Shown here one piece after another: positions 1 to 64,000 of a stretch of DNA of 64,000 nucleotides. Under the pieces are notes generated by a model that saw only the letters and a program-made list of their open reading frames with translations, had not been told where the DNA came from and searched no databases. Within the stretch, counting starts at the first letter, position 1. Each line of letters opens with the position of its first letter. The DNA is from Shewanella sp. 1CM18E (GTDB lineage Bacteria; Pseudomonadota; Gammaproteobacteria; Enterobacterales; Shewanellaceae). Position numbers and translations under genes: made by a program. The stretch is taken from assembly GCF_023161665.1 (NCBI RefSeq), contig NZ_JALNTW010000005.1, positions 62,001 through 126,000 of the forward strand. The letters run 5' to 3'.

Positions 1-1020
1 GACCTTTTTCAAGTAGTTACGAGTTTCTTCTCGGTTGTGACGATTAGTCAGAAACCAATAAAACTCGCTAACGGTCATCTTATTAATTCGCGCTAACGCT
101 TTGGTGCGATTGCCACGCGAGTCTAAGCTCTTCCACAGGTTACCCGCACCGCCGTTATAGCTTGAGATCACCGCATATTCGCGTTTTTTAGGGTGAGTGA
201 TCCCCTTAAGGTAACGGCTTGAGAGGATCTTTAAATAGCCTGTGCCTACCTCAATATTTTTCGCCGGATCATAAAGGTAAGCCGATGACGGCGTATGTTT
301 ATAACCTTGGATTAAATTGAAGTAATCGCGCCCAGCGGTATTGGCCTTAATCTGCATTAAACCAAGCGCATTAGAGCGTGAACGCGCCAGCGGGTTAAAC
401 GAGCTTTCAGTCTCGATAATTGCCATGATCAAATCGGTACTAATACCATGTTTACGACTGGCACTGCGGGCGTAATTAATATACTTATTACCGGCAATTG
501 TGGTGTGCTCTTTCACCATGTGGATCGCCACTTGAAAGCGTGAATTGCTGCGTTTGCTCTTGCTGACTAAGTAGTCTGCATAACGTGATGCGCGCCATTC
601 AAACTCAATGGCTTTACCGTCTCTATCGAGCACTTGCCCCCAAAAGAACGGCTTCTTCTTTTTGCTGATTAAGCCAAAGTCTTCAGCGGTTTGCGCATCA
701 ATAACAGTTGGATCAATTTGGGTTAATAGCACCTGTACCACAGCCTCTTTAAGCTGCGCTTTAGTGCGGGTTTCTACCAAGATCAAACCTCGTTTAAAGT
801 CGACATAAGTGGAGGCTTGTTCGGTGTCTTTATACACCAAAACCGATGGCACGATTGGCCTTGAGTAAGAGTCTTGCCCCTGATATTCCAATAGCAGCGC
901 TGCAACATCGTCTTCGTAATCGTTTAAGTCTAAAACACTACTAGCATTGGCGAAGCTAGCGAGTGTTATCGCAATTATGCTGCAGAAAATGATAACGAGT
1001 TGGCAGAGGTATTTAGACAT
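1..1020 (-). CDS. mltC: Membrane-associated lytic murein transglycosylase, MltC type (3' end beyond window)
   Basis: The reading frame starts at ATG 1020 and stays open for 340 codons to the left edge, so the C-terminus is missing. A hydrophobic N-terminus (about residues 1-27, ending near SFANA) looks like a type I signal peptide. The following domain resembles the MltC N-terminal (DUF3393) domain, including a PFFWGQVLD segment. The lysozyme-like SLT domain carries the catalytic-glutamate motif ETESSFNP, then ALGLMQI and SSYNGGAGN. The family cleaves peptidoglycan glycan strands to 1,6-anhydromuropeptides. E. coli MltC is a lipoprotein; no clear lipobox is visible here, so this copy may be periplasmic or anchored by an uncleaved N-terminus. 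Family assignment is strong; the exact subfamily name is less certain. Confidence 0.82.
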   Translation of the reverse strand, partial: MSKYLCQLVIIFCSIIAITLASFANASSVLDLNDYEDDVAALLLEYQGQDSYSRPIVPSVLVYKDTEQASTYVDFKRGLILVETRTKAQLKEAVVQVLLTQIDPTVIDAQTAEDFGLISKKKKPFFWGQVLDRDGKAIEFEWRASRYADYLVSKSKRSNSRFQVAIHMVKEHTTIAGNKYINYARSASRKHGISTDLIMAIIETESSFNPLARSRSNALGLMQIKANTAGRDYFNLIQGYKHTPSSAYLYDPAKNIEVGTGYLKILSSRYLKGITHPKKREYAVISSYNGGAGNLWKSLDSRGNRTKALARINKMTVSEFYWFLTNRHNREETRNYLKKV

Positions 1021-1065
1021 TTATCAGAGGGTTAGGTTTGGTATGTTTTGATTATACCTTGATTG

Positions 1066-1236
1066 ACTATGTGCCACATAGTTGAGTTTTTTGGTTAGAC
1101 GTTGTCTAACAACTAGTTCTTATCAGGCTACGCCTGACTTAATGCAATCAAACTTCGTTTGATAATTATTTATGGGCTTCGCCCACCTTTAAGCAATCAA
1201 GCTCCGCTTGATAAAGGTCGTGAGCTTCCAGCTCAC
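1066..1236. repeat. Array of seven mini-hairpins with 3-nt loops
   Basis: Seven perfect inverted repeats follow one another, each with a 5-7 bp stem and a 3-nt loop: 1066-1082 (ACTATGT, loop gcc), 1094-1110 (GTTAGAC, gtt), 1123-1137 (TCAGGC, tac), 1147-1163 (ATCAAAC, ttc), 1173-1185 (TGGGC, ttc), 1196-1212 (ATCAAGC, tcc) and 1220-1236 (GTGAGCT, tcc). Start-to-start spacing is 28, 29, 24, 26, 23 and 24 nt. Stem sequences differ while the architecture is constant. The array lies upstream of the mltC-like gene and partly in its promoter region. Function unknown. Confidence 0.75.
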
Positions 1237-1520
1237 ACTCGGGCAAAAGGGGGACAACAGCTTCCCCCTCTTGCATCACCCTAGCCGCCCCTACGAAGTT
1301 GTTGATCCTCAGTCATTTTCGAAAATCGCTATCGCCTCACATTCGCCATCCCTGGCTCACCTGAGGCTATCTCGGCATCCATGCCTCGCTCACGCGATTT
1401 ACTTCAATGACCTCGGCAACTCCGATGGGGAACCAGTGTTTCCTGTAACTGTTGAGTTGATATTGGTCGTGCTGTGTCTTTGTATTTTTCTTTTTGTATG
1501 CCGAACGCAGAGGTTAAAAT
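1237..1520. other. Non-coding stretch between hairpin array and 232-bp repeats
   Basis: No convincing gene is visible. A 108-codon open frame (1208-1534, plus strand) runs through it but begins inside the last two mini-hairpins, has no ribosome binding site and ends in the first 232-bp repeat. It contains a G-run/C-run inverted repeat near 1247-1269 and a 12-bp palindrome ATTTTCGAAAAT at 1315-1326. Confidence 0.5.
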
Positions 1521-2180
1521 TTGTGCTTTTCTAACCTAGTGTAGATACGGCTTAGGCCTTCGAAAACATGGATGTTTTCGCAGAGCGGTCAGGGACGACG
1601 TAAAGCGTGCCTAAGAAGTGTCTGCACATACGCCGACCGCAGGTCATTGGCTGCATCAGATGTAGAAAGTCACAACAGAGGTGATTAGATACAAAAATCA
1701 GAAACAGTTAAGCTGCTGTACTTAAACGGCAGAAGCCACCATGGCCAAATGATTGTGCTTTTCTAATCCAGTGTAGATGCGGCTTAGGCCTTCGAAAACA
1801 TGGATGTTTTCGCAGAGCGGTCATGGATGACGTAAAGCGTGCCTAAGAAGTATCTGCACATGTGCCGACCGCAGGTCATTGGCTGCATCAGATGTAGAAA
1901 GTCACAATAGAGGTGATTAGATACAAAAAGCAGAAACAGTTAAGCAGCTGTGCTTAATCGGCAGAAGCCACCGTAGCTAAATGATTGTGCTTTTCTAACC
2001 CAGTGCAGATGCGGCTTAGGCCTTTGATGACATGGATGTCATCGTAGAGCTTACATGGATGTACTTGCAGCGTGCCTAAGAAGTGTCTGCACATACGCCT
2101 GCTGCAGGCAATTAGCGGCATCTGATGCAGACAGTTACCTCTGAGGGAATTCGCAACATTGCAGCACAAAGCCACACCAA
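1521..2180. repeat. Three tandem copies of a 232-bp structured element
   Basis: The phrase TTGTGCTTTTCTAA recurs at 1521, 1753 and 1985, giving an exact 232-bp period. Units 1 and 2 are nearly identical; unit 3 is diverged and truncated near 2180. Each unit can fold as a branched structure: an outer stem (GTGTAGA 1539-1545 with TCTGCAC 1621-1627), an inner stem CTTAGGC/GCCTAAG (1551-1557 with 1609-1615), and hairpins with a TGGA loop. Hairpin 1 is CGAAAACA/TGTTTTCG in units 1-2 (1561-1580, 1793-1812) but TGATGACA/TGTCATCG in unit 3 (2025-2044): both arms changed together. A later hairpin is GACC-gca-GGTC in units 1-2 and GCCTG-ctg-CAGGC in unit 3. This suggests selection on RNA or DNA structure. 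It lies between the hutI 3' end and the mltC-like gene. Confidence 0.85.
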
Positions 2181-2211
2181 AAAGGTAAACACTGAGGCCA
2201 AACAGTAAGCC

Positions 2212-2236
2212 AAAAACGATGAAGCATGCCTCATCG
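2212..2236 (-). terminator. Candidate intrinsic terminator after hutI
   Basis: Read on the minus strand, CGATGA pairs with TCATCG (2231-2236 with 2217-2222) around an inner GCATGC, followed directly by five T (2216-2212). It lies 15 nt past the hutI stop codon. Confidence 0.6.
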
Positions 2237-2250
2237 CTCAGGCATTCCCA

Positions 2251-3477
2251 CTATTGATGTACTAAGTGCCCATTCTTCACCACATCCACACAGGATGCTA
2301 CACCATAGGTGTAAGCTAGCTCCGCTGGTGTGCTGATATTCCACATACAGAAATCGGCTGTCATGCCGACTTCAATAACCCCAACGTTATCTTCAATGCC
2401 CAAGGCTTTGGCGGCATTGCGGGTCATGCCTGCTAACGCTTCTTCTGGGGTTAAACGCAGTAAGGTACAGGCCATATTAAGCATTAATAGGCTTGAGCAA
2501 AGTGGCGATGATCCTGGGTTGTAATCGCTGGCAACTACCATAGGCACCTTGTATTTGCGCAGTAAATCGATAGGCGGGTGCTGGGTTTCACGTAAAAAGT
2601 AAAATGCGCCGGGTAATAGTGTGGCGCAGGTACCACTTTCGCTCAGGGCTTTTACGCCGTCTTCATCTAGGTATTCAATGTGATCAACTGACTTAGCGCC
2701 TAGCTTTGCGGCTAGCGCTGAACCACCCATGTTAGATAACTGCTCTGCATGCAGCTTGATTTGCAGACCTGCGGCTTTAGCGGCTGCAAGTACGCGTTCG
2801 GTTTGCTCAAGGTTAAAGGCGATATTTTCGCAAAACACATCCACAGCATCGGCAAGATCTTCGGCAATGACTTTCGGCAGCATCTCGTTGATCACTAAGT
2901 CGACGTAGGCGTCACTATCATGTTTATATTCTGGTGGAATCGCATGTGCGCCTAAAAAGGTGGTTTTCACATCTACATGGTGATGCTTGCCTAGCTCACG
3001 GGCAACCCGCAAAATCTTCAGTTCTGTGTCGATATCTAAGCCGTAACCTGACTTGATTTCTACCGTGGTAACTCCTTCTTTAGCCAGTGCGTTCAGACGT
3101 TGACGACCAAGCTCGAATAGCTCAGCTTCATCGGCTTCACGACAGGCGTTAACGGTAGAAATAATGCCACCGCCGCTGCGGGCTATCTCTTCATAACTGG
3201 CGCCTTGCAGGCGCAGTTCAAATTCATTGGCTCGATTGCCGGCAAACACTAAATGAGTGTGGGCATCAATAAGGCCAGGGGTGATCCAGCCGCCTTTACC
3301 TTTGTAAATTGGTGTGGCGAATACATCAAACTCAGGCAGCTCACTGCGTTTACCTACCCAAGCAATTTTACCATCTTGAACCGCAAGAGCTGCGTCAGTA
3401 ATTGCGCCGTAAGGCTCTGAAATATTTGGCGACATTGTAGCGATATTGATATCTATCCAGACTTGATCCCACGACAT
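2251..3477 (-). CDS. hutI: Imidazolonepropionase
   Basis: 408 residues, the usual length. It hydrolyses 4-imidazolone-5-propionate to N-formimino-L-glutamate, the third step of cytoplasmic histidine degradation. Amidohydrolase features are visible: metal-binding HTH within [10 protein letters not shown] (about residues 73-75), KSGYGLD, HAEQLSN, a later VDHIEYLDE histidine and the [10 protein letters not shown] aspartate region. It is transcribed away from hutC-hutU-hutH, with the HutC operator in the 160-bp gap. Downstream is a terminator and then the 232-bp repeats. Confidence 0.96.
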
Positions 3478-3557
3478 GATGCAGTTCTCTTTTTGGTTGC
3501 TTTTTGCTGTATAGGAATACTAACACTAAAAATAATTTGTGAGCTAGCTTGTATTTA

Positions 3558-3571
3558 CTTGTATATACAAG
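3558..3571. promoter_or_regulatory. HutC operator (perfect 14-bp palindrome)
   Basis: CTTGTATATACAAG is a perfect palindrome 87 bp before hutI and 70 bp before hutC. It matches the HutC operator type known from Pseudomonas (CTTGTATGTACAAG-like). A degenerate half-copy, CTTGTATTTA, lies directly upstream at 3548-3557. Its position fits repression of both divergent promoters, relieved by urocanate. Confidence 0.85.
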
Positions 3572-3640
3572 CTAGGATTGTAGCCGAGTTTTTGAGCAAG
3601 TAAATAGTCAGTGACAGCTTTAGCTGCAACGGGATGGCCA

Positions 3641-4345
3641 ATGGCGAAGCCAAAATTTGAAGAAATTAAGCAATATATTTTAGCGCAAATTGAGTCTGGC
3701 GAGTGGGCTGAAGACAGTCGGGTGCCTTCTGAAAACCAGTTGTCGGAACTATTTAGTTGCAGTCGCATGACGGCACGCCGTGCATTAACGGAGTTAACAG
3801 AGTCGGGTGTGTTAGAACGCTCTCAAGGCTTGGGGACTTTCGTTGCAGGGCTTAAAACTCAGTCCTCAATGATGGCAATTCGTAATATTGCCGATGAGAT
3901 AAAAGACCGTGGCCATGGTTATAGCGTACAGCAAGTGTTGCTTACCCAAACTGTGGCAACAGGCGCGATTGCAATCGCATTGGGGCTTGAAGAGGGCAGC
4001 CAAGTGTTTCAGTCGGTGTTAGTGCATTGCGAACAAGGCACACCGCTGCAGTTAGAAGAGCGTTTTGTTAACCCTAGATTAGTGCCTGAATATTTAGACC
4101 AAGATTTTACCAAGCAAACTCCCCACGAATACTTGTCGATGGTGGCTCCGCTAACTGAGGCAAAGCACACCATTGAAGCCAAAATGGCTGATGTAGCTCA
4201 ACTGGCGCTGCTGGAAATTGCCGCTGTTGAGCCTTGTTTACAGATCACTCGCCGCACTTGGTCGCGCCAAGGTGTGGTGAGTTTTGCACGTTTAGTGCAC
4301 CCAGGAAGTCGTTTTAGATTAGGTGGTCATCTGACGTTTAGTTAG
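3641..4345 (+). CDS. hutC: Histidine utilization repressor, GntR/HutC family
   Basis: A winged-helix DNA-binding domain (about residues 1-70; SGEWAEDSRVPSENQL, then RMTARRAL as recognition helix) is followed by a UTRA-type ligand domain (about 85-230; FQSVLVHCEQGTPLQLEERFVNP). HutC represses hut genes and is released by urocanate. The start used is ATG 3641 because homologous proteins begin close to the KFEEIKQYI helix. A GTG at 3611 would add 10 residues. It is divergent from hutI and lies ahead of hutU and hutH, so it is probably autoregulated through the palindrome at 3558. Confidence 0.92.
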   Translation: MAKPKFEEIKQYILAQIESGEWAEDSRVPSENQLSELFSCSRMTARRALTELTESGVLERSQGLGTFVAGLKTQSSMMAIRNIADEIKDRGHGYSVQQVLLTQTVATGAIAIALGLEEGSQVFQSVLVHCEQGTPLQLEERFVNPRLVPEYLDQDFTKQTPHEYLSMVAPLTEAKHTIEAKMADVAQLALLEIAAVEPCLQITRRTWSRQGVVSFARLVHPGSRFRLGGHLTFS

Positions 4346-4440
4346 CGCCAGTTGCACAGCTCTTAGAGCAAAGCAGTAAATATAAAAGCTTCACAAGCAG
4401 ATAAGAAAAACATAAAAACAAATTGAACGAGGTAGTACCG

Positions 4441-6105
4441 ATGGATAAGAGACATGATCCGAGCCGCCGCATTATCGCGCCGACAGGAACCGAGCTTAGC
4501 TGCAAAAGCTGGCTGACCGAAGCCCCATTACGTATGTTGATGAACAACCTACACCCTGATGTGGCCGAGCGTCCTGAAGATCTAGTGGTTTACGGTGGTA
4601 TTGGCCGTGCGGCCCGTGACTGGGAGTGCTACGACAAAATCGTTGAAGTACTGCAACGCCTTGAAGAAGATGAAACGCTGATGGTGCAGTCTGGTAAGCC
4701 GGTTGGCGTATTCAAAACCCACAGTAATGCACCACGTGTAATCATCGCTAACTCAAACCTAGTGCCGCATTGGGCTAACTGGGAACACTTTAACGAGTTA
4801 GATAAAAAAGGTTTGGCCATGTATGGCCAGATGACGGCGGGTTCTTGGATTTATATCGGCTCACAAGGCATTGTGCAAGGCACATACGAGACCTTTGTAG
4901 CTATGGCTAAGCAGCACTTTAATGGCTCATCTGCTGGCAAGTGGATCTTAACTGGCGGCTTAGGTGGCATGGGTGGTGCGCAACCGCTAGCTGGCACTAT
5001 GGCGGGTTACTCGGTATTGACCTGTGAAGTGGATGAGACTCGCATCGATTTCCGTCTACGTACTCGTTATGTCGACAAGAAAGCCACTACCCTTGATGAA
5101 GCGTTGGCAATGATCGACGCAGCCAATAAGAGTGGCAAGCCTGTTTCTGTCGGTCTATTAGCTAACGCGGCTGACGTATTTGCCGAGCTAGTTGAGCGCG
5201 GCATTACCCCAGATGTGGTGACTGACCAAACATCGGCGCACGATCCGCTAAACGGTTACTTGCCGCAAGGTTGGACGTTAGAGCAAGCCATCGAGATGCG
5301 TAAAACTGACGAAGCGGCTGTGGTAAAAGCGGCGAAGCAGTCAATGGCGGTACAAGTTAAGGCAATGCTAGCGCTGCAAGCAGCAGGCGCGGCGACGACC
5401 GATTACGGTAACAACATTCGTCAAATGGCATTTGAAGAAGGCGTTGAAAACGCATTTGATTTCCCAGGCTTCGTACCTGCTTATGTACGTCCACTATTCT
5501 GTGAAGGTATTGGTCCATTCCGTTGGGCAGCGCTTTCTGGCGATCCTGAAGATATCTATAAGACAGACGCTAAAGTTAAAGAGCTTATTCCTGACAATCC
5601 GCACCTACATAACTGGCTGGATATGGCACGTGAACGCATTGCGTTCCAAGGTTTACCATCGCGCATCTGTTGGGTAGGTCTAAAAGACCGTGCTCGTTTG
5701 GCACTCGCCTTTAACGAAATGGTTAAAAGTGGCGAACTTTCTGCGCCAGTAGTGATTGGTCGCGATCACTTAGATTCTGGCTCTGTTGCTAGCCCGAACC
5801 GTGAAACAGAATCTATGCTTGATGGCTCTGATGCTGTATCAGATTGGCCACTAATGAACGCCCTGCTAAATACGGCAAGTGGCGCAACTTGGGTGTCGTT
5901 ACATCATGGCGGTGGTGTAGGCATGGGCTTTAGTCAGCACTCAGGTGTAGTCATTGTGGCTGATGGTACTGATGACGCGGCAGCGCGCTTAGGTCGCGTG
6001 CTGTGGAATGACCCAGCAACAGGCGTAATGCGTCACGCTGATGCGGGTTACGATATCGCTAAAAATTGTGCAAAAGAGCAGGGTCTAGACCTGCCAATGC
6101 TATAA
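4441..6105 (+). CDS. hutU: Urocanate hydratase
   Basis: 554 residues from ATG 4441, which follows a GAGGT ribosome binding site. The TTG at 4423 is less likely. It converts urocanate to imidazolonepropionate with tightly bound NAD+, the second step of histidine degradation. Visible family landmarks are the glycine-rich NAD-binding segment [14 protein letters not shown], the [15 protein letters not shown] block containing the conserved cysteine, and [16 protein letters not shown] near the C-terminus. It sits 95 bp after hutC and 40 bp before hutH in the same orientation. Confidence 0.97.
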
Positions 6106-6145
6106 GCCGCTCATACCGAGCAGTATAACAATAAGAGGCATTTAA

Positions 6146-7678
6146 ATGAGTCATTTAGTATTAACTCCGGGTACCTTAACCCTTGCACAAATCCGTGAAA
6201 TTAGCCGCGGTAAAGTCACACTAGAACTAGCCGAAAGCGCTATCGCCGACATCAACACTAGCGCAGGCTTAGTGCAGCAAGTATTGGATGAAGGCCGCAC
6301 GGTTTACGGCATCAACACAGGTTTTGGCTTACTGGCAAACACTAAGATTGCTGCTGATGATTTACAGCTGCTGCAACGCTCAATCGTATTGTCGCACGCA
6401 GCAGGTACTGGCCAATACATGCAAGACGCCACTGTGCGCTTGATGATGGTATTAAAGATTAACTCGCTAAGCCGTGGTTTCTCTGGCATTCGTTTAGAGG
6501 TGATCAACTTCCTTATCGCTTTGGTTAACGCGGGTGTTTATCCATGTGTACCAGAAAAAGGTTCAGTGGGGGCGTCGGGCGACTTAGCGCCGCTATCGCA
6601 CATGTGTTTGCCACTACTTGGCGAAGGCGAGATGAGCTATCAAGGTGAGCTAATCACTGCGGCTGAAGGTCTAGAAATTGCCGGTCTTAAGCCAATCGAA
6701 CTTGCTGCAAAAGAAGGCTTAGCCTTGCTTAACGGTACGCAAGCGTCAACGGCATTGGCACTGGAAGGCCTGTTTAACGCAGAAGATCTGTTTGCGGCAA
6801 GCTCGGTGATCGGCGCTATAAGCGTTGAAGCGGCAATGGGCAGTCGTAGCCCGTTTGATCCACGTATTCACGCGGCTCGCGGCCAAAAAGGTCAGATTGA
6901 TTCAGCTGCTGTGTTCCGTCACTTGCTTGGCGATGAGTCTGAGATCAGCCTAGATCATGTTAACTGTGAAAAGGTACAAGATCCGTATTCACTGCGTTGT
7001 CAGCCACAGGTATTGGGTGCATGTTTGACTCAAATTCGTCATGCGGCAGAAGTGTTGGGCACTGAAGCGAACGGCGTTACTGATAACCCATTAGTGTTCC
7101 AAGACACTGGCGATATTATTTCGGGCGGTAACTTCCACGCCGAGCCTGTAGCTATGGCTGCTGATAACTTGGCGATTGCGATTGCCGAGCTAGGCTCGAT
7201 TGCTGAGCGTCGTATCGCGCTACTTATCGATTCAAACTTATCTAAGCTGCCACCGTTCTTGGTTGAAAATGGCGGAGTAAATTCAGGCTTTATGATTGCG
7301 CAGGTGACTGCCGCGGCATTGGCTTCTGAGAATAAAACTTACGCTCATCCTGCATCGGTAGACAGCTTACCAACATCGGCTAACCAAGAAGATCATGTGT
7401 CTATGGCAACTTTTGCGGCACGCCGTTTACGTGATATGTCTGAAAACACTCGCGGTGTATTGGCGGTTGAGCTATTGGCGGCGGCGCAGGGCCTAGATTT
7501 CCGTGCACCACTGCAACCGAGTAAAGCCGTTGCACAGGCTAAAGGCGAGCTACGTGAGCTAGTGACTTACTACGATAAGGATCGTTTCTTCGGTCCAGAT
7601 ATCGAAGCGGCAACAGACTTGCTGCTGACCGCAAGTTACAACGCTTACTTGCCAGCAGATATCTTGCCAAGCCTGTAA
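6146..7678 (+). CDS. hutH: Histidine ammonia-lyase
   Basis: 510 residues, the normal length. It deaminates L-histidine to trans-urocanate, the first step of the pathway. The Ala-Ser-Gly triad that cyclises to the MIO electrophile is visible at residues 143-145 in [14 protein letters not shown]. The active-site tyrosine in [11 protein letters not shown] and the NGTQAS segment are also present. An AAGAGG-like ribosome binding site precedes ATG 6146. It is the last gene of the hutCUH unit, followed by an intrinsic terminator. Confidence 0.97.
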
Positions 7679-7712
7679 GTGGCTAATTAGCTAATAAGAA
7701 CCATTAGCAACA

Positions 7713-7736
7713 AAGAGCCTACGGGCTCTTTTTTTT
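7713..7736 (+). terminator. Intrinsic terminator after hutH
   Basis: AAGAGCC (7713-7719) pairs with GGCTCTT (7724-7730) around loop TACG, followed by a run of T to 7736. It starts 35 nt past the hutH stop. Confidence 0.85.
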
Positions 7737-7739
7737 GGC

Positions 7740-8056
7740 TGTCGCTTAGTGAAAATATGCTTAGGTGTTTTTTTAAGCTGACTTTGATAGAAGTCTGTTG
7801 CTGACGGAAAAGTAGCGCCAGAATATTTTTAATTAAAATTCAGAATTAAATCAACTGTATAATTTTATGTGTAATATTTAAATTGTCTAGTTGCGCAATT
7901 GATTTTGTAGGCATTTGAGTGCGCTTATGCGTGCTTTTTTTTGTTTTTTGTTTTTTGTTTTTTGTGTCGGTTTTTCTAATGAGTATTTATCGTAATTTTT
8001 TTGGTAAAATAAATGTTTTTAATTTAATGGAATAGCTAGAGGCAGGGGGCGATATA
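7740..8056. other. Gene-free AT-rich gap with T6G simple repeat
   Basis: No open frame of substance on either strand. A simple-sequence tract of T runs separated by single G (about 7935-7965) contains four G-spaced T runs. The rest is AT-rich sequence between two terminators. Confidence 0.5.
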
Positions 8057-8091
8057 TAAAAAGCCTGCTTGGATAAACCAAGCCGGCTTTT
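8057..8091 (-). terminator. Intrinsic terminator for the DUF3157-like gene, possibly bidirectional
   Basis: AAAGCC plus GCTTGG (8060-8072) pairs with CCAAGC plus GGCTTT (8078-8090), with one mismatch (T8066/C8084) and a 5-nt loop. It has A/T runs on both sides, so it could serve either strand; it lies 37 nt past the stop of the minus-strand gene. Confidence 0.8.
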
Positions 8092-8127
8092 ATTGTTCTA
8101 TTGGTTGAGCTTGTGTTTGGACTGGTA

Positions 8128-8769
8128 TTACATACGTGAATCCATCTCACCCATTTTTAAGCTCATTAACTGTTTTGTCCACTGAGCCTTGTCTATGCCT
8201 TCAATCCAAAATACGCGGCTGTCACGAGTTTGGCCTTTACGTAAATAGGTATCTGGCATTCTAAAAATAGCTTGCCAAACTTTAACTTCTTCTTTTTTGA
8301 TTAGTGCACCAGAGTCAGCAAATAAGCTGATCTCTAGCTCTATCAGTACATAATGTTCTGTGCTGTTACTGCTTAGCTCGAAAGTCAGCCCCAAGCGACC
8401 ATCGTCATCCCATTGGCTGTTAGCAAAGCTAACTTTGACGCCGCTTTTAGCAGTGGATTTAAGTAATGCTGATTGCGCGATAGCACTTGAGGTTAATGTT
8501 TCAGTTGTTGCCGTGCTAACGGCTGGAGTTACTACTTCAGTTGCTGCTGCGGTAGCGGTTGCTGCGCCAACCGTGGCTGGTAATGTTACCGGTATAGCTG
8601 GTTCTGGCTGTGTTTGGCTCTCTAAGATGACATATTCCCAGGTAAAGTCATCGTTGAGTTTTACTTTGGCACCATTTTCAAGAGTGATCCTTGCCACTTC
8701 ATCGGCAAAGGTTGGCACTGAAAACATTAAAATTGCGATTGAGGCGTAGTTGCGAAGCATTTTATACAT
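8128..8769 (-). CDS. DUF3157-like putative periplasmic protein
   Basis: A signal peptide (residues about 1-22, cleavage after PTFA) is followed by a short ITLENGAKVKLNDDFTWEY motif typical of DUF3157 proteins. Next comes a low-complexity Ala/Thr/Val linker (about 50-100) and a C-terminal beta-rich domain (about 110-213) with a conserved-looking ELEISLFADSG stretch. The function of the family is unknown to me. An AGG-type ribosome binding site fits ATG 8769 better than ATG 8775, which is only 3 nt from it. It is monocistronic with its own terminator. Confidence 0.72.
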   Translation of the reverse strand: MYKMLRNYASIAILMFSVPTFADEVARITLENGAKVKLNDDFTWEYVILESQTQPEPAIPVTLPATVGAATATAAATEVVTPAVSTATTETLTSSAIAQSALLKSTAKSGVKVSFANSQWDDDGRLGLTFELSSNSTEHYVLIELEISLFADSGALIKKEEVKVWQAIFRMPDTYLRKGQTRDSRVFWIEGIDKAQWTKQLMSLKMGEMDSRM

Positions 8770-8775
8770 GAGCAT

Positions 8776-9105
8776 TAACCTATTTAAGTTGATTGCTCTA
8801 GCATAGACAAACTGTAGTTGGATTAATACCGATTAGATTAAGAATCTGTTCATTCTGAGGGGATTTAAAACATTTATGCTAAGCCTGAAACTTGAAGTCA
8901 ATATAGAGGGTTATCGTGCAAAAGTGTTAAATTCATGATTAGACTGAACATAAGTTAAAACAGTCTTTTCGCTGAACTGCACCTTTGTTAGCTGGATGAT
9001 AGCCATGCTTTCGATTACACTGCCTGCAAAATTTGAACTGCAGTTAACGTAATAAAATAAAAGTATTGCGATTATAATTTTTAGAGCGTTATAAAGAAGG
9101 GAATC
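8776..9105. other. Divergent intergenic region
   Basis: No gene is visible. It should hold promoters for the minus-strand gene on its left and the small plus-strand gene on its right. I could not define a convincing -35/-10 pair or operator. Confidence 0.4.
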
Positions 9106-9348
9106 ATGAAAGTATTAAATAGCATTATCATTACGACTATTTTTCTTGTGCTATCTTTTGTTGTTATAAATATAATTATTGGTGCAGTTAAAACCGCAGG
9201 CTATACGGAATCATGTGTTCATGTAGATAATCCCTTTTTCACCCAACACAACTTTTCCGGTAATACACCTTTCACTTCTTTTAAAGCGGGAAAGTATCAA
9301 GCCAAAGGCTCGGTTATATATTGTAGAACGTTTAATTACTTTAATTGA
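9106..9348 (+). CDS. Small membrane-anchored or secreted protein, unknown
   Basis: 80 residues. A strong hydrophobic helix (about residues 6-30) is followed by a short polar tail with two cysteines that could form a disulfide (in TESCVHV and VIYCRTF). ATG 9106 is preceded at good distance by AAGAAGGGA. I do not recognise the family. The AT-rich codons differ from neighbouring genes, which may reflect low expression or acquisition. Being a real gene is supported by the ribosome binding site and protein layout only. Confidence 0.55.
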   Translation: MKVLNSIIITTIFLVLSFVVINIIIGAVKTAGYTESCVHVDNPFFTQHNFSGNTPFTSFKAGKYQAKGSVIYCRTFNYFN

Positions 9349-9409
9349 GTCTTAGGTAAATAACGATAGTAGCTATATTACTTATTTAAATTGCCTAACT
9401 GTAAGTTTC

Positions 9410-9449
9410 ACTTGCTGCATCTTAATAAAGTGATACAGCAAGTAATTTT
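9410..9449 (+). terminator. Weak candidate terminator
   Basis: ACTTGCTG (9410-9417) pairs with CAGCAAGT (9436-9443) across an 18-nt loop, followed by AATTTTA. It is 62 nt past the 80-residue gene and converges with the outer-membrane protein gene. Confidence 0.4.
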
Positions 9450-9488
9450 AATTGATTTAATGCGGGCTTGAAGCTGTCGTACTCATGC

Positions 9489-10025
9489 TTACATTGAGTA
9501 GCCAATGCTGATTACGGCAGATTCGGTAGCAGAGTTATAACCAGCACCCACAATAAAATGCTTACCAATTACGTATCTCAAGCCGAGCTCAGCTCCCCAT
9601 GTGGTGTCTTTATCAGTTTCCCAAACGGGCTCTGCACCAACTACATAAGGCACGATATTGGTGGTTGACGAGTACTCAGTAGTATAAGCAGCTGCACCGC
9701 CATAAAGGCTTAAGTTGCCAGTAAGACTATAGCTAATGCCAAAGCGCCATAGCGAGTCTTGAGTGTAAGCTTCTCCCGGAGGCTCAACATACACATCTTC
9801 TTTTTTACTCTGAGCATAGCCAATGTAGTAGCCCCAATCGGCGTAATCTCTGTCGTAATGGCGAGGGGCAAAAGTCACGCCGTACATATCCTCTGCTGCT
9901 GGAATATAGTCTAAAGTTATAGCCATAACAGGAGCGGGCTTGGTGTCGGTTTCAAGCGAGAAATCGTTGGCCATAGCAGTTGAGCTGGTAAGGCTTATTA
10001 AACAAGCTATCAATAATTTGTTCAT
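9489..10025 (-). CDS. Small outer-membrane beta-barrel protein
   Basis: 178 residues with a clear signal peptide (cleavage after STAMA, about residue 19). The mature part alternates polar and hydrophobic residues with repeated aromatic Tyr/Trp/Gly strands (WGYYIGYAQS, WRFGISYSL, LSLYGGAAAY, WGAELGLRYVIG, FIVGAGYN, AVISIGYS), as expected for an OmpA/OmpX-like barrel of about eight strands. The terminal residue is Met after Tyr-Ser rather than the usual aromatic. Specific role unknown. Monocistronic. Confidence 0.65.
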   Translation of the reverse strand: MNKLLIACLISLTSSTAMANDFSLETDTKPAPVMAITLDYIPAAEDMYGVTFAPRHYDRDYADWGYYIGYAQSKKEDVYVEPPGEAYTQDSLWRFGISYSLTGNLSLYGGAAAYTTEYSSTTNIVPYVVGAEPVWETDKDTTWGAELGLRYVIGKHFIVGAGYNSATESAVISIGYSM

Positions 10026-10213
10026 GGTTTACTCTAGGCTTGGCGAAGATATGGTCATAGATTGTTGTGAATCTTTAGTTTACAGTCAACCAACAGTGCT
10101 AAAATGCCTGAATTAATAGATATTTGTAACTGTCTTGCTTTGAGCTTTTTAGCGTGATGTAAGTAAGGCTTAAATAGCATGTTGCGCAATTAAATGCGTA
10201 TAGGAGAAAGGTT

Positions 10214-11467
10214 TTGGATCAGGAGTTGCGAACAGGGATTGCCCATTGGTTAACTAAAGTCGGCATAGATACTCAGCCTTCAGATGGTATTTCTAGTGCG
10301 ATTATGGTGATTGCGTGTCTAGTCATTGCTTTTGCGGCTTATTTCTTTGTTAAGCGTGGTGTAGTCACTACCATGAACTTGGTGATCCAACGTTCAAAAG
10401 CCCATTGGGATGACATCTTTATGCGCCATCAGGTGCTAGAAAAGATGGCGGTGATGGTGCCGATTCTCATCTTGAATATTTTAATGCCTTTGGCGCTGAG
10501 TGATCATAAGGTGCTCAGTAGTTTAAGTGATCGATTTCTTGATGTGACAATAGTGGTGTTGTTTGTCCGCGCGATTTATAGCGCATTAGATGCCGCAAAT
10601 GAGATCGCCGATTACAACCTAGTGAGCCGCCGCCTACCGATTAAGAGCTTTGTGCAGTTGGCAAAACTGTTCATGTTCTTCGTCGCGATTATTATCTCAA
10701 TCTCGGTTTTAGCTGACCAGTCGCCGATCTATTTCTTAAGTGGTTTAGGTGTCGCGACCGGTTTAGTTATGTTGGTATTTAGGGATACCATTTTGGGCTT
10801 TGTCGCAGGTATTCAATTGGCAGCTAACCGTATGGTGAGTCCGGGCGATTGGATTGAGATGGATAACTTTGGTGCTAATGGTACGGTCGAAGAAGTGTCG
10901 TTAACCACTGTTAAAGTGCGTAACTTTGACCAAACCTTAACTATGCTGCCAGCTTATTCATTAACGTCGGGCTCATTTAGAAACTGGCGCGGCATGTCAG
11001 AATCTGGTGGTCGTAGAATCAAGCGTGCAGTGCAGATTGATATTCAATCGGTACGCTTTCTTACCGAAAGCGATATGCGTAGTCTAAGTAAAATTAACCA
11101 CCTGAAAGATTACTTCTCGGCAAAATCGGCAGAAATCATTACCTATAATGCTCAAGTTGAAGATGCTGATATGTATGTTAATAGCCGCCATTTAACTAAC
11201 TTAGGTACATTCAGAGCTTATATCCAAGAATATTTAACTCAGCATGACAAGATCCGTAAAGATATGACCTTAATGGTACGCCAGCTAGCACCAACCGAAC
11301 TCGGTGTACCTATTGAGTTATATATCTTCACTAACGATACCCGCTGGGAGTTTTACGAGGGAATTCAGGCGGATATTTTCGACCATATCTTTGCGATACT
11401 GCCAGAGTTTGATTTGCGTGTGTATCAAGGTCCAACCGGCGCAGATATCCGTAGCTTAAGACATTAA
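10214..11467 (+). CDS. Mechanosensitive channel of the MscS family, YbdG/MscM type
   Basis: 417 residues, almost the length of E. coli YbdG (415). About five N-terminal transmembrane helices precede the MscS core helix (LSGLGVATGLVMLVFRDTIL, about residues 178-198). The beta domain GDWIEMDNFGANGTVEEVSLTTVKVRNFD and the strongly YbdG-like FRNWRGMSESGGRRIKR and RKDMTLMVRQLAP segments follow. It likely opens under membrane tension to release osmolytes. The start is TTG 10214, supported by AGGAGA at 10202-10207; no better in-frame ATG is nearby. A terminator follows. Confidence 0.9.
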   Translation: MDQELRTGIAHWLTKVGIDTQPSDGISSAIMVIACLVIAFAAYFFVKRGVVTTMNLVIQRSKAHWDDIFMRHQVLEKMAVMVPILILNILMPLALSDHKVLSSLSDRFLDVTIVVLFVRAIYSALDAANEIADYNLVSRRLPIKSFVQLAKLFMFFVAIIISISVLADQSPIYFLSGLGVATGLVMLVFRDTILGFVAGIQLAANRMVSPGDWIEMDNFGANGTVEEVSLTTVKVRNFDQTLTMLPAYSLTSGSFRNWRGMSESGGRRIKRAVQIDIQSVRFLTESDMRSLSKINHLKDYFSAKSAEIITYNAQVEDADMYVNSRHLTNLGTFRAYIQEYLTQHDKIRKDMTLMVRQLAPTELGVPIELYIFTNDTRWEFYEGIQADIFDHIFAILPEFDLRVYQGPTGADIRSLRH

Positions 11468-11495
11468 CCGATTACTCAGTGGTAAAAATTAACAG

Positions 11496-11521
11496 AAAGC
11501 CAGCTTTAAGCTGGCTTTTTT
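11496..11521 (+). terminator. Intrinsic terminator after the MscS-family gene
   Basis: AAAGCCAGCT (11496-11505) and AGCTGGCTTT (11509-11518) form a perfect 10-bp stem with a 3-nt loop, followed by T. Confidence 0.88.
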
Positions 11522-11559
11522 GTGGCTATTTTTGTTTCGCCTGATTATGTTGATTGCTA

Positions 11560-12186
11560 TTAGCTTTCTCGAGAGACCAAAATAGCTGCCAAGGCGACAA
11601 ATACACCACCGCTGGTTCTATCAAACCAATGCAGTTTATTACTCGACTTTAGTGTCGGTGCAAGTACGTTAGCCATGCTGGCATAAATCATCACAAAGCT
11701 AAAATCGACGATAGCCCAAGTGGCTGCCAAAATAGCGAGCTGGGGGCCTTGTGGCGCACTGATATCAATAAACTGCGGGAACAGTGCGGCAAAAAAGAGT
11801 AGATCTTTCGGGTTACTAATTCCGACAAGAAAAGCTTGCTTGAAAAGCTGTTTAGGCGCGCCTTTACCCTCAGCAGTGTTAAGCTCTAAGCCTTTACCAT
11901 CGCCCTTCGTCAGTAAGAGTTTTACCCCTAAAAATAGCAGGTAGGCTGCGCCACACCATTTTAAAATAGTGAAGCCATATTCGGTGGCACTTAATAGCGC
12001 GCCAAGCCCCGCGGCCGATGCCATCATTAAAATCAACGCTGAGCTGACGCTACCGAAAGCAGTGGCAATACTGCGGCTTTTACCGTAATGAATACCATGG
12101 CCCATGGACAAAACCGCCATAGTGCCCGGTGATACGGCAATTAATAAGATGGCAAACAGGTATAGCAGCCAAGTATCGAAGCTCAT
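11560..12186 (-). CDS. LysE/RhtB-family amino acid exporter
   Basis: 208 residues with six predicted membrane helices. The N-terminus has the family motif AVSPGTMAVLSMGHGIHYGKSRSIATAFG, here with PGT rather than the common PGP. The middle contains LKWCGAAYLLFLGVKLL and GISNPKDLLFFAALFPQF, both standard LysE/RhtB landmarks. Such proteins export amino acids such as homoserine, threonine or lysine across the inner membrane; the substrate cannot be told from sequence. It appears monocistronic. Confidence 0.88.
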   Translation of the reverse strand: MSFDTWLLYLFAILLIAVSPGTMAVLSMGHGIHYGKSRSIATAFGSVSSALILMMASAAGLGALLSATEYGFTILKWCGAAYLLFLGVKLLLTKGDGKGLELNTAEGKGAPKQLFKQAFLVGISNPKDLLFFAALFPQFIDISAPQGPQLAILAATWAIVDFSFVMIYASMANVLAPTLKSSNKLHWFDRTSGGVFVALAAILVSRES

Positions 12187-12263
12187 AAGATTTTATACAA
12201 TTTTAAAAGAATGGCAGCACTATAGCCGCCAGTCATTATTTAGGCAATCGCCGTGGTAGATAG

Positions 12264-12815
12264 CTAATGGGTAAAGTCAGGAATGACTTTAGGGTGGCGA
12301 CCTTCAATGGAGCGGTAAAACTCAACTAGCGGTTGCATATCTTGCACAATATCGCCGCTTGGGGTGATGCCTTTATCTATGACGATAGTTTTTTTACCAA
12401 AATCTAAACCTACCGCAACAATTGGTACTTGGGCTTTATTAGCAATATGGTAAAAACCAGTTTTCCAGCGAGTGACTGGACTGCGAGTGCCCTCAGGCGC
12501 TAAAGCTAAGTTGAAATTAGGGTTGGTTTTAAACATTTCTGCTACGGCATCGACAAGGTTATTGCTTTTGCGTCTATCCACTGGTGTGCCGCCTATGGCT
12601 TTAAAGAACCAACCCCAAGGTGGAATAAACAGCTGATGCTTGCCTAAGAAGTTAATCTTTACGCCTAATACGCCGCGGGCAATAACGCCAATAACAAAAT
12701 CCCAGTTACTGGTATGAGGCGCAACAATGGCGATAAATTGGTTGTCTTTAGGCAATTCGCCAGCGATCTTCCAGCCTATGAGCTTAAACAGCCCCTTGCA
12801 AAATAATTGAAACAT
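12264..12815 (-). CDS. PlsC-like acyltransferase (1-acyl-glycerol-3-phosphate acyltransferase family)
   Basis: 183 residues with the acyltransferase blocks: HTSNWDF (HX4D catalytic motif, about residues 34-39), GGTPVDRR, and the substrate-binding APEGTRSP, followed by WKTGFYHIA and VPIVAVGLDF. Family members acylate lysophosphatidic acid or related lipids at the inner membrane. The protein is shorter than PlsC (about 240) and resembles the short paralogs common in marine gammaproteobacteria. The specific acceptor is unknown. Confidence 0.85.
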   Translation of the reverse strand: MFQLFCKGLFKLIGWKIAGELPKDNQFIAIVAPHTSNWDFVIGVIARGVLGVKINFLGKHQLFIPPWGWFFKAIGGTPVDRRKSNNLVDAVAEMFKTNPNFNLALAPEGTRSPVTRWKTGFYHIANKAQVPIVAVGLDFGKKTIVIDKGITPSGDIVQDMQPLVEFYRSIEGRHPKVIPDFTH

Positions 12816-12956
12816 ATAGTGAAAACCTTCCGGCCTTTTCTGTGAGTATTGCTGTTTTCTGTCGCTTTAGCCAATTGCTAGCTTTGAGAACTGACAAGAC
12901 GACATATGAATAATTGCGTTATAGTACACGCAATAAAGCCAGACTGGAGAGTGGCA

Positions 12957-13379
12957 ATGTTTAAAAAAGCAATCAGTGTCCTATTGTTGTGTTTAGCTTT
13001 TAACGTAAACGCTGTACCAACAGATGAAATTGCGAATATTTTGGCTGAGCAAGAAGCTGCATGGAATCGTGGCGACTTGGACGGCTATATGCAAGGTTAT
13101 TGGAATAACGAAAAAATGCGCTTCGTATCTAATGGCAAATTTCGTTATGGCTGGGTTGAAACCTTAGCCGCCTATAAGAAGCATTACCCAGATAAGGCAA
13201 CCCTCGGCACGCTGACATTCACTATTAAAGAAACCAAAATGCTCAGTAACTATGCTGCGATAGTTGTTGGTCGCTGGTCGCTAGAGCGCGCAAAGGATAA
13301 TCCAAATGGTGTGTTCACCTTATTGGTAGAAAAGATTGATGACCGCTGGGTGATCACCCATGACCATACGTCTGACTAA
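12957..13379 (+). CDS. Secreted NTF2-like (DUF4440-type) protein
   Basis: 140 residues from ATG 12957, chosen because it begins directly with a good signal peptide (MFKKAISVLLLCLAFNVNA) and follows a GGAGAG ribosome binding site; ATG 12906 would bury the signal. The mature domain has the NTF2-like pattern: EQEAAWNRGDLDGYMQGYW at the start, then WVETLAAYKKHYPD, and a C-terminal FTLLVEKIDDRWVITHDHTS. NTF2-like folds include hydrolases, isomerases and ligand binders; no activity can be assigned. Probably periplasmic. Confidence 0.75.
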   Translation: MFKKAISVLLLCLAFNVNAVPTDEIANILAEQEAAWNRGDLDGYMQGYWNNEKMRFVSNGKFRYGWVETLAAYKKHYPDKATLGTLTFTIKETKMLSNYAAIVVGRWSLERAKDNPNGVFTLLVEKIDDRWVITHDHTSD

Positions 13380-13396
13380 AGCTATGTAGCTTAGGA

Positions 13397-13663
13397 TTAT
13401 TTCTTTAGTTTGCGACTAAGCTGCATAATTGGATATATGCAAAAGTACAGGGTAGCTGCGTTGACTGAACGCGGCTTTCCACGATGGATATGCTCTGTAT
13501 GGTAACCAATATAGCCGATATACCAATATATGGCCGAGATTGAGGGCAGCAGTATAATTTCAAGGCGGTCGACTGCAAAGAACCAGATCCAGATAAGGAT
13601 GTTCAGCAGTATAATCACTCCGTGAAGAAAGATGATATCTAGATTTTCGCGCATGTTTTGCAT
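13397..13663 (-). CDS. Small membrane protein with two or three helices
   Basis: 88 residues from ATG 13663, which follows a GGGAG ribosome binding site at 8 nt; an in-frame ATG at 13702 lacks one. Hydrophobic segments lie at about residues 10-30 and 34-55, with a weaker one around 70-82, and a Lys-rich C-terminus. I do not recognise the family. It is divergent from the 33-residue membrane peptide at 13719, with only 55 bp between starts. Confidence 0.55.
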   Translation of the reverse strand: MQNMRENLDIIFLHGVIILLNILIWIWFFAVDRLEIILLPSISAIYWYIGYIGYHTEHIHRGKPRSVNAATLYFCIYPIMQLSRKLKK

Positions 13664-13718
13664 AATTTTCGCTCCCTGATAATATACATTTATATTATGC
13701 ATTCCTTAAGGAAATAAC

Positions 13719-13820
13719 ATGGCTTTTCTTATTCCTGCTGTTGTTTTAGTTTTAGGTATATTATATCTGGTTAAGCATGCTGAATTTAATCAGCCTGAAA
13801 AGAGTAAAGATACCAAGTAA
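13719..13820 (+). CDS. 33-residue single-span membrane peptide
   Basis: ATG 13719 to TAA 13820 encodes a short protein that is almost one transmembrane helix (residues 2-19, AFLIPAVVLVLGILYLV) with a charged Lys/Glu/Asp/Gln tail. AAGGAA sits at correct distance before the ATG. Size, composition and ribosome binding site fit the class of small inner-membrane proteins. Inference from sequence only; no homolog is recalled with certainty. Confidence 0.6.
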   Translation: MAFLIPAVVLVLGILYLVKHAEFNQPEKSKDTK

Positions 13821-13901
13821 GCCGATAGCAATTCCTGTAAAACAGCCTCTTAAAGTAATAGTTAAACGCTTTTGTTTGCGGTTACCGTTTGACTAACTCT
13901 G

Positions 13902-14663
13902 CTATTGTTGTGATTCGATAACAAACTCATCTCGTCCTAAGTTTCGGCCTTTGCCGTCATATCTCACTTCAGTGAAATGCACCTTTCCTTGTCGATCTTT
14001 TAAAATAATACTGGTTGAGCGAGTGCCATATTCTTCATGTTGGATATAAATCGATGATAGGTGGCGCTCCCACTCCACACTTACACCTGTGGTTGGTAAC
14101 TCGCTATCTGGGGCTTGGGTGTTGTCGGTCATAATCGTCAGTAAGGCATCGATATCAGGCGTGGAATGGCTATTGATGTGCCGCTCGATTGCTTGGGTGC
14201 CGCGAGCCATTTTCGGCCATATCTCATCAAGTGCGCCATTACTTATTGCATGAAATCCGGCTTGTAACTGCGTCATAACCTTGTTGCGGCTATCAAAGCA
14301 CTGTAGTTGATGTTCATCACCAAAAAGTAAATTAAACGGATTGTAGAACTGACTGTAGCGCTGTAACCAGTCTTCATTAATGCTTTGTTCGGTTAGTGCT
14401 TTTAACACTAACTCGCCGCGGCTCTGCATATCAATTTGGTTTAATTCTGGGGCGCGAATATTGGTTAGCCCTGCAAACTTGCCCTGCTGATTTACCCCTA
14501 ACCAAGTACCGCCGGCTTGCAGATCTTTGCCAGCGAGTATTGGATTTGGACCAGGCCAAAAATGAGCGGGTTCAGTAGGGCGGTGATGGAATTCGTCGCG
14601 ATTAGCGCAGATGATAAGTGGAAATTGCGGGTGTGTTTGTAAGGCTACAAAAAGGATGCACAT
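13902..14663 (-). CDS. TANGO2/NRDE-family protein
   Basis: 253 residues starting at ATG 14663 so that the protein begins Met-Cys, as family members do; a GTG at 14672 would add three residues. The defining ICANRDEFHHRPT motif is at about residues 18-30, followed by GGTWLGVNQQGKFAGLTNIR. The family is linked to heme trafficking and organelle homeostasis in eukaryotes; the bacterial role is not settled. The C-terminal GTRSTSIILKDRQGKVHFTE block is typical. Probably cytoplasmic, monocistronic. Confidence 0.87.
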   Translation of the reverse strand: MCILFVALQTHPQFPLIICANRDEFHHRPTEPAHFWPGPNPILAGKDLQAGGTWLGVNQQGKFAGLTNIRAPELNQIDMQSRGELVLKALTEQSINEDWLQRYSQFYNPFNLLFGDEHQLQCFDSRNKVMTQLQAGFHAISNGALDEIWPKMARGTQAIERHINSHSTPDIDALLTIMTDNTQAPDSELPTTGVSVEWERHLSSIYIQHEEYGTRSTSIILKDRQGKVHFTEVRYDGKGRNLGRDEFVIESQQ

Positions 14664-14745
14664 AAGCGCCACTCAAAACCAAGTCATGGATATAGATTAA
14701 TGCCCATGACTTGGAAAAGCTAGCGGGAGTAATGGCTACCCATGG

Positions 14746-16323
14746 CTAATGATGGTGCTTATGCTCATCATGTTTATGTTGGCCGTGATCGTGAGAATGA
14801 CCGTGGTCATGATCATGATGGTGTGGCTTTGTTTTTACTAACATTAAGCGGCTTAAGAACTTGCGCGGACCAAGGCGCAGTAAACTTGTGGCGAATAAGA
14901 TTGCTACAAGAATTAAGCAGATATTGTTTACGCTTGCTGGTAAATGCACTAAAGCTTGCCATTTTGGGTGCAACATCTCGATGGCACCAAGCAATGCAAT
15001 TAGTAGTGCAAACAAGCTCGCCTTCTGGCTCCAATTCATCAGTTTTAACTGGGCTAAATTGAAAATCGGTGCAGCAATTAGTGGCAGCATGACCGCTGTG
15101 GTTGTCCAGCCACTATAAGCCAATGATAAAGACAATACCGCCGCGCCTAAATTACAAAAACGCATTGGTAAGAATACCAATAACAGCACTATAACTTGCA
15201 CTAGTGGGCTAGATAACGGTACCGCTGGGTGACCGATTAAATTCGCTAACACTAAGCTCAGTAAAATCCACGGTGCACTGCGATCAACTAAATGGGCAAA
15301 GCCAAATCGCCACGCCGAATCTGGTAAATAGTCATGTGGATCTGTGGGTTCTACACGGCATCGAGTTAGTTGCCAGCCAATAGCTAAAACCGAGATTGCT
15401 TGCAATAGGGCAAACATAGGTCCAAGCAATAAACCTGTAATTACAATGGCTTCGGGGCCAAGTAAACGTTGTAACCACAAGCGGCTAAGCTCCTGGTTAT
15501 GCGGTGTTAGACCAAAATGAAAGCGTAAGCTTGCCACTGCATAAGCAATTAACAACACTGGCGCAATAGTTAACATCCAATCAAGCAAGTGCTCAGTTGA
15601 GTGACTATGATGGTGGTGCTCGTGACCGCCTGAATCCATCATCAACAGCAAGGCGAGTAAGATAATGCCGAATATGCTGCCGATACCCGCTTGATATTCA
15701 AACTTACCTTGTTTGTCAGTATCAGGCGAGCCGTGAGGCTGATGTAGCACCACATGTAAAATCGAGCCTGTTACAAACGCTTGTAAGTAAACTGTATTCT
15801 CTAGGCTTAAGTGCGACAGCAATTGCTCACCAGCAAAGTAACCAAAGCCTGTTAGTGCCATCATTGCGGCTAGTACCGCCATGGCCCAACGGCTGCCTAA
15901 TTGCGGCTTGAGTAACCACCAAATCGCCACTCCAACCGGCAGGCGATGCAAGATAATGCCTAGAGCCAGCAAAGGAGAATTGCCCTCTTGCTGGGCTAAA
16001 ATCATCGCGCCACCGTCGGTAATGGTATGCAGCAGCAAACCACCAATACCCAGCGACAATGTTAGGTTGTGGGTGACTTCAGAATAGCGATGGAATAGGC
16101 GCTCACTGAGAGTGGGCCCCCAAATACCGATAATGACGAATACGATCGCCAAAAAGCCACCGTGCTCCAGTAATTCCGGCAGAATATGGAGTAGCACTAA
16201 TCCACCCAGTGATACGAATATAAATCCGTCTAGGCCTTTTTGTAGACCATTGCCTTCCGAGAAAAATCGGTAAAAAAGCGGGCCTAATAATAGTGCGATA
16301 CAACTAGCTAAGAGATACAGCAT
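14746..16323 (-). CDS. His-rich polytopic metal-transporter-like protein (ZIP-like N-half, permease-like C-half)
   Basis: 525 residues with about 13-14 hydrophobic helices. The N-terminal half (about 1-195) resembles ZIP transporters: HTITDGGA and HRLPVGVAIWW look like the metal-site helices 4 and 5, and EVTHN precedes them. A His cluster (GGHEHHHHSHSTEH, about residue 232) separates it from a second half with a different permease-like pattern (PMRFCNLGAAVLSLSLAYSG, about 395). The C-terminus is a 25-residue His/Asp tail. Metal handling (Zn, Ni or Co) is an inference from the histidines. Start ATG 16323. A fusion of two membrane modules is likely; no ortholog name is claimed. Confidence 0.7.
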   Translation of the reverse strand: MLYLLASCIALLLGPLFYRFFSEGNGLQKGLDGFIFVSLGGLVLLHILPELLEHGGFLAIVFVIIGIWGPTLSERLFHRYSEVTHNLTLSLGIGGLLLHTITDGGAMILAQQEGNSPLLALGIILHRLPVGVAIWWLLKPQLGSRWAMAVLAAMMALTGFGYFAGEQLLSHLSLENTVYLQAFVTGSILHVVLHQPHGSPDTDKQGKFEYQAGIGSIFGIILLALLLMMDSGGHEHHHHSHSTEHLLDWMLTIAPVLLIAYAVASLRFHFGLTPHNQELSRLWLQRLLGPEAIVITGLLLGPMFALLQAISVLAIGWQLTRCRVEPTDPHDYLPDSAWRFGFAHLVDRSAPWILLSLVLANLIGHPAVPLSSPLVQVIVLLLVFLPMRFCNLGAAVLSLSLAYSGWTTTAVMLPLIAAPIFNLAQLKLMNWSQKASLFALLIALLGAIEMLHPKWQALVHLPASVNNICLILVAILFATSLLRLGPRKFLSRLMLVKTKPHHHDHDHGHSHDHGQHKHDEHKHHH

Positions 16324-16540
16324 GGAATTCCAAAGTTAAACTGGTAGCGCTAAAAAAACGCCATAGTATACCAGTGTTGTTGCTAATTAGCAGAGTGCAA
16401 TGTTGAATTTACATTGATATTCAGTTTTAGCTAATTGAGCAGTATTGTGAAGTTTTAGGGTGCAATTTGGTGTCCATTTGTTAGTTTAGCTGTAAAACAC
16501 TATAGAATAATGTGTTTATGGCAGATAGATGGGAATTACG

Positions 16541-17137
16541 ATGGACACTTTTTCAGCGGCAGTCATGTTATTTCTTATTATGGACCCGTTGGGGAACCTA
16601 CCAATTTTCGCTTCTATACTGCGTCATATCGAGCCCAAAAAGCGGCGTATGGTGTTGATCAGAGAATTAGTTATCGCGCTGGTTATCATGATGCTGTTTC
16701 TGTTTGCCGGTGAAGCGATACTGAGCTTTTTAAATCTGCGCACAGAATCCGTCAGTATTGCTGGCGGCATCATCTTATTCTTAATCGCCATTCGAATGAT
16801 CTTTCCACAACCCGGTGGTGTAGTTGGTCTCGCTGCAGGTGAAGAACCGTTTATTGTACCAATGGCAATTCCTTTGATGGCTGGTCCATCCGTTTTAGCT
16901 GCGCTAATTTTACTGGCTCATACCGATAACTCTCGGATGCTTGATTGGACTATAGCACTCGTTTCTGCGTGGGGAGTGAGCGCGGTGATTTTACTCTTCT
17001 ACAAGCTATTTACTAAAGTGTTGGGCGAGAAAGGCTTAACTGCGGTAGAGCGGCTAATGGGCATGGTGTTAGTGATGATCTCAGTACAGATGTTCCTTGA
17101 TGGCGTGGCAAATTATATCAGCCACACAGGATTGTAA
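16541..17137 (+). CDS. MarC-family membrane protein, YhgN type
   Basis: 198 residues with six predicted helices. Start ATG 16541 has GGGAA at proper spacing and matches the start of E. coli YhgN; ATG 16529 is the alternative. Family landmarks: LIMDPLGNLPIF near the N-terminus, IAGGIILFLIAIRMIF in the middle, EEPFIVPMAIPLMAGPS, and EKGLTAVERLMGMVLVMI at the end. MarC (UPF0056) proteins are inner-membrane proteins of uncertain function. A terminator follows. Confidence 0.9.
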   Translation: MDTFSAAVMLFLIMDPLGNLPIFASILRHIEPKKRRMVLIRELVIALVIMMLFLFAGEAILSFLNLRTESVSIAGGIILFLIAIRMIFPQPGGVVGLAAGEEPFIVPMAIPLMAGPSVLAALILLAHTDNSRMLDWTIALVSAWGVSAVILLFYKLFTKVLGEKGLTAVERLMGMVLVMISVQMFLDGVANYISHTGL

Positions 17138-17151
17138 TGACTCAATAAAAG

Positions 17152-17175
17152 CGCCCATTAAAATGGGCGTTTTTA
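17152..17175. terminator. Bidirectional intrinsic terminator
   Basis: CGCCCAT (17152-17158) pairs with ATGGGCG (17163-17169) around TAAA, flanked by an A run and a T run. It sits between convergent yhgN-like and ubiC genes and can serve both. Confidence 0.85.
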
Positions 17176-17182
17176 TTTGGCT

Positions 17183-17746
17183 TTAAGCTAACTGCTCAAT
17201 CGCTTGCTGCGCGGCGGGCAGAAACACTTCACTTACGACTAGTTGTTCGGTTTCATACTGAAAGTAGCGCCGACGTCCCCAAAGTGGCTTGTCGACCTCT
17301 TGCTTGAGGGACTTAGCGAGTTTGGCAATTTTTGTGCAGGCCTCAAAGTGAGCGACTTCAATTTTACCTGGGGTAAATTCATCGGCCGAATACAGTAGCT
17401 CGCCTAACGGTCTTACCCCTAAGCCAAGAAACTCTTGCTGTTTTTTTTCAAGCAAGTCGCCGGGGATTAAGGTTCTAGCAAATACCCATGGAGTGCCGTC
17501 TAAGATCAACAGCACTTCTCTGATCCACATTTTCTGGTTGGTAACAGATTGTTCCAACGGCGCTAAAGTATCTTCGCCTAGGATTTTGACCTCAAAATGA
17601 GTACATTGCTTTTTAAGTTTTTTAGTTAAACTGCATGTGCTCAATAACCAGTCCTGAAAAGGTTGCTGGGGCAAGTTGGTGATTTGTTCTGGTGAAAACC
17701 ATTCGATTGATTCACCATAAGGAAAGCTTAACCTAGTCACAGTCAT
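17183..17746 (-). CDS. ubiC: Chorismate pyruvate-lyase
   Basis: 187 residues. It converts chorismate to 4-hydroxybenzoate and pyruvate, the first committed step of ubiquinone synthesis, in the cytoplasm. Family motifs are present: WIREVLL with the active-site arginine, FARTLIPG, LGVRPLGELLY and LWGRRRYF near the C-terminus. It stands alone; a ubiA partner is not in the window, and the divergent neighbour is a FliL-like gene. Confidence 0.92.
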   Translation of the reverse strand: MTVTRLSFPYGESIEWFSPEQITNLPQQPFQDWLLSTCSLTKKLKKQCTHFEVKILGEDTLAPLEQSVTNQKMWIREVLLILDGTPWVFARTLIPGDLLEKKQQEFLGLGVRPLGELLYSADEFTPGKIEVAHFEACTKIAKLAKSLKQEVDKPLWGRRRYFQYETEQLVVSEVFLPAAQQAIEQLA

Positions 17747-17891
17747 CTAATTCTCGGTACAATACAGCAAACCGAAGCAGTCTAGCACGCTCATGCCGCT
17801 GCAGGTAGCTATTGTCAGCGATGAAAAAAGCGCAGACAGTACAACAAAGGGATTAAGTACATCAAATATAAACAAGGGGATCAGTTTTAAG

Positions 17892-18293
17892 ATGAATCGA
17901 ATAATCGCCGTATTACTGATTGCGTTATGTAGTAGCTTTAGTGTTACTGCCGCCGATAAAGAAGAGCTGGCAGAATACGCTTACTATGGCTTTGAGCCTG
18001 AGATAGTGACTAACTATATTTCTAACAGAAAGAAGTTAGGTTACGTCAGAATTAGTGTTGATTTGATGGTGAAAAAACCAGAGCAATTGGTGAGCCTAGA
18101 GCGACACGATCCATTATTAAGGGCTGCTATTGTCGAAATTTTGGGAAACCAGACTGAAGACAAGGTGAAGTCATTAACAGGTAAAGAAGAGATCCGCCGC
18201 GAATGCTATGAAAAGATAAATCAGCTTTTAGAGCAGGAAACGGGGCAGCCTTTAGTGGTTAATTTACTCTTTACCAAATATTTATACGATTAA
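17892..18293 (+). CDS. FliL-like secreted protein, orphan
   Basis: 133 residues from ATG 17892, chosen because it starts a signal peptide (MNRIIAVLLIALCSSFSVTA); an upstream in-frame ATG at 17793 would add 33 unlikely residues. The mature part resembles the FliL C-terminal domain: YVRISVDLMVKKPEQL, the ERHDPLLRAAIVEILGNQTEDKV segment and a C-terminal VNLLFTKYLYD. FliL associates with the flagellar stator. This copy lacks the usual N-terminal anchor plus linker and sits away from flagellar genes, between ubiC and rlmF, so its role is uncertain. Confidence 0.78.
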   Translation: MNRIIAVLLIALCSSFSVTAADKEELAEYAYYGFEPEIVTNYISNRKKLGYVRISVDLMVKKPEQLVSLERHDPLLRAAIVEILGNQTEDKVKSLTGKEEIRRECYEKINQLLEQETGQPLVVNLLFTKYLYD

Positions 18294-18345
18294 ACAAAAG
18301 CGCAGATACTTTAGAGATCTGCTTTAGGTGCCGACGCGTTAACTC

Positions 18346-19452
18346 ATGACTTATAAATCAAAACCTGCAGCAAACAAGCCTAATAAGACTTCGGCACCTA
18401 AACGAGCTATAAACAGTCAAAGCAAAAAAACAGCAAATAACAAATCTGTAAAAGTGCAGCCAAGTAAAAGTTTGCACCCTAGAAACTTACATAATAACGG
18501 CTATGATTTTCCCGCATTAGTCGCTTCTTTGTCTGCGCTAAAGCCGTTTGTTAAGCCAAATCCTTTTGGTAATCTGTCGATAGATTTTGCCAACCCGCAA
18601 GCGGTTAAGTTGCTTAATAGCGCCTTATTAAAACTGCATTACGGCGTTGAACATTGGGATATTCCACAGGGCTTTTTGTGTCCGCCAATTCCGGGTCGTG
18701 CTGATTATATTCACTATATTGCTGATTTGCTCGCGGTAAAGAAAACCAATAAAAAGCGTGTGCCAAAAGGTCCACGAGTTAAAGCGTTAGATATCGGCAC
18801 CGGCGCGAATGCGATTTATCCATTGCTGGGGATCCAGTCATACGGTTGGGATTTTGTTGCTAGCGATGTCGATCCGCTTTCTATTGCCAATGCCGAGCGG
18901 ATCTTTGCTGCTAATCCAGCGATAACTGACAAGTTCACGGCTCGTTTGCAAGCCAATCCAAAACAGGTATTCGCTGGCATAATTAAAGATAACGATCGTT
19001 TTGATATTACTCTGTGCAATCCACCGTTTCATGCCTCACTGGCAGAGGCTAGCGCGGGGACATCGCGTAAGCTACAAAACCTTGCTGCCAACAAAGCTGC
19101 TAAAGGTACTGTTAAATCAAATGCGAAAATAGATACTAAAGCAGCTGATACAGTGCTTAACTTTGGTGGTCAAAAGGCTGAGTTATGGTGCGATGGCGGC
19201 GAGCAAGCGTTTTTGAGCATCATGATTAATGAAAGCCAGCAGTTTGCTGCTCAGTGTTTATGGTTTACTACCTTAGTGTCTAAAAAGGACAACCTTAAAC
19301 CAGCTAAAGCGCTGTTGAGTAAAGTTAAGGCGCTAGAAGTGCAAGAAATCGAGATGCATCAAGGTAACAAGACCACCCGTATATTAGCTTGGACCTTTAT
19401 GAGCGGAGAACAAAGAGAGCTTTGGCTGCAATATCGTGATGCGAACTGCTAG
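18346..19452 (+). CDS. rlmF: 23S rRNA (adenine-1618-N6)-methyltransferase
   Basis: 368 residues. It transfers methyl from S-adenosylmethionine to N6 of A1618 in 23S rRNA. A long basic, Lys/Asn-rich N-terminal extension (residues 1-45) precedes the conserved LHPRNLHNNGYDFPAL entry. The SAM-binding ALDIGTGANAIYP (about 148-160), SDVDPLSI and catalytic CNPPFHAS (about 224-231) motifs are present, as is GGEQAF. An extra Lys/Ala-rich insertion near residues 245-265 is specific to this protein. Confidence 0.93.
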   Translation: MTYKSKPAANKPNKTSAPKRAINSQSKKTANNKSVKVQPSKSLHPRNLHNNGYDFPALVASLSALKPFVKPNPFGNLSIDFANPQAVKLLNSALLKLHYGVEHWDIPQGFLCPPIPGRADYIHYIADLLAVKKTNKKRVPKGPRVKALDIGTGANAIYPLLGIQSYGWDFVASDVDPLSIANAERIFAANPAITDKFTARLQANPKQVFAGIIKDNDRFDITLCNPPFHASLAEASAGTSRKLQNLAANKAAKGTVKSNAKIDTKAADTVLNFGGQKAELWCDGGEQAFLSIMINESQQFAAQCLWFTTLVSKKDNLKPAKALLSKVKALEVQEIEMHQGNKTTRILAWTFMSGEQRELWLQYRDANC

Positions 19453-19549
19453 GCAAGTTCATCAATTAAATAACTTTTTAACTCATTTCAAAAATGCCTA
19501 ATCCTCTTCTAGACTAAAAGAGTGTTACTTTTCTATATTGGGCACTATT

Positions 19550-19921
19550 GTGAATTTTAAACTGGAAAACTTGCTAGTTGAATTAGAGCTGTACTTGCAA
19601 AAGCCTGAGGTGCGTAGCTCCTATACCGAGTTAGAGCGCTTAATTAGCGACGACTTTATTGAGTTTGCGGCTACGGGTTGCAGCTTTGGCAAAGATGAAG
19701 TGCTAGCAAGACTACCTGATGAGCGTTCACCCACGATTGAGACCAGTCAGTTTGCCGTTCGCGAACTAATTGAAGGTGTCTGCCAAGTGACTTACCGGGC
19801 TAAATTAAAAAAAGCTGATGACAACGTCACCAGCTTTTCTATTCGCAGTTCAATTTGGCGCAAGCATCGAGAACTTTGGCAAATCGTGTTTCACCAAGGT
19901 ACGCCATGCAAGCCTTTTTAA
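19550..19921 (+). CDS. NTF2-like (DUF4440-type) protein
   Basis: About 123 residues. The start is ambiguous: GTG 19550 is preferred because the conserved LENLLVELELYL helix begins right after it; TTG 19538 is also possible. Cone-shaped NTF2-like pattern: an N-terminal helix, LERLISDDFIEFAATGCSFGKDEVLARL, then strands, ending in SIWRKHRELWQIVFHQGTP. This matches a small cytoplasmic DUF4440 subgroup. No enzymatic residues can be assigned. It converges with the regulator gene, whose stop lies only 7 bp away. Confidence 0.72.
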   Translation: MNFKLENLLVELELYLQKPEVRSSYTELERLISDDFIEFAATGCSFGKDEVLARLPDERSPTIETSQFAVRELIEGVCQVTYRAKLKKADDNVTSFSIRSSIWRKHRELWQIVFHQGTPCKPF

Positions 19922-19928
19922 TTGTACC

Positions 19929-20834
19929 TTAGTTGCCATTCCATAATAGCTTGCCACAATCCGTTAAGTCATAACCACCAAGCGTTGCAGCCAATTGCTG
20001 AGTTTGCGGCTCTGCCAGTAAGTTAAATAAACGCTGTAACTGACGTCTAAAGTAGATACCTTGTGGCATAACAAAGTCAAAAGACTCAGTCACTAATGGC
20101 ACAAAGCTTAAACCGCTTTCAAGTGCCACAGACTGACAGCCAAAACCTATATCTGCATTATTGCGCGCAATATAACCAGCAAGTTCACGTTCACTTTGCG
20201 CAACGATATTAGAGTTTAATTCCTCAAAAGAAGCGCCTTGCTTCATTAACCATTGCTCAAGATGTTGTTGGCTACCTGCACCTGCCTGACGGGCGACCCA
20301 GCGCCATGATTGTTGCGACACTTTGTCCAACTCTTGGCAACGGTGATGCATATCAGGGCGCATCATCAAGCCTTGTTTGCGGGTATAGCCGTGGACCATT
20401 ACCCATTGTTGATGGTTAGCGTAGCCCTGTAATAGTGCTGGGTGACGCACGCTGCGCTCTTCAACACTGCCCCAATGCAAAGTACATACATCGGCGTAGC
20501 CGCGCGAAAGTAAGTCTAGACCTAGGCGAGAGCCAGTAGAGCTGTAACTGATCAGCTCACTTTTACCGACTTGCGACATCATTCGCGCAACCAGCATAGA
20601 TAGTAATGGGTCATCACTACCAGTAATATGCATACGATCAGACAGCATACCGCTATGGCAAGAGTCCATCACCCATCTGTCGATCAAGATCTTGGGGAAC
20701 AACCATTTACCAGTGATTTTTGTCGCTGGAAGAATGCGATCGTTGGCCATTGAGTAGACTTTCTTCTCATTAAGATCTAGATACTCAGAGACCTGCTTGG
20801 CACTCATGTAGATCAGGTCAGTTGGCTCAGTCAT
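19929..20834 (-). CDS. HTH plus periplasmic-binding-protein-like regulator beside fdhD
   Basis: 301 residues. The N-terminus (about 7-55) has an excisionase/MerR-type helix-turn-helix: MSAKQVSEYLDLNEKKVYSMANDRILPATKITGKW. The rest resembles a molybdate/substrate-binding-protein fold (PBP-like): ITGSDDPLLSMLVARM, YSSTGSRLGLDLLSRGYADVCTLHW and IARNNADIGFGCQSVA. This layout is known from one-component regulators sensing oxyanions or related ligands. It is downstream of fdhD on the same strand (47-bp gap) and near the fdh operons, so a role in formate, molybdate or tungstate response is inferred. Target and ligand are unknown. Confidence 0.75.
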   Translation of the reverse strand: MTEPTDLIYMSAKQVSEYLDLNEKKVYSMANDRILPATKITGKWLFPKILIDRWVMDSCHSGMLSDRMHITGSDDPLLSMLVARMMSQVGKSELISYSSTGSRLGLDLLSRGYADVCTLHWGSVEERSVRHPALLQGYANHQQWVMVHGYTRKQGLMMRPDMHHRCQELDKVSQQSWRWVARQAGAGSQQHLEQWLMKQGASFEELNSNIVAQSERELAGYIARNNADIGFGCQSVALESGLSFVPLVTESFDFVMPQGIYFRRQLQRLFNLLAEPQTQQLAATLGGYDLTDCGKLLWNGN

Positions 20835-20881
20835 TATTATTCCTTGTTGCGCATGTCATACTTGTAATTAAGGCTATTTGA

Positions 20882-21724
20882 TTAAGAAAGTGCATCAAAT
20901 TCTATGTTCTCTGCGCCATTGTAAATTAAGAAATGGCGGCCTTTGGCGCGAGCAATCATGGTGATCCCCAGCTTTTGTGCTAGCTCTAGCCCCATCTGTG
21001 TTGCACCACTGCGAGATAACACCACCGGAATGCCCATCTTGGCGACTTTAATTACCATTTCAGATGTGAGGCGACCAGTGGTATAAAACAACTTATCATT
21101 GCCATTATCTTGGTTTAGCCACATTTCACCTGCCAATGTATCTACTGCATTGTGACGGCCAACATCTTCAACAAAACCAACAATTTGATCTTGATGGCAT
21201 AGCCCGCAGCCATGCACTGCACCAGCATTTTTATAGGTTTCATTGTAAGCGCTAATGTTTTTCAACAGGCTATAAATCATGCTCTGTTTTAATTCAGGCT
21301 TTGGCAGGTCGATATCATCAAGACCTGTCATAAAGTCGCCGTAAACAGTGCCTTGGCCGCAGCCGGTGGTGACCGTTTTTTCCGACAACTTATCATCTAA
21401 ATTTTCAATTTTCTCTGATGTCAGAATGGCTGCTGAATTAACATCCCAGTCAACAATGACAGATTCGAGTTTAGTAATGTCAGAGATAAACCCTTGGTTT
21501 TTAAGGTATCCAAGAGAAAGAGCCTCTGCACGTGCACCTAAGGTCATTAAGGTAACAATAGGTTGCCAGTTTAGATAAACCGTTAGCGGGCGTTCACACG
21601 CAATAAACTTATCAACTTTTTCGCCATTCTCATTGATCGCTGTGACCGCAATAGTAAGCGGAACGTCGGTATTGGTTTTTATCAACTTTGGATTGCTTTT
21701 GTATGCAGTCATAGGTCTCATCAT
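20882..21724 (-). CDS. fdhD: Formate dehydrogenase accessory sulfurtransferase
   Basis: 280 residues. FdhD moves sulfur from IscS to the molybdenum cofactor so that formate dehydrogenase becomes active. Visible motifs: ACERPLTVYLNW, the TTGCGQG segment, the cysteine motif HGCGLCHQD (about 171-174), VEDVGRHNAVDTLAG (about 183-197) and TGRLTSEMVIKVAKMGIPVVLSRSG. ATG 21724 is used. A perfect GGAGGTAA lies at 21748-21741, 19 nt away and followed by an in-frame stop, so it does not serve this start well. It is divergent from the DUF3305-fdh operon. Confidence 0.95.
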   Translation of the reverse strand: MMRPMTAYKSNPKLIKTNTDVPLTIAVTAINENGEKVDKFIACERPLTVYLNWQPIVTLMTLGARAEALSLGYLKNQGFISDITKLESVIVDWDVNSAAILTSEKIENLDDKLSEKTVTTGCGQGTVYGDFMTGLDDIDLPKPELKQSMIYSLLKNISAYNETYKNAGAVHGCGLCHQDQIVGFVEDVGRHNAVDTLAGEMWLNQDNGNDKLFYTTGRLTSEMVIKVAKMGIPVVLSRSGATQMGLELAQKLGITMIARAKGRHFLIYNGAENIEFDALS

Positions 21725-21791
21725 CTGTTAAAAGAAAGCGTTACCTCCAGTCCTAAGCAATATCTATACCTAAATGAATAGGGAGTTAAAG

Positions 21792-21807
21792 TTTGTTATA
21801 GATCACA
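21792..21807. promoter_or_regulatory. Candidate CRP-like site in the fdhD/DUF3305 divergent region
   Basis: TTTGT-TATAGA-TCACA matches 8 of 10 positions of TGTGA-N6-TCACA. It lies 68 bp before fdhD and about 200 bp before the DUF3305 gene. Two direct TGTCCTA repeats follow at 21834 and 21865, 31 bp apart. Shewanella uses CRP to control many anaerobic respiration genes; the assignment here is inferred. Confidence 0.45.
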
Positions 21808-22009
21808 GTTTGGTGGCTAGAGTCGCCCATTTATGTCCTATTGCTAATTGCTATTTAGACAAAATGTCCTAGTCTTTGGGTGGAATGTTTGATCCAGTTC
21901 AAACTATTTTGGCTTTAGCTAATGGCACACATATTGCTTCAATTGGGGGAGAGTATTTAATTAACTGGTCTGCTATAGCAGCAACCACCTCAGGCAAGAC
22001 GGAGACTGA

Positions 22010-22477
22010 ATGCAACATACCGAAAGCCAATGGCCAATGTACGTTTCTCTTAAGAAGATTGAGAAACTAGTCGGAAGATGGACCTCAGTACAGTGGGAAG
22101 TCGACCAAATGCTTCCTGCTACCCACGCCGCACCTGCAGGTGCCCACTTAATTCTACTTGAACTGCATAAAGATGAGCGCGGCAGCTACCGTATCAATAT
22201 CGATATGGACAACGCCATGCTTTACATCGTCTGTGACGAAACTGAAGACGGTGAGTGGAAGCCAGTTGCTATTTCTGCAGACCAAAATGTTGCTGCGGGT
22301 TGCTTAGAGGCTGATACGCCAGTGCTAAACATACCTATGCCAAAAGCTATCGCTTGCTGGATTGAGGCTTTTATCACTCGTCATGGCGAAGTTGAAATTT
22401 GCGCCCATCGTCGTAAGCACGTTGACCGCCGCAAAAATCAAGGCCCAAGCACCGACCATACGGCAGACCGATTATGA
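22010..22477 (+). CDS. DUF3305 protein of the formate dehydrogenase cluster
   Basis: 155 residues starting at ATG 22010, with GGAG at good spacing. The N-terminal WPMYVSLKKIEKLVGRWTSVQWEV and the central LHKDERGSYRINIDMDNAMLYIVCDE are the recognisable DUF3305 pattern. A basic tail (HRRKHVDRRKNQ) ends it. The family regularly sits beside formate dehydrogenase genes but its biochemical role is not established. It overlaps the DUF3306 gene by 4 bp, so the two are translationally coupled. No signal peptide; cytoplasmic. Confidence 0.85.
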   Translation: MQHTESQWPMYVSLKKIEKLVGRWTSVQWEVDQMLPATHAAPAGAHLILLELHKDERGSYRINIDMDNAMLYIVCDETEDGEWKPVAISADQNVAAGCLEADTPVLNIPMPKAIACWIEAFITRHGEVEICAHRRKHVDRRKNQGPSTDHTADRL

Positions 22478-23112
22478 GCGGCTTTTTATCTCGCTGGAAC
22501 TTGCGTAAACAGCAAGTAGAAGAGAAAGGCGAAGCTGAGGTCGCTGCGGCTGAAGCTGAGGCGCAAAAAGAAGCAGAAGCGCTTGCTGCACAAAAGCAAG
22601 CCGACGCAACGCAATCAGCTGAGCAAGAGCCGCAAGTAACAGAGCAAACCCAAGTTGAAGCTCCTGCAGAAAAAATCTTAACTGCTGAAGACTTACCTGA
22701 TCCAGAGAAAATTGAGGTTGGCGGTAGTTTTGCTAGCTTCATGGGAGCCAACGTCGATCCTGCAGCTAAATCTGCAGCGTTAAAGGCGCTCTGGAAACAA
22801 CCGCATTACAGTGAAATAGATGGCTTGCTTGAATACGCACTAGATTACAGTAATCAGCCGCTGTTAACGCCAGATGTGTCGGCAGAGATTGCCAAAAAAG
22901 TCTTCCGTCACATGGTTAAAGATAACGACGAAGAAACACCAGAACAAGACGAATTAGCCCCATCAGATGAGATGATTGCGGCTGAAAAATCTGCTCAAAA
23001 TGAAGCTGTTAATGATGCAGAACCGGTATCGGACATTTTGGACGGTCACCAAAACGCCTTGTCCCAAAATGAACCAGAAAATAGCGATGGCTCTACTGGC
23101 AAAGTTGTTTAA
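22474..23112 (+). CDS. DUF3306 protein of the formate dehydrogenase cluster
   Basis: 212 residues, with ATGA overlapping the DUF3305 stop. It begins FLSRWNLRKQQV, the family signature, followed by a long Ala/Glu/Gln low-complexity coiled segment (about 15-65). The conserved core is LTAEDLPDPEKIEVGGSFASFMG (about 69-91) with AALKALWKQPHYSEIDGLLEYALDY. The C-terminus is acidic and disordered. Function unknown; linked by context to assembly or regulation of formate dehydrogenase. Confidence 0.85.
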   Translation: MSGFLSRWNLRKQQVEEKGEAEVAAAEAEAQKEAEALAAQKQADATQSAEQEPQVTEQTQVEAPAEKILTAEDLPDPEKIEVGGSFASFMGANVDPAAKSAALKALWKQPHYSEIDGLLEYALDYSNQPLLTPDVSAEIAKKVFRHMVKDNDEETPEQDELAPSDEMIAAEKSAQNEAVNDAEPVSDILDGHQNALSQNEPENSDGSTGKVV

Positions 23113-23259
23113 CGTCACTATAGAGTGTTTTTAATTCCATAAATTTGGTATGTGAATTGCTGTATTAGTGGGTAATAAAAAGCTGATGCCAGTATAGGCA
23201 TGATGAGAACAGCGATACTCGTATACAGAAGCAGCCAAAGAACTGTTCAGGAACGCAAT

Positions 23260-24939
23260 GTGAGCAATAGTGAAACACAAGTCGGACTCAAAGAGGTTCG
23301 TCAAAAGGTCCTTGCCGGCACTCAGGTTATCCAAAACCTGATCCCACCGACCGTAAGCTACACCACCGAGGGTAACGTACTGGTTATCGGTCCGGAAGAC
23401 TTGGCGCGTTTGGCTGCAGACAAATTGTCTAATATGGGCAAGTGTGCAATTTTAGCCAACGAGCCAATTACTAGTCAGGATGAAGAGCACCTTGAAAAAG
23501 TAATGACTGCTGCGGAAGACGTAGAAAGTTATTACAACAAGTTAATTGAAATCAAAGGTTTCTTAGGCCAGTTCCAAGTTAAAGTTGAACATGAAAGTGG
23601 CAGCGCTGAACTAAGCACAGTTGCGATTCGTAAAGCTCATTTCGACCTTATCCTTGATTTAAGCATGAGCCCTTGTATCAACCTAGAGATGTTGCCGCCA
23701 GGCTACTTCTACGTAGGTCAAGACCAAGCTAAGCTAGATGACGCGCTTGAGCAGTTACCTGATCTAATTGGTTCATTCGATAAGCCGCGCTACGTTAAAG
23801 TAAACAGCGACTTATGTGCTCACAACCGCAACGGTAACGAAGGCTGTACACGTTGTTTGAACTTCTGCCCGGCAGATGCGATTGCTAGCGTTCAAAAGAA
23901 AATTGAAATCGATCCTTACCTTTGTCATGGCGCTGGTAGCTGTACCAATGCTTGTCCAACGGGGGCGATTAGCTACGATTTACCAACGCCACAAGCGATG
24001 CACACTTACTTGCAAAAGTTAGTGACTAGCTTCCGCTCGCAAGCGCAAACCGCACCTGTGATTTTATTCCATGATATGGGTAAAGGCGCTGATTTAGTGA
24101 CTGATGCGTTAGCTGGCGAAATCATTCCAATTGAATTGGAAGAAATCACCGTTGCTAGCATGGATCACTGGATGTCAGCTCTAGCATGGGGCGCACGCCA
24201 AATTCTGGTGCTGCAAACTGATGCAACAGCGCCTACGCTGACGCAAATGTTGCAAGGTGAATTGTCATTAGCCAACTCGATTTTAGACGAGATGGGCCAA
24301 CCACAACGCATTAGTTTGATCACTGAAGCGCATTTAACAGAAGCCGGTGCGCAAGAGCTTTCAGAGTTGTTGATCACCAGTGCTAGCTGGCCAGTAATTG
24401 TGCCTGCTGAATTTGCTGCAACCAACAAGCGTGAAACGATTTACAACGCCATCGATCATCTTAATGAGCAAGCTGCATCAGTAGATACATGCTTGTCGCA
24501 AAGCAATATTCCTTACGGCCAAGTTAGCGTTAACACTGAGAACTGTACCTTGTGTATGTCTTGTGTGGCGACTTGTCCTACTTGGGCATTAACCGATGGC
24601 GGCGATCGCCCTGCGTTGCACTTTGTAGAGCAAGATTGTGTGCAGTGTGGCTTATGTGAAGCTGCCTGTCCTGAGAAAGTTATCAGCTTAACGCCTCAGG
24701 TTAATTTCGATAAAGCTGCGCGTCAGGCGCGTCAAACCCTGCATGAGGAAGCCCCGTTCGAATGTATTACTTGCGGCACACCGTTCGCAACTCAATCCAT
24801 GGTGAAACGGATGTTAGATGTGGTAGGAACCCACAGTGCCTTCAGTGCTAACACAGATCGTTTAAAAATGTGTGGTGACTGTCGAGTAAAAGACATGTTT
24901 GAAGACATTCTTCAAGATCCTGAAAAGCAATTGCGATAA
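23260..24939 (+). CDS. Multi-[4Fe-4S] ferredoxin-type protein of the fdh cluster
   Basis: 559 residues from GTG 23260, which follows CAGGAA; ATG 23200 would add 20 unconvincing residues. Two pairs of ferredoxin motifs are visible: GCTRCLNFCP and CHGAGSCTNACP (about 205-240), then CTLCMSCVATCP and CVQCGLCEAACP (about 430-485). Two more Cys pairs, CITCG and CGDC, lie near the C-terminus. The middle has no cysteine-rich motif and resembles a coenzyme-binding domain. Such proteins occur with DUF3305/DUF3306 and TorD-like genes beside periplasmic Fdh and may act in electron flow or enzyme maturation in the cytoplasm; this is inference. Confidence 0.82.
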   Translation: MSNSETQVGLKEVRQKVLAGTQVIQNLIPPTVSYTTEGNVLVIGPEDLARLAADKLSNMGKCAILANEPITSQDEEHLEKVMTAAEDVESYYNKLIEIKGFLGQFQVKVEHESGSAELSTVAIRKAHFDLILDLSMSPCINLEMLPPGYFYVGQDQAKLDDALEQLPDLIGSFDKPRYVKVNSDLCAHNRNGNEGCTRCLNFCPADAIASVQKKIEIDPYLCHGAGSCTNACPTGAISYDLPTPQAMHTYLQKLVTSFRSQAQTAPVILFHDMGKGADLVTDALAGEIIPIELEEITVASMDHWMSALAWGARQILVLQTDATAPTLTQMLQGELSLANSILDEMGQPQRISLITEAHLTEAGAQELSELLITSASWPVIVPAEFAATNKRETIYNAIDHLNEQAASVDTCLSQSNIPYGQVSVNTENCTLCMSCVATCPTWALTDGGDRPALHFVEQDCVQCGLCEAACPEKVISLTPQVNFDKAARQARQTLHEEAPFECITCGTPFATQSMVKRMLDVVGTHSAFSANTDRLKMCGDCRVKDMFEDILQDPEKQLR

Positions 24940-24949
24940 GAGTTTAACC

Positions 24950-25624
24950 ATGACCGAATTAGTAAGAGAAGTTTCAGAAAACGATCAGCTTAGAGCCGAT
25001 ATTTATCAGTTGCTAGCTGCATTACTGCGTCGTCAGCCAAGCCCAGAGCTACTTGCGTTTCTTTCAGGCTTGGAAATTGATGCCGATGACGACAGCGAAA
25101 TGACTAAAGCGTGGGTAAGCCTTAAATTGGCTGCTCAGCAATTTAGCGAAGAACAGCTTGAAGATGAGTACTTCAATGTATTCCTTGGTGTAGGCAGTGG
25201 CGAAATCCTACCTTACGGTAGCTGGTTTATGACAGGGTCTTTAATGGACAAGCCGTTAGCGCTACTGCGTAACGACCTAATGCAATTAGGTTTTGAGCGT
25301 GAGGAAGAAGTTAAAGAGCCAGAAGATCACGTTGCGGCTTTATGTGAAGTGATGGGTATTTTGATTTTAGAGGCACCAGGCTACCGTCAACTAGCGTTTT
25401 ACCAACGTCATATCGGTAGCTGGATTGCTCGCTTCTGTGACAACTTGGCCAAAGCACCAAGTGCAGCGTTTTATGCAACGGTTGCCCAATTAGCGAAAGA
25501 GTTCTTTGTTATCGAAGCTAAAGAGTTTGAACAGCTAAGTTTAGATATTCCAGTTAACTGCCCTGGCAGTGAAGCTGAGAGTGTCGAAAAAATTGAGCCA
25601 TCTACCAACGAATTAGCGTCTTAA
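24950..25624 (+). CDS. TorD-family chaperone for formate dehydrogenase
   Basis: 224 residues from ATG 24950, 10 bp after the preceding stop. The protein is all-helical with the TorD/DmsD pattern: DIYQLLAALLRRQPSPELL at the start, then EDEYFNVFLGVGSGEILPYGSWFMTG, and EPEDHVAALCEVMGIL with the conserved EP-DH motif. These chaperones bind Tat signal peptides of molybdoenzymes and hold them for cofactor loading. Position directly before the fdhX-A-B-C modules, all of whose catalytic subunits carry Tat signals, supports that client. Confidence 0.9.
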   Translation: MTELVREVSENDQLRADIYQLLAALLRRQPSPELLAFLSGLEIDADDDSEMTKAWVSLKLAAQQFSEEQLEDEYFNVFLGVGSGEILPYGSWFMTGSLMDKPLALLRNDLMQLGFEREEEVKEPEDHVAALCEVMGILILEAPGYRQLAFYQRHIGSWIARFCDNLAKAPSAAFYATVAQLAKEFFVIEAKEFEQLSLDIPVNCPGSEAESVEKIEPSTNELAS

Positions 25625-25652
25625 TCGCTGTAGGTATTGGTTTGAATATATG

Positions 25653-25695
25653 TCAGCTCAGTGCTGCAGCCATAATGGCAAAAAGCCTGAGCTGA
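25653..25695 (+). other. Long hairpin between chaperone gene and fdhX1
   Basis: TCAGCTCAG (25653-25661) pairs perfectly with CTGAGCTGA (25687-25695), enclosing a small inner hairpin GCCA-taa-TGGC (25669-25679). No T run follows, so it is not a classic terminator. It could stabilise the downstream fdh mRNA, attenuate readthrough or be a processing site. Confidence 0.55.
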
Positions 25696-25799
25696 TGTAG
25701 ACAAATCTAGGACTCCTTTCAATTGGAGCCTAACAAGAACTGGATAGAGAGCCGAATTATCACTTTTTATCTTAATTTCAGTAAATCTAAGGAGACACT

Positions 25800-26000
25800 A
25801 TGAAGAAGCAAGCTTCCGACATGAGCCGTCGTCAATTGCTAAAAGCATTGGCCATCGGTGGTGCGGCTGGCGCAGTTGCAACTGCAAGTGGACAAGCTCT
25901 TGCTGCAGAACCTGAAGTCGCACCTGTTGCGAAAAAAGGTAGCGGCTACCAAGAGTCTGACCATGTTCGTAGTTATTACGACACACTGCGCAGTAAATAA
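25800..26000 (+). CDS. fdhX: Small Tat-targeted formate dehydrogenase protein, module 1
   Basis: 66 residues. The N-terminus is a twin-arginine signal (SRRQLLKAL, then a hydrophobic Ala/Gly stretch, cleavage around ALA-A); little follows except a conserved C-terminal HVRSYYDTLRSK. This matches the known family of tiny Tat-target proteins encoded just before fdhA (TIGR02811 type). A strong AAGGAGA precedes it. The mature part is about 30 residues, too small for an enzyme; it may be a structural or assembly subunit. The two later copies end in HIRSYYNSLRG. Confidence 0.85.
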   Translation: MKKQASDMSRRQLLKALAIGGAAGAVATASGQALAAEPEVAPVAKKGSGYQESDHVRSYYDTLRSK

Positions 26001-26015
26001 TTAAAGGAGAGTGTG

Positions 26016-28865
26016 ATGCGATTAACCCGCAAAACAGACCAAGCTGCAGCAAGCACTAAAGCAGTTTTAGGTTTAAACCGTCGCCAATTCCTCAAGTCCG
26101 CGAGCCTCGCGACAGGCGGTATTGCAGCGGCATCAATGCTAGGCGCAGGAATGATGCGCAAAGCAGAAGCAAAAGATATTCCCCACGACACCCCCACCGA
26201 AACCAAACGTACCATCTGTTCTCACTGCTCTGTTGGCTGTGGTATTTATGCCGAAGTTCAAAACGGTGTATGGACAGGCCAAGAACCAGCATTCGATCAC
26301 CCATTTAACGCGGGTGGCCACTGTGCAAAAGGTGCTGCGCTGCGTGAACACGGTCACGGTGAGAAGCGTCTTAAGTATCCAATGAAGCTAGAAGGCGGTA
26401 AGTGGAAGCGTCTTTCATGGGATCAAGCAATTGAAGAAGTTGGCCAACAAGCACTAGATATTCGTAAAGAATCGGGTCCTGACTCAGTATTCTTCATGGG
26501 TAGTGCAAAGTTCTCAAACGAACAAGCATATATGTACCGCAAACTTGCGGCGATGTGGGGCACTAACAATGTCGACCACTCAGCACGTATTTGTCACTCT
26601 ACCACTGTAGCCGGTGTTGCTAACACTTGGGGCTATGGTGCGCAAACCAACTCTTTCAACGATATCCGTAACGCGAAAGCGATGATGTTTATCGGCTCAA
26701 ACCCATGTGAAGCTCACCCAGTTGCAATGCAACATATCTTGGAAGGTAAAGAGCGCGGCGCGAAAATTATCGTTGTCGACCCTCGTTTCACCCGAACTGC
26801 AGCTAAGTCTGACGAGTTCGTGCATATTCGTCCTGGTACGGATATTCCTTTCATTTATGGCTTGCTATGGCACATCTTCGAAAATGGTTGGGAAGATCAA
26901 ACCTTTATCGACCAACGTGTATACGGTATGGAACGTATCCGTGAAGAGGTGAAGAAGTATCCGCCTGCTGAAGTAGCTAACATTGTTGGCGCGACTGAAG
27001 AGCAAATGTTCCGCGTAGCTAAGCTACTGGCTGAAACTAAACCGGGTACTGTTGTTTGGTGTATGGGTGGTACTCAGCATCACGTAGGTAATGCCAATAC
27101 TCGTGCTTACTGTATCTTGCAGCTTGCCCTAGGTAACATGGGTGTTTCTGGTGGCGGTACTAATATTTTCCGTGGTCACGATAACGTACAGGGCGCAACC
27201 GACTTCGGTTTATTGTTCGATACGCTACCGGGTTACTACGGTCTCAAGACAGGTTCTTGGAAGCATTGGTGTAACGTGTGGGACTTGGATTATGAATGGG
27301 TTAAGAGCCGCTTCGACCAAGAGCAGCGCTTAGGTCAAGATCCAATGACTTCAACGGGTATTCCATGTTCACGCTGGCATGATGGTGTACTAGAAGACAA
27401 GTCTAAGATTGCCCAGAAAGACAACATTCACATGGCGTTCTTCTGGGGTCAGTCAGTTAACACTGAAACCCGTGGCCGTGAAGTGCGTGAAGCACTTAAC
27501 AAGATGAAAACTGTGGTAGTTGTGGATCCGTTCCCAACTATGGCAGGTGTAATGCATGAACGTACAGATGGCGTTTATCTATTGCCTGCAGCGACTCAGT
27601 TTGAAACCTACGGTTCGGTTTCTGCTTCAAACCGTTCTCTACAATGGCGCTCGCAAGTTATTGAGCCATTATTCGAGTCTAAGCCTGACCATGTGATCAT
27701 GTACAAGCTAGCCAAGAAATGGGGCGTCGAGAAAGAGTTCTGTAAGCATATTCAAGTGAATGGCGAAGAGCCGTTGATTGAAGATATGACTCGCGAATAC
27801 AACAAGGGTATGTGGACCATTGGTTACACAGGCCAAAGTCCAGAGCGTTTGAAGATGCACCAAGAAAACTGGGGCACGTTCGATATTCAATCGCTAGAAG
27901 CACCAGGTGGCCCAGCGAAAGGGGAAACTTATGGTCTACCTTGGCCATGTTGGGGTACGCCAGAGATGAAGCACCCTGGTACGCAAATTCTTTATCGTAC
28001 TGGTCGTGAAGTTAAAAACGGTGGTGGTAACTTCCGTGCCCGTTATGGTGTTGAACATAACGGTAATAACATTTTGGCTGAAGGCTCTTACTCGAAAGGC
28101 AGTGAGATCAAAGATGGTTATCCAGAATTTACCGACAAGATGCTTAAGCAGCTTGGTTGGTGGGATGATCTAACGGCTGAAGAAAAGGCAGCTGCTGAAG
28201 GCAAGAACTGGAAAACCGATATTTCTGGTGGTATTCAGCGTGTGGCGATTGATCATGGTTGTATTCCTTACGGTAACGCAAAAGCGCGTTGTATCGTGTG
28301 GAACTTCCCAGATGATATCCCATTGCACCGTGAGCCACTTTATACGCCTCGTCGTGACTTGGTTGCTAAGTACCCAACTTATGAAGACCGTATGGTTGCT
28401 CGTCTTCCTACCCTGTATAAATCAATTCAGGATCAGGATTTCAGTAAAGGCTTCCCATTAGTTATTACTACTGGCCGTTTGGTTGAGTACGAAGGTGGTG
28501 GTGAGGAAACACGTTCTAATCCATGGCTTGCTGAGCTACAGCAAGAGATGTTTATCGAGATCAATCCAGCCGATGCTGCTGATCGCGGTATTCGTGATGG
28601 TGACGACGTGTTTGTTCATAGTCCTGAAGGTGCCAAGATCACCGTTAAGGCTATGGTCATTCCACGAGTTGTACCAGGCGAATGTTTCATGCCATATCAC
28701 TTCGCGGGTGTATTCGAAGGCAAGAGCCTTGAGAAGAACTACCCAGAAGGCACAGTTCCTTACGTGATTGGTGAAGCTGCCAACACTGTAATGACCTATG
28801 GTTATGATGTTGTGACCCAGATGCAAGAGACGAAAGTGAGCTTGTGTCAGGTCAGCAAAGCCTAA
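26016..28865 (+). CDS. fdhA: Periplasmic formate dehydrogenase catalytic subunit, module 1
   Basis: 949 residues. It oxidises formate to CO2 with a bis-molybdopterin guanine dinucleotide cofactor. Tat signal NRRQFLK near residues 22-28; [4Fe-4S] ligands in CSHCSVGC plus a fourth Cys in GGHCAKG; the metal-binding residue is Cys193 in ARICHSTTVAG (codon TGT, not a selenocysteine TGA); and the substrate arginine lies in NIFRGHDNVQGATD. Start ATG 26016 follows AAGGAGA; a GTG sits just before it. It pairs with fdhB and fdhC and is exported folded with FdhB. Similar to copies 2 and 3 but distinct (CSHCSVGC versus CSACAVGC). Confidence 0.96.
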   Translation: MRLTRKTDQAAASTKAVLGLNRRQFLKSASLATGGIAAASMLGAGMMRKAEAKDIPHDTPTETKRTICSHCSVGCGIYAEVQNGVWTGQEPAFDHPFNAGGHCAKGAALREHGHGEKRLKYPMKLEGGKWKRLSWDQAIEEVGQQALDIRKESGPDSVFFMGSAKFSNEQAYMYRKLAAMWGTNNVDHSARICHSTTVAGVANTWGYGAQTNSFNDIRNAKAMMFIGSNPCEAHPVAMQHILEGKERGAKIIVVDPRFTRTAAKSDEFVHIRPGTDIPFIYGLLWHIFENGWEDQTFIDQRVYGMERIREEVKKYPPAEVANIVGATEEQMFRVAKLLAETKPGTVVWCMGGTQHHVGNANTRAYCILQLALGNMGVSGGGTNIFRGHDNVQGATDFGLLFDTLPGYYGLKTGSWKHWCNVWDLDYEWVKSRFDQEQRLGQDPMTSTGIPCSRWHDGVLEDKSKIAQKDNIHMAFFWGQSVNTETRGREVREALNKMKTVVVVDPFPTMAGVMHERTDGVYLLPAATQFETYGSVSASNRSLQWRSQVIEPLFESKPDHVIMYKLAKKWGVEKEFCKHIQVNGEEPLIEDMTREYNKGMWTIGYTGQSPERLKMHQENWGTFDIQSLEAPGGPAKGETYGLPWPCWGTPEMKHPGTQILYRTGREVKNGGGNFRARYGVEHNGNNILAEGSYSKGSEIKDGYPEFTDKMLKQLGWWDDLTAEEKAAAEGKNWKTDISGGIQRVAIDHGCIPYGNAKARCIVWNFPDDIPLHREPLYTPRRDLVAKYPTYEDRMVARLPTLYKSIQDQDFSKGFPLVITTGRLVEYEGGGEETRSNPWLAELQQEMFIEINPADAADRGIRDGDDVFVHSPEGAKITVKAMVIPRVVPGECFMPYHFAGVFEGKSLEKNYPEGTVPYVIGEAANTVMTYGYDVVTQMQETKVSLCQVSKA

Positions 28866-28891
28866 TTAACTTGATGAGGAGATAAGCCATT

Positions 28892-29479
28892 ATGGCAGTC
28901 ATGAAATTCTTATGTGACACCAAGCGCTGCATCGAGTGTAACGGTTGCGTCACAGCATGTAAAAACGAAAACGCCTCAGCCATTGGCTGGGGGATCCAAC
29001 GTCGTCGCGTAGTTACGCTACATGACGGTGAGCCAGGTGAAGCGTCAATTTCAGTGGCATGTATGCACTGTACTGACGCACCTTGTATGGCTGTTTGCCC
29101 TGCAGATTGCTTCTATCGTACTGAAGATGGCATCGTGCTGCACAACAAAGAAACTTGTATCGGTTGTGGTTACTGTTTCTATGCTTGTCCTTTCGGCGCA
29201 CCTCAGTTTCCACAGAAGGATGCTTTTGGTAGCCGCGGTAAAATGGACAAATGTACTTTCTGTGCAGGTGGTCCAGAGCCAGACTTCTCTGAAGCAGAGC
29301 GCAAGCTTTATGGTGCAAACCGTATTGCAGAAGGCAAGTTACCTATGTGTGCTGAGCTTTGTGCAACCAAAGCACTGCTAGCGGGTGATGCGGGTGTGGT
29401 ATCTGATATCTTCCGCGAACGTACTGCAGCAAGAGGCGCGCCGGGTACCATTTGGGGTTACACCCCAACAACTGGTTAG
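28892..29479 (+). CDS. fdhB: Formate dehydrogenase iron-sulfur subunit, module 1
   Basis: 195 residues with cysteine motifs for four [4Fe-4S] clusters: CIECNGCVTAC, CMHCTDAPCMAVCP, CIGCGYCFYACP and CTFCAGG with CAELCATKA. It carries electrons from FdhA to the cytochrome b subunit FdhC. It has no signal peptide of its own, consistent with export bound to FdhA through the Tat system. The C-terminus (TIWGYTPTTG) is longer than in the other two copies, which end NVWG and AAWG. Confidence 0.94.
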   Translation: MAVMKFLCDTKRCIECNGCVTACKNENASAIGWGIQRRRVVTLHDGEPGEASISVACMHCTDAPCMAVCPADCFYRTEDGIVLHNKETCIGCGYCFYACPFGAPQFPQKDAFGSRGKMDKCTFCAGGPEPDFSEAERKLYGANRIAEGKLPMCAELCATKALLAGDAGVVSDIFRERTAARGAPGTIWGYTPTTG

Positions 29480-29530
29480 TCAGGCTGAATAGGGCTGACA
29501 CCTTGGTTTCAGCCCAATAAAGGAGTGAAT

Positions 29531-30541
29531 ATGTTTATCAAGTCACTGCGCAGCCTGTTTGTAATGCTAGTTATTCCATTGGTGTTATCAATGGGATTGG
29601 GACTAAGCGCTTCAGCAATGGCGGCGGATGATCAATCGAGTCAGCAGCAAGCTGTACAAACCAGCGATGCCGATCTTTGGCGCGCGGTTAAAGCAGGGGA
29701 ATCTGGCTACACTGTTGCAAAAGGTGTTGAGACGGGTGTTTTAATTAACGTCGTAGGTAACGAAGGTGAAATTGTAAGGAATAAGTATTTAACTCCAGTG
29801 ATGGGGATTACTGTTGTCGGTGTGTTTGCGGCATTCTTATTCTTTTATCTGGTGAATGGCCCCTCAAAATTGAGTAAAGGCTTTTCAGGCAAAATGGTCC
29901 TACGTTGGACCAAAGCAGATTTATGGATCCATTGGGTAATGGCGACTTCGTGTTTGGCGCTAATATTCACGGGTCTTAACATCATGCTAGGTAAGCACGT
30001 ACTGCAACCGTATATTGGAGAGGGCCTTTGGGCTGCACTGATTTATGGTAGTAAAACTATACATGACTGGGTTGGGCCGATCTTTATCGTGTCTTGGCTG
30101 TTATCTGTAGTTAAGTGGATGCCAATGCAGACGTTCAAGATGTATGACTTAAAGTGGTTTTTAGTGGTTGGTGGTTACGTCAACTTCGGTCCATTTAAGG
30201 GTCAACATCCTGATAGCGGATTTGCTAACGCCGGTGAAAAATTATGGTTTTGGAGCTTAACTCTGTTTGGTTTATTTATTGCCGCATCGGGGCTTATGCT
30301 TGTATTACCGGGATTAGATCTACCACGTGAAGCATCTATGGCTGCACTACTCATTCACTCAATTAGCGCGGTAATTATTATCGCATTTACTATCGTTCAT
30401 ATTTGGATGGCGACAGTGCTAAGTGAAGGTGGTATGGAATGTATGGTATCTGGATATTGCGATGAAAATTGGGCTGTCCAGCACCACAACGTTTGGTACG
30501 ATGAAATGAGAGATAGCAACAGCATAGTTTATAAAGACTAA
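29531..30541 (+). CDS. fdhC: Formate dehydrogenase cytochrome b subunit, module 1
   Basis: 336 residues from ATG 29531, with AGGAG at 29521-29525. It has a signal peptide (about 1-31), a periplasmic segment (WRAVKAGESGYT), then four membrane helices with histidines expected to bind two b hemes (DLWIHWVMATS, KTIHDWVG, LLIHSISAVIIIAFTIVHIWMA). The loop GYVNFGPFKGQHPDSGFANAGEKLW is conserved in all three copies. It passes electrons to the quinone pool (menaquinone inferred). The sequence is clearly more diverged from copies 2 and 3 than those are from each other. Confidence 0.94.
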   Translation: MFIKSLRSLFVMLVIPLVLSMGLGLSASAMAADDQSSQQQAVQTSDADLWRAVKAGESGYTVAKGVETGVLINVVGNEGEIVRNKYLTPVMGITVVGVFAAFLFFYLVNGPSKLSKGFSGKMVLRWTKADLWIHWVMATSCLALIFTGLNIMLGKHVLQPYIGEGLWAALIYGSKTIHDWVGPIFIVSWLLSVVKWMPMQTFKMYDLKWFLVVGGYVNFGPFKGQHPDSGFANAGEKLWFWSLTLFGLFIAASGLMLVLPGLDLPREASMAALLIHSISAVIIIAFTIVHIWMATVLSEGGMECMVSGYCDENWAVQHHNVWYDEMRDSNSIVYKD

Positions 30542-30567
30542 TCTTTGCTTAAGCTCATAATAAAAAT

Positions 30568-30596
30568 GCCTCGACATAGTCGGGGCGTTTTTGTTT
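30568..30596 (+). terminator. Intrinsic terminator after fdh module 1
   Basis: GCCTCGA (30568-30574) pairs with TCGGGGC (30580-30586), including one G-T pair, with loop CATAG and a T-rich tail. Module 2 ends in a terminator of the same design. Confidence 0.85.
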
Positions 30597-30599
30597 TAA

Positions 30600-31037
30600 C
30601 CCTTATCAATAGCAAGTTACCTCATCCAGAGAGCATATTTGGATAGAATCAATACAAGAGTATTATTTCCCCCACTTAAACTAGCCTGTTTCACCTCTCA
30701 CTGTGAGTATTGATCTATAAAAACATTATTATCAGTAGTTTATATTAGCTAGGTCTCCATTAGGCTCTTAGCGCTTATATTGATAGTCTTTTAGCTTGTT
30801 GTTTTTTGGTGATAAACCTGTGTTAGCTAGCTCGGCTTGCATGAGTCATGATGGTGGCTTTAAATAGGATTTTGTATAAAAAATATTCCCGTCCAATGCC
30901 AAATGTTAATAATTAGCATTTATATAAGCAAATCCTTTAATGTTTTGTATTTGTTAAATTTTAAATGAGGCTCAACAGTCTAATCATCTGTACTATTTTG
31001 ATTTACTACACAGTTTTTTCGCTTTTAAATATGCGCC
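30600..31037. other. Gene-free region between fdh modules 1 and 2
   Basis: No open frame of substance. It is AT-rich with scattered small dyads and could hold a distal regulatory site. The conserved promoter block begins at 31038. Confidence 0.4.
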
Positions 31038-31130
31038 AGTTAACACTTTGGCCGATCCTCCCCTAAAAGTCGAAATCTAACCTATCTCAGATCAATTTTT
31101 CCTACAGTAAATTTCTTTATATTGGCCGGG
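31038..31130 (+). promoter_or_regulatory. Promoter block of fdh module 2, FNR/CRP-like class II layout
   Basis: AGTTAACACTTT (31038-31049), GATCAA (31090-31095) and TTCTTTATATT (31113-31123) occur in the same order and spacing (52 and 23 nt) before module 3. TATATT (31118-31123) serves as a -10 with a start near 31130. The 14-bp window 31082-31095 is centred at -41.5, the class II activator position, but only its downstream half (ATCAA) matches the FNR consensus. Inference from comparison of the two copies. Confidence 0.55.
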
Positions 31131-31279
31131 TAATTTTGTTGGATACCTCTAATAAGTAAACATTTTTTACATTGTGGATCATTGGCTTAACAACTGACGC
31201 TAGGCACTGTAAATAACCGCATTATTAGACTTATCTTATTTTTCTGTAATTAGAGTATTCCTTTCTTCCAGGAGTAAAA

Positions 31280-31477
31280 ATGAACAAGCAACAGCCTGAT
31301 CTGAACCGCAGATCTTTGCTGAAAGCACTAACCATTGGCGGCACCGCAAGTGTTGCTATCGCCGCAACCGGCGTGAGTGTTGCTCAAGCAAGTGAAACTA
31401 AAGTCAGTTCAAAGAATGACAATGGCTATCATGAGACTGCGCATATTCGCAGTTATTACAACAGCTTACGCGGATAG
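31280..31477 (+). CDS. fdhX: Small Tat-targeted formate dehydrogenase protein, module 2
   Basis: 65 residues. Twin-arginine signal NRRSLLKAL followed by a hydrophobic stretch with cleavage near AQA-S, then a short mature piece ending HIRSYYNSLRG. It is almost the same protein as module 3's copy and clearly homologous to module 1's. AGGAG precedes ATG 31280. It is translated 18 bp ahead of fdhA2, so it is a stable partner of the module. Function unknown beyond its family association. Confidence 0.85.
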   Translation: MNKQQPDLNRRSLLKALTIGGTASVAIAATGVSVAQASETKVSSKNDNGYHETAHIRSYYNSLRG

Positions 31478-31495
31478 TTTAGGAGAATTTAAGCG

Positions 31496-34351
31496 ATGAA
31501 GTTAACTCGCAAATCCAACGCGGCTCCAACCGTAGAGAAAAAAACTCTAGGCCTTAGTCGTCGTCAATTTATGAAGCAAGCCGGTATCACATCTGGTGGT
31601 ATTGCAGCCGCTTCTTTCTTAGGTACAGGCATGATGCGTCGTGCTGAAGCCAAAGATATCCCACATGATGCACCCACTGAAATTAAGCGTACTGTATGTA
31701 GTGCATGTGCGGTAGGTTGTGGTTTATACGCAGAAGTACAAAACGGCGTGTGGACAGGTCAAGAGCCTGCTTTCGATCATCCATTCAACGCTGGTGGTCA
31801 CTGTGCTAAAGGTGCTGCATTGCGTGAGCATGGTCACGGTGAAAAGCGTCTTAAGTACCCAATGAAGCTTGTTGATGGCAAGTGGAAAAAACTATCTTGG
31901 GAGCAAGCTTTCAATGAAGTTGGCGACCAAATGCAGACTATTCGTAAAGAATCTGGTCCTGACTCTGTTTACTTCATGGGTAGCGCTAAGTTCTCGAACG
32001 AAGGCTGCTACATGTATCGTAAATTTGCAGCAATGTGGGGCACCAACAACGTCGACCACTCAGCTCGTATTTGTCACTCTACCACTGTAGCCGGTGTTGC
32101 CAACACTTGGGGTTACGGTGCGCAAACTAACTCTTTCAACGACATTCAAAATGCTAATGCAATCTTCTTCATCGGGGCAAACCCTGCTGAAGCGCATCCA
32201 GTTGCAATGCAGCATATCTTGATCGCTAAAGAGAAGAACAACGCTAAATTAATCGTGGTTGACCCACGTTTCTCACGTACAGCAGCTCACGCAGATCTGC
32301 ATTGTGGTCTACGTCCTGGTACGGATATTCCATTCATCTACGGTATGCTTTGGCACATCTTCGAAAACGGTTGGGAAGATAAGACATTTATCGAACAACG
32401 TGTATTCGAAATGGATACTATCCGTGAAGAAGTGAAGAAGTTCCCACCTAAAGAAGTTGAGAACATCACTGGTTGCACCGAAGAAGAAGTTTACCAAGCG
32501 GCTAAGTTAATGGCCGACAATCGTCCAGGTACTGTTGTTTGGTGTATGGGTGGTACTCAGCATCACGTAGGTAATGCTAACACTCGTGCATACTGCATCC
32601 TTCAGCTAGCCCTAGGTAACATGGGCGTGTCTGGTGGCGGTACTAACATCTTCCGTGGTCACGATAACGTACAGGGTGCAACTGACTTAGGTCTATTGTT
32701 CGATACGCTACCAGGTTACTACGGTCTTAAGACGGGTTCTTGGAAGCACTGGTGTAACGTTTGGGACCTAGATTACGGTTGGGTTAAAGATCGTTTCGAC
32801 CAAAACTCTTACCTAGGCCGCATTCCAATGAACACCCCGGGTATCCCTTGTTCTCGTTGGCATGATGGTGTGTTAGAAACACCTGAAAAACTTGCACAGA
32901 AAGATCGTGTTCGTATGGCGTTCTTCTGGGGTCAATCAGTTAACACTGAAACTCGTCAGCGTGACGTACGTGATGCACTTGATCAAATGGATACAGTAGT
33001 TGTTGTGGATCCATTCCCAACAATGGCGGGTGTAATGCACCGTCGTAAGAATGGTGTTTACCTATTACCTGCAGCGACTCAGTTCGAAACTCAAGGTTCT
33101 GTGTCTAACTCTGGCCGTTCACAGCAATGGCGTGAGCAGGTGATTCAGCCGCTATTCGAATCTAAGACTGACCTTGAGATCATGTACCGTCTATCGCAAA
33201 AGCTTGGCTTTGCTGATGAGTACACTAAGCGTATCGCTAAAGACGCTAATGACGTTCTAGTCATTGAAGACATTACTCGCGAAATTAACCGCGGTATGTG
33301 GACCATTGGTATGTCAGGTCAAAGCCCTGAGCGTTTGAAGCTACATACGCAAAACTGGGGTACATTCAGCAACACGACTCTTGAAGCTGCTGGTGGCCCT
33401 GCTAAAGGTGAAACCTACGGTCTACCTTGGCCATGCTGGGGTACACCAGAGCAGAAGCACCCTGGTACACAGATCCTTTATAACACAAACAAACACGTAC
33501 TTGAGGGTGGCGGTAACTTCCGTGCTCGTTACGGTGTTGAGTATAAAGGTAAGAACCTACTTGCTGAAGGCAGCTACTCTAAAGGCGCTGAAATCCAAGA
33601 CGGTTACCCAGAGTTCACAGCTGACATGCTTAAGCAACTTGGCTGGTGGGACGACCTAACTGCGGCTGAAAAAGCTGAAGCTGAAGGTAAGAACTGGAAG
33701 ACAGATATTTCTGGTGGTATCCAGCGTGTGGCTATGAAGCACGGTTGTATTCCATTCGGTAATGCTAAAGCGCGTTGTATTGTTTGGACATTCCCAGACG
33801 AAGTACCAGTTCACCGTGAGCCGCTATACACGCCACGTCGTGATCTTGTGTCTAAGTATCCAACATACGCTGACATGCAAGTACACCGTCTACCAACACT
33901 GTACAAGACTATTCAAGATATAGACTCAGCAGCTAAGTACCCGCTAGGTCTGACTTCTGGCCGTCTAGTTGAGTACGAAGGTGGTGGTGAAGAGTCGCGT
34001 TCAAACCCATGGTTGGCTGAACTTCAACAAGAGATGTTTGTTGAAATCAACCCAGCTGATGCGGCTGATCGCAGCATTCGTGACGGCGACACAGTATGGC
34101 TAGAAGGTGCTGAAGGTGGTCGTATTAAGATTAAGGCTATGGTAACTCCACGCGTTAAGCCTGGTGTAACTTGGATGCCTTACCACTTCGCGGGTGAGAT
34201 GCACGGTGAAAGCTTAGCGCCTAACTACCCAGAAGGTACGGTTCCTTACGTTATTGGTGAATCAGCTAACACTGCATTGACTTATGGTTATGACCCTGTG
34301 ACTCAGATGCAGGAAACCAAAGCATCGCTTTGTCAGATCACTAAAGCCTAA
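31496..34351 (+). CDS. fdhA: Periplasmic formate dehydrogenase catalytic subunit, module 2
   Basis: 951 residues with the same domain order as copy 1: Tat signal SRRQFMK (about 22-28), [4Fe-4S] binding CSACAVGC and GGHCAKG, metal ligand Cys193 in ARICHSTTVAG, arginine in NIFRGHDNVQGATD, and a C-terminal dinucleotide-binding domain with EINPADAADR. RBS TAGGAGA before ATG 31496. Codons are strongly skewed to GGT, CGT, AAC and GCT types, as in highly expressed genes. It forms a complex with FdhB2 and FdhC2. Confidence 0.96.
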   Translation: MKLTRKSNAAPTVEKKTLGLSRRQFMKQAGITSGGIAAASFLGTGMMRRAEAKDIPHDAPTEIKRTVCSACAVGCGLYAEVQNGVWTGQEPAFDHPFNAGGHCAKGAALREHGHGEKRLKYPMKLVDGKWKKLSWEQAFNEVGDQMQTIRKESGPDSVYFMGSAKFSNEGCYMYRKFAAMWGTNNVDHSARICHSTTVAGVANTWGYGAQTNSFNDIQNANAIFFIGANPAEAHPVAMQHILIAKEKNNAKLIVVDPRFSRTAAHADLHCGLRPGTDIPFIYGMLWHIFENGWEDKTFIEQRVFEMDTIREEVKKFPPKEVENITGCTEEEVYQAAKLMADNRPGTVVWCMGGTQHHVGNANTRAYCILQLALGNMGVSGGGTNIFRGHDNVQGATDLGLLFDTLPGYYGLKTGSWKHWCNVWDLDYGWVKDRFDQNSYLGRIPMNTPGIPCSRWHDGVLETPEKLAQKDRVRMAFFWGQSVNTETRQRDVRDALDQMDTVVVVDPFPTMAGVMHRRKNGVYLLPAATQFETQGSVSNSGRSQQWREQVIQPLFESKTDLEIMYRLSQKLGFADEYTKRIAKDANDVLVIEDITREINRGMWTIGMSGQSPERLKLHTQNWGTFSNTTLEAAGGPAKGETYGLPWPCWGTPEQKHPGTQILYNTNKHVLEGGGNFRARYGVEYKGKNLLAEGSYSKGAEIQDGYPEFTADMLKQLGWWDDLTAAEKAEAEGKNWKTDISGGIQRVAMKHGCIPFGNAKARCIVWTFPDEVPVHREPLYTPRRDLVSKYPTYADMQVHRLPTLYKTIQDIDSAAKYPLGLTSGRLVEYEGGGEESRSNPWLAELQQEMFVEINPADAADRSIRDGDTVWLEGAEGGRIKIKAMVTPRVKPGVTWMPYHFAGEMHGESLAPNYPEGTVPYVIGESANTALTYGYDPVTQMQETKASLCQITKA

Positions 34352-34380
34352 GTGCAGAATTAGCTAGGAGAATTGCCAGA

Positions 34381-34950
34381 ATGGCTACAATGAAATTTTT
34401 ATGTGATACCAAGCGCTGCATCGAGTGTAACGGTTGTGTCACAGCATGTAAGAACGAAAACGACTCTGCTTTAGAGTGGGGTATCCAACGCCGTCGTGTT
34501 GTTACTATCAATGACGGTGTTAAAGGCGAAGCATCTATCTCAGTAGCATGTATGCACTGTAGCGATGCACCTTGTATGGCGGTTTGTCCTGCAAACTGTT
34601 TCTACAAGACAGAAGACGGCATCGTACTTCACGACAAAGATACTTGTATCGGTTGTGGTTACTGCCTATATGCTTGCCCATTTGGTGCGCCACAGTTCCC
34701 TAAATCAGGTGCTTTTGGTGCTCGCGGTAAGATGGATAAGTGTACTTTCTGTGCCGGCGGCCCAGAAGAGAACTTCTCTGATGCAGAGCGTCAGAAGTAC
34801 GGTGCAAACCGTATTGCTGAAGGCAAGCTACCTATGTGTGCTGAGTTGTGTGCAACTAAGGCGCTATTAGCGGGTGACGCAGAAGTTGTTTCTGCCATCT
34901 TCCGTGAGCGTGTTGCATACCGTGGTTCTAACAAAAATGTTTGGGGTTAA
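34381..34950 (+). CDS. fdhB: Formate dehydrogenase iron-sulfur subunit, module 2
   Basis: 189 residues with four-cluster cysteine spacing as in copy 1 (CIECNGC, CMHCSDAPC, CIGCGYC, CTFCAGG). The first 90 coding bases and 22 bases upstream are identical to the same region of copy 3 (34359-34470 versus 40087-40198), while other parts differ at scattered synonymous sites. That mosaic suggests recent gene conversion. Electron carrier between FdhA2 and FdhC2. Confidence 0.94.
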   Translation: MATMKFLCDTKRCIECNGCVTACKNENDSALEWGIQRRRVVTINDGVKGEASISVACMHCSDAPCMAVCPANCFYKTEDGIVLHDKDTCIGCGYCLYACPFGAPQFPKSGAFGARGKMDKCTFCAGGPEENFSDAERQKYGANRIAEGKLPMCAELCATKALLAGDAEVVSAIFRERVAYRGSNKNVWG

Positions 34951-35025
34951 GCCCTAAATATTGAGTTAGTCCATAATCGCTGCAAGCTGTCTTAATAAGT
35001 TAGCTTGCAGCATTCAGGAGGTGAC

Positions 35026-36006
35026 ATGAACAAATGGTTCAAACACATAGGCGTGGCAATTGCACTGTTATTTAGTGTGTCGGTATTTGCCCACGATGCC
35101 CCTAAAGTAGGTGACACTAACGAAGTAAATGGTCAAATCTGGGCCCAGCTAAAAGCGGGTGAAGAAGGCTATACCACTTCAAAGAGTGAATTCCACGGCC
35201 AAGCAATTAACACCTATGATCTACGTGTACTTGAATTGCGCAGTGATATTCTTGCGCCAGCATTAATGGCAGCCCTGTTCGGCATGATCATTATTTTTGT
35301 ACTGTTTATCAAAGTGAACGGCATTTCTAAGCTGCACGGTGGTTACTCAGGCAAGCTGGTTTACCGTTGGTCTAAGTTTGATGTATCAATTCACTGGCTA
35401 GGTGCAATCCCTTGTCTACTATTGATTTTAACTGGCTTAACCTTGCTTGCTGGACGTTTCTTCTTCCAGCCGTACATAGGCGAAGGCGTATGGGCGGCAA
35501 TGGTGAACGGTGCTAAGCAAGTGCACGACATCATGGCTATTCCATTTATGTTAGGTTGGGCGTTAATGGTGACGCTATGGGCTAAAAACCAGATGCCTAA
35601 GATGTATGACCTTAAGTGGATGATGGTTGTTGGTGGTTACATCAACTTCGGTCCATTCAAAGGTAAGCATCCTGACGCTGGTTTTGCTAACGCGGGTGAA
35701 AAATTATGGTTCTGGGCATTTGCAGCCTTTGGTCTATTAATTTCAGCATCAGGTATGCTGCTACTATTCCCGAACTTGTTCGAGCCTAGCCGCACACTTA
35801 GCTTAATCGCACTAGTACTTCACTCAGTAAGTGCCATCATTATTACTGCTTTCTCAATCGTGCATATCTTTATGGCAACGGTTATGTCAGAAGGTGGTAT
35901 GGAGTGTATGGTTTCTGGTTACTGTGATGAAACATGGGCCAGTCAGCACCATAACCTTTGGTTTGATGAGATCAAAGCAAACGGTACCCTTAAATACAAA
36001 GAATAG
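35026..36006 (+). CDS. fdhC: Formate dehydrogenase cytochrome b subunit, module 2
   Basis: 326 residues from ATG 35026, preceded by AGGAGGTG; an upstream in-frame ATG at 35005 is unlikely. Signal peptide (FSVSVFA), short periplasmic part, then four helices with candidate heme histidines (DVSIHWLGAIP, QVHDIMAIPF, LVLHSVSAIIITAFSIVHIF). The end of the gene is almost identical at the DNA level to copy 3: runs of 112 and 68 bp are separated by one base change (35759-35870, 35872-35939). Confidence 0.94.
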   Translation: MNKWFKHIGVAIALLFSVSVFAHDAPKVGDTNEVNGQIWAQLKAGEEGYTTSKSEFHGQAINTYDLRVLELRSDILAPALMAALFGMIIIFVLFIKVNGISKLHGGYSGKLVYRWSKFDVSIHWLGAIPCLLLILTGLTLLAGRFFFQPYIGEGVWAAMVNGAKQVHDIMAIPFMLGWALMVTLWAKNQMPKMYDLKWMMVVGGYINFGPFKGKHPDAGFANAGEKLWFWAFAAFGLLISASGMLLLFPNLFEPSRTLSLIALVLHSVSAIIITAFSIVHIFMATVMSEGGMECMVSGYCDETWASQHHNLWFDEIKANGTLKYKE

Positions 36007-36030
36007 TACTCGCTGAATATTGTCGTTAAA

Positions 36031-36058
36031 TGCCCTGACTGAGTCGGGGCATTTTTTT
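36031..36058 (+). terminator. Intrinsic terminator after fdh module 2
   Basis: TGCCCTGA (36031-36038) pairs with TCGGGGCA (36044-36051), including one G-T pair, with loop CTGAG, then seven T. Confidence 0.9.
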
Positions 36059-36059
36059 A

Positions 36060-36746
36060 GCTACAACTCGCTGAGTAGATCAACTTCTTATACTGATAGG
36101 TATAACTTAAGACAAACAGCGTCGGGATCAGAGTCTGTTGCTAAAGTTATTCAACTATCTAGTTCCTGTCAGAACACTCTATAACGACGAATAATGCCGA
36201 TATAGAGGTTATCACTAACAAAGCCTCTATGATGCAGTTATACACTGAAGTAGCGGTGTTCAGTTGCAATCTATCCCTAGTGGTTACAATCATCTAAGCT
36301 ATACTCATCTCTCTTTTCGCTAGCAGTAGGCTAAGCGCAAGTCTTCAGTGCCAACGCTTATTGGCATATAAAAGCCATTCAAGCGATGTAACGGCTCAGT
36401 TAAATCTTCATATACAACCGCCCTCAATACTTGATTTCACCACCTTGGCAGCCGCTTTATGTTCGCTAACGTTAAAGAGTGTTAAGAGTATGCGTAGCTC
36501 AAATATCCTCTACAAAATCACCTGCTTATTTTTCACTAAAAAACAACAAACTTACACCATAAAGTGCCTATATTGGCTTTTTTGAGTCAATAATGGCGGC
36601 TTGGTTGGTACATGTGTTAAAGGTTGGTGTTGTTGATCTAAAAATGTATAAGTTGCTGACTATTAGCTTTTTTTTATTATTCTAAAATAGGTTTAATGTC
36701 CAATAGTTTGGACTTGTGCGTCAGTTTGGTGTGTAAAACATGCTTT
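36060..36746. other. Gene-free region between fdh modules 2 and 3
   Basis: A 74-codon open frame at 36361-36585 lacks a ribosome binding site and has unusual composition, so no gene is called. A 7-bp inverted repeat ATAGAGG/CCTCTAT near 36204-36232 is the only dyad noted. Distal regulatory sequence is possible. Confidence 0.4.
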
Positions 36747-36839
36747 AGTTAACACTTTTTTTTGGTTTTGGCCAAAATTGGCAGTTTAATCGGATGTAGA
36801 TCAACTTTTCGAGGGTTGAAATTCTTTATATTACGCCGG
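36747..36839 (+). promoter_or_regulatory. Promoter block of fdh module 3, FNR/CRP-like class II layout
   Basis: AGTTAACACTTT (36747-36758), GATCAA (36799-36804) and TTCTTTATATT (36822-36832) match module 2 in order and spacing. The 14-bp site CGGAT-GTAG-ATCAA (36791-36804) fits 8 of 10 FNR consensus positions and is centred 41.5 bp before a start predicted at 36839 from -10 TATATT (36827-36832). This is a textbook position for activation by FNR (EtrA) or CRP. The start site itself is predicted, not measured. Confidence 0.6.
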
Positions 36840-36989
36840 CTATATTGGGGATAGCTCTAATGAATATACACTTTTTACAATGTTAATCGCTTAATTAACA
36901 GGCGGTTAACCTGCGTTGCAAGTCGTAGCGTTATTGGATCTATCTTAAGTGTTTATAAACAAAACTATTCCTTCCTACTAGGAGTGAAA

Positions 36990-37187
36990 ATGAAAAAGCA
37001 ACAGCCTGATCTGAACCGCAGATCTTTGCTGAAAGCACTAACTATTGGTGGCACTGCAAGTGTTGCTATCGCCGCTACTGGCGTAAGTGTTGCTCAAGCA
37101 AGTGAAACGAAAGTCAGCACCAAAAATGTAGATGGCTATCATGAAACTGCACACATTCGCAGTTATTACAATAGCTTACGCGGCTAG
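36990..37187 (+). CDS. fdhX: Small Tat-targeted formate dehydrogenase protein, module 3
   Basis: 65 residues from ATG 36990, with AGGAG just before; a GTG at 36984 lies inside that site. Twin-arginine NRRSLLKAL, hydrophobic core, mature end HIRSYYNSLRG, nearly identical to module 2's copy. The gene is 18 bp ahead of fdhA3. It keeps the invariant RSYY core at the C-terminus despite freedom elsewhere, which implies function in the mature tail. Confidence 0.85.
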   Translation: MKKQQPDLNRRSLLKALTIGGTASVAIAATGVSVAQASETKVSTKNVDGYHETAHIRSYYNSLRG

Positions 37188-37205
37188 TCTAGGAGAAGTA
37201 CAGCG

Positions 37206-40079
37206 ATGAAGTTAACTCGCCAATCCAACGCGGCACCTACTGTAGAGAAAAAGACTCTAGGTATTAGCCGTCGTCAGTTTATGAAGCAAGCAGGTATCAC
37301 ATCTGGTGGTATTGCAGCAGCTTCTTTATTAGGCACAGGCATGATGCGTAAAGCAGAAGCTAAAGTGCAAACTGTTGCTCATGACGCACCAACTGAAATC
37401 AAGCGTACTATTTGTAGTGCTTGTGCGGTAGGTTGTGGTTTATACGCAGAAGTTCAAAATGGCGTGTGGACAGGTCAAGAGCCTGCATTCGATCACCCAT
37501 TCAACTCTGGCGGCCACTGTGCTAAAGGCGCGAGCTTACGTTACCACACGCATTCAAATAAGCGTGTTAAGTACCCAATGAAGCTTGAAGGCGGTAAGTG
37601 GAAGAAGCTTTCATGGGAACAAGCTGTATCTGAAATCGGCGATAAGATGCTTGAGATCAATCAAACATCAGGTCCTGACTCAGTTTACTTCATGGGTAGC
37701 GCGAAATTCTCTAACGAAGGTGCATACATGTACCGTAAGTTAGCGGCAATGTGGGGCACAAACAACGTTGACCATTCAGCGCGTATTTGTCACTCAACGA
37801 CAGTTGCTGGTGTTGCGAACACTTGGGGTTACGGTGCACAAACCAACTCTTTCAACGACATTCGTAACGCAAAAAATATCTTCCTGATTGGGGCAAACCC
37901 AGCAGAGGCGCATCCAGTAGCGATGCAGCACATTTTAATCGCCAAAGAGCGCGGCGCGACAATGACTGTTGCTGACCCACGTTTCTCTCGCACTATGGCG
38001 CATTCTGATATCCACCTTCCATTACGTCCAGGTACCGATATTCCTTTGGTTTACGGTCTAATGTGGCACATTTTTGAAAATGGTTGGGAAGATAAAGAGT
38101 TTATCCGCACACGTGCTTACGGCATGGACAAGATCCGTGAAGAAGCTGCGCGTTGGACTCCTGAAGAAGTTGAAAACGTAACTGGCGTATCTCGCGAAGC
38201 TGTTTATGCTGCTGCTAAACAAATGGCGACTAACCGTCCAGGTACTGTAATTTGGTGTATGGGTGGTACTCAGCATCACGTTGGTAACGCTAACACGCGT
38301 ATGTACTCTATCCTGCAGCTAGTGCTAGGTAACATGGGTGTGTCTGGTGGTGGTACTAACATTTTCCGTGGCCACGACAACGTTCAGGGCGCAACGGACA
38401 TGGGTCTGCTATTCGACAACTTACCAGGCTACTACGGCGTTGGTGAAGGCGCATGGCACCACTGGTCTCGCGTATGGGATCTACCATTCGAATCAGTTAA
38501 AGCACGTTTCGACCAAAAGCCTTACTTAGGTCGTAGCCCAATGACTACTCCAGGTATGCCATGTTCTCGCTGGCAAGATGGTGTGTTAGAAGCTAAAGAC
38601 AAACTTGCTCAAAAAGATAACCTACGTCTAGCATTCTTCTGGGGTCAATCAGTTAACACTGAAACGCGTCAGATGGAAGTACGTGACGCATTGGACAAGC
38701 TAGAAACAGTAGTTGTTGTGGATCCGTACCCAACAATGGCTGGTGTTATGCACCGTCGTAAAGATGGCGTTTACTTACTACCTGCAGCAACTCAGTACGA
38801 GTGTGAAGGTTCAGTAAACAACTCTGGTCGTAGTGCACAGTGGCGTCAACAGGTTGTTGAGCCATTATTCGACTCTAAGAATGACCTAGAGATCATGTAC
38901 CGCTTAGCGAAGCATGTTGGCATTGCTGACGCATGGACTAAGAACATCAAGGTTAATGGCAACATGCCTGACTCTGATGACATCATGCGCGAATACGCTA
39001 AAGGTATGCGTTCAGTAGGTTACACAGGTTGGAGCCCAGAGCGTATCCGTGCTCACACTATGAACTGGGGCGATTTCTCTTCTGAAACGCTAGAAGCTGC
39101 TGGCGGCGTGAACAAGGGTGAGACTTACGGTCTACCTTGGCCATGTTGGGGTACTCCAGAGCAGAAGCACCCAGGTACACAGATTCTATACCGCACTGGT
39201 ATGAACGTTAACCAAGGTGGTGGTAACTTCCGTGCTCGTTTTGGTGTTGAACACGAAGGCGTAAGCATCCTAGCTGAAGATTCTGCTTCTGTTGGTGCTG
39301 ACATTCAAGACGGTTACCCACAATTTGATGACAAGATGCTTAAGCAACTTGGCTGGTGGGATGAGCTAACTGCTGAAGAGAAAGCACTAGCTGAAAACCG
39401 CACTTGGGCGACTGACTTAGGCGGCGGTATCGTACGTGTTGCGCTAGCACACAACATGGTGCCATACGGTAACGCTAAAGCGCGTTGTCGCGTTTGGACT
39501 TTCCCAGACGAAGTGCCTGTTCACCGCGAGCCAATCTACACAGCACGTCGTGATCTAATTGCGAAATACCCAACTCATAACGACATGCAAGTTCACCGTC
39601 TACCAACCTTGTACAAGACGTTACAAGACAAGGTTATTAGCGATGATCTAGACAAAAAGTACCCATTAATCTCTACTTCTGGCCGTTTGGTTGAGTACGA
39701 AGGTGGTGGTGAAGAGTCTCGTTCTTGCCCATGGTTGGCTGAACTTCAACAAGAAATGTTCATCGAAATTAACCCAGCTGATGCGGCAGATCGCGGCATT
39801 CGTGACGGTGATGACGTTTGGGTTGAAGGTGCTGAAGGCGGACGCATCAAGATCAAGGCGATGGTAACTCCACGTGTTGGCGCTGGTGTAACTTGGATGC
39901 CTTATCACTTCGCGGGTGTTATGCACGGTGAAGATCTGCAATATCCAGAATCTGGTGGAGTTAGCACTAAGCCTTACGTAGTGGGTGAATCTTGTAACAC
40001 GGTAATGACTTACGGTTATGACCCTGTGACTCAGATGCAAGAAACTAAAGCCACACTTTGTCAGATTGCTAAAGCTTAA
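37206..40079 (+). CDS. fdhA: Periplasmic formate dehydrogenase catalytic subunit, module 3
   Basis: 957 residues. Tat signal SRRQFMK, cofactor cluster CSACAVGC with GGHCAKG, metal ligand Cys195 in ARICHSTTVAG and arginine in NIFRGHDNVQGATD. It differs from copies 1 and 2 in several loops: an inserted VQTVAH after the signal, RYHTHSNKRVKYP where the others have REHGHGEKRLKYP, and a changed region around residues 405-450. That divergence, with retained catalytic residues, suggests a specialised isoenzyme. Operon partner of fdhX3, fdhB3 and fdhC3. Confidence 0.96.
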   Translation: MKLTRQSNAAPTVEKKTLGISRRQFMKQAGITSGGIAAASLLGTGMMRKAEAKVQTVAHDAPTEIKRTICSACAVGCGLYAEVQNGVWTGQEPAFDHPFNSGGHCAKGASLRYHTHSNKRVKYPMKLEGGKWKKLSWEQAVSEIGDKMLEINQTSGPDSVYFMGSAKFSNEGAYMYRKLAAMWGTNNVDHSARICHSTTVAGVANTWGYGAQTNSFNDIRNAKNIFLIGANPAEAHPVAMQHILIAKERGATMTVADPRFSRTMAHSDIHLPLRPGTDIPLVYGLMWHIFENGWEDKEFIRTRAYGMDKIREEAARWTPEEVENVTGVSREAVYAAAKQMATNRPGTVIWCMGGTQHHVGNANTRMYSILQLVLGNMGVSGGGTNIFRGHDNVQGATDMGLLFDNLPGYYGVGEGAWHHWSRVWDLPFESVKARFDQKPYLGRSPMTTPGMPCSRWQDGVLEAKDKLAQKDNLRLAFFWGQSVNTETRQMEVRDALDKLETVVVVDPYPTMAGVMHRRKDGVYLLPAATQYECEGSVNNSGRSAQWRQQVVEPLFDSKNDLEIMYRLAKHVGIADAWTKNIKVNGNMPDSDDIMREYAKGMRSVGYTGWSPERIRAHTMNWGDFSSETLEAAGGVNKGETYGLPWPCWGTPEQKHPGTQILYRTGMNVNQGGGNFRARFGVEHEGVSILAEDSASVGADIQDGYPQFDDKMLKQLGWWDELTAEEKALAENRTWATDLGGGIVRVALAHNMVPYGNAKARCRVWTFPDEVPVHREPIYTARRDLIAKYPTHNDMQVHRLPTLYKTLQDKVISDDLDKKYPLISTSGRLVEYEGGGEESRSCPWLAELQQEMFIEINPADAADRGIRDGDDVWVEGAEGGRIKIKAMVTPRVGAGVTWMPYHFAGVMHGEDLQYPESGGVSTKPYVVGESCNTVMTYGYDPVTQMQETKATLCQIAKA

Positions 40080-40108
40080 TTGCAGTATTAGCTAGGAGAA
40101 TTGCCAGA

Positions 40109-40678
40109 ATGGCTACAATGAAATTTTTATGTGATACCAAGCGCTGCATCGAGTGTAACGGTTGTGTCACAGCATGTAAGAACGAAAACGACTCTGCTCT
40201 AGAGTGGGGTATTCAGCGTCGTCGCGTTGTAACAATCAACGACGGTGTTAAAGGCGAAGCTTCTATCTCAGTAGCATGTATGCACTGTGATGATGCACCT
40301 TGTATGGCGGTTTGTCCTGCAAACTGTTTCTACAAGACAGAAGACGGCATCGTACTTCACGACAAAGATACTTGTATCGGTTGTGGTTACTGCCTATACG
40401 CTTGCCCATTTGGCGCGCCACAGTTCCCTAAATCAGGTGCTTTCGGTGCTCGCGGTAAGATGGACAAGTGTACTTTCTGTGCGGGTGGCCCAGAAGAGAA
40501 CTTCTCTGAGGCAGAGCATCAGAAGTACGGTGCAAACCGTATCGCTGAAGGCAAGCTACCTATGTGTGCTGAGTTGTGTGCGACTAAAGCGCTACTAGCG
40601 GGTGATGCAGAAGTTGTTTCTTCAATCTTCCGTGAGCGTGTTGCATACCGTGGTTCTAAAAACGCAGCTTGGGGTTAA
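40109..40678 (+). CDS. fdhB: Formate dehydrogenase iron-sulfur subunit, module 3
   Basis: 189 residues with cysteine motifs CIECNGC, CMHCDDAPC, CIGCGYC and CTFCAGG. Only a few residues differ from copy 2 (for example CDDAP for CSDAP, and EAEHQK for DAERQK), although the FdhA partners differ widely. The DNA is identical to copy 2 over its first 112 bp including the ribosome binding region. Expected to interact with FdhA3 and FdhC3. Confidence 0.94.
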   Translation: MATMKFLCDTKRCIECNGCVTACKNENDSALEWGIQRRRVVTINDGVKGEASISVACMHCDDAPCMAVCPANCFYKTEDGIVLHDKDTCIGCGYCLYACPFGAPQFPKSGAFGARGKMDKCTFCAGGPEENFSEAEHQKYGANRIAEGKLPMCAELCATKALLAGDAEVVSSIFRERVAYRGSKNAAWG

Positions 40679-40758
40679 TCAACTTAGGTTGACTAACTTC
40701 TAGCGTACCCTGAGTGGTTCACTAGCGTGAGCCGCCCAGTGGTAAAAGAGGACGTATT

Positions 40759-41742
40759 ATGAACAAATGGTTAAAACACATAGGCGTAGCAATCGCACTG
40801 TTTTTCAGTGTGTCTGTTTTCGCTAATGCGACTGACAAAGTGGGTGACACCATTGAAGTGAACAACGGCCAAATCTGGGCTCAGCTAAAAGCGGGCGAAG
40901 AAGGTCGTACAACTTCAACAAGTGAATTCCACACGCAAGCAATCAATACGTATGACCTACGTGTACTTGAATTGCGTAGCGATATTCTTGCTCCAGCATT
41001 AATGGCAGCCCTTTTCGGCATGATCATTATTTTTGTTCTGTTTATCAAAGTGAATGGTATTTCTAAACTTCACGGCGGTTACTCAGGCAAGCTGGTTTAC
41101 CGTTGGTCTAAGTTTGATGTATCAATTCACTGGCTAGGTGCTATTCCTTGTCTGCTATTGATCCTAACAGGCTTAATGCTAATTGCTGGTCGTTACTTCG
41201 TTCAGCCATACATCGGTGAAGGCCTATGGGCTAGCCTAGTTAACGCTTCTAAGCAGATCCACGACATCATGGCGATTCCGTTCATGTTGGGTTGGGCGCT
41301 TATGGTAACGTTATGGGCTAAGAACCAAATGCCTAAGATGTATGACCTTAAGTGGATGATGGTTGTTGGTGGTTACATCAACTTCGGTCCATTCAAAGGT
41401 AAGCACCCTGACGCTGGTTTTGCTAACGCTGGTGAGAAATTATGGTTCTGGGCATTCGCTGTGTTCGGTCTAGTAATTTCTGCATCTGGTATGTTGCTAC
41501 TATTCCCGAACTTGTTCGAGCCTAGCCGCACACTTAGCTTAATCGCACTAGTACTTCACTCAGTAAGTGCCATCATTATTACTGCTTTCTCAATCGTGCA
41601 TATCTTCATGGCAACGGTTATGTCAGAAGGTGGTATGGAGTGTATGGTTTCTGGTTACTGTGATGAAACATGGGCTAGCCAGCACCACAACCTTTGGTTC
41701 GACGAAATCAAAGCTAACGGTACCCTTAAGTACAAAGAGTAA
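40759..41742 (+). CDS. fdhC: Formate dehydrogenase cytochrome b subunit, module 3
   Basis: 327 residues. Signal peptide (FSVSVFANA), periplasmic stretch IWAQLKAGEEGRTT, then four helices with the same candidate heme histidines as copy 2. The N-terminal DNA differs from copy 2 at many synonymous sites, but the last third is almost identical, as in a gene-conversion tract. A GAGG site precedes ATG 40759. Confidence 0.94.
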   Translation: MNKWLKHIGVAIALFFSVSVFANATDKVGDTIEVNNGQIWAQLKAGEEGRTTSTSEFHTQAINTYDLRVLELRSDILAPALMAALFGMIIIFVLFIKVNGISKLHGGYSGKLVYRWSKFDVSIHWLGAIPCLLLILTGLMLIAGRYFVQPYIGEGLWASLVNASKQIHDIMAIPFMLGWALMVTLWAKNQMPKMYDLKWMMVVGGYINFGPFKGKHPDAGFANAGEKLWFWAFAVFGLVISASGMLLLFPNLFEPSRTLSLIALVLHSVSAIIITAFSIVHIFMATVMSEGGMECMVSGYCDETWASQHHNLWFDEIKANGTLKYKE

Positions 41743-41765
41743 GCCTCTTTTCGCTTAATGCCTAA

Positions 41766-41799
41766 ACACCTCAGCTATTCGTAGCTGGGGTGTTTTTTT
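41766..41799 (+). terminator. Strong intrinsic terminator after fdh module 3
   Basis: A 12-bp stem (41766-41777 with 41782-41793, one G-T pair) closed by the stable TTCG tetraloop is followed by a seven-T run. Confidence 0.93.
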
Positions 41800-42048
41800 A
41801 TCTGAGTTTTGTGCAAGAAAGCTTGTGGGCTAAATGAGAAGAATACAAGACTGATAAATTGTATGTTTTATGAGCAAAGGCTAAAGTATGACTTACTTAA
41901 CAAAAAAGCATACATTTCTTTGATAGGAAACGCTAAGTTATAACCTAATCACGTTTTATGCTTATTTAAAGTGCTAATTTTGCACACTGCTATTGCATTC
42001 CAATGTTTCCGATTCTTTTGTGATTAGCATTATTTTATAGGAACTTAT

Positions 42049-43377
42049 ATGTCGTCAATTATTCTGCCTGATACTGCTCAACCTTATAACGCTAATATCA
42101 CCACGCCTGATTGGATGATTAGCGGTATGGAAAAAGTCATGCAGTTTTATGTGGATCGTAACTTACGACTCGATACGGTTTCGGCAGAGATGATGCCAAA
42201 CCCAGTCGAAGGTAAGAAGTACATGTTGTACGCGCATGTGCCTTTTTGTCATACCTTGTGTTCCTACTGTACCTTCCATCGTTTCCTATTTAAAGAAGAT
42301 AAAGCCCGCGCTTACTTCATCTCTTTGCGTAAAGAGATGGAGATGGTTAAAGCTTTAGGCTACGACTTTGAGTCTATGTACATTGGTGGCGGTACTACAA
42401 CGGTATTGGAAGATGAGCTAGCTCGAACTATTGAGCATGCTAAAAAGCTATTCCCAAGCATTAAAGAAGTCTCATGTGAGTCAGATCCACAGCATCTTGA
42501 TAGCCCAGGCTTTAAGCAGCTTGAGGGCTTAGTGGATCGTATGTCGATTGGCGTACAAAGCTTCAATGATGACATTTTGGCAATGACAGATCGTATTGAG
42601 AAGTTTGGTAATGGCCAGCAAACTTTCGACAAGATCATGGCAGCGAAAGAGCTGTTCCCAATTATTAACGTTGACTTGATTTTTGGTTTCCGTGGTCAAA
42701 CTGACGAAGTGATTCAACATGACTTAGATATGGCATCTAAGCTTGATCCTCGCCAGATCACCACTTATCCGTTGATGATTACCCATCAGACTCGTAAGAG
42801 CGTTAAAGGTAAGCTAGCGGCTCCTCAAGGGGACATGGCGCGCCAGTATCGTCAAATTCTAAACAGCCTTAACGGTCAATATAACCAGCTATCGGCATGG
42901 GCTTTTGGTAAAGCCAATGATGAAGGTTTTGACGAATACGTTATCGATTTTGATGAGTATTTAGGTGTTGGTTCAGGTTCATTTAGCTTTCTAGATGACA
43001 CGCTGTACGTGAATACCTTCTCACTACGTAAGTACCAAGAGCGTATCGCCAATGGTCTAATGGGTGTCGATCAACAGAAGCAATACGGCCGTAAAGAAGT
43101 GATGCAGTATCGTTTCTTACTGGGCATGTTCTCAGGTCGTTTATCGCGTAAATACTTCCGTGAAACCTTTGGCGTTAACCTAGACACTGCGCTATTTAAA
43201 GAGATGACGTCGATGAAGGCCATCGGTGCAATCAAGAATGATCCAACTGATCCTGATAACCTGATTATTACCGATAACGGTAAGATGATGGGGCTGTTGA
43301 TGATGAAAGAGTTTTACTCTGGCATGGACAACGTTCGCGCTCAATTACGTAAGCCATTAAAAGCTTGCGATATGTAA
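42049..43377 (+). CDS. HemN-like radical SAM protein
   Basis: 442 residues. The radical SAM cluster motif CHTLCSYC (C-x3-C-x2-C) is at about residues 68-75 in YAHVPFCHTLCSYCTF. Downstream are YIGGGTTT and SIGVQSFND, as in HemN/HemW. True coproporphyrinogen dehydrogenase HemN has a fourth cysteine (CxxxCxxCxC); here the corresponding residues are Thr-Phe. So the protein may belong to the HemW/HutW-like group (heme chaperone or anaerobic heme-degrading methyltransferase) rather than make heme. It follows the fdh modules as a separate unit. The precise role is unresolved. Confidence 0.75.
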   Translation: MSSIILPDTAQPYNANITTPDWMISGMEKVMQFYVDRNLRLDTVSAEMMPNPVEGKKYMLYAHVPFCHTLCSYCTFHRFLFKEDKARAYFISLRKEMEMVKALGYDFESMYIGGGTTTVLEDELARTIEHAKKLFPSIKEVSCESDPQHLDSPGFKQLEGLVDRMSIGVQSFNDDILAMTDRIEKFGNGQQTFDKIMAAKELFPIINVDLIFGFRGQTDEVIQHDLDMASKLDPRQITTYPLMITHQTRKSVKGKLAAPQGDMARQYRQILNSLNGQYNQLSAWAFGKANDEGFDEYVIDFDEYLGVGSGSFSFLDDTLYVNTFSLRKYQERIANGLMGVDQQKQYGRKEVMQYRFLLGMFSGRLSRKYFRETFGVNLDTALFKEMTSMKAIGAIKNDPTDPDNLIITDNGKMMGLLMMKEFYSGMDNVRAQLRKPLKACDM

Positions 43378-43431
43378 CTCAAAGTTTGGCTACTGCTATC
43401 TGGCAGTAGCCTTGTTGTTCAGCCGTTTAAG

Positions 43432-43632
43432 TTAACAGTCTACAGTTGCGGATTCGCTGCTTGATGCTATCAATAGCTCAAGCTTTTTAATATCTTCTTT
43501 TATCTGTAACACATAATTGTCTGTGTACTGCATTTGCTCAAATGCCTTTAAACATGCGCGATAGCGTGCAAGTTGTCCCTCAGGAGTTGAGCCAAATTCC
43601 ATTTGTTCATGCATACCAATAATTGAGTCCAT
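43432..43632 (-). CDS. Small helical cytoplasmic protein, unknown
   Basis: 66 residues. Predicted mostly helical: EGQLARYRACLKAFEQMQ, then a charged VLQIKEDIKKLELLIASSS segment, which suggests a coiled helix. AGAGGAA sits 7 nt before ATG 43632. I do not recognise the family. It is convergent with the HemN-like gene (54 bp between the stops). Confidence 0.6.
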   Translation of the reverse strand: MDSIIGMHEQMEFGSTPEGQLARYRACLKAFEQMQYTDNYVLQIKEDIKKLELLIASSSESATVDC

Positions 43633-43973
43633 TCAACTATTCCTCTTGCTGTCTCACTACTACTTTTAGTGATATTGCCAATATCATATTCGCAAATTTA
43701 AACTTGCGTAGCGCTGTATTAGCTTGTTCAAGCTAAGGATAGTATATGTTTAGCGAATTGCTCTGCTTACTCGAGATTATTTTCAATAACTTACCATAAA
43801 ATAGGATAAGTCTAGGGAAAACGGCTAGTGTGGTGGGCTCACATCACCTTGAGAGAATGCTTACATGCTGGCAGTTTAAATGGGTAGCAAACAACTGGAT
43901 CTGACCAAGGCCACTTGGAACAAGCTAGAAAATCTCTTACTATCGAAGCAATCGTTCTTCATATCGAGCTTTC
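43633..43973. other. Intergenic region upstream of the PfkB kinase
   Basis: No gene is seen. It separates divergent transcripts and should hold promoters for the small protein and the kinase; I could not pick out a convincing one. Confidence 0.4.
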
Positions 43974-44822
43974 ATGGCGAATATATTGCTGGTAGCAAAT
44001 CTCAATTGCGATCGTATTTTTAATCTCAATCAAACCCTCAAAGCAGGTGGACGTTTTCATTATCAAGACGGTGGTCATCGCCTTGGTGGCGGTGGGGCAA
44101 ACACTGGTATTGGCCTAGTGTGGGCAGGGCATCAAGTATCATTAGTGAGTCAGGTTGGCCGTGATGATGTAGGTGATTGGTTATTGGCTGAAGCCAGTAC
44201 CCAAGGGATTAACTGCAGCTTGATTCAACGACGTGCGGGTAATACCTGCGAGATGTTATTGATGATGACACCAGATGGTGAGCGCACCATTATTCGTCCT
44301 GAACGACCTAAGTTTGAATTACCACTGCCACCTAACTGGCAAGATGTTGATGCGCTTTACATTAACTCCTCTACTGAGGGCGCTGCGAGTTGGGCAAAAA
44401 CCGCAATGAGTCATTGCTGGGTGGTAGCACAACTGGCTAAAGATCAACGCGCACGCCCTTGTCATGTGCTGATAGCCTCGTTATGCGATATGCAAGGCCG
44501 CTGTAGTGAAGATAAGTGGCAGTTTGCTAAATCTATTGCTGGCGACGGGCTGAAGTTCTTTATCGTGACGGACGGCGAGAACGGCGCGACTTTATATAGC
44601 GCTTCAGAAACACTGCATGTCGCTGTGGTACCAAGCACTGTCGTTGATACTACTGGTGCGGGTGATGCTTATGCTGCCGGGCTCATTCATGGTCTTGTAA
44701 ACCATCAGTCAATCCTTGATGCCATGGGGGAGGCTGCTATTTGGTCAGGATTTGCCGTCGCAAGTGATAGCTCTATTCCGGGGAAAGCACTTAAGCAATA
44801 TTTGGCAGATAAAAGCGTATAG
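43974..44822 (+). CDS. PfkB-family carbohydrate kinase
   Basis: 282 residues. The ATP and sugar-binding motifs of the ribokinase/PfkB fold are present: GGGGANTGIGLVWAG (about 37-51, first signature) and DTTGAGDAYAAGLIHG (about 224-239), whose aspartate acts as the catalytic base. The product phosphorylates a sugar or nucleoside-like substrate, not identifiable here. Shorter than most family members (about 300-330). Monocistronic, with a terminator 110 bp after. Confidence 0.87.
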   Translation: MANILLVANLNCDRIFNLNQTLKAGGRFHYQDGGHRLGGGGANTGIGLVWAGHQVSLVSQVGRDDVGDWLLAEASTQGINCSLIQRRAGNTCEMLLMMTPDGERTIIRPERPKFELPLPPNWQDVDALYINSSTEGAASWAKTAMSHCWVVAQLAKDQRARPCHVLIASLCDMQGRCSEDKWQFAKSIAGDGLKFFIVTDGENGATLYSASETLHVAVVPSTVVDTTGAGDAYAAGLIHGLVNHQSILDAMGEAAIWSGFAVASDSSIPGKALKQYLADKSV

Positions 44823-44931
44823 ATATTGCTGTCTTGGTTTTGTCATCGCTAAGTCATGTAACTGACATCTTGGCTATCTAGTATGTTCAGCAGCAATTCT
44901 CTGACTGTAATACTTCCAAGATACATGCTCT

Positions 44932-44960
44932 TGCCCTGCATTCTAGCAGGGCATTTTTTT
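44932..44960 (+). terminator. Intrinsic terminator after the PfkB kinase
   Basis: TGCCCTGC (44932-44939) pairs perfectly with GCAGGGCA (44946-44953) around a 6-nt loop, followed by seven T. Confidence 0.9.
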
Positions 44961-45076
44961 GCCACTTTCGTGCTAGTACGACTATCGATAATTTTCACAC
45001 AAGATTGCTTTTGTTACTGCCTTTATGCTGCAAGCTAATGTTAGGATGGGCTAGGTTTTTAGCTAGGAATAAAGTG

Positions 45077-45772
45077 ATGGCAGGGCAAGTACTCGTTGAG
45101 CAGATCTCAGGCTTATATCATGGTGAAGCAATCGTCGCATTAGGCGGGGTGACTTCAGGTATTAATCACAAAAGCGCTGCCAGCACATTACAGGTTGGTA
45201 CTCAGGCTGTAGCCGGAGATGCACAGGCTGATCCTAAGCATCACGGCGGAGTAGATCGAGTATTGCATCATTTTCCACGTGAACATTATGGCCAATATCG
45301 TCGCTGGGATATGATGACCGGCTTTAAGGATGCGCCAGCAATGGGTGAGAACATAAGCACTGTGGGTTTAGATGAAACCCAAGTGCATATCGGCGATATC
45401 ATTAAAATTGGTGAGGTTGAGCTGCAAGTGACTCAACCGCGCTCGCCGTGCTTTAAATTAAATCTGCAATTTGGTCACCAAGAGTTTGCCTTAGCCATGC
45501 AGCAAAGTGGTCGCTGTGGTTGGTTTTATCGCGTATTAACCCCTGGCAACATTTCAGCCAAGGACTCGGTAGTGCTAGTAAAGCGCATAACAGATATTAG
45601 CGTTGCCGAAGCTATGCATATCTATTTTTTACCTGAGTTTGATGCCGCGCAATATCAGCGTTTAGCTGACTGTGAAGGACTAGCGAGATCTTGGGTGAAT
45701 AGCTTACAGCGCCGCATTGAAAACCAGGCGATTGAAGATTGGCAAATGCGGTTATACGGGCCGCAAAAATAA
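45077..45772 (+). CDS. MOSC-domain protein, YiiM type
   Basis: 231 residues from ATG 45077, with TAGGAA at 7 nt; the open frame extends upstream but that part is unlikely to be translated. A MOSC beta-barrel (about 35-165) has GDAQADPKHHGGVDRVLHHF and the sulfur-carrier region QPRSPCFKLN with the candidate catalytic Cys. A C-terminal three-helix domain (about 170-231) is typical of YiiM. MOSC proteins bind molybdenum cofactor or sulfide and in some families reduce N-hydroxylated compounds. Proximity to moa, mod and fdh genes fits a cofactor role. Confidence 0.88.
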   Translation: MAGQVLVEQISGLYHGEAIVALGGVTSGINHKSAASTLQVGTQAVAGDAQADPKHHGGVDRVLHHFPREHYGQYRRWDMMTGFKDAPAMGENISTVGLDETQVHIGDIIKIGEVELQVTQPRSPCFKLNLQFGHQEFALAMQQSGRCGWFYRVLTPGNISAKDSVVLVKRITDISVAEAMHIYFLPEFDAAQYQRLADCEGLARSWVNSLQRRIENQAIEDWQMRLYGPQK

Positions 45773-45805
45773 AGTGTTAATTAATACATTCAAGGAGTAG
45801 AAGTG

Positions 45806-46168
45806 ATGACCCAAGATGAAAAGAACATGGGGATAATAGTGCAGGTTGCGAGCTTTTCAGGTTACCTCGTCCCCTTTGGTAGTATTTTAGGGCCGTTGAT
45901 TGTTTGGCTGATGAAGCGCGATGAATTTCCGTTTGTAGATAGCTGTGGGCGTAACTGTCTAAACTTTAAAATCAGCCTATTTATCTACGTGAGCATTAGC
46001 GCCATTTTAATGTTTATCGGTATTGGCTTTATCCTTTTAGCACTGCTGGCAATCGCCGATATCGTGTTTACCGTTATCGCAGCCATTAAAGCCAGTGAAG
46101 GCAAAAGCTATCAGTATCCGCTGACTATTAACTTTATTAAGCCAAGAACAGAAGCTGATCTAGTTTAA
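45806..46168 (+). CDS. DUF4870 small membrane protein
   Basis: 120 residues with three to four hydrophobic helices. Start ATG 45806 has AAGGAG upstream; a GTG at 45803 overlaps. The MTQDEKNMGIIVQVASF start, FGSILGPLIVWLMKRDEFPFVDS and the CLNFKISLFIY segment are characteristic of DUF4870 (Tic20-like) proteins. Role unknown; inner-membrane location expected. The gene follows the MOSC gene by 33 bp and may be co-transcribed. Confidence 0.8.
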   Translation: MTQDEKNMGIIVQVASFSGYLVPFGSILGPLIVWLMKRDEFPFVDSCGRNCLNFKISLFIYVSISAILMFIGIGFILLALLAIADIVFTVIAAIKASEGKSYQYPLTINFIKPRTEADLV

Positions 46169-46180
46169 TACAGTAGCAAA

Positions 46181-46209
46181 CCAGCCTAGCGATAAGCTCG
46201 GTAGGCTGG
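46181..46209. terminator. Candidate hairpin between convergent genes
   Basis: CCAGCCTA (46181-46188) pairs with TAGGCTGG (46202-46209) across a 13-nt loop. No clear T run, so terminator activity is uncertain. It separates DUF4870 and chemotaxis genes. Confidence 0.4.
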
Positions 46210-46220
46210 ATATTAGGGGA

Positions 46221-48137
46221 TTACACCTTAAAGCTTGCGACTAATGAGTCGAGCCTGTGGGCCAATTGGATCAGGCTTTGACTGGCTTTGGCTGCATCTT
46301 CTGCAGTATCAGCCGTACGCAAGGTAATATCATTAATGTCGCTGACGTTACGATTAATATCTTCAACAACGGTTGATTGCTCTTCTGTTGCAGCGGCAAC
46401 CTGAATATTCATATCGCTAATAGAGCCTATACGCTCACTAATACCTGTGAGTGACAAGCTCGCTTCATCAACAGCAGTAACGCCAGCAACCGAACGTGTG
46501 CGGCTTTGCTGCATAGCTTCTACTGCGCGAGTCGCTTCAGCTTGCAGCTTATCAATCATTACCTGTACTTCGTTAGTTGAGGTGGCGGTGCGAGAAGCAA
46601 GGTTACGCACTTCATCGGCAACAACGGCAAACCCACGACCGGCTTCTCCAGCACGAGCTGCTTCAATCGCTGCGTTTAATGCTAGCAAATTGGTTTGCTC
46701 AGACACTGCGCGGATCACATCTAATATAGATTCAATAGATTTGGTATGAATAGCTAATGACTCAACCACTTCACCTACTTGCTCAACATCGTCAGAAAGC
46801 TGGTTAATGGTTTCGCGAGCACGAGTTACCACCACTTGGCCATTGCTTGAGTCAGTATCGGCTGCTCTTGCAGTGTCGGCAGCTTGAGCAGCGTTACTTG
46901 CAATCTCGTTAACAGTAGCGCCCATTTCGTTGATAGCTGCTACAACCATGATGGTTTGGTCTTTTTGCAATTGGCTATCTTCAAGTGTGCGCTGTGCTTG
47001 ATGTAATACATCATTTGCCGATGCAGTTAGTAGTGCACTGGCTTCACCTACTTCAATGACAGATGCTTGGATCTTGCTGATAAAGCTATTAAAACCTTTA
47101 GCCAGTTGGGCTAACTCATCATTGCCTTCAACGGGTAAGCGCTGACGTAAATCGCCTTCGCCTTCACCTATGTTTTGCAGCATGTCAGCAACGTGGGCAA
47201 TAGGGCGACTAACTGAGCTAGCGACTAGGCTAGCGAGTGCAATAAAAATGGCCGCAATGACTGCAGTCCAAATTAAGATTTTATAAGCAGATTCTTCTAA
47301 TAGGGCGAAGATTTCACTTTCAGGAACTTGGGCAATTAAGTACCAATCCATAGACGGGATATAGCTACTGGCAATCAGCATTGCTTGGCCGTCGACATCG
47401 GCTTTAAGCAAATTAAAATCGCTTGTTTGCATTAAACCTGAGGTATCTACGCCGCGGTATAAACTGGATAAGCTGGCACGGCCCATTTGCTGTGGATCTT
47501 GGTGTAATTGCACCTGGCCCTTGTTATCAACTAAATACACAAAGCCTGACTGCTCGATTTTAAATGAGCGCAACAGTTGCACCATATCATCAAGAGATTT
47601 TGCTAGGCCAACTAACCCGCGGCCATTTGGCTGCTGATAATTGATAAACAGTTTAACGTCACCATTTTGTTCAGTGAACACATTGAGCATTTTCTCTTGG
47701 CCACTGTTTTTATAATCGAAAAACCATGCGTCTTGAGTTGGCGACAGCAGACGTAAAAATCCATCTTGAGTGTAATAAGCGCCAGTGTCTCTATCGGCAA
47801 AAGACGCCTGAGCTAATTGGTATTGGCGTGATACATCACCTAATAAATCAACCACCAGATCTTGATGGCTAGCTGGGCGACCATCTTCAAGCCACTGCAA
47901 TAACATTCTATTGCTGGCCAATTGCTCAGCGGCATGCATCAAGGTCGAAATATTCAGATCGATTTTATTGCGGATCTGCGCCAGCATATTTGGCATTTCA
48001 GAGCTAAGCATACGCTGCTCAACGACTTGCTTAGCACTTTGTTGACTAAGAACTCCTACCAGAGCGGTTGATAGCAATACTGCTGTGGTGACGCAGAGAA
48101 GAATTTTTTGTTTGATGGTGAGCATATTCAATTTCAT
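46221..48137 (-). CDS. Methyl-accepting chemotaxis protein
   Basis: 638 residues. Helix 1 (about 10-30), a large periplasmic sensor domain (about 35-280; with [23 protein letters not shown] and [19 protein letters not shown] as in Cache domains), helix 2 (about 285-310), HAMP, and a signalling domain with the conserved tip [19 protein letters not shown]. Senses a small molecule outside the cell and controls CheA. No C-terminal CheR-binding pentapeptide is seen (ends ASFKV). The ligand is unknown; monocistronic. Confidence 0.93.
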
Positions 48138-48345
48138 AAAAATTAGATTGCCTATACAGCCAAAACGATGACCGAATTAATGGAGTGCAGAGTCGATATC
48201 ACATCAGCAAAATGGCTTTTTGCTAGGCGATATATAAGGATATAACTTGTAGGGGATATAGGTAGGTATCTGAATTTCAGTCTGAAATTTGTACGCTTTA
48301 TTATGGTGGCGGATTATGGCGATGTTTTGTGCTGGGTGCAACCGA

Positions 48346-48371
48346 AAACGCACACCTTTTGGTGTGCGTTT
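48346..48371 (-). terminator. Intrinsic terminator after etfD, possibly bidirectional
   Basis: AAACGCACACC (48346-48356) and GGTGTGCGTTT (48361-48371) form a perfect 11-bp stem with loop TTTT. On the minus strand it ends in four T. Confidence 0.8.
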
Positions 48372-48392
48372 ACATTATTACCTTATTGCTAA

Positions 48393-50042
48393 CTACATAT
48401 TTGGATAGTTAGGGCCACCGCCGCCTTCTGGCGTTACCCAAGTGATATTTTGACTTGGGTCTTTAATGTCACAGGTTTTACAGTGAATACAGTTTTGGCC
48501 ATTGATAACAAACTTCTTCTCGCCAGCTTCCTCAATGACTTCATAAACACCGGCAGGGCAGTAGCGCTGCGCCGGTTCATCAAACTTAACTAAGTTGACG
48601 TCAATTGGAATGCGGGCATCTTTTAAACGCAGATGACACAACTGATCTTCTTCATGATAAGTATTTGAAAGGTAAACTGACGACAGCTTATCGAAGCTGA
48701 GTTTGCCATCTGGTTTTGGATAATCAATTTTATTATAGGCGCTGGCTTCTGCCATTTGAGCATAATCAGGCTGATCATCGCGCAAAGTGATTGGCAGCTT
48801 ACCACCAAACCAGTTTTGGTCGATAAAGTTAAACGCACCACCTAAGTAAGTGCCAAACTTATGCATAGCAGGGCCGAAGTTACGTGAAGCGTAAAGCTCC
48901 TCTTTCAGCCAACTCTGATCAAAGCGGTCTTGCAGACAATCAAGATCTTTACCAGGCTCAACACCAGCCATCATAGCTTGCCCAAGTGTTTCAGCGGCTA
49001 AAATGCCACTCTTCATTGCGGTGTGGGTGCCTTTGATTTTGGCAAAGTTCAGTGTGCCAGCATCGCAGCCAATAATCATGCCGCCAGGGAAGGTCAGTTT
49101 AGGTAACGAGTTTAGGCCGCCCTTAGTGATTGCGCGTGCGCCATAGGCAATGCGTTCACCGCCAGTGAGGGTTTTAGCAATCACCGGATGCGTTTTGAAG
49201 CGTTGGAACTCATCAAATGGGCTCAAGTGTGGATTTTTGTAGTTTAGATCGACAATTAAACCCACGGCGATTTGATTATCTTCAAGGTGATACATAAAAC
49301 CACCGCCGGATGCACCGTCAACTAACGGCCAGCCACCAGTGTGCACCACTTTACCCAGTTCATGTTGTTCGCTTGGTACCGTCCAGATCTCTTTAAAACC
49401 TAAACCATAGTGTTGCGCGGTTTTACCATTATCAAGGTGGAACTTCTCGATAAGCTGTTTGCCTAGGTGGCCGCGACAACCTTCGCCAAATACCGTGTAC
49501 TTAGCATGTAGCTCCATGCCTGGCTCGTAACCGTCTTTAGGTTGGCCATCTTCGCCAACGCCCATGTCACCAATTTGAATGCCTTTAACACTGCCATCTT
49601 CGTTAAATAGCAACTCGCTTGCAGGGAACCCAGGGAATACCTCTACACCTAACTCTTCAGCGCGTTCAGCTAACCAGCGGCATAAATTGCCGACACTAAT
49701 AATATAGTTGCCTTGGTTATGCATCGTTTTGGGAACAAGGGCATTAGGCATGGCTCTGGCATCGGTAGCAGAGCTGAGCATATGGATTTCATCATGAGTG
49801 ACAGCAGTATTGAGCGGGGCGCCTTTATCACGCCAATCGTCAAAAAGTTCATCGAGTACTTTAGGCTCGAATACTGCGCCAGATAAAATGTGCGCGCCCA
49901 CTTCGGAGCCTTTTTCTACCACGCAAACACTCAGCTCTTGGCCACTGTCTTTAGATATTTGCATCAAACGACATGCTGCGGCTAACCCAGAGGGGCCTGC
50001 ACCCACGATTACTACATCGAATTCCATCGATTCGCGTTCCAT
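48393..50042 (-). CDS. etfD: Electron transfer flavoprotein-ubiquinone oxidoreductase
   Basis: 549 residues from ATG 50042, preceded by AAGGAAAGGTG; a GTG at 50099 would add 19 residues. FAD-binding GAGPSGLAAACRL is at about 14-26. The C-terminal domain binds a [4Fe-4S] cluster through CPAG and CIHCKTCD, and the end EGGGGPNYPNM is typical of the family. It passes electrons from ETF (fatty acid and amino acid oxidation) to quinone at the inner membrane. ETF subunits are not in this window. Confidence 0.95.
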   Translation of the reverse strand: MERESMEFDVVIVGAGPSGLAAACRLMQISKDSGQELSVCVVEKGSEVGAHILSGAVFEPKVLDELFDDWRDKGAPLNTAVTHDEIHMLSSATDARAMPNALVPKTMHNQGNYIISVGNLCRWLAERAEELGVEVFPGFPASELLFNEDGSVKGIQIGDMGVGEDGQPKDGYEPGMELHAKYTVFGEGCRGHLGKQLIEKFHLDNGKTAQHYGLGFKEIWTVPSEQHELGKVVHTGGWPLVDGASGGGFMYHLEDNQIAVGLIVDLNYKNPHLSPFDEFQRFKTHPVIAKTLTGGERIAYGARAITKGGLNSLPKLTFPGGMIIGCDAGTLNFAKIKGTHTAMKSGILAAETLGQAMMAGVEPGKDLDCLQDRFDQSWLKEELYASRNFGPAMHKFGTYLGGAFNFIDQNWFGGKLPITLRDDQPDYAQMAEASAYNKIDYPKPDGKLSFDKLSSVYLSNTYHEEDQLCHLRLKDARIPIDVNLVKFDEPAQRYCPAGVYEVIEEAGEKKFVINGQNCIHCKTCDIKDPSQNITWVTPEGGGGPNYPNM

Positions 50043-50201
50043 CAGATCACCTTTCCTTCTTATTCCCCCGCTGATAATAGTGCCAATTGAATCAACCACA
50101 CTATAAACGGGTGTTTTAATGTTTGCTTCACCTTACCTGAAAATCGCTTAAGGTCACAGCGTTTCCACACTTGTGATGCAGATATTTTAATCGATTTATG
50201 G

Positions 50202-50217
50202 CGTGATTACTGTCACA
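50202..50217. promoter_or_regulatory. CRP-like site between etfD and moaA
   Basis: CGTGA-TTACTG-TCACA matches 9 of 10 consensus positions. Its centre is about 91.5 bp before a start predicted from a TATAAT -10 (50289-50294), a position used by class I CRP promoters, and about 168 bp from the etfD start. More TCACA half-sites lie nearby (near 50152 and 50272). Confidence 0.55.
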
Positions 50218-50302
50218 AAAACTTTATATGTGCAGCTTTTTGACGGCAAATGTGGTCTAGAGGGTATGGTTTGTCACAGAAATACGCCTATAATCAAGGT
50301 TG

Positions 50303-50418
50303 ACGGTTCTCCGAGCTTCTTACCCTACGTCGAGACAGATACGGGTTTTTAGCCGTGGCAATAACGCCACCGGGGTGGGAAAAGAAATGATCTCACCTCC
50401 CCTTACTTGGAAAGGTGA
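50303..50418 (+). promoter_or_regulatory. Moco-type riboswitch upstream of moaA
   Basis: The leader carries landmarks of the Moco RNA motif found before moaA in gammaproteobacteria: CTCCGAG, then GCCGTGGC, CGCCACCGGGGTGGGAAA, and a terminal CACCTCCCC. The last arm TCACCT (50393-50398) pairs perfectly with AGGTGA (50413-50418), which is part of the ribosome binding site. This suggests translational control by molybdenum cofactor. The complete fold was not computed. Confidence 0.8.
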
Positions 50419-50420
50419 TC

Positions 50421-51401
50421 ATGTCCCAACTACAAGACAATTTTGGTCGACGGTTTCATTATCTGCGTATGTCAGTGACTGACGTATGTAACTTTAAATG
50501 CACCTATTGCCTCCCTGATGGCTACCGCCCAGACGGTAAGCCTAAGTTTCTTGATCTTAACGAGATTGAGAATTTAGTTTCGGCTTTCTCGCAAGTGGGC
50601 ACTCAAAAAATCCGCATTACTGGCGGTGAGCCCTCGCTGCGTAAAGACTTTACCGACATCATTCGCATCGTTAACGACAACGATAAAATCAACACCATTG
50701 CCACGACAACCAACGGTTATCGTTTAGCTAAGCACGCCCAAGAGTGGTATGACGCAGGGCTAAGACGCATCAATATTTCGGTCGATAGTTTAGATCCGAA
50801 GATGTTCTACCAGATCACCGGTGAGAATAAGTTTGATGAAGTAATGCGTGGGGTTGATGCGGCATTAGAGGCAGGCTTTGAGCGAGTTAAAATCAATGCC
50901 GTACTGCTTAAAGGCCTTAACGATAAAGACCTACCGCGTTTTTTACATTGGATTAAGAGCACGCCGATAGATCTGCGCTTTATCGAATTAATGGAAACTG
51001 GTTTAGGCCACGACTACTTCAAAGCTCACCATTTAGCGGGTAATGATATTAAGCAGCAGCTAGAGCAAGCGGGTTGGCAATTTGATACGCCAGCGCCGGA
51101 TGACGGCCCTGCTCAAAACTTCAGCCATGAAGACTATCAAGGTCGTATTGGCCTTATCATGCCTTATGCTAAAAATTTCTGTGCCAGCTGTAACCGCCTA
51201 CGGGTATCGGCTAAAGGCAAGTTACACCTTTGCTTATTCACCGAAAATGGCGTTGATTTACGCGATTTGCTGCAATCATCTGATCAACAAGCGGAATTAA
51301 TTGAACGCTTGCACGGCCAGTTAGCACAGAAAAAAGAAACCCACTTCCTGCATGATGGCATTACGGGTGTGACACAGCACTTAGCCTCAATTGGCGGCTA
51401 A
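50421..51401 (+). CDS. moaA: GTP 3',8-cyclase
   Basis: 327 residues (with GTG 50415 as a minor alternative start). A radical SAM enzyme that converts GTP to 3',8-cyclo-7,8-dihydro-GTP, the first step of molybdenum cofactor synthesis. The N-terminal cluster CNFKCTYC (about 23-30), the GGEPSLR motif and a second C-terminal cluster CASCNRLR with a third Cys nearby (HLCLF) are all visible. The last residues GG match the conserved C-terminal diglycine of MoaA. Leader is a Moco-type riboswitch. Confidence 0.95.
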   Translation: MSQLQDNFGRRFHYLRMSVTDVCNFKCTYCLPDGYRPDGKPKFLDLNEIENLVSAFSQVGTQKIRITGGEPSLRKDFTDIIRIVNDNDKINTIATTTNGYRLAKHAQEWYDAGLRRINISVDSLDPKMFYQITGENKFDEVMRGVDAALEAGFERVKINAVLLKGLNDKDLPRFLHWIKSTPIDLRFIELMETGLGHDYFKAHHLAGNDIKQQLEQAGWQFDTPAPDDGPAQNFSHEDYQGRIGLIMPYAKNFCASCNRLRVSAKGKLHLCLFTENGVDLRDLLQSSDQQAELIERLHGQLAQKKETHFLHDGITGVTQHLASIGG

Positions 51402-51412
51402 TTAAATTCTGA

Positions 51413-51437
51413 TCTGACGCAACTTAGTTGCGTCAGA
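51413..51437. other. Perfect hairpin between moaA and moaB
   Basis: TCTGACGCAAC (51413-51423) and GTTGCGTCAGA (51427-51437) form an 11-bp stem with loop TTA, 12 nt past the moaA stop. No T run follows. A TATAAT box (51445-51450) directly after could start a moaB transcript. It may uncouple moaA (riboswitch-controlled) from the rest. Confidence 0.6.
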
Positions 51438-51498
51438 AGCTGGGTATAATTGTCACTAACACTCAGTCAGCAATGATTCGGATAAATAAGAGACCATA

Positions 51499-52023
51499 AT
51501 GGGACACTGCACTCAAAGCCAGTTTACGGCGCTTAATATTGCTGTTTTAACCTTATCTGACACCCGAGATTTTACTTCTGATACTTCAGGTGCTTTCCTC
51601 GCCACAGCATTACTAGAGGCTGGCCATACGCTTGCAGATCGACAGATCATTAAAGACGATAAGTATCAAATTCGCTCAGTGCTTTCTCAATGGATAGCAT
51701 CCGATGATGTACAGGTAATTATTACCACAGGTGGCACAGGCTTTACCGACAGAGACAACACCCCTGAAGCGGTTAAGCCGTTATTTGATCGCGAGATTGA
51801 AGGCTTTGGTGAGCTGTTTAGGCACATCACTTATACCGAGCTGGGCACTTCAACTGTGCAATCTCGCGCACTTGGTGGTTTTGCCAATAAAACCGCAATC
51901 TTCTGCTTACCTGGCTCAACAGGCGCGTGTAAAACCGGTTGGAATAAGCTGATTAAAGAACAACTTGATGCAACACATCGCCCTTGTAACTTTGTGATGC
52001 ACGTGAAAAAAATCACCGAATAG
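51499..52023 (+). CDS. moaB: Molybdenum cofactor biosynthesis protein B
   Basis: 174 residues, usual length. The MoaB/Mog fold: [19 protein letters not shown] near the start, [22 protein letters not shown] (the GGTG and DxTPE motifs), and [16 protein letters not shown] near the end. The protein binds molybdopterin or adenylates it. It follows moaA and precedes moaC; cytoplasmic. Confidence 0.94.
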
Positions 52024-52085
52024 ATCTCTTAAGAGCTCTTTATTGCGGTACTTTGACCATATTTTTAGAAAAAGGCGTAACTCTA

Positions 52086-52562
52086 ATGACCAATGCTTTT
52101 ACCCATATTAATGCAGATGGCAACGCTCACATGGTAGATGTGACCGATAAGTCTGTAACAGAGCGTGAAGCGCGTGCAGAAGCCTACATTGAAATGGCGA
52201 GCGAAACCCTAGAGATGATAATGAGTGGCAGCCACCATAAAGGTGATGTATTTGCTACAGCTCGTATCGCTGGTATTCAAGCGGCAAAGAAAACCTCTGA
52301 TTTGATCCCGCTATGTCATCCTCTTATGTTGACCAAGGTGGAAGTTGAGCTGGAAGCACAACCTGAACATAACCGTGTGTGGATCCGCAGTTTATGTAAG
52401 CTTTCAGGTAAAACCGGTGTTGAAATGGAAGCGCTAACGGCGGCATCTACAGCAGCTTTAACCATTTACGATATGTGTAAAGCCGTGCAAAAAGACATGG
52501 TGATTTCTCAAGTTCGCTTAACTGAGAAACGTGGCGGTAAGTCTGGGCACTTTAAGGTATAG
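52086..52562 (+). CDS. moaC: Cyclic pyranopterin monophosphate synthase
   Basis: 158 residues from ATG 52086, which fits homolog starts; the open frame begins at 52053. It rearranges the MoaA product to cPMP. Conserved: [46 protein letters not shown] (active-site His), and [21 protein letters not shown] with KRGGKSGHF at the end. It is followed 8 bp later by moaD. Cytoplasmic. Confidence 0.95.
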
Positions 52563-52570
52563 AGAAGATT

Positions 52571-52822
52571 ATGATTAACGTATTATTTTTTGCACAAGTT
52601 AGAGAGCTTCTAGGCACAGCCGGCGTAAAAGTTGAAGCAGGTGAAAACACCCAAACAGCTGAAGGCTTACGCGCAACGTTAGCGGCAACTGATGAAAAAT
52701 GGGCTAAAGTGCTTGCATCTGACAAGCTATTAGTTGCGGTAAACCAAACCATCAGTCAGTGGGATACGCCAGTTGTTGATGGTGACGAAGTGGCATTTTT
52801 CCCACCAGTAACCGGAGGTTAA
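52571..52822 (+). CDS. moaD: Molybdopterin synthase small (sulfur carrier) subunit
   Basis: 83 residues with a ubiquitin-like fold and the essential C-terminal Gly-Gly (FFPPVTGG), which is converted to a thiocarboxylate and donates sulfur to cPMP. The gene is 1 bp from moaE, so the two subunits are made together. AGAAG precedes its ATG. Confidence 0.94.
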   Translation: MINVLFFAQVRELLGTAGVKVEAGENTQTAEGLRATLAATDEKWAKVLASDKLLVAVNQTISQWDTPVVDGDEVAFFPPVTGG

Positions 52823-52823
52823 G

Positions 52824-53276
52824 ATGATCCGTGTACAAACTGCAGATTTCAGCGTACCCGATGAGTATCAGCTAATTAGCCAAGATAACAGCGACGGCGC
52901 AGTGGTGACTTTTGTGGGTAAAGTGCGTGATTTTAATGATGGTAGCGCTGTTACCGATCTGACATTAGAGCATTACCCTGGCATGACCGAAGCGGTACTG
53001 AATCAGATTGAAGCCGAGGCGCGTGAGCGCTGGCCATTAAACAACGTCACCATTATTCACCGTGTTGGCGCCATGGCGTTAGGCGAGCAGATTGTATTTA
53101 TTGGCGTGACCAGCGCCCATCGAAAAGCGGCATTTGCTGCCTGTGAGTTCTTAATCGATTTTCTAAAGACCAAAGCACCGTTTTGGAAACTAGAAGCCGG
53201 TGATAAAGGCGCAAACTGGGTTGAAGCCCGCGATGCCGATGAGCAAGCAGCCAAGATGTGGGACAACAAAGCTTAA
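52824..53276 (+). CDS. moaE: Molybdopterin synthase catalytic subunit
   Basis: 150 residues. With MoaD it converts cPMP to molybdopterin. Family marks: GAVVTFVGKVRDFND, LEHYPGMTEAVL, HRVGAMALGEQIVFIGVTSAHR and FLKTKAPFWKLE, the last with the catalytic Lys. GGAGG in the end of moaD is its ribosome binding site. It ends the moaABCDE set, 31 bp before modA. Confidence 0.95.
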   Translation: MIRVQTADFSVPDEYQLISQDNSDGAVVTFVGKVRDFNDGSAVTDLTLEHYPGMTEAVLNQIEAEARERWPLNNVTIIHRVGAMALGEQIVFIGVTSAHRKAAFAACEFLIDFLKTKAPFWKLEAGDKGANWVEARDADEQAAKMWDNKA

Positions 53277-53307
53277 ATTAGCCTTGTATTGCTAGGAGAA
53301 GAGCTTA

Positions 53308-54087
53308 ATGAAGTTTAGGGTAGTGATGTTAGCGCTGTTGTTGCCGTTACTGGTTCTCAGTAAAGGCGTGTTCGCAGCGCAAGATGTACCAGCAATTGCA
53401 GCGGCATCGAGCATTAAGTTTGCGCTTGATGATATTGCTAAGCAATTTACCCAAGAGACCGGGCGTAAAGTGCGGATCTCCTACGGCTCTTCTGGCAACT
53501 TTGTGGCGCAAATTAGAAACGGTGCGCCATTTGAGTTGTTTTTGTCCGCGGACGAACGTTATACCCAGCAATTAAGCCAAGCTAAAGAAACCCCAGATGA
53601 CGGCGTTATTTATGCGGTTGGCCAGTTAGCCATAGCGGCACCTAAGTCGTCACCTTTACCGCTTGATGGCGATTTAGCAGGAGTTAAACAACTGCTGCAA
53701 TCCCAGCAATTAAAGCGTTTTGCCATTGCTAATCCTGACCATGCGCCCTATGGCGAACGTGCGAAAGAAGTGCTGCAAAAAGTAGGACTTTGGCAAGAGA
53801 TCCAGCCGAATTTGGTGTTTGGCGAAAACGTCTCACAAGCGGCGCAGTTTGCGGTAAGTGGCGCAACGCAAGGTGGTTTAGTGGCGTTATCTTTAGCGGT
53901 TGCTAAGCCTTTTAAGGCGCGTGCGAATTACGTGGTGATCCCACAAGAATATTATACGCCGCTCGATCAGCGTATGGTATTAACCTTAAAAGCGGGTGAA
54001 ACCGCTAAACTGTTTTATAGCTATTTGCAGTCTGACACTGCTCAGTCTGTGTTTGCCGATTACGGCTTTGCGAGAGCGACAAATTAA
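53308..54087 (+). CDS. modA: Molybdate ABC transporter, periplasmic binding protein
   Basis: 259 residues. Signal peptide (about 1-23, cleavage after FA) and the ModA fold: AAASSIKFALDDIAKQF, the YGSSGNFVAQIRNGAPFELF segment that binds oxyanion, and IANPDHAPYGERAKEVL. The C-terminal stop overlaps modB by 1 bp (ATTAATGG). It binds molybdate or tungstate for the channel ModB and ATPase ModC. Being next to moa genes places uptake and cofactor synthesis together. A GGAG sits before ATG 53308. Confidence 0.95.
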   Translation: MKFRVVMLALLLPLLVLSKGVFAAQDVPAIAAASSIKFALDDIAKQFTQETGRKVRISYGSSGNFVAQIRNGAPFELFLSADERYTQQLSQAKETPDDGVIYAVGQLAIAAPKSSPLPLDGDLAGVKQLLQSQQLKRFAIANPDHAPYGERAKEVLQKVGLWQEIQPNLVFGENVSQAAQFAVSGATQGGLVALSLAVAKPFKARANYVVIPQEYYTPLDQRMVLTLKAGETAKLFYSYLQSDTAQSVFADYGFARATN

Positions 54088-54767
54088 TGGATTGGCAAGC
54101 CTTACTGCTATCAATAAAACTCAGCACAGTTACTGTGCTTATCTTGATCCCCTTGGCAATTATTGCCGGACGTTTTCTAGCTTACCGTCACTTTCGGGGT
54201 AAGTCCTGGGTTGAAGCCTTAGTCATGGTGCCATTAGTGCTGCCACCTACCGTTATTGGTTACTATTTGCTGGTGGGTTTAGGTAGCGAGTCTTGGCTTG
54301 GACGCACGCTAGAGCAACTGCTTGGCCACCAATTAGTGTTTCATTTTTCTGGGCTAGTGGTTGCGTCAATCTTAGTTAATATTCCTTTTGCTATTCAGCC
54401 AATTCAGCGTGCTTTTGAAGCTGTGCCTGAAGATGTACGTGACGCAGCCGCCTGCTGCGGTATGAGTCGCTTAAAAGTGTTATTTAAAATCGAGCTGCCT
54501 ATGGTGTGGCCGGGTGTACTCACTGCCATGGTGTTGTGTTTTTCCCATGTATTGGGTGAGTTTGGTGTGGTACTGATGATGGGCGGTAATATCGCTGGCG
54601 AAACCAAAACCATTGCCATCTCAATTTACGATAGCGTGCAGGCATTCGATTTTGCTAGTGCAGGTAATATGTCGTTGGTGTTATTGCTGTTTGCAGTCAC
54701 TGTACTGGCCTTGACGACTAGCTTGTCTCGACGTGTTGGAGGCCAGCATGTCGCAAACCGTCGCTGA
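54087..54767 (+). CDS. modB: Molybdate ABC transporter permease
   Basis: 226 residues with five to six helices. The ABC permease EAA-like loop is AVPEDVRDAAACCGMSRLKVLFKIELPMVWPG, which docks onto ModC; ending with SHVLGEFGVVLMMGGNIAGETKT, characteristic of ModB. The start codon overlaps the modA stop, and the end overlaps modC by 20 bp, so the three genes are tightly coupled. Confidence 0.94.
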   Translation: MDWQALLLSIKLSTVTVLILIPLAIIAGRFLAYRHFRGKSWVEALVMVPLVLPPTVIGYYLLVGLGSESWLGRTLEQLLGHQLVFHFSGLVVASILVNIPFAIQPIQRAFEAVPEDVRDAAACCGMSRLKVLFKIELPMVWPGVLTAMVLCFSHVLGEFGVVLMMGGNIAGETKTIAISIYDSVQAFDFASAGNMSLVLLLFAVTVLALTTSLSRRVGGQHVANRR

Positions 54768-55851
54768 TCTATATTGCCGTATTCAGCAAGCCAAACCGAT
54801 TAAGCTTGATGCCGAATTTATCTGTAAAGCCGGTGAAGTATTAGCGGTTGTTGGTCCATCAGGTGGTGGTAAGTCAACTTTACTGCGGATGATTGCCGGT
54901 TTATCTCAGCCTGAAAGTGGTGAGATCCGCTATGGTGACAAGCCTTGGTTTAACGCTGATGATAAAGTTCAGTTGTCGCCACAGCAGCGTCACTTAGGTT
55001 ATGTGCCGCAGCATTTTGGTCTATTCCCGAATCTAACCGCACTGGAAAACGTGGTTGCCGCGTTAGATCATATTCCTAAAGCTGAGCGCGAAGCGCGCGC
55101 CAAAGATTGGCTTGAGCGGGTTAACTTACATGGTCTGCCTGACAGGTTGCCAGCACAGTTATCGGGTGGTCAGCGTCAACGGGTTGCATTGGCAAGAGCA
55201 CTGGCACGTGAGCCATCGGTCTTACTGCTTGATGAACCGTTTTCTGCGGTGGATAGAGAAACCCGTGAGCGTTTATATCTGGAGCTTGCGAGACTAAAAG
55301 AGCAGTTAGCCATTCCGGTTATTATGGTGACTCATGACTTGAATGAGGCTTTATTGCTTGCTGATAGCATGATTTTAATCAGCCAAGGCAAGATGCTACA
55401 GCAAGGACGTCCGCGTGAAGTGCTGACTCGTCCACGTGATGAAGCTGTAGCTAAGCAAATGGGCCTACGTAATATTTTTGATGCTGAAGTGATTGCGCAA
55501 GAAGAAGAGCGGCAGATCACTTGGCTTAAGTTTGGTGAGCACCTTATTGCTAGCACCTATTTTGATAGTTTAGATATCGGCACTAAAGTGCGCTGGGTTA
55601 TTCCAAACCAAGGCGTACGCTTTAACTCAATTAAAAAAGGCCGCTTGTGCCGCAGTTTTAATAAGCTGGATATTACTGTTGATTCAATGCTAGTGATGGG
55701 CGAAAGCGTAAGAGTATTAGCCAGCGTGGTTGGCGTTGAGCATAAGATCCATGCTGAAGTGCCACTGCATCTAGCGCAGCAGCTAGAATTAGCAGTAGGA
55801 ACAGAGACCACAGTGGCATTGAAATCTGAATTGATCCATATTTTAGATTAG
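54748..55851 (+). CDS. modC: Molybdate ABC transporter ATP-binding protein
   Basis: 367 residues from ATG 54748, with GGAGG 8 nt before, inside the end of modB. Walker A GPSGGGKST (about 36-44), Q-loop, signature LSGGQRQR, Walker B LLLDEPF and the H-loop VTHD are visible in the first 230 residues. The remaining C-terminus (about 235-367) is a MOP/TOBE regulatory domain as in E. coli ModC. Inner-membrane peripheral. Confidence 0.95.
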   Translation: MSQTVADLYCRIQQAKPIKLDAEFICKAGEVLAVVGPSGGGKSTLLRMIAGLSQPESGEIRYGDKPWFNADDKVQLSPQQRHLGYVPQHFGLFPNLTALENVVAALDHIPKAEREARAKDWLERVNLHGLPDRLPAQLSGGQRQRVALARALAREPSVLLLDEPFSAVDRETRERLYLELARLKEQLAIPVIMVTHDLNEALLLADSMILISQGKMLQQGRPREVLTRPRDEAVAKQMGLRNIFDAEVIAQEEERQITWLKFGEHLIASTYFDSLDIGTKVRWVIPNQGVRFNSIKKGRLCRSFNKLDITVDSMLVMGESVRVLASVVGVEHKIHAEVPLHLAQQLELAVGTETTVALKSELIHILD

Positions 55852-56019
55852 CAGCACAGAAGCTTGGGCTAATATCTATAGATAGCAGTATATATAAGCG
55901 AATGTGGCTAGCTTAATTCGCTTACCCTTTCTTATGATCAAAGTTTAATCTTTGCTCCATCTAGATATTACATAGCATCTCCTACAATGGACTCCTATAT
56001 TAGAGAGGAGTTTTATTGT

Positions 56020-56370
56020 ATGTCTAAAAAGTTAACTGGTTTATTGATCTTGTCTGCGGTATTAACGCTGCCTGCTATGGCTGCATATAATGGCCCAGGC
56101 CCTGCAAGTCATGTGAAAACTGCTGCTGAAGCGGCAAAAGCCCAAGATGACACCCCAGTTGAATTAACTGGCTATTTAGTACAAAGCTTAGGTGATGAAA
56201 AGTACCTTTTCCGTGATGAAAGCGGCGACGTTGAAGTTGAGATTGATAACGCACTATGGCGCGATATTGAAGTTTCTGCAGATTCAAAAGTTAAACTTGT
56301 TGGTGAAGTAGACGATGAGTGGCAAGGTATTGAAATAGAAATTGACAGCATGCGTATAATTTCTGAATAA
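56020..56370 (+). CDS. YgiW/YdeI-family OB-fold periplasmic protein
   Basis: 116 residues from ATG 56020, with GAGGAG upstream; the open frame begins at 55987. Signal peptide (cleavage after AMA), then a BOF/OB-fold domain: PVELTGYLVQSLGDEKYLFRDESGDVEVEIDNALW and VKLVGEVDDEW. Homologs YgiW (VisP) and YdeI are periplasmic stress-tolerance proteins. In enterobacteria ygiW precedes qseBC; here the order ygiW-like, PepSY, response regulator, kinase is similar. Confidence 0.87.
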   Translation: MSKKLTGLLILSAVLTLPAMAAYNGPGPASHVKTAAEAAKAQDDTPVELTGYLVQSLGDEKYLFRDESGDVEVEIDNALWRDIEVSADSKVKLVGEVDDEWQGIEIEIDSMRIISE

Positions 56371-56413
56371 TCCTTTATTTAAAGTGGTTTAGCGTTTTAT
56401 TTTCGGAGGAGCC

Positions 56414-56935
56414 ATGGCTCGCTGGCTAATTGGTTTATTGTTAGTTTCTGGTAGCTCGTTTGCGGGGCAAGGCCTATATTCATACCTTGCTACTGGCAAC
56501 TATCCAATGCCAGTAGAGATGATGTTGCAGCTTGAATCTAAGTACCAAGGGGTGATCTCTGAATTTGAAGCGGAAATCGAAGATGGCGAATTAGTTTACG
56601 AATTCAAAATGATCGATCCGCAAGCTAACACCATCACTGAATATGAATACAGAGCGATCGATGGCAGCTTAATCGAACGTGAAGTCGCTCGTCTTAAAAA
56701 AGACGATAACGACGAGCTAGCCGGTGTGTTAATGCTGCAAAAAAATGGGGTATCCTTGTCGGATATGCTGACACTGGTTAACCAAGAAACTGATGGCCAT
56801 ATCGTCAAAGCGGAAGTCGATAACGATTTAGGGATCAGCTATATCGAGCTAGAGCTCTTAGATATTGATGGTAAGCGTAAGCTGGCTTTTGATATCGAAA
56901 ACAAACAATTACTACCACTGCTCAAATGGGATTAA
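56414..56935 (+). CDS. PepSY-domain periplasmic protein
   Basis: 173 residues. Signal peptide (about 1-18) followed by two PepSY-like units, each with an E-x-x-x-G/Y-V-I/V-x-E-x-E pattern: LQLESKYQGVISEFEAEIEDGELVYEFKMID and VNQETDGHIVKAEVDNDLGISYIELELLD. PepSY domains inhibit or sense peptidases or signal proteins. The gene is 3 bp before the response regulator; it may modulate the kinase. Start ATG 56414 follows CGGAGGAG. Confidence 0.83.
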   Translation: MARWLIGLLLVSGSSFAGQGLYSYLATGNYPMPVEMMLQLESKYQGVISEFEAEIEDGELVYEFKMIDPQANTITEYEYRAIDGSLIEREVARLKKDDNDELAGVLMLQKNGVSLSDMLTLVNQETDGHIVKAEVDNDLGISYIELELLDIDGKRKLAFDIENKQLLPLLKWD

Positions 56936-56938
56936 AAC

Positions 56939-57616
56939 ATGAAAATACTCATGGTTGAAGATGACGCGACTACCATCGAATATGTCGTAAAAGGATTTGT
57001 TGAGCAAGGGCACAATATTGAAACGGCAACCGATGGCCATCAAGGGCTATTGCTTGCGACCAGTATGAAGTACGACTTGATCATATTGGATCGTATGTTG
57101 CCACAGCTCGATGGGCTGAAATTACTTGCTGCGCTGCGTGCAACTGGTAGCCAAACGCCGGTATTGATTTTATCGGCGCTAAGCCACGTAGACGAGCGAG
57201 TGAAAGGCTTGCGCGCGGGTGGCGATGACTACATGACTAAGCCATTTGCTTTCTCTGAGCTGCTTGTACGCGCTGAAAAGCTGATGCAGCGCGGTGAGTC
57301 ACAACCAACCATTACCGATCTTAATGTTGGGCCGTTAACCATTGAGCTGTTAACTCGTAAAGTCACGCTAGATGGACAAGAGATCTTATTGCAACCAAAA
57401 GAGTTTCAGTTGCTTAAGTACTTAATGGAACACGTTAACCAAGTGATTAGTCGTACATTGTTGTTTGAAGCAGTGTGGGATTACCATTTCGATCCTCGTA
57501 CCAATGTTATTGACGTACACATAGCTAAGCTTAGACGTAAGTTTGAAGAGCTTGGTCATGGTGAATTAATCGAAACCGTACGAGGTGCTGGATATCGGTT
57601 ACGCCAAGGGCATTAA
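56939..57616 (+). CDS. OmpR-family response regulator
   Basis: 225 residues. Receiver domain with acidic pocket VEDD (about 7-10), phosphorylation Asp about 51 in IILDRMLPQLDG, and conserved Lys in DDYMTKPF. The C-terminal winged helix has QPKEFQLLKYLMEHVNQVISRTLLFEAVWDYHFDPRTNVIDVHIAKLRRKFEE. It controls transcription after phosphorylation by the next-gene kinase. The gene overlaps that kinase by 32 bp. Confidence 0.93.
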   Translation: MKILMVEDDATTIEYVVKGFVEQGHNIETATDGHQGLLLATSMKYDLIILDRMLPQLDGLKLLAALRATGSQTPVLILSALSHVDERVKGLRAGGDDYMTKPFAFSELLVRAEKLMQRGESQPTITDLNVGPLTIELLTRKVTLDGQEILLQPKEFQLLKYLMEHVNQVISRTLLFEAVWDYHFDPRTNVIDVHIAKLRRKFEELGHGELIETVRGAGYRLRQGH

Positions 57617-58922
57617 GCCCTATCAGAGTAGTGCCTGGCGCATTACCATTATTTTCTCAGCCCTAGTAACCGTCATTATTGGCACCTTGTTACTGGGGAT
57701 GTATCGTCAGCTGATCAACGAACAAGAGTATCAGCTGGACTTGCATCTAGACGCTGAAATGACCCGCTACCAACAAATGGCGCTGACCCTTGATAGACGC
57801 AGTTTTGCGACTCAGGTGAAAAGTGCTGACCCTATGGTGGCGTTAATTGTTTGGCGTAACTCCCTCGATTTAGTCGGCTCACTGAGCATGATCCCTAAAG
57901 ATATGCCTATGCTACCGGAGAAACGTGAGTTTCCGGTATTTACTGGCGGGCCTGAAAAGCTACATATCTTAACTGGCGGCATGGTGATGACCCGTTACGG
58001 GCCAATGCTAATTGCTACCCGAGTCGATCAGCTCGGTACCTTAATCGATAAATTTACCAATGCTGCGATTACGGCATTGATGCTTACTGTAGTGTTAACG
58101 CTGGCGCTGGGTTACTTGTTTTCTAAAGCAATTTTACGCCGCTTAGTGCAGTATAACCGCTTAAGTAAGAAAATCGAACAAGGCCAGTATTCTACCCGTT
58201 TGCCTGTCAGTTGGCGTCAAGACGAGTTTGATATGCTGGCAAAGCAGTTTAACGGTGTGCTTGATGCACTCGAGCAAAATTTAGCTGCGGTGCGCGGCGT
58301 TACTGACAATATTGCCCATGATTTACGTACGCCGCTATCGCATTTGCGCATAGGGCTAGAGCAATTGCCGAGTAAGCCTAAAGAGGAGCTTAGCGAAAGC
58401 TGCGCCATCATTACTGAAGAGCTAGATCATTGCCTCGCAACATTTGATGCCATGTTGTCGCTAACTCGTATTGAGGAAGGCCAGCAAACCCTTGAGCTGC
58501 AAGATGTTAGCCTAGTGGCGATTAGCCAAGATCTGTTTGAAATGGCTGAGGCTATGGCTGAATTTAACGGTCAATCATTAACGCTTACAACGGGTGAAGA
58601 GTTCCAAGTCAGTGGCGATAAATATCTGTTATTCCAAGCACTGTTTAATTTAGTCGATAATGCGATTAAATATTCAGGCGAGGGCGCGGAGATCCGTATT
58701 TCGCAAAACCGTAACGTGATTTCTATTCAAGATAATGGCCCCGGGATCCCTGAATCATCGCGGGAAAAAGTGTTCGAGCGTTTGGTTAGACTCGATCCAA
58801 GCCGACACCACAAAGGTACAGGTTTAGGTTTGTCGATGGTGAAAGCGATTCTGTCGCGGCATAATGCTAAAATAGCCCTTAGCAGTAGTTACCCTGGGCT
58901 AAGAGTGACCATCACGTTTTAG
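57585..58922 (+). CDS. Sensor histidine kinase, QseC-like
   Basis: 445 residues from GTG 57585, the only start upstream of the first membrane helix; it overlaps the response regulator by 32 bp. Helix 1 (about 18-42), a short periplasmic sensor of about 120 residues, helix 2 (about 158-180), HAMP, H-box NIAHDLRTPLSHL (His about 245), N-box NLVDNAIKYS, G1 DNGPGIP and G2 GTGLGLSMVKAI. Signal unknown. Neighbouring YgiW-like and PepSY proteins suggest envelope stress or metal sensing. Confidence 0.92.
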   Translation: MLDIGYAKGIKPYQSSAWRITIIFSALVTVIIGTLLLGMYRQLINEQEYQLDLHLDAEMTRYQQMALTLDRRSFATQVKSADPMVALIVWRNSLDLVGSLSMIPKDMPMLPEKREFPVFTGGPEKLHILTGGMVMTRYGPMLIATRVDQLGTLIDKFTNAAITALMLTVVLTLALGYLFSKAILRRLVQYNRLSKKIEQGQYSTRLPVSWRQDEFDMLAKQFNGVLDALEQNLAAVRGVTDNIAHDLRTPLSHLRIGLEQLPSKPKEELSESCAIITEELDHCLATFDAMLSLTRIEEGQQTLELQDVSLVAISQDLFEMAEAMAEFNGQSLTLTTGEEFQVSGDKYLLFQALFNLVDNAIKYSGEGAEIRISQNRNVISIQDNGPGIPESSREKVFERLVRLDPSRHHKGTGLGLSMVKAILSRHNAKIALSSSYPGLRVTITF

Positions 58923-58967
58923 CCTCAAATTCAGCACTTAAGCCGACCCCGTTAATTTAGGATCCCA

Positions 58968-59648
58968 ATGTACCAAGTCATTGCCGATGAACGCGATTTT
59001 ATCGTGATAAATAAAGCCGCCGACGTTCACTTTCATAGCCAAGATGGCACTGCTGGTGTGGTGGCACAGGCTGAGTCCGATTTAGGCATTAAGCTATATT
59101 CGGTGCATCGACTCGATACATTAACCTCCGGGTTAATTATCTTGGCTAAATCAAGCCAAGCCGCTGCAGAGTTTACTCGCATGTTTTCGGCCCATACAGT
59201 GCAGAAGTATTATTTGGCACTAGCCAAAGGCAAACCTAAAAAGAAGCAAGGCTGGGTGATTGGCGATATGGCAAAATCGCGCCGCAGCATGCATAAGCTA
59301 TTACGTACGACTGAAAACCCAGCGATTACTCAGTTCTTCTCGCACTCGGTCGGAGAAGGTGAGCGTTTATATTTACTCAAGCCTCACAGCGGTAAGACTC
59401 ATCAGCTACGAGTAGCGCTAGCCAGCATTGGAACGCCAATTTTAGGTGATACCTTATATGGCGGCGCAGCCGCTGACAGGGGGTATTTGCATGCCTATAG
59501 TTTGTACTTTGACTACCTAGATCAAATTTATGGCTATACCGTGGCACCTAATTCAGGTGAGATATTTGCCCTGCCAGAAGTGGCTGCACAGCTGAGCGTA
59601 TGGCACCAGCCCAATGCGCTAACTTGGCCAAGCCTCAAGAAAAGTTAG
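58968..59648 (+). CDS. RluA-family RNA pseudouridine synthase (TIGR01621 type)
   Basis: 226 residues, shorter than RluA-D. The catalytic motif is HRLDTLTSGLIILAKS (Asp nucleophile in HRLDT), with KPHSGKTHQLRVALASIGTPILGDTLYGG near residue 145-175. No S4 domain. The target RNA site is not known for this subfamily. ATG 58968 was chosen; a weak GGATCC-type upstream. Confidence 0.87.
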   Translation: MYQVIADERDFIVINKAADVHFHSQDGTAGVVAQAESDLGIKLYSVHRLDTLTSGLIILAKSSQAAAEFTRMFSAHTVQKYYLALAKGKPKKKQGWVIGDMAKSRRSMHKLLRTTENPAITQFFSHSVGEGERLYLLKPHSGKTHQLRVALASIGTPILGDTLYGGAAADRGYLHAYSLYFDYLDQIYGYTVAPNSGEIFALPEVAAQLSVWHQPNALTWPSLKKS

Positions 59649-59790
59649 TCCGTCTCCACAAATAGACAGAATGTTTAGTCGATGTACTATAAGGCTTATG
59701 TAGAAGTTAAAATCGACGACTATATCCATTGTAAATCTGCTTTTTCATTCACAAATCCGCCTATAACGAGTAGGATATAGCCCTTAAAAA

Positions 59791-59805
59791 GCCCTGTAAC
59801 AGGGC
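59791..59805. other. Small hairpin before coaD
   Basis: GCCCTG-taa-CAGGGC forms a 6-bp stem 45 bp before coaD. No T run follows; role unknown. Confidence 0.4.
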
Positions 59806-59816
59806 GCTGAGTTTAG

Positions 59817-60329
<513 letters not shown>

Positions 60330-60335
60330 TTATCT

Positions 60336-61835
60336 ATGTTGAAGCGTATTCAAAGCAAAACCTTTAAGTGTTTATCAGTCCTTTCAGTAGCATGCTCAAG
60401 CCTAGCAACTGCAGCGCCTTGGGTTGATACCTCTGATATTTACTTAAGAGCCGATATCCAAGCGTTAGCAGATGCAGGGGTTATCACAGTACCAGTAAAT
60501 ACTTACCCTTTAATGTGGTCAGGTATTGGCGCTGATTTAGCAAAGGCAGAGCCATCACAGCTAAGTCCTGCTTTGATTGAAGCTTTTTCACGGGTTAATT
60601 ATTACTACCGTAATGCGGTCGATAATCGCGGTAATGTTAGCGTAAAACTCGCAGCTGGCAGTGATGCCGCGCGCTTTCAACACTTTGGTTCAGATTATCG
60701 AGAACAAGGCGAAGCTAGCGCATCTTATGAATACTTAGGTGAGCGCTTTGCTTATAAAGTTTCTGCATCGGCCAATTACGATCCAGAAGATGATGAAGAG
60801 TTTCGTTTTGATGACTCTTATCTAGCAATGGCGCTAGGTAACTGGATGTTTACCTTTGGCGCTATTGAGCAATGGTGGGGGCCAAGCTTTGACTCATCAT
60901 TACATAAATCGAATAACGCGCGTCCAATGCCATCGTTAATGCTTAGCCGTAATAACGCCGCAGCCTTTGAAACGCCTTGGTTATCTTGGCTAGGTCCGTG
61001 GACGTTTACCGCTGGGGTAAGCATGTTTGAAGAGGAGCGTTATGCTCCCAATGCGCTATTGTGGAATTTTCGCGGCTCAATTCGTCCGTTTGAACAATTA
61101 GAAATGGGCGTATCTTGGACCACGCAGTTTTGCGGTGATGGCCAAGAATGTAGTTGGGATAGCGCATTTAAGTCGATTACGGGGCAAAAAGATTGCCGTG
61201 CAGACAATTCAGATGAAGTGGGCTGTTCTAATTATGGTAATCAGATAGCGGGTTACGATATTCGTTTTAGCGACACTTGGTATGATGTGCCGTTCGGCGT
61301 GTATTACCAAAGAACCTGTGAAGACTCGAACGGCTCTGCACCTTGGGACATCGCAGATTGCGGCAAGTTATTTGGTGCCGATACACGTTTTAACTTTGAC
61401 GGCCAGCAATATAAGTTGTTCCTCGAGTACACAGATACCATGGTGTTCTGTGGCGAAGACGAAAACGCTTTCAACTGTTTCTATGAGCACTCAACTTATA
61501 AAAGCGGTTCACGTTACTATGGCCGTGCATTAGGTAGCACCTATGACAGCGATGCTAATGTGTATGTATTGGGGTTAATTGGCCAGTTCGCCAATAGCAA
61601 AGGCTTTACCTCACTACTGCGTTATGCGCAGTTAAATAAAGATGGTAAGAGCCCGACTCATGGCTGGGCACCGCAACCGCTAAAAGAGGACTTGTTGATG
61701 CTAGAGCTTAGCTACCGGATGCCAATTTGGTACGGCATGATGAGCGTTGGCGGCACGGTATCTCAGTCGGAATTTGAGGTGCAAGACAATGATACCAATG
61801 CTACGGTATTTGGTACGTACGAATATAAGTTTTAA
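60336..61835 (+). CDS. Wzi-like outer-membrane protein (capsule assembly family)
   Basis: 499 residues with a signal peptide (about 1-27, after ATA). An N-terminal helical segment PWVDTSDIYLRADIQALADAGVI precedes a long beta-barrel with alternating aromatic strands, as in Wzi, which anchors capsule at the outer membrane. FTFGAIEQWWGPSFDSSLHKSNNARPMPSL is a recognisable family block. Six to eight Cys in loops (for example CGDGQECSWD, DCRADNSDEVGC) look like disulfides. No capsule genes adjoin it. Ends YEYKF, an aromatic barrel signature. Confidence 0.85.
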   Translation: MLKRIQSKTFKCLSVLSVACSSLATAAPWVDTSDIYLRADIQALADAGVITVPVNTYPLMWSGIGADLAKAEPSQLSPALIEAFSRVNYYYRNAVDNRGNVSVKLAAGSDAARFQHFGSDYREQGEASASYEYLGERFAYKVSASANYDPEDDEEFRFDDSYLAMALGNWMFTFGAIEQWWGPSFDSSLHKSNNARPMPSLMLSRNNAAAFETPWLSWLGPWTFTAGVSMFEEERYAPNALLWNFRGSIRPFEQLEMGVSWTTQFCGDGQECSWDSAFKSITGQKDCRADNSDEVGCSNYGNQIAGYDIRFSDTWYDVPFGVYYQRTCEDSNGSAPWDIADCGKLFGADTRFNFDGQQYKLFLEYTDTMVFCGEDENAFNCFYEHSTYKSGSRYYGRALGSTYDSDANVYVLGLIGQFANSKGFTSLLRYAQLNKDGKSPTHGWAPQPLKEDLLMLELSYRMPIWYGMMSVGGTVSQSEFEVQDNDTNATVFGTYEYKF

Positions 61836-61851
61836 CTCGCTTTAACGATAA

Positions 61852-61881
61852 AAAAAGCCAACGTTGATACGTTGGCTTTTT
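61852..61881 (+). terminator. Intrinsic terminator after the Wzi-like gene
   Basis: A 13-bp stem (61852-61864 with 61869-61881) around TGAT, ending in a T run. Confidence 0.9.
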
Positions 61882-61947
61882 TGCTGCTACAGAATGCTAT
61901 AAAGACTTGGGCAGCTTAGATATTTAAACAATTATTGCGGATTAGAT

Positions 61948-62613
61948 ATGCAGCGTTTTGGCAAAATATTATTAATTATTACCGTGGTTTCGCTGGCTAT
62001 CTACGTGTTTAAGCAGGGCATTTTTAGTTCATTTACTGATACTAATTGGCTGGCAGATTACTTAGCTGAACAGGGCAATAAAGGCCTGCTGGTGTTGTTT
62101 TTAGTTGGCGCAGCGTATACCAGTGTTGGTGGCCCAAGGCAGTTTATGGCATTTGCCTTTGGCTTTGCGCTGGGCGGTATAAAAGGCGCGTTAATCGGGA
62201 GTTTGTCTGCGTTACTAGGCTGTGTAATCACCTTTTACTTTGCTCGATTTGTTTTTAGAGATAGCTTAAAAAAACGCTTTCAATCTAAGCTCACGAGTTT
62301 AGAAAACTTGATTGTGCATCGTACGATTTTAAAGATGATTATGATCCGCATCTTGCCATTGAGCAGTAACTTTTTGACTAACCTAGCAGCGGGTTCAACT
62401 CATATTAGTGCTTGGCGCTTTTTCATTGGCAGTGGTATTGGCTTTATTCCGCAAATGATGGTGTTTAGCTTTGCGGGAGCAGGGCTGGGGTTGTCGGATA
62501 ATACGAGTTTGCTGATTAGCGGCGGGTTATTTGTCTGCGCCTCAATTATCGCATTTTACCTATACAAAACCCGCTTAAGAGAGCAGATAAGCGAGATTAT
62601 TGAAGAAAAGTAA
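61948..62613 (+). CDS. TVP38/TMEM64-family (VTT/DedA-like) membrane protein
   Basis: 221 residues with about six hydrophobic segments. The family motif is GGPRQFMAFAFGFALGGIKGALIGSLSALLGCVITFYFARF (about 52-95), then RILPLSSNFLTNLAAGSTHISAWRFFIGSGIGFIPQM. VTT-domain proteins act in lipid scrambling or membrane homeostasis; role here unknown. The C-terminus is basic and charged. Convergent with mutM. Confidence 0.85.
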   Translation: MQRFGKILLIITVVSLAIYVFKQGIFSSFTDTNWLADYLAEQGNKGLLVLFLVGAAYTSVGGPRQFMAFAFGFALGGIKGALIGSLSALLGCVITFYFARFVFRDSLKKRFQSKLTSLENLIVHRTILKMIMIRILPLSSNFLTNLAAGSTHISAWRFFIGSGIGFIPQMMVFSFAGAGLGLSDNTSLLISGGLFVCASIIAFYLYKTRLREQISEIIEEK

Positions 62614-62650
62614 TCTCGCCAACTCAGTATTGTTGATATGTGCTTGCCAG

Positions 62651-63466
62651 CTATCTTGGCTGGCACAAACTACAAAATACCGTTGCCCGTTGGCCAAGTT
62701 TGATTTCACTAAGTAGATGGCCGCACTGAGTACAGGTTTCACCACCGCGACCATATACATGCAGCTTCTGCGCAAAATAACCTGGCTTACCATCGGCATT
62801 GGTAAAATCTTTAAGCGTAGTGCCGCCTTGTTTGATTGCGCCAGCAAGGATCTGCTTCACTTCAGCGACTAAAATCTCAATCCGTTCGGCATCGACTTTA
62901 CCCGCTTCTGCTTGCGGATGAATCCCTGCAGCAAATAGGGCTTCGTTAGCGTAAATATTGCCGACACCCACGACGATATGATTGTCCATTAAACACAGCT
63001 TGATGGCCTTTTTCTTATTAGCCAAGCTCTGTAATAGGTAAGGGGCATTAAAGGCATCTGTCAGCGGCTCAGGGCCTAATTTGGCTAATAACGGGTGTGC
63101 TTGCTCTGGTAGTTCACACCATAACCAAGCACCAAAGCGTCTTGGGTCGTTGTAGCGTAGTGCTTTACCGCTAGCGAGCACTAAATCGATATGGTCGTGT
63201 TTTTCAACTGGGGTTGAGGCAGGCAAAATGCGTAAGCTGCCTGACATGCCCAAATGCACGATAGTCGTACCCGCATCTGTATCAATCAGCAAGTATTTAG
63301 CACGGCGACGCACATTACGTATGGTTTGGCCAATAATCTGCTTCGCAATCTCTGGTACCGGCCAGCGCAGTGACGGATTACGGACGATTAAATCGGTGAC
63401 TTGGTTATCAATTAGGTAAGGTGATACACCTTGGCGAGTGACTTCAACTTCGGGGAGTTCCGGCAT
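62651..63466 (-). CDS. mutM: Formamidopyrimidine-DNA glycosylase
   Basis: 271 residues. Pro2-Glu3 catalytic N-terminus (MPELPEVEV), beta-clamp Lys region RAKYLLID, helix-two-turn-helix ([17 protein letters not shown]) and a C-terminal zinc finger CTQCGHLLS with CSLCQPR are all visible. It removes 8-oxoguanine and other oxidised bases and cuts at the site. A 7-bp inverted repeat (62645-62665) spans the stop codon. Divergent from nothing in the window; a short gap separates it from the truncated gene on its right. Confidence 0.97.
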
Positions 63467-63568
63467 TTATTCTCTCTCTTTTTCTTATTGCGTGTTTAGC
63501 ATAATGTGTCGCACCTGCTGCCGACAACAGCGATGTTCTAGAGTAACGAATACGCTTTTATTTGGGTA

Positions 63569-64000
63569 TTAGTTTACTTGGGCACGAATAATTGGCTTGA
63601 GTGCTTCGCGCAGGCTAGGTGGCACTTGATACCAGTTGCCAGCAGGGGATTTTAATAAGCCTTGTTGTTGAAACAACACCCATAGCTGAGCATCATTGAG
63701 ATCATCCACTTGGATCACCAGTTCAATTGCTTCTTCGGCGGTTTCAGGTTTTTCAGTGAGTGCTGAAATATGCACTTGTTGCCAAGCGTTAGCCCACTCT
63801 AAGCAGTTGAGCACTTCGCTGCTGCAACGCCAACCGGATTGGCGTTTCTGCAACCAGAACTCGCCGTATTGCAGTTGCGATAGTGGTGCGGCTTTATCAA
63901 ACAGAGCCTGAGTTTGCAGTGGTGTTCGTTGACTGTTCTTTTCGATAACAGTCAGCACGGAGATCATCAGCACTGAGGCGACGATGATGATGGTGTTCCA
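63569..64000 (-). CDS. Membrane-anchored protein, 5' end beyond window
   Basis: The open frame continues to the window's right edge. Upstream of a possible GTG at 63973, codons W-N-T-I-I-I-V-A-S stay in frame, extending a hydrophobic helix, so the gene must start beyond 64000. The visible 144 residues: one membrane helix, then a soluble domain (GEFWLQKRQSGWRCSSEVLNCLEWANAWQQ; later DDLNDAQLWVLFQQQGLLKSPAGNWYQVPPSLREAL). I do not recognise the family. On the same strand as and upstream of mutM. Confidence 0.65.
   Translation of the reverse strand, partial: WNTIIIVASVLMISVLTVIEKNSQRTPLQTQALFDKAAPLSQLQYGEFWLQKRQSGWRCSSEVLNCLEWANAWQQVHISALTEKPETAEEAIELVIQVDDLNDAQLWVLFQQQGLLKSPAGNWYQVPPSLREALKPIIRAQVN

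Follow-up and report, generated by a model that had tools for sequence, protein, structure and literature searches.

Binding sites for CsrA, a global RNA-binding regulator, are described as generally paired since the protein is a dimer (PMC4333381), and the Rsm motif is quoted as 5'-A/UCANGGANGU/A-3' (PMC4353343). In Shewanella oneidensis, two CsrB RNAs (CsrB1 and CsrB2) are described, together with a GacA/UvrY box (TGTAAGN6CTTACA) and a putative csrC gene between mutM and SO_4727, which is reported there as transcribed (data not shown) and independent of UvrY (PMC3171408). The TwoAYGGAY RNA (RF01731), which shares Rfam clan CL00106 with CsrC and rsmX, is predicted to bind CsrA (PMC4333381).

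We compared with these systems a tandem repeat in a window of 64,000 nucleotides (G000:C37:62001-126000) from a Shewanella assembly of 4.94 Mb in 41 contigs, hereafter the own genome (G000). An earlier note on this DNA had proposed that the repeat was a structured RNA or DNA element. It made no mention of four features reported below: a second GGA-loop hairpin, a free first base in the loops, a partner on the opposite strand, and the arrangement of copies around variable genes.

Results

The array consists of three conserved cores and variable linkers

Tandem Repeats Finder (TRF) detected a single array with a period of 232 in the window, at 1521-2135, which bears out the three copies described earlier. 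Copies 1 and 2 are identical at 216 of 232 positions; by contrast, copy 3 agrees with copy 2, in an ungapped comparison, only over about the first 75 positions, because copy 3 has one additional base near position 77 and a different linker. A covariance model (R1), built from the three copies in the window and 20 other copies in the own genome, aligned all three cores end to end on the + strand (134.6-147.9 bits), and these cores were its only matches in the whole window at E ≤ 1. The 232-bp period is composed of a core of ~134 nt and a linker of ~99 bp. Thus, the period of the proposed 232-bp structured family stands, but only the core is conserved. We refer to this core as element A; it and its neighbors are as follows.

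1094..1212, − strand: row of short hairpins downstream of element B, with three-base loops of type C-GNA-G (by eye)
1282..1437, − strand: element B, a TwoAYGGAY-like arm, divergent from the A array (RF01731, 31.1 bits, below the cut-off of 43)
1521..1653, + strand: element A, core copy 1, with outer stem, a pair of NGGA hairpins and a GCA-loop third hairpin (R1, 136.0 bits)
1561..1580, + strand: hairpin 1 of copy 1, CGAAAACATGGATGTTTTCG
1585..1606, + strand: hairpin 2 of copy 1, loop CAGGGACG
1634..1646, + strand: hairpin 3 of copy 1, GCA loop
1654..1752, + strand: linker between cores 1 and 2, outside the conserved core (flank comparison, 62 loci)
1753..1885, + strand: element A, core copy 2 (R1, 134.6 bits)
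1886..1984, + strand: linker between cores 2 and 3 (TRF, flank comparison)
1985..2118, + strand: element A, core copy 3, stems diverged, fold and loops the same (R1, 147.9 bits)

The array is flanked by a lytic transglycosylase-like gene and a hutI-like gene (2251-3477), both on the minus strand and both identified by eye. We also noted short hairpins like those at 1094-1212 after many A copies and after other B copies (by eye), a run of hutI-, hutC-, hutU- and hutH-like genes at 2251-7678 (by eye), and a TTTTTTG heptamer present four times at 7937-7965.

The branched fold of the core is under selection

The repeat is a dispersed family, as had been suggested: a BLAST search of the own genome with one unit gave 25 matches, mostly to unit positions 1-130, and the unit was also found across Shewanella genomes. 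Sharing across 62 loci was wide only at about positions 0-140, and the flanks were modular. An alignment of 23 own-genome copies revealed a common fold: a two-part outer stem accompanied by three hairpins, two of them NGGA hairpins and the third closed by a GCA loop. The GGA-loop hairpin listed in the earlier note is among these, but there are two per copy rather than one, and its loop is not a constant TGGA; it is NGGA, as seen in the second hairpin of copy 1 (CAGGGACG). Two of the stem changes reported for copy 3, from CGAAAACA/TGTTTTCG to TGATGACA/TGTCATCG and from T.G to C-G in the outer stem, are indeed present. The reported change from GACC/GGTC to GCCTG/CAGGC falls in the same third hairpin, but the register of the model pairs TGCT with GGCA in copy 3, and GCCTG/CAGGC belongs to another register of that hairpin.

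We found that 94.4% of cells pair in the 23 copies, with changes on both sides in 16 of 39 pairs, and that double-change cells numbered 100, compared to 33.2 in shuffled alignments and 0-11 when the partner was slid by 1-3 columns. With 104 matches from 71 loci, in an alignment fitted to, and leaning towards, the model (the 23-copy alignment was not fitted), 93.9% of cells pair, 36 of 39 pairs display changes on both sides with pairing kept, and double-change cells numbered 805 (220 shuffled; 74-109 slid). One of five measures, the count of further pair types, was not above shuffles at n=23 but was above them at n=104. Thus, covariation, the absence of which in a wider alignment was to count against a structured element, rose as sequences were added, and double changes exceeded those in shuffles. 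Since pairing is kept through changes on both sides in 36 of 39 pairs, we conclude that the branched core fold is under selection; family-wide covariation excludes a chance origin. The folding energy of single units (z = -2.4 and -1.0) is weak evidence.

Wobble pairs were polarized, with 206 G.U and 15 A.C cells (four weak pairs left out), which identifies the + strand as drawn as the one that folds, a polarity that would hold for RNA or single-stranded DNA alike. We rejected a protein-coding origin, as only short ORFs run across the units and the changes are compensatory, and a tRNA identity, as none was found.

Both conserved hairpins carry candidate CsrA sites

In each of the 23 aligned own-genome copies, both hairpins end in a loop with the sequence CANGGANG, which is also present in the hairpin loops of 94/104 and 86/104 matches; the base before GGA there is T, G, A or C. 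Truncated or misaligned matches account for several of the loops without the motif (10/104 and 18/104), and we counted these as misses. Matches from outside the genus (L130-L141) also kept CANGGANG in most loops. The core loops fit the Rsm/CsrA motif A/U-CANGGANG-U/A by CANGGANG, the outermost A/U being outside the count. Judged by this motif, the two NGGA hairpins look like docking sites for CsrA.

A copy of element A scored 20.1 bits against RF01731, below the cut-off of 43, and element B was nearer to this family than A, although still below the cut-off (31.1 bits). Across the own genome, RF01731 gave 13 matches, all below the cut-off at 31.1-40.5 bits; conversely, R1 reached at best 10.8-19.7 bits on TwoAYGGAY loci. 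The only Rfam family over its cut-off in the window lies elsewhere, with none near the repeat: a molybdenum/tungsten cofactor riboswitch (RF01055) at 50297-50433 on the + strand (93.2 bits, cut-off 36). No CsrB, CsrC or Rsm family match was found at 1050-2300 (E ≤ 5), and a plasmid and phage search with one 201-nt query in distant mode yielded no match. We considered that the putative csrC of S. oneidensis might be a copy of A, and dropped this idea: the mutM site of G065, a genome tentatively placed near strain MR-1, has a CsrC-like stretch (19.2 bits, cut-off 61) but lacks an A match.

Copies are widespread and close opposite-strand neighbors face outward

R1 detected the element in at least 125 of 129 genomes of the genus (up to 26 candidates scored per genome) and in at least 64 of 295 genomes of the order, representing at least 16 of 99 genera (up to 11 candidates per genome). 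Six Shewanella genomes contained 52, 41, 59, 25, 39 and 73 matches (E ≤ 0.001), and seven genomes of other genera, picked for having matches, contained at least 7-75 each. TwoAYGGAY had matches in at least 95 of the 295 genomes of the order, over the cut-off in at least 65.

Pairs, single copies and tandem arrays coexist. Matches ~235 bp apart occur in four other genomes (G078, G101, G029 and G108), and ~113-bp arrays of the 3' half at the mutM site of G066 (by eye) and at L229. Among 30 relatives, the hutI 3' flank had at least one A match (E ≤ 0.1) at 14 of 30 loci; the hutI site has three copies in G000, two in G029 and one in G069. At mutM, 7 of 30 loci had an A match of >130 bits and one further locus a weak match (55.6 bits), and some relatives retain only part of the element. 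On the chromosome, 8 of 10 seemingly unpaired loci among the own-genome copies (L026-L040) point with the G-rich strand by GC skew; leading-strand bias in six other genomes, with the origin assumed, was mixed.

We tallied the orientation of neighboring copies by distance. In the own genome, a hand count of A and B matches listed less than 5 kb apart gave 14 divergent, 5 parallel and 0 convergent neighbors. Among the 150 of 289 matches listed for the six Shewanella genomes, we counted 19 divergent, 34 parallel and 0 convergent neighbors at <5 kb, 2, 14 and 3 at 5-50 kb, and 11, 30 and 31 at >50 kb. TwoAYGGAY behaves similarly: among 150 matches listed, there were 12 divergent, 12 parallel and 0 convergent neighbors within 6 kb, and 1, 14 and 4 beyond 6 kb. 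Thus, among the matches listed, close neighbors on opposite strands, whether A-A, A-B or B-B, are divergent, placed back to back or bracketing up to ~5 kb. We set aside inward-facing copies on one contig (G001:C97), which looks like an assembly palindrome because the same 581-aa gene is present twice in mirror image.

In G352, from another family, all 21 neighbors less than 1 kb apart among the matches listed were divergent, and at 1-6 kb we found 3 convergent and 1 parallel, which we read as adjacent separate units. Twenty compact units from this genome align as ~330 bp composed of an arm, a central hairpin and an arm. Several of these units (L287-L306) weakly match Yersinia Ysr224 (25-34 bits, cut-off 70), which one survey lists among its most abundant RNAs. 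We found no published account of outward-facing pairing or of an arrangement around variable genes in a full-text collection that leaves out most subscription papers.

Pairs often bracket variable genes

Shewanella pairs often enclose small genes, and at a given chromosomal site these vary from one species to the next. For example, in G029 and G069, flanking genes are syntenic (74-94% identity) and the contents mostly different. At the permease site (by eye), the own genome has an ion channel and an acetyltransferase, G066 an OLD-type ATPase and G042 a different protein of 335 aa. Other contents in Shewanella include a CAP12/Pycsar TIR protein, a DUF2971 protein, a pPIWI-associated nuclease, an AbiU2-type HEPN protein, a cyclase with a 4TM effector, and insertion-sequence genes (by eye); TwoAYGGAY pairs surround a KAP NTPase, a GmrSD-type protein, and PtuA-like and DUF2971 proteins. 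The cyclase beside the 4TM effector, between two A copies at L201 (3743-5387), is likely a CBASS pair. Some pairs (e.g. L200, L206 and L324) have no gene of ≥90 aa inside.

Proteins picked by eye gave a striking impression of defense content, which we set aside after an even-handed count: 6 of 30 inner ORFs matched defense models, compared to 2 of 30 nearest outer ORFs (E ≤ 1e-5; Fisher P = 0.25, not significant), and one of the six inner ORFs looks like an IS3 ORF. This count covered inner ORFs of ≥90 aa, chosen by hand, in 19 regions picked for having a divergent pair; ORFs overlapping an element or between parallel copies were left out, except for one in L204.

The core at the permease site of the own genome is 98% like a core at a different site in G039, compared to 84% identity between the hutI genes of the two genomes, which points to ectopic or horizontal spread. 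At four named sites, among ~50 cores compared, the closest core was at the same site for 16 of 25 and elsewhere for 9 of 25; the 16 fit inheritance or local duplication rather than movement. Site comparisons between relatives yielded no precise empty site and no target duplication.

We considered mobilization by RAYTs through PF01797, which was not supported: in the six Shewanella genomes, one of six hits lay within 3 kb of a copy among the matches listed, and the single hit in the own genome had no A copy within 1.5 kb. Diverged Y1-type transposase-like proteins were seen by eye in or beside units at L189 (4899-5906), L198 (5308-6354), L320 (2081-2608) and L328 (1256-2275), proteins that the PF01797 model would miss; the L328 protein, the sole one scanned, matched PF01797 at E = 3.7e-4, below its cut-off.

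Crude scans show no promoter excess around copies

Promoter scores around 62 copies, obtained with crude E. coli matrices, showed no excess over shuffles. A crude scan for terminator-like sites around the same copies found 6 downstream, compared to 0-2 in shuffles, and 4 upstream.

Discussion

We give an even chance to the reading that the repeat belongs, as one of two arms, to a dispersed, non-autonomous and mobile-like intergenic element, whose outward transcripts would bind CsrA. A divergent pair of arms would form a MITE- or REPIN-like unit, with cargo inside; outward transcription through an arm, for example by read-through from cargo genes of either strand, would allow the RNA to fold, and the two GGA loops of the folded arm might together bind a CsrA/RsmA dimer. 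Such an RNA could titrate CsrA or could subject the 3' part of the departing transcript to control by CsrA; we favor 3'-part control, because the crude scans gave no promoter signal, and from the promoter and terminator scans we favor read-through transcripts over dedicated small-RNA genes. The protein-binding platform proposed in the earlier note is thus kept as the best reading, with CsrA as the putative ligand. We count in favor of the two-arm reading the covariation, the wobble polarity, the CANGGANG loops, the TwoAYGGAY clan, the divergent counts, the differences in site content and the 98% ectopic core, and against it the lack of promoter excess, the terminator-like sites found upstream as well as downstream, the lack of an empty site or target duplication, the 16 of 25 same-site cores, the 3 convergent neighbors at 1-6 kb in G352, the loops lacking the motif and the non-significant defense content.

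The same arms might instead work at the level of DNA, as ends of a mobile unit that fold as single strands and are recognized by a trans-acting transposase or recombinase, as REPs are by RAYTs; in that case, GGA would be enzyme recognition bases with no role for CsrA. We think this unlikely. In its favor are the fixed divergent orientation, the compact ~330-bp units of G352, the high copy number, folding from one strand, which is possible for DNA too, and the Y1-type transposase-like proteins at the four loci above (L189, L198, L320 and L328). However, CANGGANG, with its free N and invariant GGA, matches the motif of an RNA-binding protein, and PF01797 is near a listed copy in only one of six hits, with the own-genome hit lacking an A copy within 1.5 kb.

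We consider it distinctly improbable that the arms or arrays are individual small-RNA genes for sequestering CsrA, like CsrB or RsmZ, amplified for useful dosage. Two GGA hairpins per arm, the three-copy array in the window, further tandem arrays elsewhere, and the clan that TwoAYGGAY shares with CsrC and rsmX would all suit such sponges, whereas the 62 copies have no promoter signal and a weak terminator signal around them, no CsrB/CsrC match exists at 1050-2300 of the window (E ≤ 5), and S. oneidensis already has CsrB1 and CsrB2 (PMC3171408). Finally, the repeats might not be mobile at all: old structured repeats, for example transcript 3' ends, would serve as shared homology, with cassettes swapped by homologous recombination in the flanking genes. 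Syntenic flanking genes with different contents, the 16 of 25 cores closest to a same-site core and the graded tandem number at hutI (3, 2 and 1 in G000, G029 and G069) are consistent with such exchange, but it leaves the divergence of close pairs unexplained, and for 9 of 25 cores the nearest copy sits at another site, in one case 98% alike between species; we give it very little weight.

Returning to two-arm elements with putative CsrA-binding transcripts, it is possible, though doubtful, that Shewanella and several related genera have a class of mobile gene cassettes not described before, and that TwoAYGGAY and its relatives form the borders of these cassettes: paired, facing outward and coding for RNA. 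Outgoing transcripts would then carry a CsrA-dimer site whatever the direction of the cargo, and the cassette would tie its cargo, sometimes anti-phage genes, to the global post-transcriptional regulator of the host. If our main reading is right, repeats present in dozens per genome would spread binding sites for a global regulator along the borders of rapidly changing gene cassettes. For TwoAYGGAY, an orphan RNA family listed since 2010, these results supply a genomic context and a partner that can be tested. Any Shewanella genome can serve to check the orientation rule, which is a simple one, and the arms could mark variable gene cassettes for discovery.

Among known systems, CsrB/CsrC and RsmX/Y/Z resemble element A in having several GGA hairpins thought to bind CsrA/RsmA and in belonging to the clan of TwoAYGGAY, but each is described as one gene under a GacA/UvrY-type control region (PMC3171408), whereas A is dispersed in dozens of copies, around which the scan gave no promoter signal. 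REPs and REPINs (BIMEs) and bacterial MITEs are, like A, non-coding, intergenic and multicopy, in inverted pairs of fixed orientation; however, REPs are described as palindromes of 20-40 bp with GTAG or CGTC tags (PMC3733652), while A consists of branched arms of 134 nt with putative cargo inside. For A, the PF01797 search tied no transposase to the arms, and no target duplication was seen in the site comparisons. Integron attC sites are also structured sites that bound small accessory genes. In integrons these sites are directly repeated and form an array next to an integrase, whereas A forms divergent pairs scattered over the chromosome, which argues against an integron cassette.

Compared with TwoAYGGAY, A adds a GCA-loop hairpin and has other stems, and its loops are ANGGAN, with N any base, so that AYGGAY is found only in part of the copies. 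The earlier note suggested an undescribed non-coding RNA. No Rfam family scored over its cut-off near the repeat, but the kind of element is not wholly undescribed, since A and TwoAYGGAY share the layout of a stem with two consecutive GGA-loop hairpins. The two also have in common many copies per genome, divergent close pairs, and pairs around variable genes.
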